Shown here: in pieces, positions 1 to 64,000 of the stretch
Layout: each line of letters opens with the position of its first letter
Position numbering within the stretch: the stretch's first letter is position 1
Source: Gibbula magus
Lineage: Eukaryota; Mollusca; Gastropoda; Trochida; Trochidae
Length of the DNA: 64,000 nucleotides
Reading direction: 5' to 3'
NCBI GenBank assembly: GCA_936450465.1
Contig: OW388293.1
Coordinates: forward strand, 30,695,860-30,759,859
Translations under genes and position numbers: made by a program
Notes under the pieces: model-generated
The model's database searches: none
Told to the model about the DNA's origin: nothing
The model's input: the letters and a program-made list of their open reading frames with translations, nothing else

Positions 1-3000
1 CACATCGAGACAGTCAAGAAAACTGTTAAAAATTCAAACAGTAAGTGACATACTTTAACCTTTACTTTTAGGTCGCAAATATTCCTAGACAGTGTTAAAC
101 CAGTGTCTGTTCCTAAATAGGTGCATCTTTGTTGATGAGTTGGGGTTCCTGTAAATTGTCAATGCAGAATGGCTTGATATACCAGCTGCTGCAGGCTGGG
201 GTGTTAAATATCGTGTTTAATATAGTTAAAATAAAATAGTTAAAAACTAGCTGAAATTTTAACGTCCAAAAAGTGTGTCATTAAATCGTTAATGCGCTAA
301 ATAAACTATTGAAAACAGTCGACCTATTGATCTTGATTAAAAGCTGATTATTTCAGGTGACATATTTAGCATGACACACAAACACACTTAGACAATAACT
401 AACGAGTGACGGGGAATGACAGATTATCTTTCCCGAGTTATATCATTTGAGTAATTCTCGAGCCTTGGCGAGAGAATTACACACAATTGATATAACGAGG
501 GACAAATTAAAGACAATGACAAATTAAAGTAAAAACGCGAATATTAAAAGCCAATAGCTTCTCTAAAAGGACCCGAGAAGGAGATGAATCTCCATATCCA
601 TACGCGTGTGACGTGGATTCACTTCTTACGTACCTATCCTTGTTTACTCCGCACGATTAAAATGTCCCCTGCGAAAATGTCTTTCACAATAAAAGAAAGA
701 TGTGGCTTTAGTTGAAAGTTTTGAATTCCTGCCAATTACTATCAATCCATGATTATACATATAAGTTATTGCAACATCCATATCAAGAGATGTGCGAAGC
801 TCAAAAACAAGTCGGCTCAAACCGAAAAGCTCTGTGACGTTACAATCGACACTGTGACGTCATAACCGCTCGCGCCTATGACGTCATTACATTCGAACGA
901 TCGCCGTCGCTCTTGAAGCTTTCCGTGGTTATACAGTCAAGCAGTAATCGCTAGTTTCTTTAAATTTCGAACAATTTAACTGCTTCCTCCGACATTTGAT
1001 GCGTCGGCACATGTACGAAAACTCTAATTTCAACTGCGGGAAATAAATAAAACATGTTAAAGTGCAGAAGACAGTTTCTAAAGTTACTAGTCGGGAAAAG
1101 TAAGAAAGATGAATGAAGTAGTTCCGGCAACCAATGAAATTCTTATTTTTCTGTAACAGCCAATCAAAAGCCAGAAAAAGGTGTAACTCCCATGTGACTT
1201 ACAGGAAAAATACTACCCTGTGTCCGTCTTCCCATATGGGTAATATATATATATATATATATATACTTGGGTAATAACTAGTATCTATAAAACAAAGCAT
1301 TCATAAAATGTTTCCATTTGAACCCAAACCCGGTATTGCTCAAAAAATTTCTTCTTTTTGTTCAGAAACATTCCGCTTCTTCGAAAACTACTTCGATACC
1401 CCGGGACTGGTCGCCATGGCAAGAATCATCGACATTGAAGACAAAAAAGTAATTATTTATCTACATATATCTCTATGACCATCATTCTTTTGATAAGTTT
1501 TTTCAAAACTAATATGTACCAGTGTTATTGGAATATCATGAAAATATGTGTTTAACACAATTTTATAGGTCTAGGGCTGCTCAATTGCATGATTCCCACA
1601 ATAAAGTTTACAATTTCATTAATCCATATTTAATAAGAAGATTACTGTGCCAACAGTATAATATAATTATACTGTTTTCTCGCCCAGTGTAAAGTCCCAG
1701 ATTATACCCTCTTCAAAGTAGACCCAGGTAGATTTTGTGAGCTCCCAGAATCTACCCCCTTGGTAGATTCTAGAGTCTTACCAGAATCTACCCCCTCCTC
1801 CCAGAATTTACCCCCGGGTATAATCTGGGAGCTTCCAGAATTTGTATCGACTCAATTCAAGATGTTGTCTCGTAACTGGCACAAACCTCCGAACATTGGG
1901 GGGGGGGGGGGTCTATGCTTATGCTCGAGTATACCGGTAGTCTTGTACCCACTAGGATACGGTACCATAGTAAATAGTACAGTATAGTAGTTTCAGTTAC
2001 AGTTACAGTAAATATGTTGCTTGCTTTATCTGAAATAGAGTACAATCTGATGCTAAAACGCAGGGCAGAGTAAGTAGAGAATCTATTCAAACAATGATCC
2101 CAGAAAATAGAACTAGATGTTGCAATCAATTTGACCTTACACCTCATCAAAGCTGAAGATGAATGTTAAAATATAAAACAGACATCTAAGAATAAACAAA
2201 AACAATCATTTTCTTGCAGAGATCGTCGGGAGAGATCACAGAGAAGATAGACTACAGCAAGATCTGGCAAGACGTTCTCGACTCCATGATTAATGCCTAC
2301 ACGTACCAGAACTTTGCTTGTAAGTAGAATTTCAAAATCTTGCTTCATTTTGTGAACACTCTGGAAGAGGTGCTGGAATACCAAGTCACAGGATTGAATC
2401 CAGTCTCCCATCCTCTGCAAGACATACCTCATACTTCTTTTTACCCCTGCCTCATGCCAGTCTCCATCACTGGCTAGTTTAAGCCTTGCTGCAGTTCCTT
2501 TACTTTTCTATGCTAGTGTAGACTCACGCTGCACCTGATCTTCATTCTGCGCTTTGATATACTAGCACAGGAAAGTTAAGAAATGTTGCAAGACTCAATT
2601 AGCCATTGATGGAGACTGGCACGACTTATGACTTGATTTGGGCAAGTTGACTGATAGCATAAATTCACAAACAAGAACATTCTCTTGAATTTCATTTCCA
2701 CAAGATATATCCATGTCTCACTGTCCCTTTAAGGACTGTACCACATTGTTAGCATATTTAACTTTTGCAAATTTGAGACTTAACTGGAATAGACACCACA
2801 TTACCAAACCTCAAAGTAAATATTTTGTTCAAGGAGCGGATACACTGATAACATATTATTATAAGGAGCTGCACATTTACAATCTACTATGTTCGCCAAG
2901 TTGAAGGAGGAAAGGGGTTGATGCACTGCATATTTGAATTTGTATTAGGGGGCCAATGTTAGGTTTGGTGCACATAAAAGACAGATTATCGTAACTATAT

Positions 3001-6000
3001 GAATCGTGACTAAACATGTCAATGATAGTATGTTCCTGTTGCTAGTGGATGTTGGTGGGTTCTTCCCTCCCATCAAGGCCAGCACGGAGAGTTACGTGGA
3101 GAAGTGCAGTGCGGAGATCAAGACGTGGCTGCGGTCACTCCGAGCAGACGGCAAGATGGTCTTCCTTCTGACCAGTTCCTTCTCTGACTTCTCATCTTGT
3201 CTCCTCAACACCATCCTCGGGTCAGTGCTGCAACCCATTTTAACAGTTTAGCCATCCACATTTTTTCTCTCTTTCTTATCCCGACCCCAGACCATCATAA
3301 TTTTCTTTCCGACCAAATTATGAAACACTTTTTTCTTCCCTGATTCAGGGCAGAATGGGGAACGATTTAGCAGCGTCTGTCTGTATATCCTGTTCTTTGT
3401 TAATGTGATATCTCATGAACCGTAGCACCCAATGTTTTATAATTAATCCATTTCTAAAGCGCTAAACTCCACGCCAGGGCCATACTCATAACGCATACGG
3501 TAACCCAATGTTTTCAAATTTGGTGATTGTTTACCAGTATATTGACAATCGAACACCCGTCAACGTGTGTAAATAGGTATCTTTAGTTTAAATCTGTAAG
3601 CCTGTGTTCCAGGCCGGACTGGGAGAGCTATTTTGACATCAGTATATTATAACCCTGTGTTCCAGACCGGACTGGGAGAGCTATTTTGACATCAGTATAT
3701 TATAACCCTGTGTTCCAGACCGGACTGGGAGAGCTATTTTGACATCAGTATATTATAACCCTGTGTTCCAGGCCGGACTGGGAGAGCTATTTTGACATCA
3801 GTATATTATAACCCTGTGTTCCAGACCGGACTGGGAGAGCTATTTTGACATCAGTATATTATAACCCTGTGTTCCAGACCTGACTGAGAGAGCTATTTTG
3901 ACATCAGTATATTATAAGCCTGTGTTCCAGACCTGACTGAGAGAGCTATTTTGACATCAGTATATTATAACCTTGTGTTCCAGACCAGACTGGGAGAGCT
4001 ATTTTGACATCAGTATATTATAACCCTGTGTTCCAGGCCGGACTGGGAGAGCTATTTTGACATCAGTATATTATAACCCTGTGTTCCAGACCGGACTGAG
4101 AGAGCTATTTTGACATCAGTATATTATAACCCTGTGTTCCAGACCTGACTGGGAGAGCTATTTTGACATCAGTATATTATAACCCTGTGTTCCAGGCCGG
4201 ACTGGGAGAGCTATTTTGACATCAGTATATTATAACCCTGTGTTCCAGACCAGACTGGGAGAGCTATTTTGACATCAGTATATTATAACCCTGTGTTCCA
4301 GGCCGGACTGGGAGAGCTATTTTGACATCAGTATATTATAACCCTGTGTTCCAGACCGGACTGAGAGAGCTATTTTGACATCAGTATATTATAACCCTGT
4401 GTTCCAGACCTGACTGAGAGAGCTATTTTGACATCAGTATATTATAACCCTGTGTTCCAGACCTGACTGAGAGAGCTATTTTGACATCAGTATATTATAA
4501 GCCTGTGTTCCAGGCCGGACTGGGAGAGCTATTTTGACATCAGTATATTATAACCCTGTGTTCCAGACCAGACTGGGAGAGCTATTTTGACATCAGTATA
4601 TTATAACCCTGTGTTCCAGGCCGGACTGGGAGAGCTATTTTGACATCAGTATATTATAACCCTGTGTTCCAGACCGGACTGGGAGAGCTATTTTGACATC
4701 AGTATATTATAACCCTGTGTTCCAGGCCGGACTGGGAGAGCTATTTTGACATCAGTATATTATAACCCTGTGTTCCAGACCGGACTGGGAGAGCTATTTT
4801 GACATCAGTATATTATAACCCTGTGTTCCAGACCGGACTGGGAGAGCTATTTTGACATCAGTATATTATAACCCTGTGTTCCAGGCCGGACTGGGAGAGC
4901 TATTTTGACATCAGTATATTATAACCCTGTGTTCCAGGCCCGACTGGGAGAGCTATTTTGACATCAGTATATTATAACCCTGTGTTCCAGACCGGACTGG
5001 GAGAGCTATTTTGACATCAGTATATTATAACCCTGTGTTCCAGACCGGACTGGGAGAGCTATTTTGACATCAGTATATTATAACCCTGTGTTCCAGACCG
5101 GACTGGGAGAGCTATTTTGACATCAGTATATTATAACCCTGTGTTCCAGGCCGGACTGGGAGAGCTATTTTGACATCAGTATATTATAACCCTGTGTTCC
5201 AGACCGGACTGGGAGAGCTATTTTGACATCAGTATATTATAACCCTGTGTTCCAGGCCGGACTGGGAGAGCTATTTTGACATCAGTATATTATAACCCTG
5301 TGTTCCAGGCCGGACTGGGAGAGCTATTTTGACATCAGTATATTATAACCCTGTGTTCCAGACCGGACTGGGAGAGCTATTTTGACATCAGTATATTATA
5401 ACCCTGTGTTCCAGGCCGGACTGGGAGAGCTATTTTGACATCAGTATATTATAACCCTGTGTTCCAGGCCGGACTGGGAGAGCTATTTTGACATCAGTAT
5501 ATTATAACCCTGTGTTCCAGACCGGACTGGGAGAGCTATTTTGACATCAGTATATTATAACCCTGTGTTCCAGACCGGACTGGGAGAGCTATTTTGACAT
5601 CAGTATATTATAACCCTGTGTTCCAGACCGGACTGGGAGAGCTATTTTGACATCAGTATATTATAACCCTGTGTTCCAGACCGGACTGGGAGAGCTATTT
5701 TGACATCAGTATATTATAACCCTGTGTTCCAGACCGGACTGGGAGAGCTATTTTGACATCAGTATATTATAACCCTGTGTTCCAGACCGGACTGGGAGAG
5801 CTATTTTGACATCAGTATATTATAAGCCTGTGTTCCAGACCGGACTGGGAGAGCTATTTTGACATCAGTATATTATAAGCCTGTGTTCCAGGCCGGACTG
5901 GGAGAGCTATTTTGACATCAGTATATTATAACCCTGTGTTCCAGACCGGACTGGGAGAGCTATTTTGACATCAGTATATTATAACCCTGTGTTCCAGACC

Positions 6001-9000
6001 GGACTGGGAGAGCTATTTTGACATCAGTATATTATAACCCTGTGTTCCAGACCGGACTGGGAGAGCTATTTTGACATCAGTATATTATAACCCTGTGTTC
6101 CAGACCGGACTGGGAGAGCTATTTTGACATCAGTATATTATAACCCTGTGTTCCAGACCGGACTGGGAGAGCTATTTTGACATCAGTATATTATAACCCT
6201 GTGTTCCAGACCGGACTGGGAGAGCTATTTTGACATCAGTATATTATAAGCCTGTGTTCCAGACCGGACTGGGAGAGCTATTTTGACATCAGTATATTAT
6301 AACCCTGTGTTCCAGGCCGGACTGGGAGAGCTATTTTGACATCAGTATATTATAACCCTGTGTTCCAGACCAGACTGGGAGAGCTATTTTGACATCAGTA
6401 TATTATAACCCTGTGTTCCAGACCTGACTGGGAGAGCTATTTTGACATCAGTATATTATAACCCTGTGTTCCAGACCGGACTGGGAGAGCTATTTTGACA
6501 TCAGTATATTATAACCCTGTGTTCCAGACCGGACTGGGAGAGCTATTTTGACATCAGTATATTATAACCCTGTGTTCCAGACCGGACTGGGAGAGCTATT
6601 TTGACATCAGTATATTATAACCCTGTGTTCCAGACCGGACTGGGAGAGCTATTTTGACATCAGTATATTATAACCCTGTGTTCCAGACCGGACTGGGAGA
6701 GCTATTTTGACATCAGTATATTATAACCCTGTGTTCCAGACCGGACTGGGAGAGCTATTTTGACATCAGTATATTATAACCCTGTGTTCCAGGCCGGACT
6801 GGGAGAGCTATTTTGACATCAGTATATTATAACCCTGTGTTCCAGGCCGGACTGGGAGAGCTATTTTGACATCAGTATATTATAAGCCTGTGTTCCAGGC
6901 CGGACTGGGAGAGCTATTTTGACATCAGTATATTATAACCCTGTGTTCCAGGCCGGACTGGGAGAGCTATTTTGACATCAGTATATTATAACCCTGTGTT
7001 CCAGACCGGACTGGGAGAGCTATTTTGACATCAGTATATTATAACCCTGTGTTCCAGACCGGACTGGGAGAGCTATTTTGACATCAGTATATTATAACCC
7101 TGTGTTCCAGACCGGACTGGGAGAGCTATTTTGACATCAGTATATTATAACCCTGTGTTCCAGACCGGACTGGGAGAGCTATTTTGACATCAGTATATTA
7201 TAACCCTGTGTTCCAGACCGGACTGGGAGAGCTATTTTGACATCAGTATATTATAACCCTGTGTTCCAGACCGGACTGGGAGAGCTATTTTGACATCAGT
7301 ATATTCTACGCCAGGAAGCCTCTCTTCTTCACGGACAGTCACGCATTTCTTAGAATCGGTGAGTGCAGTGAAACAATGATAACGTGTAGATAGATCTAAA
7401 ATGTCATCATTATTTATTCATTCTCAGTTCCTTAAAGAATATGCAACCCAAAGCAAATTAAGACACTAGAAGGGTAACTTTTCCCTGCCTTTGCTTCCGA
7501 CCAGGTACCCACGTGTACCACTAGGTGAACAGAGACACATTTTGTGCTGACTCGTGTCAGTTTCAGAATATTTTTATTTAGATATTATTAGTAAACTGCA
7601 ATATAAAATATTAATTGATACATAATTATGTGTCACAATAGATCTTCTAGATACTGATAAATCAGGGAAGCTTTATCTGTTGATTTGGCTATGAGAATCT
7701 TTCATAACAAAAGAATGCATGTTCTGGTGCTTGCATTTTTGTCATCAACTCAATGTAACATATTTAATTTGCTGTTGACAACTTTCTGGTTAAGGCTAAT
7801 TTTTGTGTAATTTTGAATAGCAATAACTTCTCTATTCATTCGACGGACTCAATATGTATAAAATCGAGTTATAGAATAAGAGTCAATTTATCAATTTAAT
7901 ATTCTTTGTATTGAACTGGAACGTATGCTGCAATACACAGCACCTACATTTGTTTTCATAGAAAACCACTCGGTAAAGGAACCAGCACTGAAACTAGAGA
8001 AAGGAGGTTTCTATTACCGTGGCAACTACAAAGAACTGATGGGGTTCATCTCGGAACAAACAGGCAAGGAGACCCCAAAGGTAAGAAGTATTAAAATCGT
8101 GTGAATTAATGTCAGTGATGAAGAAGGCAACCAAACATGGAACCTTAGATTATTTTTTGGTCGCAGTCGTAAAAAACGATTTTTGATATGACAAAAATGA
8201 GGATGTTATCAGTGTTGAAAACCTCAAACATTACAGTGAATATGGCCTGTAGTCAGGTTATGATAGTACATCTGGAGCCAGTAACCTCTGTGGGAAGAGA
8301 ACGAGGGGGCTAGGTATTCTTGTTAATGCGATATCCTTATGAACTGTTGCATAGAATGTCTTCAAATTTGGCAGCAGAATCTATTGTAAGATAATATAGA
8401 CGCCTGTCTACTTTGATGACCTTGACGTTGTTGTCAGTTTAGACATGTTATTGATGACCTTCATGACTTCCTTTTTGTATATTTCTCCATCTTCCTTGTC
8501 ACAGATTTTATGTTTCTCTCTGACAGGTTGTATATTTCGGAGACAACATCTGCGCTGACTGCTATCCGTCCAAGATGTACGCTGAGTGGGACACGGTACT
8601 ACTTCTTGAGGAAATGGACGCGGAAGGATATGTGTGTGAGGACGGCACAGTGGAGGCGCAGCAGGACGAACCAGCCGCCAAGAAGTCGAAACGGGGAATT
8701 GAGGTAGTATATATGATGGCCAAAATAGATGTCGATTTATTTTCTTTGTCCATACATAAATAGATAAATATATTTTCCCCAAATTAAAAATTATTCAGAC
8801 CAACAAATAACATATACCACAAACCCTGACCGACCTGTACATCTTCAAAATTGTAGTTAAAACATGTCATGATCAAGGCACCAGAAATATTTGAGTTGTG
8901 CCCCTTGACTAACATTCCCAAGCAGGTAAAAATGTAGGATTTGAATCAGATTTAAAACATGTATGTCCTTAGTTTTGGGCCAGTGCAAAAAGTTTCATCC

Positions 9001-10421
9001 AAATTTTCTCTACATTGCAAATGCTATTAAATTATGTTAATTATTCTATATTTACCGGTGAAACATAACCAGGGTCATATTGATCATGTTTGCCAAAAAA
9101 TGACATGTCAAACGATTCTAATGGATAAAATAGGAAATTGAAAAATTGAAAATGAAATTATGACGACACCTGAAAGTATGTCATACAACTTACAAAATCG
9201 ACAACTGGGGCAGGATACTGCAATGGTAAGTTTTGGGGTTAAAATTGACTAATCAATCTTCCTCTACAATCCTGGGAGGGGAGATAACTCCTTTTTAACT
9301 CTGTATCTTCTCTCTACAGCACAGTTCGCTGGTGACCCCCGAGGAGATTGAATACCTTGTGTCAGATGTGTGGGGACCCTTCCTCTACCACCCCATCGAC
9401 GGGGAGGGGGACGGTAAGAAGGAAATGAACACATTCTGGGGTGCCGTCATCAGTCGCTATAGTGACATCACCGTCCCCAGTCTCGAGTACCTTGCAGGTG
9501 TGTGCAGTTTTTTATGTATTGAATATATGTATTTATTTTTAGCTCATCATCTGAAAGGCCCGATGGGTTTATGGCATGACATGGCGTCCGTCTGTCCGTA
9601 AACGTTTTGCTTTTTCAACTTCTTCTCCAGAACCAATGACTCCACATAGCTGAAATTTTATGTACAGACTCCTTGGCCAATGGGGATTCTAAATTGTAGA
9701 TTTCGTGAACCCGTGACCCCAAATGGGGTCACAGGGGTCACATCCTTAAAAACCTATTTTCATCTTCTTCTCCAGTTCCAAAAGGTTTTGAGAGCTGAAA
9801 AGTTGTGTGCAGACTCCTTGACCAATGGGGATTCTAAATTGTAGATTTTGTGACCCGGTCACCCCAATCTAGGTCACGGGTCATGACCCAAAAACCTATT
9901 TTCATCTTTATCTCAAGTATGTAAAGCTCTAGAATGGTCAAATGTTGTGTAGAGACTCTTTGGTCAAAGGTGATTCTTAATTGTAGGATTGGTGACCCTG
10001 TGAGTGGGTCACAGGGGTCATGATCTAAAAACCTATTTTTTGCTTGTCAACAATGTATTACTTGAGATAGATATTCAACCTTAGATAATAAATCAATGAA
10101 ATCCTGATGAGCTACAGAGCCCATGGCCCTATTTTTACTGAATCTCAAGATTTGAATGCCCAAAAAAAAGGTCTTATACAGGCCAATGAGGATTATAAAT
10201 ATAAAAGACAATGAGACAATGAGAATGAATTTAATCATAGAATAATATCACAAAAGTTGAACAGCAAATTGTATTTGTTTTATGAATAATTATTCATATT
10301 TATATTTATATATCTTTGTATATTTTCAGGTGTTCCGCTTGACCACAAGTTTCCAAGTTTCGGAGCTTGTAGCGGTAACACTAAAGGATTTCACCCAGGG
10401 AAACCTGCCTCGCTTTTATGA
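1..10421 (+). CDS. NT5DC1: NT5DC1-like 5'-nucleotidase domain protein, 3' part
   Basis: Nine exons join in phase with GT-AG introns: 1-40, 1366-1448, 2220-2319, 3046-3220, 7270-7358, 7962-8080, 8527-8703, 9320-9497 and 10330-10421 (stop TGA at 10419). They give 350 residues; the family is about 450 long, so the start, including the HAD nucleophile motif DxDxT, lies left of the window. Seen: ENYFDTPG (exon 2), VFLLTSS in exon 4 (HAD motif II region), VVYFGDNICAD in exon 7 (HAD motif IV, acidic Mg2+ ligands), and a conserved end VPLDHKFPSFG. These match the order I know from animal NT5DC1, a cytosolic HAD-family protein whose substrate is not established. Exon 1-40 is the least certain: it is short, but its phase and donor GTAAGT fit. 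Intron 4 (3221-7269) is nearly filled by a 53-bp array copied from its own 3' end. Candidate poly(A) signals are AATAAA at 10933 (inside a MITE) and 13643. Confidence 0.88.
429..503. repeat. Short foldback element in NT5DC1 intron 1
   Basis: Two imperfect inverted arms of about 33 bp (left from TTTCCCGAGTTATATCA, right ending TTGATATAACGAGGGA) face each other across a spacer of only a few bases. A transcript would fold into one long hairpin. No coding content. Confidence 0.6.
835..886. other. Cluster of CRE-like TGACGT(CA) palindromes
   Basis: TGACGT occurs at 835, and the full palindrome TGACGTCA at 855 and 879, in intron 1 of NT5DC1. TGACGTCA is the classic ATF/CREB site, but the same word recurs in repeat elements near 51.2 and 52.2-52.6 kb, so repeat origin is as likely as an enhancer. 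Confidence 0.35.
1241..1265. repeat. (TA)n microsatellite
   Basis: An uninterrupted TA dinucleotide run in intron 1 of NT5DC1, about 100 bases before the exon 2 acceptor. Confidence 0.85.
2454..2622. repeat. Foldback element, ~75-bp arms, NT5DC1 intron 3
   Basis: The left arm begins ATGCCAGTCTCCATCACTGG and the right arm ends CCATTGATGGAGACTGGCAC. Pairing continues inwards through CTATGCTAGTGT against ATACTAGCACAGG, with several mismatches. The element has no coding capacity and lies 130 bases after the exon 3 donor. It looks like a MITE or foldback transposon remnant; no clear target duplication was found. Confidence 0.65.
3601..7304 (+). repeat. 53-bp tandem array of the NT5DC1 exon 5 splice acceptor
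   Basis: The unit is CCTGTGTTCCAG, then (G/A)CCGGACTGGGAGAGCTA, then TTTTGACATCAGTATATTATAA. The second and third parts are the first 34 bases of exon 5 (7270 on) followed by TTATAA and the start of the next unit. The first acceptor AG ends at 3612 and the real one at 7269. The 3657 bases between them are exactly 69 x 53, so there is no net length change in 69 units. Variable sites are few: the first exon base (G/A), the third base of the Pro codon (CCG/CCT/CCA/CCC), TGG/TGA, and the base pair after TATAA. The first 20 or so copies are the most varied. In the frame of exon 4 every decoy reads through ISIL and stops at TAA; only the last copy continues (ISIFYARKP). Confidence 0.97.
9538..10139 (+). 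repeat. Dispersed repeat with internal modules (GCTCATC family)
   Basis: Starts TTAGCTCATCATCTGAAAGG and ends GATGAGCTACAGAGCCCATG, within the last NT5DC1 intron. Inside, a module of about 120-190 bp (TTCTTCTCCAG, GACTCCTTGGCCAATGGGG, GTGACCCCAAATGGGGTCAC) occurs three times with decay. An inverted full-length relative lies at 31848-32590 and a fragment at 60245-60460, so this is a mobile or mobilised family. No ORF of note. Confidence 0.75.
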
Positions 10422-10642
10422 AATTAGTCAACACATAAGAATTGTGCCATAAATGTTATCAAGCCTCCAAAAATCGTTGTGTCCATAAAGACTTAACTAA
10501 ATGTTATTTTTAAAATAGAGCATTATTACATGAAGTTTCGCTGGATCCATTTTCACATTGCACTAAGGTCAACTTGATATTGCATTAGTCTAACTCAAGG
10601 AATTTGTGAAAGTAACCTAAGACATTTATCAGGAAAGTTCAA

Positions 10643-11176
10643 TACAGTCAAGCCGCGATAGTCCGGGCACCGATAATCCAAACTTCGCAGTGTCCGAAAA
10701 GTAGCAAGCTGTAACCAAACTAATCTCTATATAAACTCATTAAATGTTCATTCATTAATCCGTTGATTCCGTTTCCAAATCTGAACGCCAATTAGCCGTA
10801 ACAGATAAGTTAATTACAACTTTGTCCGCTTCATTAATCCAGTGACAAGCAATCATCACACTGATTGGATTGGTAAACTTTAATGACAGTGGATTGACAC
10901 GGCAGTTGAGCGTGTCAGTAGTTTGTGATTTTAATAAATTGTAATGTTTTACTGTAATGTTGTAATGTTTATATTGAAATTTATCATTTTGTGCGCTAGT
11001 TATAAATATCTAGCGTCTCAAACTCATGTGATAGTCTAAATACGTTCTCGTCTGTCTGTTGAATCAAAGGGAATCAACTCCATCTTGTTCGGTTCATTTC
11101 AGTACTCCAAACATTTCACTATCCGAACGTTTTTGATGAAAAACAGAAGCGTTTTGGATTATCGACCCTGACTGTA
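10643..11176. mobile_element. pogo/Tigger-type MITE
   Basis: Terminal inverted repeats TACAGTCAAGCC and CCTGACTGTA, the inner parts also matching (CGATAATCC against GGATTATCGA). TA at both ends fits the TA target duplication of Tc1/mariner/pogo elements. The 534-bp interior has no transposase ORF, so it is non-autonomous. It lies 220 bases past the NT5DC1 stop and may be within its 3' UTR. Confidence 0.7.
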
Positions 11177-11490
11177 CTTAACTGGCATTACAATTGAAAC
11201 AATCCTCCTGAAAGTGCAATTAGAATATCATAATGAGCAATTACAATAGTGTGAAGGTTGACAATATCACAAGTTTTTTGCTCTTGTGTACACACCAAAT
11301 ATCTCATTGACGTGACTGGGTTATATTAATCCTTATCACGAATTGTAAACTTGCAAAATTACATGTCAATGATAGGAGACTATCAAAATACAGATATAGA
11401 TAATGTTATTTGATCAATCTATAATGTACATGTACAGTCATGAACTGGTCAACATTGCTGAAACTCCAATTCGGTTAATTACCTGTTAGT

Positions 11491-11843
11491 TAAAGGAGCA
11501 GTAGCACATTTTTTAACTTGAACAAGTCGATGAAATGTATTTGAAAAATATTGCCACCAATAGTAAAACGCTCTTCTCTCTTTGGAAAATCAAGTTAAGA
11601 AATGACTTACATTGTTCGCTAAAGCCATGGGAATAATTTTTGTAATTGTAAATAATAAAATTTGTTCACATTAAAATGGCCGCCATGCAATGTTTGCTTC
11701 ATACGAAACACCGTTATTATACCACTGCGGATAATTGGTTTGTGTAATAAGATGTTTTACCCTCTAAATTAAATATAAATGGCATAAACTATTATTAAAA
11801 ATGGGAAAATTTTAAAAATAACATTTGCAAAAAAACGTGCTAG
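11491..11843. mobile_element. MITE family A (AAAGGRGCAGTAGCAC), copy 1
   Basis: About 350 bp, starting TAAAGGAGCAGTAGCAC and ending AAAAACGTGCTAG, where the outer half of the right terminal repeat is lost. It matches the 30954-31318 copy almost throughout, including TAAAATGGCCGCCATGCA. No coding capacity. Confidence 0.75.
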
Positions 11844-13789
11844 TTTCAGTCAAATTGTTTTCAAAACATATCAAGAAGATTGGGAATCATTTTAGATAAA
11901 AATATTTATCTTTTCTATTTGATTTTATGATGAATAATCATGTTTACAACAAATTACCATGTTTAAAAAGATAGACATTAATGTTCAGAGTTATATATAT
12001 TTTGTTTATTCAAGTGTCAGAAAGTTGATGCACATGTACATGTAACTGAGATAATTGCCATGCTCCTTGGAAATTTCACAATTGTTCCATTTATGAGAAA
12101 TATTCTTTCAACGTTAGTCGTGTAAAACAATCAAAAGGTCACCTACTGTCAATTACTGTATAATATGATGCTATATAAAGCACCATTATCTTGAAAGTGA
12201 TCATTTAATGTCTTCATATCATTATTCATCACAAAATGAATGCTATTTTCATGAGTTCATGATGAAAGGGTCTGCATGTCTTTGGATTGGATAAAAGTGG
12301 TTATGTCTGCTGCTCAATTTTAAATCTCACATACCACTACTTAAAAGCAAGTTGCCAAATTTCTTCCAAAGTCAATATATTATAATGTTTAGGATCAAAA
12401 CATGGATACATTATGTATTAGTTGTTACTTTCCAAGGACTGATAACTTCAGATGTCAACCGAAACCGGATGTGACAACGAATTTATTTTATCAGGAACTT
12501 TCAGAAAGGCTAACATCAGTTATAACAAACTGTAAAGCACCATAAACCTTCACTCATAGCAACAACAAAATTAATTTTTGTGTTTTTGTCCAGATATGTC
12601 TTCAGTTTTGGGTTGATATGCAGTTCGGATCCTTGATTTCTGGACTGGTTTCCTAAAGTTGCAGTGGACGTTCTCACATAGCTGATAACTGTCCATACTA
12701 AATGTAGTGCCATAAATATCTTCTTCGGTGAATCTCATCTGATTGGATCAATACGGATATAAGCTTGAGTATTGGGTATATGGATTGGGTGGCAGGTGAT
12801 ATTCTAAATGTGAATGGCTGAATTATGAACTTATGAAGCTGTTAGTTTCATAGACTAACACCAATCAAAGGAGAGTAGAGGTATTCCTTGTGAAATATCC
12901 CAGGGGTTCTGTAGTGTATAATATCTGACATTAACCATGGGTAACTGAGAATGGCTGCTTGCTAGTGTGGAATAGGGTAGAACTCGCTTGTTGGCATTTA
13001 ATAAACTACACATATGTGGGGCTGTCAAATTGTGTGCATGGCTGATTATTTTTCCGACCATGAACTCCACTGAGAGAGACCACTATTGATTTAAAGTTAT
13101 TTTTTAAACTGCTTCACACACACAGGATGTCCGAGACTGTAACTTTTGTCGTCTTGATTAAAATATATGTGTTTGGCTCTTTGCTTTGGAAGGATTAAGG
13201 GGGAATTCATGTGTTTCGTCTTAACAATATGAATGACTGCCAATGGTAATGTTCTTTTAATCTGTTTACCTGTACCCTTATTGTGTACTTGAATCAAGTA
13301 TAAGATATGTGTCGGTAAATAATTTACGAATTTTCATGAGCTGATTTCAGGAAAATTATTGCATAACAATGGAGGTAACAGTGTATTTGTTCATGTTTTG
13401 GGGACACTTTTGAGGGTTTTATGCATTTTATTTGAGATGTTTATGTTAAGTTTTGTTGAATATTTTGGTTTATCATATATGATATTGACCACTCATCACT
13501 GAAAAGAGTAAAGAGTTATTTTTTGATAACTTTTGATATAATTTAGATCTATCTTTATTCTTTATTATCTACTTGTTTGAAAAAATTCTGTAGATTTGTT
13601 ACACAAAATAGTTGTTTTAAAATCACTCATTTTGGAGATCATAATAAAGTGAATGTCTGTACAAATTGTTTTGTCGTGATTTAACAGGACCAGGATATTT
13701 TAGGAAATGAAATTAAAGGTGACATTACCGTTTGGACATGAAACTATTGACGCAAATAAAAAATATATAATCGAAGGCAATCTCGCATT

Positions 13790-14132
13790 AAAGATGCATC
13801 CACTGTTTCATGGAATTCTATCTGGCTGTAGTACGTACCTATATACCATATGTGCTGATTTCAAATAATTTAACTCAACTTGCATATTCATCCCCAATCA
13901 ACAAATTATATATCATTATTAATAGTTTCTAATGAAAATCGAGCAACATCGTTTAAACTTTTACATGTACAAAAACCGAAACAACACATCCCGTTTACAA
14001 GCACAGTAGTAATAATACCTATTGAACATCATTAATCAAAATGTGTCTTTTGTAAATAAGATTCCAAAATATTGTTTGACTAATTGACGCGCGTCAATCG
14101 CGGCGCATTGTCCGATCAGAAATCACTATTTT
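13790..14132. mobile_element. MITE family B, copy truncated at its right end
   Basis: Begins AAAGATGCATCCACTG and runs parallel to the next copy through TGCATATTCATCCCCAATC, GTAACATC-like and GACGCGCG-like blocks up to TCCGATCAGAAATCACTA. It stops there and abuts the left terminus of the next copy head to tail. Confidence 0.65.
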
Positions 14133-14630
14133 TAAAGGTGCATCCATTGTGTTTCATAACATTTTATTTGGCTATAATACGTTCCAACACACCATATGTG
14201 ATGTTTACAATACAAACAAATTCACTCAGCTTGCATATTCATCCCCAATCGCCGAACATATCATAATTACTAGTTTCCAATTAAAATCGAGTAACATCAT
14301 TATGCATGTGCAGAAACCGAAAGTGCACGTCCTATTTACATGCACAGTAGTTATATGACCTATTGAACATTCTCAACCCAAATCTGTTAGTTTGTCTGGT
14401 TTAAATAAGATTCCAAAATTACGTTTGACTCATTGGCGCGCGCCACACGCGGTGCATTGTCCGGTTTTCGATCAGAAATCGATACTTTTACCTTCATATC
14501 GTCAATATACTAACTCGATTATCATCAAAATGGTAGTTTTCGGTAACAGTTGGTACTTCTCGATAAAATAAGACCATTTATAACGTTTGGCATATTTGAC
14601 CCCCAACAACACAATGGATGTACCTTTAAC
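14133..14630. mobile_element. MITE family B, full copy
   Basis: Terminal inverted repeats AAAGGTGCATCCATTGTG and CACAATGGATGTACCTTT enclose about 460 bp without coding capacity. A third full copy lies at 58373-58941. ORFs reported inside (around 14149-14358 and 14550-14765) carry no recognisable protein. Confidence 0.8.
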
Positions 14631-14815
14631 TGTATATCGTCACTATATGGAGTCGACTGTCATCACAACATCCATAAGCATATAAGCAAATATTATGTCA
14701 CTGACATTGATAAAACATATAAATACAAAATGTATGTTCTAGGTCTTACAATCACTTCAAGCTGACGTTGGTGATAGGACGCCACGTTTCGGTGATAGTT
14801 GGTACCCAGACTTGT
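14631..14815. mobile_element. MITE family B, right-end fragment
   Basis: GTATATCGTCACTATATGGA and later TCGGTGATAGTTGGTACC parallel the last 150 bases of the full copy just upstream, with an unrelated stretch between them. A decayed tandem fragment. Confidence 0.4.
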
Positions 14816-14994
14816 TTGCCTATTTTACTTAATTTTATGACTTCGGTATAAATGATAGAAATACATGCCATTTAGATTTCGGTATTAGAGTGATTTATAT
14901 TGGCCCGGCAAATATATCATCACGTACAACACTCTTTTCTCGAACGCTTCCACTTGTTTTCATGTTTGTTTATGCCGCAGAAACACGAATATTG

Positions 14995-15646
14995 AATTTC
15001 AAACAACAATATCCCAACAACAATTTCAAACAACAATACCGCTAACGACAGTTTCAAACAATACCTCGGCCCCTAAAGACAATTTCAAACAACAATATAC
15101 CCTATAACGACAATTTCAAACAACAATACCCCTAACGACAATTTCAAACAACAATACCCCTAACGACAATTTCAAACAACAACACCCCTAACGACAATTT
15201 CAAACAACAATATACCCTATAACGACAATTTCAAACAACAATACCCCTAACGACAATTTCAAACAACAATACCCCTAACGACAATTTCAAACAACAATAT
15301 ACCCTATAACGACAATTTCAAACAACAATATACCCTATAACGACAATTTCAAACAACAATACCCCTAACGACAATTTCAAACAACAATATACCCTATAAC
15401 AACAATTTCAAACAACAATATACCCTATAACGACAATTTCAAACAACAATATACCCTATAACGACAATTTCAAACAACAATATCCCTAACGACAATTTCA
15501 AACAACAATATACCCTATAACGACAATTTCAAACAACAATACCCCTAACGACAATTTCAAACAACAATATACCCTATAACGACAATTTCAAACAACAATA
15601 TACCCTATAACGACAATTTCAAACAACAATATACCTAACGACAATT
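14995..15646. repeat. 28/31-bp minisatellite
   Basis: About 22 units share the core AATTTCAAACAACAAT. Each is completed either by ACCCCTAACGAC (28 bp) or by ATACCCTATAACGAC (31 bp), so two unit lengths alternate irregularly. The strand is almost free of G. No coding potential. Confidence 0.9.
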
Positions 15647-16170
15647 ACACGACTTCTTCCCAAGGGCTATGGTTAAATGTTGAAGTTGATCATAAAGGTT
15701 TGTTCATGAACCTCCAAACACACAATTGAATGTCTGTCATGACAAAATTAGGGGAATAAAGGTAATTATGTCTCTTTCAGTGGCTTATGCAGACATATGA
15801 TTACCTGCAGCATCGTGCCTATTAAGAAATGACTTTAGCGTAACGGGTAACCTAGCTCTACCGTACTATTAACAGCTGTTAAATGCCCATTGCAGTTAGT
15901 CAGGGAGGGTGTGGTGAGTGGGGAACGGGTATGGGGCCTGAGGGGTGGAAGGAGTATAACATTTCATGAATTTGTGGTATTGAGGGACTGGTGGTCCCTG
16001 GAGTGACTGACAAGCCTCTAATAGAGACAAAACAATGAGGTCACACTTTAAAATATACCTGTTACTTCTGCCTAAGAGTGGAAATGTCTGTTATAAAACC
16101 TGGACATTAAAGAATAAGATACACATTTCATCGATTCAAAGGAGAACTGTTTTGTTATGATACTGAGGAT

Positions 16171-16974
16171 AGGTTTACCGTATCACAACTGCATGCAGTG
16201 ACTGCTCAATACTCAGATTGTCACATTGGTCTTACCTTATCACACCTGCATGCAGTGACTGCTCAATACTCAGATTGTCTCATTGGTCTTACCTTATCAC
16301 ACCTGCATGCAGTGACTGCTCAATACTCATATTGTCACATTGGTCTTACCTTATCACACCTGCATGCAGTGACTGCTCAATACTCAGATTGTCACATTGG
16401 TCTTACCTTATCACACCTGCATGCAGTGACTGCTCAATACTCAGATTGTCACATTGGTCTTACCTTATCACACCTGCATGCAGTGACTGCTCAATACTCA
16501 GATTGTCACATTGGTCTTACCTTATCACACCTGCATGCAGTGACTGCTCAATACTCAGATTGTCTCATTGGTCTTACCTTATCACAACTGCATGCAGTGA
16601 CTGCTCAATACTCAGATTGTCACATTGGTCTTACCTTATCACACCTGCATGCAGTGACTGCTCAATACTCAGATTGTCACATTGGTCTTACCTTATCACA
16701 CCTGCATGCAGTGACTGCTCAATACTCAGATTGTCTCATTGGTCTTACCTTATCACACCTGCATGCAGTGACTGCTCAATACTCATATTGTCACATTGGT
16801 CTTACCTTATCACACCTGCATGCAGTGACTGCTCAATACTCAGATTGTCACATTGGTCTTACCTTATCACACCTGCATGCAGTGACTGCTCAATACTCAG
16901 ATTGTCACATTGGTCTTACCTTATCACACCTGCATGCAGTGACTGCGCAATACTCAGATTGTCACATTGGTCTT
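16171..16974. repeat. 57-bp minisatellite, 14 copies
   Basis: Each unit opens with the palindrome CTGCATGCAG and continues TGACTGCTCAATACTCAGAT. First and last CTGCATG are at 16189 and 16930, exactly 13 x 57 bases apart. Because 57 is a multiple of three, long ORFs stay open in two frames across the array (16198-17070 and 16218-17021). They are repeat artefacts: no start context, no homology, variants not synonymous-biased. Confidence 0.93.
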
Positions 16975-17204
16975 CGAGCAATTGTCAAATTGAAACCCCT
17001 TTTCAAAGAATCCGAATGTGACCATATGTCATTTCATCTAACCTTTAACCTCTACCAGGTACCCAATTGAACAGCTGGATGGACAGACACGTTTTGATTG
17101 AAGTATTGCGTATATTTGCAGAACGGTAAATAATTGATCCCTAAAGCACTTATTATAATGAAGGTTTTTAACATGATTTGAGAGCAAATTGATGAGAGTA
17201 TGTG

Positions 17205-17355
17205 CACAGGGGCTTGTATTGCTGACAACAAAAACAGTTCCTAGGTTCAATACTTCGATATATTCGATACACCCTATACTAATACATGTAGGTGTATCGT
17301 ATCGAAGTATTGGACCAAGGAACTGTTGTTGTTTCCAGCAATGCCAGCCCCTGTG
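17205..17355. repeat. Foldback element, ~65-bp arms
   Basis: Left arm CACAGGGGCTTGTATTGCTG to CGATACACC, right arm GGTGTATCGTATCGAAGTAT to CCCCTGTG, with a spacer of about 17 bases. A few mismatches only. Typical of a foldback transposon or MITE. Confidence 0.75.
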
Positions 17356-17430
17356 AGTGTGTGGCAGTGAGTGTGAGCCATAGACATCGTTAACTAAAAG
17401 TTCATTTCTACTTCGTCCGTGAAGCTCTAG

Positions 17431-17652
17431 AATTGCATGTTTGATGCCGATTCATTGCATTTATATTATTAACAACATTAATATTCAATTCCGAAAATCT
17501 TGCAAATTGCATGTTTGGTGCCGATTCATTGCATTTATATTATTAACAACATTAATATTCAATTCCGAAAATCTTGCAAATTGCATGTTTGGTGCCGATT
17601 CATTGATTTATATTATCAACAACATTAATATTCAATTCCGAAAATCTTGCAA
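17431..17652. repeat. Three 74-bp tandem copies
   Basis: AATTGCATGTTTGRTGCCGA starts at 17431, 17505 and 17579. The copies are nearly identical, apart from a 1-3 base loss in the third. The ORF at 17441-17662 is only this repeat read through. Confidence 0.9.
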
Positions 17653-18410
17653 AGAAACTTAAAGTGGTCATTGTTGCGAAGAGGCTTTTCTGATCGATTT
17701 CAATTGTAAGTGCAGTGTCACCTGCAAACTCTGCAAGGAGAGATATCCCATCTGTATGTCTGTTTCATTTGGTGGTGATATGTTCCTTGTATAGCAAATT
17801 GTGGTATAGTACTTCAAAGCACTTCCTATGAAATACCTAACTCAACTGACATTAGTACCACCCACAGTTGACATAACACTTGCAAGTTTCACTGTGATGA
17901 TTGTAGAATCACTCTTTTCACCGACTTTTCCTGCATTAATTGTACTCCCACAAAGGTGATAGTAACAATCATCGCTTCTTGTATATTTAATAATAATTAA
18001 AATTTAATAAATGTTAGCTTTAGATACATCGGTATGTAATATATATTTATTGAAAATTGATCATGTGTTTTTGTCATGAGAATGTTTTGACTGAATGTAA
18101 TTTGATGAATTCACCGTTGTAATTTTGGAGTGACATTTACATATAAGCGTTCAGCTTATTTGCCAGTCCATTTCAATGATAAATAAAATATGTTTAAACC
18201 GATCTTAAAAGTTTCGTTAAACCTAAATCACACCTAATCTGAGCTCCAGTGTAAGCTTACTATAGTATAACTCCGTCCTGTGGTCACACATCCATCACCT
18301 TCAACGTTCTGTCAAGAAAACAAAAGATTACTATCTCCCCGCGACAAGCCGTGACAGGGTTTGTATACTACACTTGCATTGTATCACGGGGCTTAGTCCT
18401 CGTCACACAA

Positions 18411-18895
18411 TTTAATTCCTCGTCTCACAGTTTTATTTATTGTCTCACAGTTTTATTCATTGTCTCACAGTTTTATTCATTTTCTCACAGTTTTATTCAT
18501 TGTCTCACAGTTTTATTTATTGTCTCACAGTTTTATCTATTTTTTTCACAGATTTTATGCATTGTCTCAGTTTTATTCATTGTCTCACAGTTTTATTTAT
18601 TGTCTCACAGTTTTATTCATTGTCTCACAGTTTTATCTATTTTTTCACAGATTTTATGCACTGTCTCACAGTTTTATTCATTGTCTCACAGTTTTATTTA
18701 TTGTCTCACAGTTTTATTCATTGTCTCAGTTTTATTCATTGTCTCACAGTTTTATCTATTTTTTTCACAGATTTTATGCATTGTCTCACAGTTTTATTTA
18801 TTGTCTCACAGTTTTATTCATTATCTCACAGTTTTATTCATTGTCTCACAGTTTTATCTATTTTTTTCACAGATTGTATTCATTGTCTCACAGAT
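18411..18895. repeat. 20-bp minisatellite (TTTTATTCATTGTCTCACAG)
   Basis: About 24 units, interrupted four times by a longer variant with TTTTATCTATTTTTTTCACAG followed by ATTTTATGCATTG. The ORFs across it are repeat artefacts. Each unit is a T-rich tract ending in CACAG, so it resembles a splice acceptor on the + strand. Confidence 0.9.
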
Positions 18896-19056
18896 GTTTG
18901 ATCAGTTATAGAGCCAAGTATGTTTGGACAATATGTCAGCAAACAGCTACATTTTCGTTTTACAAGTTTTGATGATATTTTAGTTTTGGTAACATTGTTT
19001 ATATGGTGTGGTGAATCAAGTTCTCCACAATCGAATATATAGAGATTCGTATTCAA

Positions 19057-19157
19057 GTGGGGATGTCATAATGTTTTTACATCTTTTTTTCCGAGGAAAA
19101 GTAATTTTACTGGCACGAGTGTTGTAAAAAAAACATGAATGACATCCCTGAGAGTGG
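19057..19157. repeat. Small foldback element
   Basis: GTGGGGATGTCATAATGTTT pairs with AAACATGAATGACATCCCTG, allowing a few mismatches, around a 45-base spacer. Confidence 0.5.
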
Positions 19158-19440
19158 GTTAATGTCTTTAATTATATATGTTAATTATCTATATCACTGA
19201 AGGCCTTCATTACAAAAAATCATCAATGATCAATGGTGAATTTTATTCGTGTCTACACATATGGAAACATCTCTTACAGTGTTGCTATTGACTATCAAAA
19301 CGCTAATGATGCATGCTATTTTGAAACAACATAATTTAAACTCAGAAAGATCACTGTTGTTTTGTAATAACTCGATTTCCACAGACAAAACTGTTAATAT
19401 TTCGATGTAAAATTTTAATACTGTTACAATCTTCCTCATT

Positions 19441-19560
19441 TGACATCAAACTTTTGTATAAGATGGCAGATGAATTGGCACTTTCACACTGATCACAAAT
19501 ACGTTCGGGGAAATGTGGGATCGAACCGGCATCTGATGGTTTCTGGGCGAGTGAACTAAC
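19441..19560 (-). mobile_element. tRNA-derived SINE remnant
   Basis: Read on the - strand the segment holds a Pol III B-box-like GGTTCGATCCC with, about 50 bases upstream, a degenerate A-box region (GGTTGCAGTGTTAGTTCACT). The cloverleaf is not complete, so this is not an intact tRNA gene. Confidence 0.4.
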
Positions 19561-19670
19561 ACTGCAACCAGATGACATGAGAAGGACATTTCTAAGCAAT
19601 TGAAAAGAGTATTAGATGTTATTTCATCACAACGGTTATAAGTTTGCATAGAAGTTTTATTTTTGTAACT

Positions 19671-20600
19671 TTAAAGGAACTGTAGCACGCTGTTCTTACT
19701 AAAAATACATTGCTCTCACGAAAAGAAACATAAGTGTTACCAATGGCGAAATAAGACCCCTGAAACAATAAAATAATCTTAAAATGCATTGTCTTTAGCG
19801 GCCATTTTAAGGTGTTCACACTAAACATTCGAAATTAGTTCAAGCGTTCAGACTGATTTAGCTATATCTGTTAAAGCCATTGATTATGTTAATTGACATT
19901 TCTAAAAACCAATCGTATTGAAATATATACTCTAAATTTTTCGCAGATTTAGTTTTTCGACCAAAAATAAGCAGAGAATTCGCACTTAAATAATAAAGAT
20001 GTTTTCAAGTCTACATATAGATCATGTGTATTATTTTCAAGCGCAAAACATTGTGGTTTACTCCCACAATGTAAACAAACAAATAAAAGAGACCATTTCT
20101 GATTACTCCACAAAATATAAAAATACAGTTTTTGGCGTTTATTTATTTATTTACCATGCATTTCTTTCAATTATGTAGTTTCTACAGATATTAAAATAAA
20201 TGTATTAAATTTCGGATAGTGATATGAAAATTATGTATCATATGTTTTGTAGTTGTCTCCTGCGATTGATGTCATAAGTATGTTTTCCGAAACATAATGA
20301 TGTATTTAAAACACTAAAATACTCGATGGCTCTTAAACGCTAAGAGTGGATTTTAAATTATGGCATGATGGTATTGTCATCTTGCTGTCTAACCTCTCCA
20401 AATTGCATGAGACCAAGCAAACAGATCGCACCATTATAAATCAATACGGATAACCATTTTCTACTGATACGGCTTGTGTCGGGTAATGATATGTTTTACC
20501 CTCTAAACGTAATATATTGTATAAACTCTAATAGATAAATAAACGACACAATTGAGAATTTTTGTTTATATCGAACACAATTGTGCTGCAGTTACTTAAA
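19671..20600. mobile_element. MITE family A, long diverged copy
   Basis: Ends TTAAAGGAACTGTAGCAC and GTGCTGCAGTTACTTAA, the family A termini with changes. Subterminal blocks match (ATGTTTTACCCTCTAAA near the right end). At about 930 bp it is much longer than the 350-365-bp copies, so either it holds an insertion or the short copies are deletion derivatives. No transposase is visible in it. Confidence 0.55.
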
Positions 20601-20996
20601 ACGGAATTGCACAATTTTTACAATATGTTGTATTTTTTATTTTATGTAAGTTGACGATATTGACATTGACAGTACCAACTTGTACATTTCCACGTGTTCA
20701 ACGTGCAATACGATTAGTTCATGCTTTGTGTGAGCTGCCTAATATAGACACATTTTTCTAACAAGGACACGGTTTCTTTTACCCTATTATGTTAAACAAA
20801 CGAAAACTGAAATTAAAACTAAACTTTTGTCAATTCTGTTTGTGGTTTGATGTAGTGTTGAGCTATGGTTCAAGTCAGATGAACCATCGAGCACGTGAAA
20901 CATGAACATCTCGGCTTTATGATTCACGTGTTCTAACTGGCACACCTCGATCTTAGTCGGTAGGAACCACGCAAGCTCAAGACAGTTACGCTGCTA

Positions 20997-21160
20997 TATT
21001 TTATGAGACAGCATGCCGTCTTGTGAAATATGAAGCTGGCATGCCGTCGGGATACCGTCGAATACGTTTTATAGACGGCATGCCATTGTCATAAGACAAT
21101 AATTTCATGATCATTTTCAGACGGTATACCGTCTCTTTGTAACGAGACGGAAAGCCGTGA
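20997..21160. repeat. Cluster of GACGGCATGCC-type palindromes
   Basis: CATGCCGTC or its complement GACGGCATGCC occurs at least three times in 80 bases, then the perfect 14-base palindrome GACGGTATACCGTC at about 21120. Function unknown. Confidence 0.5.
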
Positions 21161-21169
21161 TGTCCCTGA

Positions 21170-21244
21170 CTGGTAATCGTCGAATTGGTTAGTTAGACCA
21201 CGAACGCGTAGCGCGAGTGGTCTAACTAACCATTTCAACGATTA
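21170..21244. repeat. Hairpin with ~28-bp arms
   Basis: AATCGTCGAATTGGTTAGTT continuing AGACCAC pairs with GTGGTCTAACTAACCATTTC continuing AACGATT. The spacer is GC-rich (AACGCGTAGCGCGA) and itself partly palindromic. Confidence 0.7.
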
Positions 21245-21601
21245 GACAACAAGGCCCGAATTACTTACTTTAATTACTTACTTAGACCATTGCCAAATAA
21301 TAATACGTTTGTAAAGATTTATCTAATCAACTAAATTAATATGTTTTCTCGCGAAATATATTGTTTTGGACAAAGCACACACATGAAGCCCATGCCACAC
21401 ACGAATTTGACATCAAAACAATACCACAGAGCTCGTGAATATCGCGTTATCTGTACAGTCATGTATATTTCCACAATTTGCACGTGGGAGTGAACCTCTG
21501 ACTTGCGCACGTCATTTGAAAACAGGCATTTGAAATGTTCAGACGTGGATATTTGCAGCTCAATTCGACGTACGTGCATGAAGCCTTCAAGGATTGAATC
21601 G

Positions 21602-21960
21602 TTGTTCTGCTTTCCCTAAAAAGGTCGGGGGTGTATATATAGTAACACCAATGATTTCGTCCGTCCGAAGACAATTTTTGTCCGATCGATTACAGAAAAA
21701 CTATTCATTTCATCCTTTTCAAATTTGGTACATGTCTTCTTTACCAATAGGAGAGGTGCAGTGCGAAATGTAAACCGAATTGGTGATTTTTTTAGAATTT
21801 TTTTATTTTTTAACTTAGTCAAATTCTGAGCATTTTTTGTCCGATCGATAACAGAAAAACTATTCATCTCATCCTTTTCAAAATTGGCACATGTCTTCTT
21901 CACCACAAGGAGAGGTGCATTGCAAACTGCACGATTTGGTGAATTTTTGAATTGTTGGCG
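21602..21960. repeat. Dispersed repeat with a ~170-bp internal duplication
   Basis: TTTTTGTCCGATCGATTACA through CATGTCTTCTTTACCA and GGAGAGGTGCAGTGC is repeated as TTTTTGTCCGATCGATAACA through CATGTCTTCTTCACCA and GGAGAGGTGCATTGC. It opens with GGGGGTGTATATATAGT and CCGTCCG, a layout I recognise from dispersed mollusc repeats (family not named). The reverse-strand ORF 21616-21906 is a by-product. Confidence 0.55.
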
Positions 21961-24900
21961 ATTTTTAATTTTGTTTTACTTCGTCATATTAGCTAGAATG
22001 AATGAAGCTACTTCTGAATCTGTGTTGTGATTTGTTGACTTTATCATTTTCTTTTTCATGTAAATTTCATCATAAGCTACTTCTGTGTTCTTGTTGATTG
22101 TACTATTATATATTTCCACTGGTTATATTTTGGGAAAAGTTAAATTTTCTTTCCTTTCAACCATAAACTGCTCTATATCCCTCACTGTGCCTACAGAGGT
22201 GTGCTTCCATATACCCGTTTCAAGTCACTCGAATGAATCACTATGATGGATTAATTTCCAAAATAAAGTTGAAATCAGCGGTAATGGCAGTAGTGTATTT
22301 TGTTACCCATACCTTTTCAGGTTACTAGTATTCCTACTTTTACTGAAACCACCTTTTTGACATGAAGAGACTTGTCCTACCTTTTTCACAAACGGTTTAA
22401 TCTTAGCAATTACATTTCATAGCTTATCAATTCTTAGGTGTGCAGACACCTCTCTCTTTAACTAAAATAAAAATGTCAAACTTTAACAGTCGGGGGTATT
22501 AGTGAGCCACGCTCACTTTTTGCTTGTTTGGTTTGAATTTATGTTCAATTTCAGTGCTACCATCATACTGCTTATCATCAAGGAGAGCGGGTGGAAAGAA
22601 TCTTGATCAGTTTTTGCTTTTGGTTATTTTTTTAATAAGGCGCCACCAGATTTTCTTTCCATGTTTGTCGTGGAATAATATTATATCAATTGTGTCTGGA
22701 TATAACATTTTTGAAGTTCTTACTGAAAATATTACTTTTTTCCTATATAATCTGAACTTTGCCCAATAGAAAGGTGCATGAATTTCGCCTTGTAGCAATT
22801 TTATGACAGCGATTACGCTTACGGAACATATTCACCGTTCATCCACGGAGCATCTTTTGGTCTGATAGTGACAATTTTGTTAGGTACATGGTTGTCACAC
22901 AGATTTATACAGTTCAGTAGATCTGTTACTAGAAACCGAAACAAAACATCTAAGTTCGTCAGTAAGAGCTTCGATATTGGTTTATTAATAATCATATATT
23001 TTTCTTTTCTAAGTTACAGATTTCATTACGTTTTCTTGCAGAGTGACATAAACTGGACAAGTGATCAAACGTTTAAACTACCGGGCAAATGGGAGTACAC
23101 ATCATTGTTGGTTTTAAATAATTCAGTATTCAATTTTGTTTAAAATCATTTGATTATGGCACGATGCAGTAGTTTGAGTGACTGGTTAAGTTTATATATT
23201 AAACCCGCCACTGGTCTCCGAGTGCGTGGAATTTACGAAATTTCGTCTTAATATCGTGAGAAGCTGCCTATCTTTTCTAAGTAGTTTTTTTTTTATCAAG
23301 CGACTTGATTTTAATACCTTCTATCAAAAAGCTCTCAAAGACATTCCACTTTCCCTACAAAAACAGACTACGTCTTAACTGCCATGACATCTTTTTTTTT
23401 CTCAGAAAGTTCTGATTTCAGAACACTCGACATCACTGAGCTCTAACTTTACTTTACTCTATTTTCGAACGACCGAAAAGCAACAAATGCACGCATTACA
23501 TGTTTCAACATATCGATGTTATGATATGAAATGTATGAAATATCATGCATTAAATCCAGCTCACACCTGTTTATGCAAATAGAAAAACTCGAGCTTAGAA
23601 ATAAATGAAGGTTGAATTTGGCGTTGCTCACTCGTAACTTGGTCCAGGAGAGTGTCTAGTCGTACCGCACGTGCGCTTGCACATTTGCCTTACTCTACGG
23701 CGATCGTAACCCAGTGTTGTAGTTATTGGCTAAAGATGATCTCGGGATATAGTGAAAATAAACCAAAAAAAAACTCCAGTATATTTATTATTTATTTACC
23801 AAATCAATGACTTCAAACAGAAATCGTAGGTATAACAAAGATATACAGAGCATTCTTCTCTCTCACACTTCTATATAAACTTTCCCGTGTACACTCTCAT
23901 ATGTAACTGTCTAATCTACATATAGTCTCTAAACGATATGTTACAGGGCGAAAAACAAGCGTAATCTCTTATGTACATCGATAACAAGGCCTAATCGGCC
24001 AACTTACATTCCAAAGCATTGGCATTTTACTGGTGGAATGAGGTTGTCATAACTTTGCATTTCTTGTTATTTAAACAATTGGCTTCCAGTTGGATACACC
24101 AGCCTTTCTCTACATTTTAGATGAGCCATTTTGGAGAAAATTTAGTTATTCTTTGAGGCAAAGGGATTGGCAGCAGGGATTATGTTACTCCCCCTTTCTC
24201 TGTGATCACCAACGGAAGTTCCACCCAACTTGAGTTGACGTAATAAGATGGGCCAGAGTGCATTGTACATACTCACCCTAGTTCGAAGGTAGAGGGTTTT
24301 CAGGAGTTTTATCATTCCAAAACTTCGCGGTAACACTGAAGTCACTTGGTTTGACCAGCATAAGCAGTATGTTAATGATGTCAACACAGAATGTGACATT
24401 CAAACTATTTTAATAGCTTAAAATATTTTTTATCTTTTGACACTTTTGACAAACGTTTAAACTTTCTACACTATTCATAGGCAAGTATATTGACATATCA
24501 AAAATATGAAATGTCATGTAGATTCATGTGGTCATTTCTTAATTATTACATCATTTTTTCGAATCCTTCAAACAATTACTTTCTCAGCACGCGTCATGTC
24601 TGGTTATGGAAAACATAAGCAAGTTGAAGTGATCAAATAATACGTCAGACAATTACGCAAGATGCGTTGTTCTTTGGACAAACGATTATTAACATGCTTA
24701 AATTTTCTAGAATAAATATCTCATTGACACTAAGGTTAAACAATACTTAAAGCATGAATTTAATCATGAGTTCATTGAAAATGCATTTCTTACTATATGT
24801 GCAACATTTATCTTGATGATTGAAGACCAATAAGTCACTGAAACGTAGATGTGCAATCTGCAGGCAATTAAAAGTCAATCGTCAAAGAAGCGCAGTGCCA

Positions 24901-25617
24901 TAATTAGACAATTAACAGTCCGTAATTGTCCTTGTGCTAAGTACATATGCTACACAGCAATATATATATAGACGTGCCACGCTGAACTTACGAACAGAGT
25001 GAAAAGCCTCGAACCTTCGCACATTTCAACGTGACGTGTGATTCTGCGAGAAGGTTTATTCGAAGATGTTTAGGTGTACAATCTGACACTCTTATTTCAT
25101 TTAGTACAGCTGTAACACTTTCTCAGATCTAAGTCATTTGTCAACAAGGAGTCCCGACGTATCTAATTCTATGCTCTATTGATAGTATTCAGAATTAGGA
25201 CGTTTACTTTAAACTATTCAGGTGTAAATCTGATAATAAAGTTCGACATTGAACCGCAGATGATATGTAAATATAATACATCAAATGGTATGATCGTCTA
25301 GGTATCAAAAATATAAACTTTTTATAAACATTGATCCCTTCTATATATAAAATCTTAAAAAACAGAAACGTATGTTTCTAGTTTGCCGTCTTGAAATAGT
25401 ATTTCATTCGAAATTGAAATTTTGACTTATTAAAAATAAAATAAAATAAATGTGAACAGAGAATTTTCAAAACATCAAAACTTTGTCGTTTCGTCTAACA
25501 TATAACGTCAGTTTTGCATTCTAACATTTCGATATTATCCTACCTTTAAAATTTAACATTTTAAAACTGACTTCTTGCTTTCACAAAATGAACCCTTTCT
25601 GATAAACTTTACGATAT
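21961..25617. other. Intergenic, no gene recognised
   Basis: AT-rich sequence between the last repeat and the 3' end of the tetraspan gene. ORFs at 22524-22769, 22868-23143 and 24142-24399 have no recognisable domain and no splice support. The right part probably holds the 3' UTR of the tetraspan gene (minus-strand AATAAA at about 25051-25056). Confidence 0.5.
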
Positions 25618-28600
25618 TCAAAGACGGGTTGTGTCCACAACGCTTGGAGTTGGTTTGTTCATATCCCCGGATACTGTCGATATAGACATCCCATTGGGTG
25701 CTGGTGTGACGACGTCATTTCCGATGGGCGCTTTCTCTGTGGCAGCGATCAAAGGCGATTGTGCGAATCGTTTCTGGTGGAGTTGTTCTTGGCGTTGCCT
25801 CTCTACTTCCAAGTATATCCTTCTTTCTTCATCCTCACGCCGCTTAGCGACGCGTTTCTGAAATTCCAGAGAATATATTTGCTGAATGATGGTAAATCTT
25901 ATAAACGACTTCAATTCGAATTTACTAACATTCAAATAATGACATCCAAAAATGGCAATTCTCCTCCGAGAGAGGTTGCTCCCTCCAGATTTCCGATAGC
26001 TGAATATACACATTCGTGAGCATGATGCGAGCGATTGCAGAAGTTCAGAACTACCTCGTTTATTAAATCGACAAGTTGATAACAGGATGTGTAAAAAAAT
26101 GGTATGTGACCTGTTACCTAGTGACTAGTTGGCTCCAGTGATACAACTGCAATTTAGTTTAGATATGTAACGTTAGTAAGCACAACATACTAACATCGTT
26201 CCTATGCCTACCATGTTTATGAAACAAGTGAATAATCGTGGTAACTTTATACTACTTAAATCACATTTTAATCCCCCGTCTTTAAAATGGTATTACATGG
26301 CAACTGGTTTCAAAAAAGACATTGCCAATATATAATATATTTCCGATTTCATTATCTTTGACATACATACATACATACGTACATACGTACATACATACAT
26401 ACATACATACATACATACATACATACATACATACATACATACATACATACATACTGTACATACATACATACATACATACATACATGATTGAAAGCTAACG
26501 CTAACATTAATTTCACGAAACTTCATTCAGACGTTATAATTTTTTTTACTAATTACCTACAAGGGCAATCGTATCTGGCACTTCAGAAAATATGTATTAT
26601 TATTTATGTTCACAACAATATATCGAAGTACTTACACCAGCGCTGGAGCATGCGCAGAAGACGAAGAGGAGACTGAAGACCCCAAACCCGCACGCGACAC
26701 CCCCGCAGATAAGGTAGAGGTACAAGAACGCGTCCTTCTCACAGTCACCGACACCGTAAATATCTCTGGAAATAAAATCAACAAATGCCAAAAACAACAT
26801 TGATATTAAAACATGTGCGAGATTTGTTCTGATGAAAACATCAAGACATGGAATGAAAAAAAGGATATACAATAGAAACATAATTGATTTCCATACATTA
26901 ACGGAAATCATGGTACCAGAGCCCTAGTTTATTTACAGCACGAGTCAGTGTGTTTCATAACTGAGTCAGTGGCAACATTCTGTTAAATCTAGCTGAATTT
27001 ATTAAACCACATTCTCTTCCCACAGAGATTACACCCTTCATATGTCCGATCCTAGGTAATATGAAGGGAGTAACCTCTGTGGGAAGAGAAGGATTAAACC
27101 ATTGAACGTATAATAAGAAACTTCTGTTTTTCTCTCATATTTTGTAATTTGGTTCTTTAATTGTCCATTCTACAAATAACCATATTGAGTCTTGATTCGT
27201 TACGTTACGTTACGATTGTTTACATTTAGATATTTCTAAACTAGTAGCCTACGAAGGATACCGCAAGGTGCTCGCTACACGTACGATTGGATTGGAGTTG
27301 ATCGCTTATTTCAATACTCGACATAAATATATTCTCATTTTATTGTAATTTGATAACATAGATCACTATTCAATATTGTTTCCTATGTTCCGTATTTTAC
27401 TCGAATTATGTAAACAAAGCGTTAACAGAACAATTATTAATTACCGAATTCCTCAACTTCAAATGCTAAATGTTTACTCACGTGCAATTCGTGTGCTCGA
27501 AGTATACCGGTTCAATGGAATATCCGAAACAACTGCATCCAGCTAGCATACCAGATATCAACACAGCCGAGTGGATATACAGCTGAAGAGAAATAATAAG
27601 GATGATAATGATGATAATGTTATGATAATTGTAATGGAAAAAAACGTATCAATACAGAAACTTATACTATAGTGCTGTTACAGCAGAAGATGTCCATATG
27701 AGATGAGAAGTTTAAGTTCCATGCGTATTGATATATTACAATAAAACGTGAGAACATATGAAATACTTACCGCCGCTCTTTCACGCTTAAATCCTGCGGC
27801 TACTCCCGTGATTCCAGGAAAGACAAACTGGAACGATAAACATAATCAATTGAAAATTATTGTCTGACAAAATAATTCGCAACACATGATAAGTAACCAT
27901 AAATAAATGGTCTAACATCTGTGGTTCACAACAAAGCAGTCGGCCAGATCGAGGTTCGAGTCCCGACGGCGTCATACCATAAGCTGTTCAAAGACAGGAG
28001 TTGATGCGTCATTGCATGTAGCCCGGAACTATACCAGCAACCTTGTCAATCAGCTGATAGGTGCTCGTATCAGGGGGAAATATAGCACTTACTTATATTA
28101 ATATGTATTTATATGCAATGTATCTAATATTGTATATATCCTTGTATATGGACCAAGAGTCTTCATTCAAATAAAAGACTTTACTAAAAAACAGACCAGA
28201 AACTTGTAAATCATGTCAAAATCGGCCACGAATAACTCATAACAGGAGTACTTCTTTAGTAATAAGACAGATTCCACCATCGTGCCATAATAATAATATG
28301 AGTATCTTGACCATAAATGCCATGACATCAACCGACATTCATCAACTTTCTTTGCAGTTGAATTGCGAGGACGGGCTAACATCACGTGTATAATTTATTA
28401 TGCTTTCACACAAATTATGGTACACAGGTTTTGCACCTACAGCAAACAGTTTGTTTAGAACTACAAGAATTTATCTAGTCCTTTGAAGTGTCGCGGCTTT
28501 AATCATTTTGCTCTCAAGACGTTAACCACAAACTGTAATAATTTCATACATTTGTCGGTTCCCAAAGTTCAACGTCCTAATGAGGAAACATAAAACTGGT

Positions 28601-31600
28601 GCTAAGTAACAAACTACAAATATATATTGCGAGAAAAGGAAAGGAAACAACGTCAATATATATTATAGACCACCTACCAACATGAATATTCTCTCAAGCT
28701 TTCGACATTAAGACAAGAGTTGAAGATACAATGAATGTTATAATACAGGCCTACTGATAAATTATGTTTGTCAATAGTTGTTGGTTATATACTTTTTGGA
28801 ACGTCCTTTGAAAGAAACCATATCAAGTGTTCCTTTATTTATTTCCCTCAGTATATATTTATAAAACAACACTTTTGTTTATATACGTATATATGCGTCT
28901 ATTGTATTTATAGACTCAGATGATAAATAGGACAATTAACACGTAAATCTGTTACATGTTTGTGGGGCAATGCATTACAAAACAATTACGACTTCAGAGG
29001 TGAATTAAACTAAATTCATGCTACGACAATATACAGCACTTAAACGGCAATATTTCATAACATGTTGGCATGTGTTGTAAGGTCATATATAACTCTTATG
29101 TTGGAATGTAGAGCCAACTTAAAACAAGGTGTCAACAGGAAATTTCAAAAAGAAAACAGAACTGCATTGAAATATATTGTTGAAAAGGGTAACAAGTAAT
29201 TAATTATAAACGTCAATGTGATAAATTATTACAATACGTCACTGACCTGACACAAAGGGATATATATCTACGTACGAAAAGTAATGGGGTATGTTTTTAA
29301 ATTTGTCAATTCAAAATATTTGCACGTTCTTGCCGTGCTATTTTCCAACTAGATGTGTAACGGAATAAATGTGAATTGGTAAACATCCGCAAATTCCTGT
29401 CAAAGTGCTTTTTGAAAGAAAGAACCAATACAATTAGCACATTCAACTCTTTGAATACTTGAATAGCTATGCTATTTGAAACCAATGATTGACACATCCA
29501 AAAGGAGGTAACCGCTCCAGGAAAAAAACCTTCGTTAATATTTGGGAAATGTGCAGTAGATTTGGCAAAAACACATGTATTTGTCGATAATATAAAAAAT
29601 ACTACTTTGCATTTTAATTTTTAATTTTAAAAAATAGTTAAATAAACTCCATGTATATTTTGTTTAACGATACTATGTTTTTCTCGCTTCTCCAAGGAGA
29701 CATGAACCCTTCGTACGTATATACCTACTCGTGTAAGCTTAACATATACTGTCAAGTGTTTTACAGTCAGTTAGAACCTCAAGAGAGGGTTTGACCTACA
29801 TTAAGACAATTTACAGGACGCAATGCTGCGGAAGGAGATCGTAAAACATACCTACGTAAATCACACAAGCGAAGGGTTTCAAAACTATAACCCGGTTATT
29901 ACGTATCACACGAAATATAAACTGATGGACACCTTCGGAAGGTCAAGATAAGGTCGTGGGCCTTGTTGATTTAAATTATCTAACAAATACTTGTGTTATT
30001 GAACTTATATAGCAATGTCTTACGTTTCATACTTAATCGTTGCTTTTATGTTAGATAAATCAGGGAAACCATTGATGATTTCATTATTTTAATCTATCGA
30101 CTTATACTTGTATTGTTGAAGTCATACGTTCGATAACTTATCACTATTCCACGGAAACATATGCCTATAATCAATGTAAAGATAATGTCAGGTGGCCCAT
30201 GATGATTTCGCAATGAAGAAATCCATATAACATTTATATATTTTTAGCTGAACATGTTCATGTATCATGTGACATGTTTCTCCTCCAAAGCGATTTCTCT
30301 CCCCATAGAGATTACTCAAGTCATATATCTTTCTTCGTCATCAGGCTCAGTTTAAAATATAATCGCTGATTACACTACTAGATTTATTGCAACCAATCCG
30401 CGCTCTCTATAGCAAGTTCAAACACTATCGTATTACAACAGAGGATACATGGGAATATATGACTCTCCTATATCGATGAAACCAAGAAAATCATAGTATC
30501 ACATATGAATAAAATCAAATGAGAAAAATGAAACATTGACATTAAATATAAGACAATGCAAATCAAATAACACAGCCTAAAGTCGCAGTGTAGCTGAGGA
30601 AAGTATACATATAATCATATATATCAAAGCACGAATACAGAATAATTAGAAGCAGGGTGTGGTAGCATGTGACCAACATACGACACAGTGGGTCATGCCC
30701 CTTCCTACACAGGTAAATCTAACGCTTCAGGTAAGGTAAAGCAGGTGTAACTCCAGGCCATCCATAACCATAAAGCCCCAGGCGTTTACCTGTAATCAAC
30801 AGGTAACATGAAATATACTTATTCAGATTCTCGGACATACAGAGGTCATTGTTTTCTCTACCGGGGAAGTTTGTCTTCGGATTAAAAGCGGTAGTACCAG
30901 TGGGGCATAATGTGTGGTTATACATTACAAGTGGATCATCTTGTTTGTTATGCTTTAAAGGGGCAGTAGCACGTTTTTTCGCTCAAATAAGTTGATGAAA
31001 TGTATTTGAAAAATAATTTCACCAAAAGTAAAACATCCTTCTCTCTTTGGAAAATCAAGTTTAAAATGAGCGTACATGTTTCGGTAAAGCCATTGGAATC
31101 GTTTTTGTAATACAAAATAATAAATTGTGTTCACAATAAAATGGCCGCCATGCAATTTTTGCTTTATATGCAACATAGTTCTTACCACTACAGATAATTG
31201 GTTTGTGTAATAAGATGTTTTACCCTCTAAAGTTAATTTAAATGACATAAACTATTATTATAAATGGGAAATTTGAAAAAATATTTTTTTGCAAAAAACG
31301 TGCTACTGCCCCTTTAAATGTGTTATTTAATATTTCATTTCAAACAATGGATGATATTTTTTTGAATATCATTAAGATAAAATTTAATAAATATAATAAA
31401 TAATACAAAATATCTAACTTACCATTGTATGACTTTTACAGAATGCCTACGTCGTTCATTTTAACTTAACATAACATGGGACATGAATTCAGACATACTT
31501 GTTGAAGATCTTTTATGGTTTAGATTCTATTTAATACGTCAGGTTTAATGGGGCAAATAACGAAAATGGAATGTACATTTGACTTGAGCAGTGAATAATG

Positions 31601-34554
31601 AATACGAGTGCACATTTGGAAGTTTTGACATAACAGCATGTCATTCATTCATGTCATATTGTGAATTTGAAAGATGGATTTCCTGAATAAGTCATTGTCT
31701 GAACTTGTGCCTTCCTTGTATGGCCGAAAGCAATGCAGTTTTATCATATAGGAATCTAAGGATCGGTTGCGATAATAAAACAAATCCAACTTTTTAAGTC
31801 ATGAAAAAACTTTATAGTTCATTAGGACGCTAATGTCATTTATTAAAAAATAGAGCCACTGGCTCTGTAGCTCATCAGGCTTTATACATTAACTAATTCA
31901 AAGTGTCAACTTCAAGGTGAGAGGTACAACAAATAGGAAGCACTTTAAATGGAGAAGATGAAGGTCCTTACCCCTCTGACCTATCTCTGGGGCCAGATAT
32001 AGAATCTCCTTCAAATAAAGACACACTTGAAAATTTAATTCATCACTGTTGTTTAATTACCTCCCTTTGAAGAGCACATAAAATCTCAAGATGAAAATAG
32101 CTTTTCAGGTCATTATCTCTGTGAGTCTGCACACAACTTTTTAGTTCTCTATACCTCTTGGAACTGGAGAAGAAGATAAAAATAGGGTTTTAACCCCTGT
32201 GAGCCCTGTGAGCCCTGTGAGCCCTGTTATGACCCCATTTGAGGTCACGGGGTCATGAAATCTACAATTTATAATACCCATTAGCCAAGGAGTCTGCACA
32301 CAACTTTTCAGCTCTCTAGACCTTTTGGAACTAGAGAAGAAGATGAAAATAGGTTTTTAAGGATGTGACCCCTGTGACCCCATTTGGGGTCACGGGGTCA
32401 CGAAATCTACAATTTAGAATCCCCATTGGCCAAGGAGTCTGCACATAAAATTTCAGCTCTGTGGAGTCATTGGTTCTGGAGAAGAAGTCGACAAAGCGAA
32501 AATTGTACGGACGGACGGACGGGCGGACGGACGCCGGGCGCCATGCCATGCCATAAGCCCATCGGGCCTTTCAGGCCTGATGAGCTAAAAACAATATTAG
32601 TCAATTTCGTCAAGTAAGCCAATTTAGTTCAGTAATATGCATGTTCTAGGTTGGGACGACAACACATAGATAGGAGAAAACTCCAAAACTCTTTGCTTCG
32701 TGCTGGAGGGGGCAAGTATACCTGCCCTGACGTATAATGATAGTGCACGTTAAATATTGGACTTAAATCGGTTAATGCTTTTAGTTGGAATATAGAATTA
32801 TTATTAGATTGTTTTGACCATGACCTCTTTGATAGGCATTCTAGAAGCTGGTGAAGATGAAGGAGAACAAGTTCTATGGATAGTCAACTTCTTTAATGTA
32901 TAGATGCGACTTTTCGGTTTTGATCAATACAACGTTCATAAAAATAAATAATTTGATTTGATTAGTAATCACGTCGGGCATCCTGCCCCATCAGGTATTT
33001 GAAGTCGCAAGGCTACTTAAATCCACTGATTGTCTAGCAGCGTTCACCTCGCATCGCTAAAGGTTTGTTATTCCTCACTATATATAGTATATATTTTGTC
33101 AGCCAATGTCACGTCGTGATTTTTAATTTCATGGTCGTACATCGGTCTTCGAATCAAGGCACTACCAACATTGTACGATTTAAAAATTATTTTAATGGCT
33201 GGTTATTTATAGCGCGATACGAAGTGGAATCTGCTACGACCATCAGGATATTGAGATATAAAGAGTATTCTATTTAATTATAAATTTTAGATGTGAACAA
33301 ATCTAATTACTCTTCAGGCCCTTTTAAACGTTTAAAATTAGAGTTAAGAGAGGACTGATTCAGACTAATTTTGGTTAAGTATGTTTGGGCGTCATTGCCC
33401 GCTTGACATCCGTGAGGAACTGTGAGAACTTGTCGTATAAAGCATGTTACCGGTAATGTGTAAATGTGACGTTGTTATGCAAGAACTGTCGGAAACGAAA
33501 TAAGTTCATGGACTTCAAATTTGACATGCATTTTCACCATTATCATCTAGAGGTTAAGGGGATTGTTTTGACATTTAAGTGACTCGGTTTTATTTGATCA
33601 TAAGGCTTTTTTATTTTATCATTTTTATTCTACCTAACTGATTTTTTGCAATAGTAGACGAATGAAACAATACAACCATTCAGTAACTGAAACTGAAAGC
33701 GCATGTTATAACCAAAAAACCCTATAATGAACTAAAACTATGGCTTACATTTATTTGAGGAACAGACTATATAGCATATTATCAACATGGTCATTTTGAC
33801 CTCACGATAAAAGGGGGAAATGAAAAACATAAAAATAATCAATATAGAACGTCTCGACCAAATAAACAAAATGTCCATATAAGATTTGACGACAAACAGG
33901 AAACTAGTAAGAACGACACAACGAAATGGCAAAATGTCTACAAAATTTGACGGTAGATATGAAACTTAGGTATTTAACTAATGAAGGATTCTCAGACAAG
34001 GAATCAGACAAAGAAATTGAAAGAATCAGACAATGAATAAGACAAAGAATCAGACAAAGAATCAACCACAGACTCAGACACAGACTCAGACACAGAATCA
34101 GTTGACTTTACGACACGACGGAGCTTGAGACTAAGCATTAAGATAATGGACAAATAAAACCCAATTTGACACTGTCACCTTGATTACTCACCCCAGTCCC
34201 AAGAGACAAGGGAACATACATGGTTGGCATCAGAAGATGAAGAGAAATAAGCTTCTTTATTCAGGAGATGCTATAACACTAAGTGTCAAAGCGTCGCATT
34301 TTGTCAATATGAAGTTATTATACGATTCTCTTCATCATGGTCATTCCAAATTCTGAAGAGATCTGTTTAAGAGAAATTCTAGTAGTTGGTAGTATAGAGA
34401 AAATAATGATAATTATGGATGACTAATGTCTTCATTGAACATTGGCGATGGTAGAATGCCTTGTACCGTAATCAATCATTTCAACATCAACATCGCCATT
34501 CTTAGATAAATCAGTTGATCATCCATAAACATCCTTGTCTACTCTAAAAAGATA

Positions 34555-34603
<49 letters not shown>

Positions 34604-37600
34604 CAATAAAGAATATATATATATATATATATTACAATAAAGAATATATATATTACAAGATAGCACTGACCGGTATAGTGGACATCCAGTAGGCCCCAAT
34701 GTCCGGACGGTATCGGGCCAGGGCGCGTAGGGCTATCACAGCACAGGTACCTGCAAAATAACATTGGATTGTTAGCTTCACAAATGTGGCTTAAAGATAT
34801 ATGCACTAAACTCTGTCTTTACTACAGTGTCAGGAAAGTCTATGTGAGAGTTACACCATCAACTGACGATTTTCTTGCAAGTGGCAACAATACTATTATT
34901 GATATATTGTTAATATATCTTACGGATTTTTAAGACAGTAATGTCTTAACCCTCTTTTTCGTGACATTATTAGGAACGTCTACAGGTCAGTTTCACAATG
35001 GACTGATAGTTTTCTTGGAATTGTCAACGATAAAATTCTTGGTATAATGTAAATATGTTTTAAAGATTTTTAAGACTCTTAATGTCTTAGAACCCTCTCT
35101 TCATGACATTATTAGGATCGTCTATTGGCCAATTCCGCCATTAACTGACGATTTTCTTGCAAATGGCAACGATATCGTTCTTGACATAATGTAAATTGAA
35201 AGTTCAAAACACAATCTCAGAGGGTTCTACATGGTGACCTTAAAATATGTTTTATTTCAAATTATATAATGACGCGATGCACTTTGAAAATGACTTATTT
35301 CGGGTATTTGATGTTATTTGTTATTATCAATGGTTTTAACAAACGACGGTAGCTACAGTGAAATTTACGTGGTCTACTTCTGTCAGTGACTGTTGTTTGT
35401 TATGAAGTTTGATTTATTCCCATATCGTAATCTGTTGAACATATTCACATTGCTCTCTATCAGTTTATTATAATTTCCCATAGCAGTGTAAACAGTTTCA
35501 TTAACCAGAACTAATTTGATAATAAACTAGCCATAAACAAAACAAATTTTTATCCTGTTGTCCCATGTATCCCTTCTGAACTTTGACGAAAAGCCTACAC
35601 ATTTTGATAAGCTTTTGCATGTTTTGAGGAACAAATTTGTAAATCGTGCAACGCATATATTCATGTTAATATATATGTAAGTGTCAAAATCATTAATACG
35701 ATTAATAATGTAGTGAATCGTTAAAACGTAGTTAAAAAGATCTGATAATTCCGGTCCTGAATTCAAGGCGGGACAATACAATTGTTAAACCATCACATTT
35801 GCATCTGGGTATATGTAAGTAGGTTTCCCAAACATATAAGTCAACCATATTACATACAAACGTTGTCATTCATAGAATCTACGTTATATCAAGGAACATG
35901 CAGTATTATCATCTTTATACCACACCGGTAAGGTCGCACCATGGCTGTACCCCAAGGCAAGACACAATCACGCTTTTCGTCGTTGTGCGAAGCTTTAGGC
36001 CGTGTCCTATTTGACCTTGGTTGACCGACCGATAATGTCAAGAGACGACTCCCGAGTCATAAATAAGAGATTTACAAGACTGTAACATGTCATGTCCCTC
36101 CTCGGGCGCATATAAGGAACATACTTGGAACTATTTGAAACAAGAATGAAATCATATCGTAACATGCATTCTCCTATTTGTGAGTTATGTTGTACAGGTG
36201 ACAGTTTAAAACATGATAATAAAGTGACATTTCGCAACCAACCCTGCCTGACCCAGCACCAGTTCTTGAACTAATTTTGGATTTTATGCAATTTATTTCG
36301 TCATATACTTTTGTTACTTTAACGGAGTTGCACAACTGGTAATTTGACGGAGACGTAGTTTAAGTGGAGTTTCATGCTTTTACGGCTTTGTGATATTGTT
36401 ATGATTGTTAAAGGTTTTAAACAAGAATTGTTGAAGGACATATTTTTATCAATATGAACTTGAACACTATTATGTTTCGCAATATGAACATGGACACTAT
36501 TATGTTTCGCAATATCTACGTAAAATTACATGACAAGAGTTTTAATAGTAGAACATGTATATCAGAGCAATATACCATGCTACTATAACTACACGAAAGA
36601 GAGGGAGCAAGAGCGAGAGAGGCTGGGAGGGGTATATTCATATTGCTACATTCTGATTCAAATGCTACAACTCTTTGTTCAGTAGCATATACTAACTCTC
36701 ATCCTGCATTGCCACAACCCAGTTTAATGCTTTACCCATGTACATTACCACGCCATCACTAAACTAACATCGCCTAAGGGTATCACATCCAGTTTCTGCC
36801 TCTCAAACATGCATAACCTTACAGAATATAAGTGTATATTTACCTAGATTTATCATTACATGCAACATGACATAAATGTCAATCACAATATGTAATCAAC
36901 AAGGCTAAAGGTGACGACAAGGACGCCGGGTGTCATTCCTGTATCCGACAATTGTTACGCTGTCTGTTTTCCACTGTACCAAACGCCTCTGGCTCTAACA
37001 GAGTTAACATTGCATAACATTAAGATGGAGGGGGGATATTATCCCTCATATTTGTGATTCGGCTTATGGTTCCACGTTATGCAATATTCTCAAATGTGTA
37101 ATTAGTAACATGTTTTGGCTTTGATCTGTGCAATGGATTACAAATGGTTTTGTTGCGGCTTTACATGCAAGGAATACTAATGAATAAATTTAAATAATTT
37201 ATTTGATGCATCATATTGACTTCTCTATTAGTCTTTGCAATACGGAAACAAATAATATCAATTATGCCCGTTTCATATCGAGTAAAAAATCAAAAAGGAC
37301 TAGGTATAAGTTAAGTTGTTTATGTCATTCACTTTTCTTGAATGAATATGTGTTTAAATTCATCAAATATCATGACAAAATTGACAATATTCGGTTGCAC
37401 ATATAATAGTCAAATATATATCATGAATATGTTGCCATTACAGTATGAAAACTTTCAAAACCGGACACCTGAATTTCTTTCTATAAGTAGACAGAAAATT
37501 ACCATTTTTAAAACAATGGAAATCGTTTCATGTAACTGCATATTTTTATTTTCAGAGTTTCAATCACATCCATCAACATGGAAAGGAACATGACATCGTT

Positions 37601-40600
37601 TGACTGCATATAGGGTAACTCTATGTTATATATCAGATAGGGGCGTTTAGGTCATATGGTGTTTTTTTTAAAACAGGCTCTTTCTTGTATCTTGTAAAGG
37701 ATTGTATATGTAGATTGAGACATCTTGTCGGTCATAAAAACTCAGCTAACACTAAACCAGTCACTTCACAGAGGGCAAAAACCATCTAGCGGTACACAAG
37801 TGGTCTGAGCCTAGAGTTATTGCCCTTCGGGCATCACGTGACGTATTAGGGTTGATTTCATATGACCTTCAGAACGAATGTCACTTGCATTTTTGTAAAC
37901 CTTCAGTTTCAGAAGATGCATATTCTATTCCATATTGCAAGGCCAGATCAAAATTATTTTTATATTAATAAACACCAAAGATAAGTTATGTTTTTAAATT
38001 CATCAAATTGCCAAATAATGAAGAGATAACATCTCAAAGAGCTGAAATAGTTTCAAGACATTTCTTGCTAAAAGCTTAATTTAATTGTTCAATATGGTGT
38101 ACATCTAATTTCATTGATATTAGCAATTTATTATGAGAAAAGTTGTTGAGGAGTAAATGTACTGCCTTAAACAGAAACGGGCGTTGCAGAAGTTCTGCTT
38201 TAATAGCCATCCAAACTAGTCATACATGTTGCGTTTATCTGCTTCATTACATTTACCCAAGATTTACTTAATTAAGAAACAAAGAAATCTCAAACATACG
38301 TTTTTTGCTACAAATACAAATTTGCCGATTGGTTTGACGTCTATAACACAAACAAAAGTAACTTCTTTAAGAGGCATTTAGAAGTTGGTGATATGAAGAA
38401 TAAACAATTATATGGATTTACAACTTCTTTATTGCAAAGATATGCTACGTTTCGGTATAGATACTAAATATACACAAAAATATGACAGAAAAATAAGATA
38501 AGATTATGTCCTGCAAAATGTATATTATATAGCCCTCCGACTGTATTTCTACCTGTTGTATATCTACTTCATAATATTATCCACTTAATGTCAGTGTCAG
38601 ATTCGTGTGTATATATATTACACCTACTGGGCCAAGTTATGCTACGCAACGAACCTCTCAAATTAGTCACGGATGCAGTGTCGCCAAACGCCTACACTAT
38701 TTCGGTAAAGCATGACAATTTGAAAACATGCTGAATGAGAAAGGTCATTTTTCTCATATGAAGCGATTGAAACCCATAATTTTACCTCAATCTGTATAAT
38801 ATGAGATAATGTTTAATTCTGCTTTGATATAATTTAAAATGAATTAGAAAAATACAAAATATTCAAAATTGCTAAACCATATAAAAGCGATAAAACCACA
38901 TTTTCACAATATAGTTTGGGATAAAGGTTTAATACTACTTTGATGTAATACAAATGAATTAGAAAACTTCAAAAATATCAATAAATATAAAACATCTTAA
39001 AGGAAGCGTTGAAACAAGGTTTTACTGATCATGGTTTGAGATTGAATGGATGCAAAGACTGACTGAATCATGTTTAAGACTTGAATTGAATAAGGAATGC
39101 TTATATTGTGAGAGTCGCCATCTATATTAGCTTTAACCAATCATAATTTTAAACGTTAAAACTATCCACACATTGGAATTACCAAGACGATCTAAAGCCC
39201 TAATTATTTTCCCATATATACGAGATTAAGGAATGTTCACACTAAAATAACACCGACCAGACTTCTACCACGTAATGCTCACGATCAGTATAAGATACAT
39301 TGAATAGTTACATTTTAATAGCCTTTATAAATATCTACTCATGACGTAATGCCTTTGATGTGTTGCGCAATGTACAGCAATTTACCTGTTCGCGAGACCA
39401 CGTGATTCTCACCTGTGCTGATCAACTGACCAATTGACTAACACAGGTGACTTCCACAACAGGTTACCCGAGTTGATTTATTGATCTTACCTGTACGTAA
39501 CGCTACGTCAGCATTGCCAGTGCTACGTTATCATAGCAATTATTCTTACTGGCATAAATCATTGTTAATTATTAGAGAAACGTGTTAACTATTATTTCAC
39601 AGGGGAGCGTTTAATTACTATATTATCTGTTATTTGAAAGAATGTTTGTATCTATCAGCTCTATCTATCAACTCTTATTGTTCTACCTTTTCCCCTTCTA
39701 ATATTACGTCATTGGAGTCACCTGTACAATACGTGATTAAACCCAGCATTGTTCCTCATTGCAAGTGTATTTGCTTATAGCTGAGAACAATGTTTGAACC
39801 ATTATTTCCCTGGAGCGTTTATCGGTTATAAGGAAACGTTTAAACCAGTATTTCACATCATCAGTGGTTACCTTTATTGACCTACCACTTAGTTTCACCT
39901 TCAACATTACGTCATTAGTTTACCTGTACAGTACGTGATCAACCCAATCTATGGCCTTGGATTATCTCCTTTATCAGAACTCTGAAAAGTGGTATTTCAC
40001 ACTGTTAACATGCTACCAGATTGTCTATACCTTTCAGTCTCACCGACATTAATACGTTGTTCTTCTCCTATGGGGATAAGAAAGTTAAGTATTTTGCATG
40101 AGAGGTTAATTATCTCTTTTTAAAGAAAATATGTGTATAGTGAACATGTGCCTGCCTCCTCAACGTATAACAGCCTGCATCAAATCAACGAATGTTTGTG
40201 CTAGTTATGGTTATAGTGTATCAGTCCCTTTTGGGCTGATAAATCCCGATGTCAACCGTGACAGAATGTGATAACATAATTTCTTAGGAGTCAATGTATC
40301 AATATCAATGCATCAGTTCTCTTCTTCGTTTTGAAAGAAAGTCGGCAAATGCCCTATACATGTATCATAACCTGTTATTTTTGTCAGAGTTGTCAGCGAA
40401 AAGAAAATACCTCATTATTGTATCCTCGTTTCATAATTCTTCAGTTTTATGAAAACATTGTCTACTTTCACGGCTGTCGAATGTTTTATCCTGGTGTCAA
40501 CGTATACTTTTTCTTAATAACTGCTCTGGACATTTGTTAGTTTGATCGTTGATCTTCAACATTGGTGTTTAACAGGTCACGTTGTTACGTTTACTCAAAA

Positions 40601-42781
40601 CAGATTTCAAGATTCATGCTTATATATGCATTTCCTTTATTTTACTGAAAATTAGTCGAGATACGTTTGCTGATATAATGAATATCCAGAAATTAAATTT
40701 GTTTCGAATTCATTTTAGTCCTACAAAATAGAATGCATTTCAGTTCATAAAAGGAAACAGAAGGAGAAACAAACAAAACTAGAAATATTTGAAATATTTA
40801 CAAAGCATGTTACAAACATTCCTTTCTCGTACACTATACAGGGGGACTGGGTGGTAGGGATGTTTTAAAAGCGAAGATTTATCGCTTCACTAGAACTCGG
40901 AGACGCCTCCACTCGAGAAAATACACTACCTTACAACGTTCTAGTCTCACTGAGTTCACTGCCCAAGAAACATAACGGTTGTTATGGGTTCAATGTTAAA
41001 TCTTTTACCAATAATTTGTCCACAATGTTTTAATGTGATAATTAAAATAGTATGCTCGTGCCTTCTAATAATAAATATATAAACTCAGTATCGTTTATTA
41101 AAGTAAAATGTCATCGGCAAATCTCGGATATTGGTAATTTTTAGCAACTCCAGATTTCATATTTGGCAAAAGAAGATCCTTGTCGTGATTCTCTACATAT
41201 ATGTAATAAAAAAAGACTTACATATTTAAAGAATGTAATTAAATTTTTCGAGAATAAACCGAAATATTTTATTTTCTTTTGAAATCTCACAAGTGACATC
41301 TTGTACAACGCTTTTTATTTCGAAAATTTAAAATCGAGGAAACGTCTTCAAAATCGTGTCTCTTTAAAAAGGAATTTTACATTTTAGGATATAATTAGAA
41401 GTTTAAATGTTAATGGTTTGAAAGCTGATCTTTATCGTGATTGATGTATATTAACTGCCATGGTGTAGAGTATAACACATATTTTCACCTATCATAACAG
41501 TACTTTACGAACGTGATGAAGTTGTGTCATAGAAATTACCATTTGGTTAATGAACGTGATATAATCGACTCGTGATAGTAAGTCTTATATGACGTGGTCA
41601 TGCAAAGTGGAAAGATTAATAACACGGGACGAACCTTTGTAATGTTAAATATCTTAAATAGCAGGACTATTTTATAGATACAAAACACTGAATTTAATAA
41701 TTGTTTGAACCATTCAAAATTTCGAAACTTGTGTGACACATTTTCGAACCACGTTATGAAAAGGATTCAAAGACGAATAAGATTTTTACTTAAATAATAT
41801 CAGACATCTTCAGTTTACACAGTTTTACACATACATGTATATATTTCATAGAAGCTAGACAATACAAAAGTTCATTCTTTATAACGAGAATAATTGACAT
41901 CAAGTTACGTTACATTGAGGTTACCTTACAATGGCTGACACGTCACATTAGCAATATAAGATACACACATAGTCTTATGCCAATATAATGTCCATGCATA
42001 TGAATACTTTTTTTTACATTTTGGGCGTTTTTAATTTCTTGAAATAGCATTCAAGTGGGACATAAAGATCCGGAAATAGACCGAGGGAACATAAAACGTT
42101 ATTAATAGCATGTCTGTTGGGGGGGAAGAGGACATTCGGAATGACACGAGGTACATTGTTCATACAATAAAGTTAGAATGACAACTTGGCAGGCGTTGTC
42201 GCGAAGTGAGGTTTCTTTGCATATTTTATACCAGGTAGATCTGGCAGTTTGTGGAAGCTTGCTTCTTCGTGTCATCTTCTATAATGTTCTAGAACATATA
42301 TGTTCGAAGTTGTTATGTTTTCAAGTCATAAAATAGAATTACCATTTTTATATTGAAACCAACATTTTCTATTTTTGACAATGTAAATATTATATTGAAA
42401 GCATGTTTAAAGAATGAAACTGAAACTGAAACTCTGTATTTTAAAAATTATTCTTTGCACTTTTTTCATGTAAAAAGTTCAAAGAATAATCTCCAAGGTG
42501 ACACAACATTAGAGAAGAAAAAATATTAACTGAAAATGAGGTTTAAAACGTGTTCAAGCAAAAACAAGGTAAAGGTCAATGTCACAAACTAAATGACAAA
42601 CAATCAAGCTTCAAACAAAGTAATTATTAAATGCAATCATCTCACCTGCAATGCCACTTATTGCGGCTGCAACTGCCACAGTGACAGCAATACAAATACC
42701 AAGATCTCTTTTTTCATCATCTTCAAGAACTTCTCTTCGGATTTCTGCGTCGTTTTCTTTCTTATCCTTTTTTTGTGACAT
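25618..42781 (-). CDS. Four-pass membrane protein, MS4A/CD20-like topology, function unknown
   Basis: Six minus-strand exons join in phase: 42646-42781 (ATG), 34671-34750, 27771-27827, 27482-27582, 26636-26765 and 25618-25881 (stop), 768 bases, 255 residues. All junctions are GT-AG. Predicted: acidic cytosolic N-terminus; TM1 about 27-53; TM2 63-85 ([17 protein letters not shown]); TM3 92-114; an outside loop 115-137 with Cys124, Cys133 and an N-C-T sequon at 123; TM4 138-164, Cys-rich; then a charged, probably helical tail ([13 protein letters not shown]) and a Ser/Thr/Pro-rich end. The short TM1-2 loop, Trp/Pro/Gly-rich TM2 and short TM2-3 turn recall MS4A/TMEM176 proteins, but this is topology only. 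Introns 1 (7.9 kb) and 2 (6.9 kb) are very long. The start codon is the first in-frame ATG of the exon; any 5' UTR exon was not located. Confidence 0.82.
26361..26485. repeat. (CATA)n microsatellite
   Basis: About 30 tetranucleotide units broken by two CGTA variants and one CTGTA. It lies in the last intron of the tetraspan gene. The reverse-strand MYVC-type ORFs are artefacts. Confidence 0.95.
27010..27092. mobile_element. 83-bp foldback with 9-bp target duplication
   Basis: Left arm TTCTCTTCCCACAGAGATTA then CACCCTTCATAT; right arm ATATGAAGGGAGTAACCTCT then GTGGGAAGAGAA; spacer about 15 bases. It is flanked by identical ATTAAACCA at 27001-27009 and 27093-27101. A 9-bp duplication is the size made by Mutator-like transposases (known), so a MULE-type origin is inferred. 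It sits in intron 4 of the tetraspan gene. Confidence 0.75.
27905..27975 (+). mobile_element. tRNA-derived SINE head
   Basis: A B-box match GGTTCGAGTCCCGACGGCGT is preceded, about 45 bases upstream, by an A-box-like TGGTCTAACATCTGTGG. The two arms do not fold into a full cloverleaf. It lies in intron 2 of the tetraspan gene. Confidence 0.45.
30954..31318. mobile_element. MITE family A, intact copy
   Basis: Perfect terminal inverted repeats TTTAAAGGGGCAGTAGCACG and CGTGCTACTGCCCCTTTAAA, with the next five bases (TTTTT/AAAAA) also paired. The 365-bp interior lacks coding capacity. This is the reference copy for the family and lies in intron 2 of the tetraspan gene. Confidence 0.9.
31848..32590 (-). 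repeat. Dispersed repeat (GCTCATC family), full copy
   Basis: On this strand it runs AATAGAGCCACTGGCTCTGT to GGCCTGATGAGCTAAA, the reverse of 9538-10139. Internal modules with CCATTGGCCAAGGAGTCTGC and GTGACCCCATTTGGGGTCAC are present three to four times. A GGACGGACGG stretch lies near the end. It sits in intron 2 of the tetraspan gene. Confidence 0.75.
33990..34105. repeat. Short AGAATCAGACA minisatellite
   Basis: About nine degenerate 11-12-bp units (AAAGAATCAGAC, CACAGACTCAGA). Intron of the tetraspan gene. Confidence 0.75.
34557..34650. repeat. (TA)n microsatellite with duplicated flank
   Basis: Two TA runs are separated by TTACAATAAAGAA, which itself occurs twice. It lies about 20 bases from the exon 2 donor of the tetraspan gene, on the intron side. 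Confidence 0.85.
34829..35215. repeat. Three degenerate ~135-bp tandem copies
   Basis: Blocks of the type GACATTATTAGGAWCGTCTA and CTGACGATTTTCTTGCAA recur three times, interleaved with ACCCTCT and TTTTTAAGAC. Divergence is high, so the duplication is old. Intron 1 of the tetraspan gene. Confidence 0.6.
35216..42645. other. Remainder of tetraspan intron 1
   Basis: No exon or transposase was recognised. Small local repeats are present: a 30-base duplication with CACTATTATGTTTCGCAATA at about 36465-36515; a diverged duplication near 38800-38990 (TTTGATRTAAT, ATGAATTAGAAAA); and CACCTGTACARTACGTGATY at about 39718 and 39915. ORFs here have no support. Confidence 0.5.
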
Positions 42782-45179
42782 GTTGCCTTGTCTTACTCAA
42801 CTGAAGTTATGTCTTATTCAAGTTATGGTATTGCTATCTCCAAGGGCCCGCGAGTGAAATCCCTACCGCTTGGTCGAACCGTAGTATAAGCACTGGTCCC
42901 GAAGGCGAACTACGGAGCCTCTTAACGTGTTTAGAACTATAGTCTGTTTCTCATTGTGATGACTATCTTGGAAGGGTTGATGTATCGGGCTTTGATTATT
43001 TTGTCATTATCGACTTTTTATCCCTCATCTTTGCACTGATCGGATCATTTCTACTCGACATATTTCCCTGATTTGTTGTAGTGTGTTTCACCTAAGCATT
43101 AAAGACGATTTTGAAGATGATGAAAGATATCAAGGAGTGAGGTTTTTAGCAACACGGAATATTTGTTCATCGTTATGAACGTTTTAAGATATTATATGTA
43201 TTATTGATCATGTCGACATAGAGCTTCCCCATTATTTAAAGTTAGGTTGTTGTGCAGACCTTAGTTTTCATGCTCCGTGGTTTGTAGGGTGATTTTGCAG
43301 ATGATCAGAAATCAATAAGACAAGAAATGTTTTTACAGAACAAAATTCTACTTTGTTTTTGTTATGTATTCTGTAAGATAGTACTTGTTTTTACAAACTG
43401 TTACCTATCCTTTAAAATCAATGAATTGGTGATATATAAGCAATAATCGAGTTATGACAAATTAGAATAAAGTATATGTTTATGAATTCCAACATTGATC
43501 AAATATTTCTGACTATAACTTCCATATATTTAAGTACAACTGGTATGCTGATTTTTCAAATTTAATAAAGAAACATTATTTAATTTGAAATACAAGTTGA
43601 CTATAATGTTCAGGAACTGTAAATTGCTTCACATCTACATTAACCTTTTATAAATAGTGAAACATGTTTTGCATGTCGTGTGTATACATCATTCAATGTC
43701 TTTCTAAATGTACAACTTTAACAAGTTATCCTTTAACTCAATATTCCCTATAAACAGATTTAAGTATTATGAATGTGAAAATTGGAATTTCACAAAGATA
43801 TGCTATTTGCTCTCGTTTTTTCATACCTCAAATTGTGATTCATAGTTCTGTGTGTCTGTGTGTCTGTATTCTTCACTTAAGCTTTCCTTATACTCTGAGA
43901 ATTTTTTTAATTTTAAAAACAGTTTTTATTTATTCTCAAATCTTTCTCTAAATTACTTTCAATATTTATACAAGTACTCTCTCTAAGACCTTGAGTATAG
44001 TGACTGAATTCATCGAAAATGACCAAAGAAAAATCAAAGACGAGATATAATCACAATACCCTCTCACATTTATTTAAGAATTTATTTTTCAGGAAAAAAA
44101 ATAGTTCCCACGAGTTCAACCATAATATGAAACGGACTATAGTGTCGTTGTGTTTTACGATATCACTCTTTCCCTGTCAGTATTCGCATTGTGAGTTGAT
44201 GAGGCTCTCTGCAATCGCACGTCCCCTGTGGTAAAATAGCTCACTTACAGTACCCTTGACACAGGCATATTACTGGTCGTTACACCACATCTTACATAAG
44301 GACAGACATTTTGCTTATAGTCATTCGTACCTGTAACAATATTATTACATTTATTGAACAGAGATGTGATTCCATGGTAACTTCAGAAGCTCGGGGTTCC
44401 CATTGTTATCTTGACTGACGGTTTCTAGATAAGGCGATTATTGGCTGGTCGAACATGTATCCCGACCATATGGAGAAGCGGAGTGTTGGTAACACACTGG
44501 TACTGTCCTAAGGAGATATTTTGGGTAACAACTTCTCAATGAGATCTCACTGTATTATTGGAACCACATATTCACATAGGAACTCGAAATCTTAATTAAT
44601 AGGGTGTAGATTTTTTACCTAAGTTTTATCTACGTTTTAATTACGACATCGAGTCCCTGTGCATATTCACTACGATATAAACCGTGTTACTTTTTCGAGA
44701 AGTACAAACTATTGAAAAAATGACATTTTAGTGCTAGTTGACTCAGTAAAGTGACGCTATAAAAGTGAAAGTAGTGCTTTCTTATCGATGACCGGACAAT
44801 GCACTGTTATGCGTCAAGAAGTCAGCCTCATTTTGGAAACTTATTTACAACAATCAAAAAGACAAATTTGGGTTGGTAATGTTTAATAGGCCGATAACTA
44901 TTGTACATGTAAATGGGACGTGTAGTTTCGGATTCTGCATATGTATAGGGCCGTTGCTTAATTTTCATTGGAGACAAGTTATTATAAGATAAATAGTTGC
45001 ATTTGTAAAATTTCCGGGATTCATTGTTTAAACCGACGGCGCTGCACAGTGGCGACGCACATCAACAGAGCTCTGACAAATCTTATGATATCTTATGTTA
45101 TTTCTGTGTTTTAAAGTGTTGACGTTTATGTGTTACTGTGTATGATCATCAACAACGGTATTCTGCAATGACATCTGCC
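42782..45179. other. Upstream region of the tetraspan gene, no gene seen
   Basis: Presumed promoter and 5' UTR of the minus-strand tetraspan gene lie within the first few hundred bases. At 42871-42930 a hairpin-like pair CGTAGT/ACTACG surrounds a GC-rich stretch. No convincing TATA box or ORF. Confidence 0.35.
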
Positions 45180-47604
45180 AATTTATCAGGCTTTTACCTG
45201 ACAATTATCGTGTTGAACCTTTGTTTTCAATTGGCACCGTCAGCATCACTGTCGCTAACGACGCTAACGACCATCAACATGGTCGCCTCGCTTACATACG
45301 TCATCAGCTGATGTCATTGGACGGGCATAGCGACGTAAGTACTTATCTCTCCAGCTTTCAGAGGAGTGCAGGAGGGAAGATTACGGAAAAAAGGATAAAG
45401 CAAGGAAACGGAGAAGAAAACGGGGAAGAAAGGGAGGAATCCGCCGCCGTGTGAGAGCCCAAAATTTCGTCCGCCACTTCCAACACTACTTCTGTCAAAC
45501 GTAAGATCTTTAAGAAACAAACTTCCTGAATTAGAGGCAAGTGTTTCGTATTTACATGAATACAGAAAGAGCTGTGTATTGTGCTTCACAGAAACATGGC
45601 TCAATGACAGTATTGAAAACCAATCGCTATCACTAGCGGGATTTGGTGAGCCCATTCGATCAGATAGAGATGTGGATGCCTCGGGAAAACATCATGGAGG
45701 TGGTTTGTGTATGTATGTAAATACAAACTGGTGTAAACAGTATGTTATAAGGGAATCAGTATGTACACCGAACATTGAACTGATTTCAGTGTCTTTAAGA
45801 CCTCATTATTTCCCGCGAGATTTCGGTCAATTATTCCTTGTTCTGGTGTACATTCCGCCCAGCGCCGATACAATTTAAGCTTCATCTGAATTCCTTTTCA
45901 AACATGTGCAAAACCTCGAGAATATATCCCTGGATGCCCCTAAATTTGTGTTAGGTGACTTTAACAAATGCTCTATGAAGTCTACTCTGCCTCACTATGA
46001 ACAATATGTGAGTTAACTGTCTAACTAGGAGGAATAAAACCCTGGATCTGTCTTATGGCAACGTCAAGGGAGCCTACAAAGCAATTGACAAACCCCCACT
46101 TAGAACTTCGGAACCATAATACAGTGCATCTCCTTCCGTGCTACAAACAGAACATTAAGACATGAAAGCCTGAAGTAAAGACTATCAAGTCCTGTGACTC
46201 AGATTCCATTCAACAATTACAAGGCTGTTTTGAATGCACAGACTGGGATACACTGATGGCCGATAGCACCGATCCTGATCAGCTGACGGACACTATTACA
46301 AGTTATATAAACTTTTGTGTAGATTCTATAATACCAAGTAAAACCATAAATATTTTCCCAAACAATAAGCCGTGGGTATCAAAAGAAATGAAAAGCCTTC
46401 TTAATAGGAAGAAAATAGCGTATTGTAAGGGGGATTTATCAGAAGTTAAAAATGTCCAGAAAGATATTTCCTTACAAATAAAGAAGTGTAAAGAAGATTA
46501 TAGGAACAAAGTAGAGAAGGAATTTTACTGCGGTAACTCTTGGAAAATGTGGAATAGTTTGAAGGCCATGATTTGAAATGATAAGAAGAGAGAAGGAGTC
46601 GCTACATCTGACCCTAAGTCCTTTGCTGAAGACCTTATTTCCTTTTATGCTAGATTTGATACCAGGGATTTTTCAGATGAATTAAAAAATGAACTTGATT
46701 CTTCAATTTTCATAAATACCGCAAATGACCTCAAACTTAGTGTGGAGAATGTAAAATCATGCTTTACTAAAATTAATATACGTAAAGCTTCTGGACCTGA
46801 TAATTTAAAAGGCATTGTGCTCAAGTCATGTGCTGACCAACTCGCCCCATTTTTTTGCAAGCTGTACTCTCTTGATGCTCATGAAATACCGAAGATATGA
46901 AAAGATTCCACAGTGATTCCAGTTCCTAAACGATCTAATTTAGACCAAAAGAACTAAATGATTATAGACCTGTTTCCCTCACGTCAGTGGCCATGAAATG
47001 TTTTGAGAGGTTATTGCTTCCCGTTTTATTACAGAGTATGAATGATATTTTGGATCCATTGCAATTTGGCTATCATGCAAAGCGTGGCGTGGAAGATGTC
47101 ACTCTAACTGTGTTGAAGAAATTGTATAATCATCTTGAAACTCCAAAATCTTATGCCCGAATCTTATTTGTTGATTTCTCATCAGCGTTTAATACAATCC
47201 AGCCCCACCTTCTTGTCCGTAAACTCATAAACTTGAGTGTCAGTCCCTCTATCATAAAATGGATAAGTAATTTTCTGACCAACAGGACACAGTCTGTTCG
47301 TGTCAATGATTGCAAGTCTTCAACTGTTACTATCAACACTGGTGCTCCTCAGGGATGCGTGTTGTCACCTTTGTTATTTATTACATGTACAAATGACTGT
47401 ATGGCACAAGATCCATCCTGTTCAATTGTGAAGTTCGCGGATGACGCGGCACTCATTGCTCTATTGAATAATAATTCTAATGAAGATGGATATCGATCAG
47501 ATATTTCTAATTTTACAGATTGGTGCCAGATAAATTTTCTTCAAATAAATGTTAAGAAAACAAAGGAAAAAATATTTGATTTTAGAACTAGAGTTAATCC
47601 ATGC
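45180..47604 (+). mobile_element. Non-LTR retrotransposon (Rex1/CR1-like), 5' and RT part, decayed
   Basis: Translated pieces in changing frames line up with the ORF2 of Rex1/CR1-type LINEs. A basic leader (ARKRRRKRGRKGG) lies near 45390. The endonuclease start (LLLSNVRSLRNKLPELE, CFTETWLND) is at about 45480-45620, and VLGDFN at about 45950. A linker with NNKPWVSKEMKSL is at about 46356. The reverse transcriptase runs 46930-47600 with DYRPVSLTS, LFVDFSSAFNTIQPHLL, GAPQGCVLSPLLF and the catalytic FADDAAL. Stops and frame changes (for instance near 45876, 46010-46250, 46574 and 46950) show it is dead. Family placement is from recalled motif layout. It breaks off at GAGTTAATCCAT and resumes at about 50510. 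Confidence 0.88.
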
Positions 47605-47795
47605 TGATGACGTCACTCTATTGTGTTAACAGTGGATTATTCTTAAGAATCTACTGAGCATTGACTAATCCAGTCAGGAGGGGTGTCAGGTTTTGACATT
47701 TTCGTAATGGCACACCAAGTAATTTGTTCAAGAATGAGGTATTTTGTCTTAGTGAATCTGTTTACAATCTTAAAATATCTCAATATTTTTGTAAT

Positions 47796-47880
47796 GTCTG
47801 ACCCGGGAATCGAACATGTAATCCTTCGTCTGTTACGCAGCGCCCTAATCTATTAGGCTACCAGGCCTGCTGGTAATCAT
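47796..47880 (-). mobile_element. tRNA-derived SINE head
   Basis: On the - strand: GCCTGGTAGCCTAATAGATT (A-box-like), then about 35 bases on GTTCGATTCCCGGGTC (B box). Spacing fits a tRNA, but the T and acceptor stems do not pair fully. It could be a tRNA pseudogene or SINE; no repeated tail was found. Confidence 0.5.
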
Positions 47881-48239
47881 GAGATTGTTTGTCAGTAAGA
47901 TCCCTGCATTCTAAACAAGACTGGTAAAGTGTGAAACGCATGGGGATCATGCTGAAACACATGAAATGCAGGAGTTTGGCTGTCAAAAATCGCGTTTAGC
48001 AATTAAACACCACCGTTACATGTTTAATGCTATACATGTTTAGGATAGTGCTTAATAGTTAAACACAAGAACGATATTACATCTGTTATTAAAACATGAA
48101 TAGCTTTTAAACACATTTCTAAACGTGTTTAGACAGACATTGCACCAGTGGCTAAACACTTTCCTAAACATGTTTGAGAATTTCCCCAATGGGTCGGATA
48201 ACATTGGTCAGTTTGGGCGGGAGAGTTAATTAAGAACAG

Positions 48240-49870
48240 ATGTGTTACCCTGTCGCCGCCATATTTCGCCAGCATCCTCTTGTCTATTTACACGTTGTTG
48301 ATGCACGCGTTTCTGGTCATTCACATGAAGACAAAAGTTGATGCTACTGCGAATATATGTCTCTATGTTCCCTGAACGACACAATTATGGTTCCAACCAA
48401 GACTTTGAAAGGTAGGTTCATTTGAGATTTCACAACGTCGTCCGATTGCTTTCTATGTTGATTTCATTTGTCAAAGGAGTTTGTAACAAGTCATTTAACG
48501 TACGTATATTATATGTTTAGCACCAACAGTAACATTAATATTTAAGTAATATTTGTTATTTATATAAATGATATATATGAGGGTTGTGACAATGTTTATA
48601 GATCTAACATAAAGTAATATCCATAAACCACATGTTACTATCACATTCCAGTGTAGTGAGGTTTGATTAGTGTGACTGGTTGTGTTGAATTACTTGAATT
48701 AAGATGTGTAATAAGGGTATAGACGTTTAACAATTGTATTTACTAAATAAGTTCTGAAAGAAGCATATGACAATATGTTCATTAAATACTTGGTTGATGC
48801 TCATATAGCTCATTTAGGACCAGACCAGTATATTTAGATGTATGTATGTTATGCAGTTGGAGAAGAAGTTTTCCTGATGACATTCTGCCTTGACAAGAAG
48901 GATGCTGTGATGGAGAAATAGGAGAAACTGTATGCATTCACTCAGTTGTGGTCAGTAAATATTAAACTAAATTCCTTTATGTAAGGACTTTCACAAATGA
49001 ACTGTATTTAAGTAATATATAGACTATTACTTTTCATTATAAAGACCAACTATTGTATAAATATACTTTGGTAAAAGATTTGCTTGTATCTGCCATTTTA
49101 TTCTGACTTTTTATACTAATTTTTGCCCTTTTTGTAGGAAACAAGAACTGACAGAATCAGTTATTACAAAACGTTGAAGTCCCACTAAAATACATTAAAG
49201 TTTTTTAAAACTGATTTCATCACTGGATTTGATGTCAGTTGATTTTGTACAACCATTTGTATATACCCAAATGAGTTACTCTATGACATGTTTCACTTTA
49301 CTTCCTTTATAAAACTGTTTTCAGGAGACACGATATGTTCATAAAATGTGTTATTGTTTTGTCATGTTGCATTACGACGGTAAATTTAAAGTTTCTTCAT
49401 TCATGTTACAGGTGAAGGATGCCAAAGGAAATAAAATGCAGTTTACAAACGACCTTCCTGAATCTCAAATACCTTCCAAATCCTTGGATTTAATACAGAT
49501 GTTTTAAAGGGAATAAACTACAAAAAAAACTTGTTGTGAAAATGTTATGTTGGAAAAAATCCAGAAAGCACCCAAACCTATTTTAAAGGATGTATTTAGT
49601 TATTAATTCATGTACAGAAAATCAAAAATTGTTAAACAATGTCGCTATATTGCCTTGATTCTAAAACCAATTTTAAAATATTTGTGTCTGAAAATTTAAC
49701 TGCCAAGTGAACATTGTCCAGGCATATATTTTATCTTAAGATACCTTTTATCCATGTATAGTATGAGAATAATGATTATCTTATAAATACAATATTTGGT
49801 AATTTGGTAATAGTGTTCTTGGTGTATATGGTTATTTTATACATAATTTTTAATAAACCTTTTCGAGGAA
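48240..49870 (+). ncRNA. Possible three-exon spliced transcript inside the insertion
   Basis: A GC-rich start with GTCGCCGCCATATTTCGCC (YY1-like) precedes a donor AAAG|GTAGGT at 48412. The next acceptor ends at 48856 (TATGCAG) and a possible donor is GTG|GTCAGT at about 48951. A third exon could follow the acceptor TTACAG at about 49411 and end past AATAAA at 49852. Joined at 48411/48857, an ATG at 48387 reads 29 residues (MVPTKTLKVGEEVFLMTFCL...) to TAG at 48919. Exon 3 has its own 32-codon open stretch (VKDAKGNKMQF...). No homology recognised; a long non-coding RNA or captured gene piece are both possible, and chance is not excluded. Confidence 0.28.
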
Positions 49871-50411
49871 TTCCTATTTTGAGTCATTATTTTCTTAAAA
49901 GAGGTTAATGTAGACCATATTATGTCTTGTTTGATATAGTTTTTAGTAGTAGTACTACATTAGTAGTAGAATGTTTTGGCGATGACTGTGTAACATTGAA
50001 ACTTGTAACTGTTTTCAACAGCCACTGGTGATTTGATATAGCATTTTAATTTAAAAGATATACAGTTGGTCTTCATTGATTTAAATATTTTGTACATTTG
50101 CAATGCTTTCATTTTCAGGCGTGTTGGATTATATGGTTTTGTTTTGGTTGAAAGCTAAACATAATACTAAGCGCGTATGTTTACATCCTAAACACCATTT
50201 TTACAGTGTATCGCTTTGCGTGGAAGATTTGCGCCATGCACGTGCGTGGAAGAATCCATTTCATAAGGGTCGAAGCTACGTGTACCATATCCGATGATTG
50301 GGCACCGAAATTTGCAAAATAATGTTTTTGGGGGTTACATAATTGAAATGTATTGTCTATAATGCTAGATAAGCACATATGCATGTTTCGTGACGTCATA
50401 CATGGATTAAG

Positions 50412-50518
50412 ATGGAGAATGCATTCGGAGCCGTGGATTCGTTAAAAATAACCAACTCGCCCCTTCGGGGCTTGTTGATTATTGTTTACGAATCCACGGC
50501 TCCGAATGCATTCTCCAT
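50412..50518. repeat. 107-bp perfect palindromic foldback
   Basis: 31-base arms match perfectly (ATGGAGAATGCATTCGGAGC to GTGGATTCGT, and its complement at 50488-50518). The 45-base spacer holds a second hairpin, CGCCCCTTCGGGGC, flanked by CCAAC and GTTG. It lies exactly where the LINE resumes. Confidence 0.9.
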
Positions 50519-50866
50519 TACATAAGCCACTAGAATATGTTAGTATGAATGATACTCCTGTTGAAATTGTCTCGGAATATAAGTATCTAGGTACCATCAT
50601 TGACGATAAATTGAATTGGAATAGTAATACTGAAGCTCTGTACAAAAAGTGTCAACAGAGACTATATTTTATGAGGAAATTAAGATCTTTTGATGTTGAT
50701 ATGAAATTATTGAAAGTTTTTTACACATACTTTGTCTTTTGGCATACAATGTTGGTATAGCTCTCTAAGTCTTCAAAGTAGAATCAAACTAATCAAAATT
50801 GTGAACATTAGTTCAAAAATTGTAGGTACCATTTTAGACCATCCCATGTCAATTATAAGATAAATA
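50510..50866 (+). mobile_element. LINE, continued: end of RT and connection region
   Basis: The reading frame HKPLEYVSMNDTPVEIVSEY then KYLGTIIDDKLNW is the segment that follows the FADD block in this LINE class. It continues after a stop/frame change at about 50758 as LSLQSRIKLIKIVNISSKIV. Homology ends near 50866, where another repeat begins. Confidence 0.8.
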
Positions 50867-51504
50867 GTCGATATTGTAATATGAGCCTTAGTTATCAGGC
50901 GTTTTGAAACGAACTCTCTTTTTGCGTACCTATCTCTAAGTGGCAAGGATTTTGCGACTGTTCCATTTTTGTAAGAGGTGTGGTCAGGTCAAAAAAAATG
51001 TAAATACTTGGCGTAATATGTACATTAGCAACAATTTACACATAAGCTCAAACAGTGTCACACAACTATGTTCACTTCACAATATTCACGTATCCTTTTA
51101 GATGGCGATAAACATTTATCTACGACATCAACACAGTAAAAGACCTAGGAACAAAAATCTTAAACTTGCCCTAACCCATTGTGACAATGTTGCTAGCATT
51201 GTGACGTCAAAACGGTTGATCACTATGACGTCATGCCATGGCAACGGCATTCGGTAAACACAACCGCATGGAAGAAGGCGTCAAACTTGGACAAATCTTA
51301 CTAGTTGAAAACATTTTAGTTACTTGAAACTAATTAATTTTGAGAGTTATTTGTTACCTATACTGCTATACACACGTTAGAAAATGACAATGCTACCTGT
51401 CAAATTTGAATAAGGGGCACATATTAAGAGAAATAGAAAAATAAAAATTTGAGTCGGGCCGGATCTTGTGAACATGATGTATATATTCGCGGTGATTCGC
51501 CCAA

Positions 51505-51925
51505 AGTAATTTGCGGGTATTCATTGTCATTCAACATAGGCAAATCAACCAATCAGAATCAAGGATACACCGAAATCATGTTACAATAAATGATGAGAAA
51601 ATTTTATTACATGCTCGGAAAATCATTTCGGATACATCACACATTTATACTCAGAATATTCACTTTTGCCATCTGAAAAACGTTTTAATATGCCTTATCA
51701 TAAGTCAAACCGAACTAGGAAATCTTTTGTACCTTGTAGTATTTCAATTCTGAACAAAATCTGTTGGGAATGTTAATGAAATATGTACATTTAAATTGTT
51801 GAAACTGTAAGTGTTGTATTGTAAATATATATAATGTAATAATGTATTATCATGCCATGCTCTGATGGATGTACAAAGAATTCCCTTTTGGGTAATAAAG
51901 TGTTATGTTATCTTATCTTATCTTA
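51505..51925 (+). mobile_element. LINE, continued: C-terminus and 3' tail
   Basis: HARKIISDTSH (51612 on) and, in another frame, KSFVPCSISILNKICWEC are the usual C-terminal blocks of Rex1-like LINEs. They are followed by a 3' UTR ending CCTTTTGGGTAATAAAGTG and a (TTATC)n-like tail to 51925. The tail confirms + orientation and the true 3' end. The segment 50867-51504 between the two LINE pieces is unrelated sequence with CRE-like words at about 51205 and 51230. Confidence 0.8.
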
Positions 51926-51969
51926 AATAGGAAAATAAAATTTTGAGTCGGGCCGGATCTTGTGAGCAT

Positions 51970-52747
51970 GATTTATCATCCAAAACTGGCTCCCACAGTA
52001 GATATCGCTTGTGTGAGATCAAGCGAAATCTACAAGCGATATCTACATCGTCATAATCCAATTACATCATCAGTAAATGACATCACAAAGCTTTGGCATC
52101 ACTGAGAACACTGCTGACAATGCTATGACATCACAAATATTATGACATAACAATGCTATGATGTCATAATGCTGATGACGTCACAATGCTATGGCCTCAC
52201 TGAGATCACTGCTAAAGAGGCTAAATGGCAAGTCTCGGATATTTGTAACTTTAATCAACTCGTGTTGATATATTTGATATCAGAAGACACTTGGGAGAGA
52301 TTCTTTTTTCAATAGACTCGTGTTAGTGTTTATCCAACTAGCCGTAGGGTCTTATAAATGGAGAATCTCACCCAAGTGTCTTCTGATATCAAATATATCA
52401 ACACGAGTTGATAAAAGTTACAAATATCTGAGGCTGAGGGTGAGATTCTATTTATCATCCAAAATCATTATTCATTAGTTTTTAATGAAAAATTCACATA
52501 TCTGAACACAAAACTGCCATTTGGCTTCCAGTGCCATGATGTCATGGCATTGTAGCGTCATCATGATTATGACGTCATAGCATTGTGATGTCATTACTTG
52601 ATGATGCAAAACCAGTGTGATGTCATGGAGCTGACATCAACAGGGCATTGTTCAAAATCTACTGTCAAAACGATATCTCCTCGGAGATATCGCTTGATCT
52701 CATACAAGCGATATCTCCTGTGGAACCCAGTTTTGGATGATAAATTC
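51970..52747. mobile_element. Nested foldback element with CRE-like palindromes
   Basis: Outer arms of about 75 bp: GATTTATCATCCAAAACTGG to AGCGATATCT, mirrored from AGATATCGCTTGATCTC to GTTTTGGATGATAAATTC. Inner arms of 62 bp: 52234-52295 (CTCGGATATTTGTAACTTTA...) and 52371-52433. Between outer and inner arms lie many copies of CAATGCTATGAYRTCA-type words, including TGACGTCA at about 52177 and 52570. No ORF of note. The whole could fold into a branched cruciform. Confidence 0.85.
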
Positions 52748-53279
52748 CGATGTCACCCGAATAAACTGAATGTTATAACGTATTTATCTTACCGCATGTC
52801 GCAAAATATCATTTAAAAAACAGACAAATTTTGACAGAAAACAGCTGATCCATCGACAAACTATGACGTTTAACTTGTGTCACGTGATATGGAATGATTG
52901 ACGTGGATGCATGCTTTATTCATCTTGTGGGATAAACATCACCCTCGGGAAGATTTATCAACCCCTATGACGGTGTTGATATTTGTTAATGGTCACGTGG
53001 ACCGATCAGGGATCGAAATTCTTACATGAGGTAGAATAAATGACTTTTGCGAAACTCGTGCAAATTTATTTAGCTCTGGCTTGGATATAGACTTGACGAC
53101 GGACTGATGCATATTTGATATTAAACATTGACGCGTGTTATAACAGTGTTATTAGACATGAGCCGATGAGCTTGTTTAGAACCTGATAAAGTACGTTGAC
53201 ATATGACATAACTGGCATTCTATAGTAACATTAAAGCTAATACTCATAAAAAAAATCAGAAAAAAATCAGTTCCAAAAT

Positions 53280-54234
53280 GGTTTATTGCAAGGTTTGAGA
53301 ATGTGGAATAATATATGATAATTATGTTCACACATGTTCATTGACAATTACTAAAAGTTAGAACAGTGGAAGAGTATAAGAAAGTTGAAATAACTAAATG
53401 CCCCCTTCAGATTTAGCTTCTAAACTCCTTATATTTTGTGTATCCCAAAGTTTAAGTTTAACAAGTTTAAGAAACGATTTTCCATACCGAACTCTCTTGT
53501 ATCTTCACCCCTAGCTAATCCCTCTAAAAGTAAAACCCGACCAGCAAAAACTGAATTTCCCAAGTCTATACACCCTTCCAACTAACCTCTAAACTAATAA
53601 CGAAACCCGTTACCTATTACAAACTTAGCCTCTAAACCAAAACTATGCCCTCCTTAAACATAAACCAACTACCATGAAACATCTAAACCCAAAAGTATAC
53701 GCGCTAACTAAACTCTACACCAAAACTTATACAGTCTCCTTTTGCTATCCTCTTAACTCAAAAGCTTAAACCTTCTTGAAGTAGGCCTTATCTATAAACT
53801 GCTCTAACGAACCACTAAACCCATAATTATAACCTCCATAACTTACCCCGTAACCAAAACTAAACCATCGTCTAACGTGTAACCTTAAAACCCAAATCTT
53901 CAAACGATATAAATTTACAATAGTATCTAACAATACAATCACGATTAGAATACATAATTGATACAGATCTTCACAACAACTCAAGGCAGACATCCAACAA
54001 TGAACACTTTTACATCTGCAGTGATTAGATCTATTGGTTAACAAAATTAAATGACAGTCATTGATTAGATATTCTCCTACAATATAGAATTATAAACTTA
54101 GCATATTCAATGCAATTCAGAAGTTGTATCAGCCCCTCCACCCCACCCCACCCAAACCCCTTCCTTATGACCTATGATCCATGACCCTTGACCCCCAACC
54201 CCTCCCTCCCTCGTTCCCCCGGCGTGTTCTTCTC
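53280..54234 (-). other. Probable 3' UTR of the PLAC8-like gene, strongly strand-skewed
   Basis: A minus-strand AATAAA lies at 53282-53287, about 950 bases past the stop. From 53480 to 53760 the + strand is almost pure A/C/T with very little G; on the transcript strand it is G/T-rich with degenerate GTTTAGAGGTTAG-like words. From 54120 to 54220 the + strand is C-rich. The reverse ORF 53766-54044 with a Gly/Tyr-rich end lies in this region and has no splice or family support. Confidence 0.4.
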
Positions 54235-55977
54235 CTATCTCCACATCCCAACGGCCGCCATTTCTCTCTTGAGTTGACAGGCGACACACATTCCACAGAA
54301 GTTGACCATGCAGAAGTCGTTACAGATGTCGCCCTGGTGAAGAAATAGATTTACTAACTTTATTTATCGTGAGATAATTCCAGTTGCTAACATCACATTA
54401 ACAGTAAGACATGACAAATATGCTCAATTCATTATTTACATACAAAGCTGCCAAACATTGCAATTCACTTGTGACATTTCAACATTAACTATACACTGTA
54501 TATATAACCCTAGTTGCTGTGTGGTAACAATTTCCCCGAGACCTGTGGGTGACCACATGCATGGAATACGGAGAAAATCTACAATCGCTGCTTTATAATA
54601 ATAACTGCAGTAATAAGCAACGGATTTACAGTAGTGATCAAATCGAAAAGAAGCTCCCGTAAAATGTGAATAGGTTTATCTATGCATTTTCAAGAAGCAT
54701 GTTTAAAGAGGTAATGGGGTTTAGTAAAGTAGTTAGTAAGTAAATATACCTGGATGTTGTGCATGGTCCTCAGCTTGGTACGCATAGTGACCCAGGCACC
54801 AGGAACACACATAGGAACACAGCAGTTCTCGCCCATGTTGGTGGCGATCTTACAGGCGTAGCAGGTCCCGCAGCACAATACACAGAAGCCTGGTTGAGAT
54901 GATTTACATTGGGAATGTTAGCAAATACCATATACAGAAATTTAAACATTCAGATCATTATAACATATAAATGTCTATGTAAGTCCGTTCTCTTGGAACG
55001 ATTTGTAGTAACAATTACATAGTCCAACTCACTTCTTTATTTAGGACACCGGTTACCATGCACGTTCCATTCTAAATGTTCGACCTCCCTCCAGACCTGC
55101 GATACACAGAACACCACGCTCTGGCTGTCAAAGGTTAGTATAACTACTATAACTGCTTCCCCTTAGAATCATCAAAGTTAAAATATTAATCGAGTTTGAC
55201 TAAACAATATTCGCTGTGTGCAACAGTTGTCGAATAAACATCTCGAACGAGACCTATATTTGTTTGCAGAAGTTAATATGATTCAAATTAAGATAAGTAA
55301 ATGGAAAGAAGATGGTTTTGATATATTCCATTATTTAAAAAAAAAAAAAACCCAGATATTTAGCACTGCTATTAGCAGTAGGCCTACCACCAAGAGAAGC
55401 TAACAACTTGTATGATTATATTTTAGGAGTGCTTCATGAAATACGTAAATATTACGCTTCTATTGGCATTGGCATTTACTCTCGAGTAACACGATACATG
55501 AGAAATCCTATTTTGAAATATAAATGTTATAAATAATAAAAGGTTTCTCACAAGAAGACACATCCTCTGTGCATCCAAAAAGGCCTGTGGTCCAAGGACG
55601 ACCTTGGTTGTAAATTATTGGTTGTACCACCTGAAATAAATGAATGAATGAATGGATAAGATAGGGAAATACTAAATAATTAATAGAAGACAATACGCCC
55701 ATAAATATTAATTTATAATATTAGAGCGTATAATTTGCAAGGACAGAAACTAGATTTTCGATTGTTATTAGATTCGAATATTAAAATCGGATCCCTGTAG
55801 ACAATTATTTTGTGCTAGTTTGAGTGTAAGGGTATATAATCATTTTTAATGTTTGTTTATTAGCGATCGTAAAGTGCAGGGTGCCGTTCCAACAAGACTC
55901 CACAAATAAGTAACAAGATCAAATATACTCACAGTAACAGCTGGTTGGGTTGTTACTACCGGTACTACTGCTGCCAT
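54235..55977 (-). CDS. PLAC8/cornifelin-family Cys-rich protein
   Basis: Four minus-strand coding exons join in phase: 55933-55977 (ATG), 55552-55630, 54750-54889 and 54235-54333 (stop TAG). They give 363 bases and 120 residues, a normal PLAC8 length. Seen: a Pro/Val/Gln N-terminus; WTTGLFGC (28-35); SSCFCVLCCGTCYACK (40-55); CCVPMC (64-69); and the family signature region CNDFCMVNFCGMCVACQLKRE (92-112) in two parts, with the CxxCQxxRE ending. Family members are small Cys-rich proteins often at the plasma membrane, linked to growth control, differentiation or metal handling depending on lineage; the role here is unknown. Just before the ATG is an acceptor (TTTGCAG|TC), so a non-coding exon lies upstream, probably ending at 56817. 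Within the usual CC pair of the signature, one Cys is Phe (FC). Confidence 0.93.
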
Positions 55978-56447
55978 GACTGCAAAGGTTAATAATATGA
56001 TTATAACTCTACAATATATATATTGAACCCTTATTTCAATTCGTCGAGTTTTTTTTGTCACGTCCGTGTTCGCTGCAAGTACAGCACCGTTCCCAAACGT
56101 GTTGCAAGATTTACTGTTTTCCCATAAGATCCCATGTTATTTTAGTGTAGCATATATAATTTTCATGATCGTGGCAGTGAATGAAAACTTATGAAACTTC
56201 GCATGATTGTAATCTAACATCTTGAGATTATGTTTACAATTTTCAAATTCATTAATTTTGACCATGGTTTTGGAAAACAGAAAAATAATGACTTGGTATT
56301 TTTACTGTAAAGTCACTTCCCCCATTGCCACCATTATGTGAGCAGGCCTAAAGGGCAAAAAAATGAACATACCTCCGTAATCATTTCACTATTTTGTTGA
56401 ATAATGTTTTATCCAAAATCCTGCAAGGAATCTCATGTGTTTACACA

Positions 56448-56666
56448 CACTGTAAAAGTGATTCTTAGAATATAAACACAATCCTAAAAATTTGCGTTAA
56501 ATATTCAAAAAGAGAGATAAAAATGAATAAGTTTGCCAAATATTTTGAAGCTAGACGTGTCTTGATCCTAAACATGTTTAGCTTGTGACGTGTTTAGGTC
56601 ACATAGTACTTAGAGTTTAGATACAATCCTAAACGTGTTTACATGCTAAGCATCACTTTTACAGTG
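56448..56666. mobile_element. MITE with CACTGTAAAAGTG termini
   Basis: Terminal inverted repeats CACTGTAAAAGTGATTC and CATCACTTTTACAGTG enclose about 190 bp with TCCTAAACATGTTTAGC and CCTAAACGTGTTTAC palindromes. It lies in the presumed 5' UTR intron of the PLAC8-like gene. Confidence 0.65.
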
Positions 56667-56816
56667 CATACAAACAAAATAATTACGTATTCACATCTTA
56701 TTCTAACGATTAATAATATATGTGTGCAAAATATAGTAAATTGATGTTTCAAATAGTAAATTATGATACAATATTTCAAAATGATAGTCAAAACTGATTA
56801 AAATTTGTTAAATTAC

Positions 56817-56930
56817 CTGCTGCTGCCACACGCTGGTCAAAGGGAAGGGTCGTCTAACGGCCAAGTGATGTTATGACGTATTCTATATTATGACGTAACT
56901 CCAATTGTTCGTCTTATGACGTCATCTCAA
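56817..56930 (-). promoter_or_regulatory. Non-coding first exon and CRE-like promoter of the PLAC8-like gene
   Basis: A donor CAGCAG|GTAATT at 56816/56817 would splice to the acceptor before the PLAC8 ATG (55979). Just upstream on the - strand, TTATGACGT appears three times within 54 bases: TGACGTA at 56874 and 56891 and TGACGTCA at 56917. This is the ATF/CREB core (known). The transcription start is inferred to lie among or just downstream of these sites. Confidence 0.45.
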
Positions 56931-58372
56931 AACACGCACTCGACGTTCGAATCGGAATGATCATATACTACAACTCTCCGAACAACTCACATAGTTGATA
57001 CAGTTTAGTGAGGCCACTTTTACGTGATGGTGTTTGATGAAATTCAAACGTTGTCAGAGCAGATGTACATGGAAATATTTCGTTTTCTTGTCGTTTTTGC
57101 GAGGTTTGCCTTTTACTGACAGATGCTACAATAATTTGAAATGGCTAATATTAAGAAATACAGTTTGTCCATCTTGCCCATGCGCAACACGATGATAAAA
57201 ATGCCGTTTTTAATTAAAAAGTGCTTAATTTAATTTTGTTTCTCTTTCCAGCGTCATTAATTTTCAAAATATAGATTTGCTATACATCCCCTAATGCTAC
57301 TGAAATGTATCTGAAAGGATTCGGAGTTTATTCGTTGACAGCGAGCGCTTAATTTAGTACACCAAATCAGTCCAAAATGATCCCGACGGGTGTACAGGTA
57401 TTATGATTAATGCCGATAACTCTTTAAATCGTTCGGTGACCCCCAATTTTTTTTACATTTTTGGATAAAAGACATAATAAACTTGCTATTTTGACAAAAT
57501 AAACGAATTCTAAAATATTTGATTTCATCGTCCCATCTCTCCGTAAATTGCCAAAAAATTGGTGTTGAGGTAACCGAAGTATTGGGGACGGTTTTGAAAT
57601 ACGTATCGTAATTTTGATATATGATATAAATATAAGGCATATATATATTTGTATACATGTATATTACGGCTTGGAGATCGCGACCACAAAGCCAGAGAGT
57701 CAAATCCAGACGCTCGTTACTTGAGTTAGAAACGAGTAATGAGTAATGAGTACCTGAAAAAATAAAAGTTTTAAATTCTTGAAAATAAATATCGATCGTT
57801 CATTATGTAGTGAACGGAATTATTTTCCATTATTTATTTTATGAAATCTCTAACGTGTTTAATTCCGCTTATCTTATGATATGTTAAACTCATATATAGA
57901 GCGTTTCAAGTCATGTTTTCATTTTAAAAAATGTTGTCGCCATCTAAGATCAATATATTATTTGACATAAGAACTAAAATATTATAGATCTATGTCAATG
58001 ACAAATATTAACTTGTATTGACAAATAAACTTTCAGATCGGTGTTCAACATTGACGAAAATAACATAGGCCTGTAAGTAATTCCCAAGTTGCGATACAGT
58101 TAACAATACTGATATACATGTAATAGAATAATATGGAATTGTACGTACAATTATTGTTTTGTTTAAGACAAAACTGACACTGGTTAGATTTAAGGTCCTA
58201 TAGATTATTTGTTCCCAAACTTGACATGAGCTTATGTTCATGCAATTATTGTCAATCTAGTATGAACTCATTTGAAACATTGACAAGTAGCCAGGATAAC
58301 TGAGAATATCAATATTTGCAGAAAACAAGGAATATTTCAAGCAAGAAAACGTCTTTATAGTTGAAGAAATAA
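56931..58372. other. Intergenic, nothing recognised
   Basis: AT-rich sequence upstream of the divergently placed PLAC8-like (-) and reductase (+) genes. ORFs at 57407-57703 and 58008-58241 show no domain. Confidence 0.5.
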
Positions 58373-58941
58373 AAAGGTGCATCCATTGTGTTTCATAAAC
58401 ATTTATTTGGCTTTAACCCTTTCATCACTAAGAAACCTGAAGGCTAATACGTTTTCTGGCCTCTGTAGAGGCCTGTAGGGGTGAAAGGGTAATACGTTCG
58501 AACTCACCACATGTGCTGTCTACAATACAAATAATTTCACTCAACTTGCATATTTATCCCCAATCGCCAAATATATCATAAGTAGGCCTACTAATTTCCA
58601 ATTGAAAGTGAGTAACATCTTTATGCATGTGCAGAAACTGAAACTGCACGTCCCTTTTAAAAACACAGTAGCTATGTGACCTATTAAACATACCAACTCA
58701 AATTTGTCTTTTTTCTGTTATAAATAAGATTCCAAAATTACGTTTGACTCAGTGACGCGCACCTCAAGCTGTACATTGTCCGGTTTTCGATCAGAAATCA
58801 CTACTTTTACCTTCATATTATGCGAAGTCTACTATCATCAAAATGGTAGTTTTCGGTAACAATCGGTACTTCTCGACAAAGTAACACCATTTATAACGTT
58901 TGCAATATGTGACCCCCAACAACACAATGGATGTAGCTTTA
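58373..58941. mobile_element. MITE family B copy with nested small insertion
   Basis: Terminal repeats AAAGGTGCATCCATTGTG and CACAATGGATGTAGCTTT; the interior follows the 14133-14630 copy, including CGTTTGACTCA and CCGGTTTTCGATCAGAAATC. At 58417-58489 a 73-bp extra segment is present, with ends CCCTTTCATC and GGTGAAAGGG, flanked by TAA on both sides. Confidence 0.8.
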
Positions 58942-59238
58942 ATAAAATGGTTTGTTTACATGGGGAAAAAATACCCAAAAGTTTCATATTTGCCAACTTT
59001 AAAAATTGTCTCTTTAAAAAATATATAATTTAGTGTGAAAATAAGCTCAAATCTTTGCAGTGGCTCTTATAAATTCATGTGTGTATCTATCTCAGAACTA
59101 GGACCAGAGACTGAGACCATAACATAAATGCATGTGTTTCAATCGGAAACGTTCGGGAAAGCTCGTGTGTTTACGGCCTCTCATATCCCGTGTTTGTGTT
59201 TATACCCACTCTGTTTTCACTGTCCAGAGAAAGTAGCG

Positions 59239-62200
59239 ATGGCGAGCTCTAACAAGAGTGACACAATTTTGACTTCCTCCATTTCTAAAAAGGGAGAGTA
59301 CGTGAGAAAGCAATCGGTCTTTCGGGATTTTGTGACAGGTAATTGTTGATCGTCCGCCATCTAAAATATGTTCTTGTCGTGTTTACATTTCTCTAAATTC
59401 TTGAGGATGCCAGCGCTCTTTAGAAAACTGGCAACAGGTACTGTAGAATCTAGAGCTTGACCAAACCGATTCGGGTCACTGACAGACACTCTATGCCTCA
59501 ATAGCTCATTGTTTATATAGCTGGACAAATATAGATTGTATTGATACTAGTCTACTAAGCAAATACATCATGACTTGCGGTTTTAGAATATTTTTTTTAT
59601 TGTGTAAAGAATGCGTTTACTGCTATTCTAGCTAGGCCTCCACGGGTGTAGAAGGTTGCCGCTAGTCTACTGTACTTGCAGTTTTATGAAAGAATGTTCT
59701 ATGCGTTTATCACTACATGATCGAGTGTATGCAGCCTATTTTCATTTTTTTTTAAATGTATTTATTTAAAAATAGATATAATTCAAGTTTCAATTATGCT
59801 CTAATAACTTATAATATTTTAATTGTTTGTGTGTACTAATACATTTAAGCTAAAAAAAAGTAAACAGTGATTAGTGTAAAAAGAGATATATTAATTAATT
59901 TTAATTCTTTACTGTTACAATTTATAATTATTTCAAATGTTTCAACAGCTCCCTATGTAAATTGTGAATTTTATGGGGTCTTTTTCTAATCCGTTTCATC
60001 TATTTAGACTAATTTGATGTGATTTGTTTAAATATATAAAAACAATCCTGAGCACTATTTCATTGCAAATTCATTTCTGTATATTAATTGCATTGATGTT
60101 CAGAATAAATATCCTTATTAAAGCCTTTGTTGCCATGGAAACTGCATGTAGGAACACCATTAGAATATCAAGTAAATGATACCTTGTATACAAATATCAG
60201 GTTTTCATTATTTTTCACAAAAGTTGGATACTTTCTATATTGAATATTGATATACTTCTTCTTCTCCAGAACAAAAAGATCTAGAAGGCTGTAATATTGT
60301 GTGCAGACTCTTTAGCCAATGTGGATTCTAAATTGTAGATTTGGTGAACCTGATGCGCCAAATAAGGGCTTCACAGGCCATGACCTTAAAATCTATTTCA
60401 GTCTTCATCATTAAACAATATTAAAACCCCAATGAGCTACTTGGCTCTATTTTTTTATTAACAAAATGTTTACAGCATCCCATTGTTCATACCAAATGAA
60501 ATCGCCTCAAACCCCCCATCTCATTAAACTTTAGACCATATAATCACGATGCTCCATGCTACATACCATACCATACATATGTTATATAATAGTCTATTTG
60601 TTATGTACAATTATCCACGAGCAATGCATACTCTACCGCCTGACCAAAATCTAAAATGATAGCTATCCTGATTCAGGGCCTCCTCATAAATATAGAGGCC
60701 CCTTAACCATTATAGTTATCATTTTAGTTTTTTCATGAGTTAGTCAGGCAGTAACATGCAGGGATATAAGGTTATTTGAAACAGATACGTCTTAAGTCAA
60801 GCTTGAAAGACGCAATTGTCGAGCAATGCATACTCTACTGCCTGACCAAAATCTAAAATAATAGCTATCCTGATTCAGGGCCTCCTCACAAATATAGAGG
60901 CCCCGTAACCATTATAGTTATCATTTTAGTTTTTTCATGAGTTAGTCAGGCAGTAACATGCAGGGATATAAGGTTATTTGAAACAGATACGTCTTAAGTC
61001 AAGCTTGAAAGACGCAATTGTCGAGCAATGCATACTCTACTGCCTGACCAAAATCTAAAATGATAGCTATCCTGATTCAGGGCCTCCTCATAAATATAGA
61101 GGCCCCGTAACCATTATAGTTATCATTTTAGTTTTTTCATGAGTTAGTCAGGCAGTAACATGCAGGGATATAAGGATATTTGAAACAGATACGTCTTAAG
61201 TCAAGATTGAAAGACGCAATTGTCTGAGGTGAATGGGAAGGGTGTTCCTCTCTGTTGGTGTATGTGAGCAGCAGACCAAAGGTGACAAAGATAACAGCTT
61301 TACATTTGTTCACTTTTTTACATCTAGATGGCATGTATTTTGAATGATATTGATATTTTGCTAAATTTCAGCGGATGGATCGAGCGGTTTTAAGGCAGAG
61401 GCTAACCGCTATCACCTGTATGTGTCGCTGGCATGTCCCTGGGCCCACAGAGCGCTGATTGTTCGTAAACTGAAAGGGTTGGAGAGTGTCATCAGCTATA
61501 CAGTTGTCGATTGGATACTTGACGAGAGAGGATGGAAATTCACGGATGAGGTAACAACAATTATGATGATGATGATGTTTTGAAATTTGAAAATAAGATA
61601 ACAAGGACATTGTGAGATATCTACAGTTCATGAATAAATATTGAAATTTCTGGGATTTCTAAATATATGATATACTTTAGCTTAGATTTTATTATCCCCT
61701 GCCGTATATTTGCTGTGTCCGTCTGTCCGACATACGAAATGGAATAATAACTGAAGGACTATTCACTGAATTCTTTTCATATTTTACATATGGGTTCATC
61801 ATAGGGAGAGTAATCTTCCCACAAAATTTTGTGACCTTGACCTTCAATTCAAGGTCACAACAAGACTTCGTCTTTTTATCCTTGTTAGCGGGATATCTCA
61901 AGAACAATCAATGGATTCTCTTCATATCTTACACATAACTTCCCCTTCCGACATGTTAATGTGTATGTTAAGCTTGTCAGCGGGATATCTCAAGAACTGG
62001 AATTTCATCATATCTTCGACCAAGAGTTCTTTTAGGGAAGATTCAGGGCCCAGTTGATTTTGATGGTCTTGGCATTATTTTTCAATTTTGAAGTATTAAT
62101 TTGCGGTTATTTGGATTACAGACTAGGTTTAATAGTGACTCTAGCAAGTCTTTGACCTTAAGACAACAGAATGGTTTTGAAAATCAGTTCATATAAGTTT

Positions 62201-64000
62201 GTAGTAAAGAAATTATACTGAAGGAAAAACACCCCTTCACATTAGACCACAAACATTTTGAATATTTTGACTACATTTTGATAGCATTCTGAATATTTTG
62301 ACTACATTCTAGCAATATTTTGAATATTCTAACAATATTCTGAATATTTTGACTACATTCTAGCAATATTTTGAATATTCTTACAATATTTTGAATATTT
62401 TGACTACATTCTAACAATATTTTGAATATTCTGACTGCATTCTATCAGCATTCTGAATACTCTGACAATATTCTGAATATTCTAACTACAATCAAACATT
62501 GTAACAGTGTTGTGTATATTCTGACTACACTCTAACAACATTCTGAATAATCCAACTGCATTTTCACAATATTTTGACTTCATTATAACAACCCAAAAAA
62601 AAGAAAAAAAGGTTTGGCTGTAGCTTTGACCTTGGTGTAAATGAGCCTTTAGTCGTAAGATGCATGAATACAAACTTTTTTTCAGAAACCAAAATGTGAA
62701 GCGGATACAGTGACTGGCAGCAACTTTCTCCGAGAAGTCTATGTGAAAGCAGATCCTGGTAGGTGCAGAGACTAGTTAATCCAAAATATGAAAATAGATA
62801 TTTTAATAACATGATTGGGGGATGTTAAAAGTCATTTAATCTTTCTTCTCTTAATGTTGGTTTTATGTTTAGATTCATATTGAATTCTGATTCCCGAGGG
62901 AACAAATTTCTGCAGAACATTTATCATACCTCTCTTCCCACAGAAGTCATATCTTCCAACCTAATCTGAGTTAAAATACCGTAATTTCTTGAATAATAGC
63001 CTGCCTTGAATAATAGCCTGCCTTGAACAATCGCCTGCCTTGAATAATAGCCTGCCTTGAACAATCGCCTGCCTTGAATAATAGCCTGCCTTGAACAATC
63101 GCCTGCCTTGAACAATTGCCTGCCTTGAACAATCGCCTGCCTTGAACAATCGCCTGCCTTGAACAATCGCCTGCCTTGAATAATTGCCAGCTCTAAGCCC
63201 TCTTTGATATAATTAAACCCCTGTCTTGAATAATCGCCGGGTTAAATTTAAATGTAAAAAGCTAATGACTATAATTCCAGCATAAGCATATTTATGCGAA
63301 GTTTAACCTCATGCCATGCATTCCGTTTACAATATTCATAATTTAAAACATACTGTGATGATGTTTTTGTGAGGTTTTTTTAAATTGCATATATATATAT
63401 ATATATTGTGTCTGAAAAAAATAATTGCCTGCCTTGAATAATCGCCAGGTCAAATGGGTGTTACAATTTAATAATCAGCGGGCGATTATTCAAGGATTTA
63501 TGGTACGTTGTTATCCCTGGTTGACAATATTTCTAGTGGTGAAAATTGCAGCATGGATTGTGTCAAAAACAAAATTGTGTTATGTTTTTGTTGTGACATG
63601 ACTGAGTTTTGTTTCGTCAGATATATGTGCTCATCAAAAGGGTAATGGAACTCGATCCAGTATCCCCACCGTTCGTATGTGGAAACGACAGAATGCTCGG
63701 TCAGTGATTGCACAACAACTTTGAATGCAACAAGTTATAATCTCAATCGATTGTACAGCTTTGTTGTAATAGAGGTTAGTAAGGAAGATATGACTTGAGT
63801 AAGAGAAGGAGAGATTGAGTTTGTGCTGATGCAGTTTAAAATGATCAGCAAAAATGCATAAGTGACAGAAGAGGCATAAAATCTCAATAACCTCCCAATC
63901 TGACCCAAACAAAATGTTTTCTTTAAATTGCCTTTGTAGGATGAAATGGGAATATAAATTCTTGAAATAATATTCTTATAATAGTGATAATTTTCTGCTA
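59239..64000 (+). CDS. Glutathionyl-hydroquinone reductase (omega-GST-like), 5' part
   Basis: Three coding exons join in phase: 59239-59338 (ATG), 61372-61550 and 62686-62758, giving 117 residues and one extra base. The rest lies past the right edge; nothing in 62759-64000 reads as the next exon. Seen: SVFRDFVTADGS (27-38), RYHLYVSLACPWAHR (46-60), RKLKGLESVI, then DTVTGSNFLREVYVKADPG. CPWAHR holds the catalytic Cys55 and is the signature of S-glutathionyl-hydroquinone reductases (YqjG/ECM4 group), which use glutathione to remove the glutathionyl group from GS-hydroquinones in the cytosol. Family length is about 320-370. The ATG was chosen because an in-frame upstream extension (to 59128) lacks conserved residues and ATG at 59239 gives a normal N-terminus. 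The end coordinate is the window edge, not a stop. Confidence 0.9.
60245..60460 (+). repeat. Dispersed repeat (GCTCATC family), truncated
   Basis: CTTCTTCTTCTCCAGAAC, GACTCTTTAGCCAATGTGG and the end AATGAGCTACTTGGCTCTAT match one module plus the right terminus of the 9538-10139 element. Intron 1 of the reductase gene. Confidence 0.65.
60619..61224. repeat. Three 202-bp tandem copies, each with a long hairpin
   Basis: GAGCAATGCATACTCTACYG starts at 60619, 60821 and 61023, exactly 202 bases apart, nearly identical. In each unit TACTGCCTGACC faces AGTCAGGCAGTA, CTAAAATGATAGCTAT faces ATAGTTATCATTTTAG, and GGGCCTC faces GAGGCCC, so the unit centre is one long imperfect hairpin. Intron 1 of the reductase gene, ending 148 bases before exon 2. 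Confidence 0.93.
61690..62010. repeat. Dispersed repeat with GCGGGATATCTCAAGAAC
   Basis: GTCCGTCTGTCCGACATACG, CTTGACCTTCAATTCAAGGTCA and two copies of AGCGGGATATCTCAAGAAC (about 61887 and 61978). Weak relatives lie in NT5DC1 introns near 3400 (GTGATATCTCATGAACCGT) and 8325. Intron 2 of the reductase gene. Confidence 0.5.
62255..62580. repeat. Degenerate AATATTYTGAATATT tandem repeat
   Basis: Blocks such as TTTTGAATATTTTGACTACA and TTCTAACAATATTCTGAA recur about 12 times with a period near 26-27 bases and much decay. It ends about 100 bases before exon 3 of the reductase gene. Confidence 0.75.
62977..63505. mobile_element. MITE with an internal minisatellite copied from its own terminus
   Basis: Ends TACCGTAATTTCTTGAATAA and TTATTCAAGGATTTATGGTA are inverted copies. 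Inside, from about 62990 to 63185, a 20-bp unit (TTGAAYAATMGCCTGCC) is repeated about ten times; the unit is the subterminal sequence of the element itself. A (TA)n run lies at 63390-63406 and more TIR-like words at 63425-63500. The reverse ORFs across it are artefacts. Intron 3 of the reductase gene. Confidence 0.8.
63506..64000. other. Intron 3 of the reductase gene, nothing recognised
   Basis: No exon of the expected type (a thioredoxin-fold end with a VPVLWD-like block) was found before the window ends. ORFs on the - strand have no support. Confidence 0.5.

Follow-up and report, generated by a model that had tools for sequence, protein, structure and literature searches.

How is the start of an exon found when the preceding intron carries, one after another, dozens of copies of that same start? 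The question is raised by a gene of the gastropod Gibbula magus lying in the 64,000-nucleotide stretch of contig OW388293.1 analysed here (assembly GCA_936450465.1, forward-strand positions 30,695,860 to 30,759,859; hereafter the window). On the plus strand, nine exons, of which the window edge truncates the first (1-40, 1366-1448, 2220-2319, 3046-3220, 7270-7358, 7962-8080, 8527-8703, 9320-9497 and 10330-10421), yield when joined an uninterrupted reading frame of 350 codons, closed by TGA; the last pair of coordinates covers the coding part up to the TGA, its end being derived, and excludes the exon's 3' end. The seven internal exons measure 83-178 nt and the eight introns 446-4049 nt. The longest intron holds the array. 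It follows the exon ending at 3220 (donor gtcagt) and precedes an exon of 89 nt (7270-7358; peptide G|PDWESYFDISIFYARKPLFFTDSHAFLRI; donor gtgagt). The name "exon 5" given to the latter in an earlier, sequence-only reading holds for its rank among the exons visible in the window, the first of which is truncated.

The gene product scores 117.9 bits against the Pfam family 5_nucleotid (PF05761; curated cut-off 28.5), which places it in that family, and the best of 23 protein matches is an NT5DC1-like protein of Haliotis rufescens (75% identity). Together with the open frame, these matches bear out the identification of the gene as NT5DC1 and the intron, acceptor and exon anatomy read earlier from the letters. 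Among the first 18 of the 23 matches, 16 carry species names, all of gastropods, and two carry none. The 26 sequences matched among solved structures belong to more distant 5'-nucleotidases, with a best E of 2.6e-09. In an alignment of the query with seven of the 23 matches, residues W136, Y139, F140 and D141, which are encoded in the duplicated part of exon 7270-7358, are invariant in all eight rows; this part is gapless throughout, an amphioxus row having three additional residues further on. With a frame open for 350 codons over nine exons and with these invariant residues, the gene looks functional. A diverged tandem repeat (145 bp x 2.7, 9612-9998) is present in the last visible intron (9498-10329).

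Tandem Repeats Finder (TRF) reported a single array of 70.0 copies of a 53-bp unit at 3597-7305 on the plus strand, with 98% matches and 0% indels. Counting the units directly gave 70, every spacing being exactly 53, which confirmed that 69 decoys precede the real exon start. With 70 exact periods, the array itself calls for no chance model. In each unit, 17 bases of intron that run up to the acceptor CAG (their last bases are CCCTGTGTTCCAG) are joined to the initial 36 bases of the exon, 7270-7305 (ACCGGACTGGGAGAGCTATTTTGACATCAGTATATT), rather than to 34 as initially read; exon and array differ at position 7306 (C and A, respectively). Copy 1 (3597-3648), delimited by the unit count and by comparison of the flanks, adjoins the native intron; it begins with TAAGCC and has G at columns 5 and 18. 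Copy 70 (7253-7305) carries the sole productive acceptor (AG at 7268-7269). Its boundary, 7269|7270, was placed by exon joining in the open NT5DC1 frame, in agreement with the proposal that only the last copy is productive. All 70 units contain CCAG. Outside the flank base of copy 1, just five of the 53 columns vary (5, 7, 18, 21 and 27), defining eleven unit types with a mean pairwise identity of 97.9%. The description of the units as exact copies is right for 34 of the 69 decoys, which equal copy 70 over 52 bases (35/70 when copy 70 itself is counted); the others differ. Copies 65-70 do not differ from one another over these 52 bases.

Branch sites follow the consensus yTnAy. The branch point suggested earlier, TTATAAC, does not fit it, and the only fit within the unit is TTGAC, 29 nt upstream of the AG and inside the exon-derived part of the preceding copy. 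Copies 2-70 thus share the same candidate branch site, while copy 1 depends on the native intron.

The ends of the array bear on its origin. The native left flank reads CTG TAAGCC, the native right flank TTC TACGCC and the unit-unit join TTA TAACCC; besides copy 1, six copies have TAAGCC, with G at column 5. The two native flanks have TA in common at the break, then one mismatch, then GCC, from which we infer a founder duplication with TA common to its ends. It would have copied 53 bp once, between an intronic breakpoint (...CTG|TAAGCC) and an exonic one (...ATT|CTACGCC), with the 3' splice site caught in between by chance; ordinary slippage or unequal exchange would then have raised the duplicate to 70 copies. 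Variant units are commoner towards the 5' end: 24 of the first 35 differ from the consensus, against 11 of the last 35 (a bias reached in 16 of 10000 shuffles). Neighbouring units also tend to be alike (28 pairs against 20.8 expected; 150 of 10000 shuffles). We read this distribution as that of an array which grows and homogenises locally. There was no sign of higher-order repeats among the unit types, three-unit words recurring 5 times against 4.07 expected (3906 of 10000 shuffles). The near uniformity of the right half, which makes it hard to assemble, could suggest that the copy number or the entire array is an assembly product. This is highly improbable in the face of the ordered variants and of the in-frame joining of the exons on either side; for these two reasons an array is likely real, although we are less sure of the exact number 70.

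The window holds 14 minisatellite-type loci, hand-chosen from 27 TRF rows after overlaps were merged and 2-bp repeats, 4-bp repeats and one 25-base row were dropped. They make up 12.4% of the window, nearly half of this being the 53-bp array, which is the only one of the 14 to touch an NT5DC1 exon (the annotation consists of the NT5DC1 exons alone). A 57-bp unit is repeated 14 times at 16175-16974 (97% matches, TRF); its length is a multiple of three and it is open in two plus-strand frames, in ORFs of 319 aa (16111-17070) and 282 aa (16173-17021). Further minisatellite arrays lie at 14995-15646, 17431-17653, 18402-18893, 60618-61224, 62253-62498 and 62988-63188. The Pfam scan, which covered seven of the 16 listed ORFs, identified a reverse transcriptase ORF at 46939-47607 (RVT_1, 104 bits); it gave no match for the ORFs at 45399-45878 and 46166-46576, immediately upstream.

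The sequence-only reading knew of no described gene with so many exact acceptor copies. That view is not supported: the "mirages" of amphioxus (PMC3087553) and the human ABCA7 repeat (PMC5954066) are comparable arrays already on record. Mirages are reported in the amphioxus genes BflGb6, BflGb9, Adh3 and TnC (PMC3087553; PMC3902484). Adh3 data and RT-PCR suggest that these genes undergo regular splicing without interference; the repeats are unstable in length, with somatic instability at Adh3 (PMC3087553). The second report makes the same statement for Adh and TnC, and it also describes repeats over splice sites of PGBD5 (PMC3902484). The Gibbula array resembles mirages in being a minisatellite-like tandem duplication over an intron-exon boundary, with many units that carry splice signals (PMC3087553), and it shows the three anatomical features of a mirage, namely an intragenic minisatellite-like repeat, a unit spanning the intron-exon boundary and AG/GT signals within the units. 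It differs in its mollusc host, in its 70 copies as against six and three in two BflGb6 haplotypes, and in its 53-bp unit, the units of BflGb6 measuring 150-160 bp and those of Adh3 10-72 bp (PMC3087553). Here, the open frame suggests that regular splicing is undisturbed.

In ABCA7, a VNTR of about 12 to 427 units lies in intron 18, its first two bases being the donor GT of exon 18. Retention of one unit through the second-copy donor occurs at about 2%, independently of array length, and produces a premature stop; longer VNTRs are accompanied by more exon 19 skipping and lower expression (PMC5954066). Both loci thus have tens to hundreds of copies of a splice site, and in both the use of a second copy results in a premature stop; in contrast to the present array, that of ABCA7 duplicates a donor rather than an acceptor, has a 25-bp unit within the intron, is polymorphic and is associated with disease (PMC5954066). 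Variable internal tandem repeats at exon-intron boundaries are also known from human segmental-duplication genes. Like the Gibbula array they are boundary minisatellites, and they change gene structure and splicing; unlike it, they average four units of 30 bp and alter coding exons or form new introns (PMC2812944). A limited literature search naming molluscs found no molluscan counterpart. By analogy with these systems, the array looks like a known kind of array rather than a new mechanism; among the acceptor arrays compared here, it is remarkable for its copy number.

We put the probability at roughly 70% that the array is a passive minisatellite of the mirage type, spliced out with the intron, in which copy 70 is mainly used, the nearest decoys may leak and the repeat probably has no function. 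Under this interpretation, the 69 extra copies would simply have been turned into intron, lengthening it from 392 nt (its size once they are removed) to 4049 nt, and the exon ending at 3220 would be spliced mainly to copy 70. The exact period and the homogeneity of the units indicate a young array, in favour of such a reading. The anatomy, the open frame, the premature stops and the sizes of exons and introns are seen directly in the sequence; the founder event, the splicing outcome and the lack of function are all inferred.

Use of any of the 69 decoys would lead to a premature stop; it comes after 13 codons, as TAA, in 63 of them, much as first described (13-14 codons), whereas in the remaining six it is a TGA after three codons. 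The early TGA results from a TGG>TGA change that is not present in copy 70. Its confinement to decoys is what would be expected if decoys are noncoding, a weak indication given that only six of 70 units carry it. Skipping exon 7270-7358 shifts the frame and leads to a stop after 50 codons, and keeping the intron leads to one after ten. Coding use of the array was rejected, as the consensus meets stops in all three plus frames. Recursive splicing was discarded as well, there being no ratchet site (ACC or GCC, rather than GT, comes after the acceptor). Micro-exons formed with donors inside the unit are unlikely, since seven of the gene's donors score 4.19 to 7.90 and the best of the three GTs per unit 1.37; the eighth donor of the gene, after 8703, scores only 0.13, below that within-unit GT.

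Acceptor strength was scored with a position weight matrix (PWM) built from the gene's seven other acceptors, a small sample. The score of copy 70, shared by the consensus decoys, is 3.58; leave-one-out scoring ranks it fourth among the gene's eight acceptors, and copy 70 has the fewest pyrimidines of the eight (8 of 12). A decoy with G at +1 reaches 3.83 and copy 1 only 1.12. Acceptor-like AGs are common in the window: outside the array, 722 of 6253 AGs score at least 3.58 (counted on both strands and with the gene's own other acceptors), and one in the same intron, before 3460, scores 4.24.

That decoys score as well as real acceptors speaks against a purely passive array, and could be taken to favour the idea that decoys are used frequently, that the products are removed by nonsense-mediated decay (NMD) and that copy number thereby sets NT5DC1 output. 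The preservation of CCAG in all 69 decoys and the premature stop that each entails fit this length-dependent rheostat too. We nevertheless consider it very unlikely. From copy k the exon would measure 89+53*(70-k) nt, that is, 142, 195, 248 and 301 nt for copies 69 to 66 and 3746 nt for copy 1; from copy 66 backwards it is at least 301 nt, so that any effect should saturate after a few copies. Moreover, use of the neighbouring duplicate donor in ABCA7 (about 2%) is reported to be unaffected by array length (PMC5954066), and mirages are reported without disturbance of splicing (PMC3087553).

Where exons are small and introns long, splice sites are expected to be chosen by exon definition. The exon and intron sizes of this gene conform to this pattern and uphold the earlier suggestion that exon definition probably explains why most decoys would be passed over. 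In the passive reading, acceptor and following donor would be fixed as a pair, and ordinary exon reach of 7358 would take in copy 70 and just the last few copies before it; since distant decoys are beyond that reach, decoy use should barely respond to copies gained at the end away from this donor, the main argument against the rheostat. What exon definition cannot do is separate copy 70 (89 nt) from copy 69 (142 nt), both lengths being within the exon size range of this gene, and this counts against the reading. Our guess is that copy 70 would prevail over copies 69-66 through its nearness to the donor and the 53 unique exon bases at 7306-7358. A low-level leak from copies 66-69 into NMD-type transcripts is predicted, and copies 65-69, being identical to the real acceptor over 52 bases, are credible leak sites.

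The ABCA7 precedent, in which array length alters splicing and expression, may mean that "passive" is wrong here by analogy. Length could act without any decoy being used, if the tenfold longer intron or factors bound to the units weakened inclusion of the 89-nt exon, with skipping and a frameshift as the outcome. This possibility overlaps in part with a passive minisatellite. It draws on the rise of exon 19 skipping with VNTR length in ABCA7 (PMC5954066), on the growth of the present intron to 4049 nt from 392 and on the stop that exon skipping would bring; yet in ABCA7 the affected exon lies downstream of an array of donors, and what holds there may not hold for an acceptor array. We regard it as unlikely.

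A near-palindrome, TTCCAGACCGGACTGGGA, is made up of the acceptor and the start of the exon; it lies at 7264-7281 and at the corresponding place in the other copies. Neighbouring acceptors might therefore pair through this near self-complementary stretch and mask one another, the last copy being freer beside unique exon. The predicted self-duplex of TTCCAGACCGGACTGGGA has -22.9 kcal/mol, a value matched by 10 of 1000 shuffled 18-mers and by 5 of the window's 3757, and in four of four folding settings CCAG was predicted to be unpaired more often in copy 70 than in the median decoy (0.12 against 0.02 with a window of 200 and a span of 150). In a model array of 14 consensus copies, the last-to-middle ratio was 5.67, which one of 100 shuffled units reached. 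Several results contradict this scheme. Copy 70 ranks only 7th, 10th, 5th and 8th of 70 in the four settings, below variant copies, chiefly those with 27G>A; the gain requires the native right flank (one of 40 shuffled flanks reaches it); a threefold gain persists when the stem is broken; and the predicted fold of four units in a row is no more stable than that of shuffled sequence (z 0.52). The case for self-masking RNA made by these models is thus weak, and mutual masking appears exceedingly doubtful. Neither a tRNA nor an Rfam family reaching its gathering score turned up anywhere in the window. That copy number measurably sets NT5DC1 output, be it through leakage at the last decoys or through masking by the near-palindromic acceptor, is a decidedly unlikely prospect.

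As a mechanism, the array is probably neutral. It suggests that minisatellites spanning splice boundaries extend beyond lancelets and humans, and it confronts gene predictors with many equal acceptors at one locus. With 34 decoys identical to the real site over 52 bases, the locus is a ready-made test, at equal site strength, of how far an acceptor can lie from its donor; and if copy number does act, the array would amount to a natural titration of like acceptors within a single intron.
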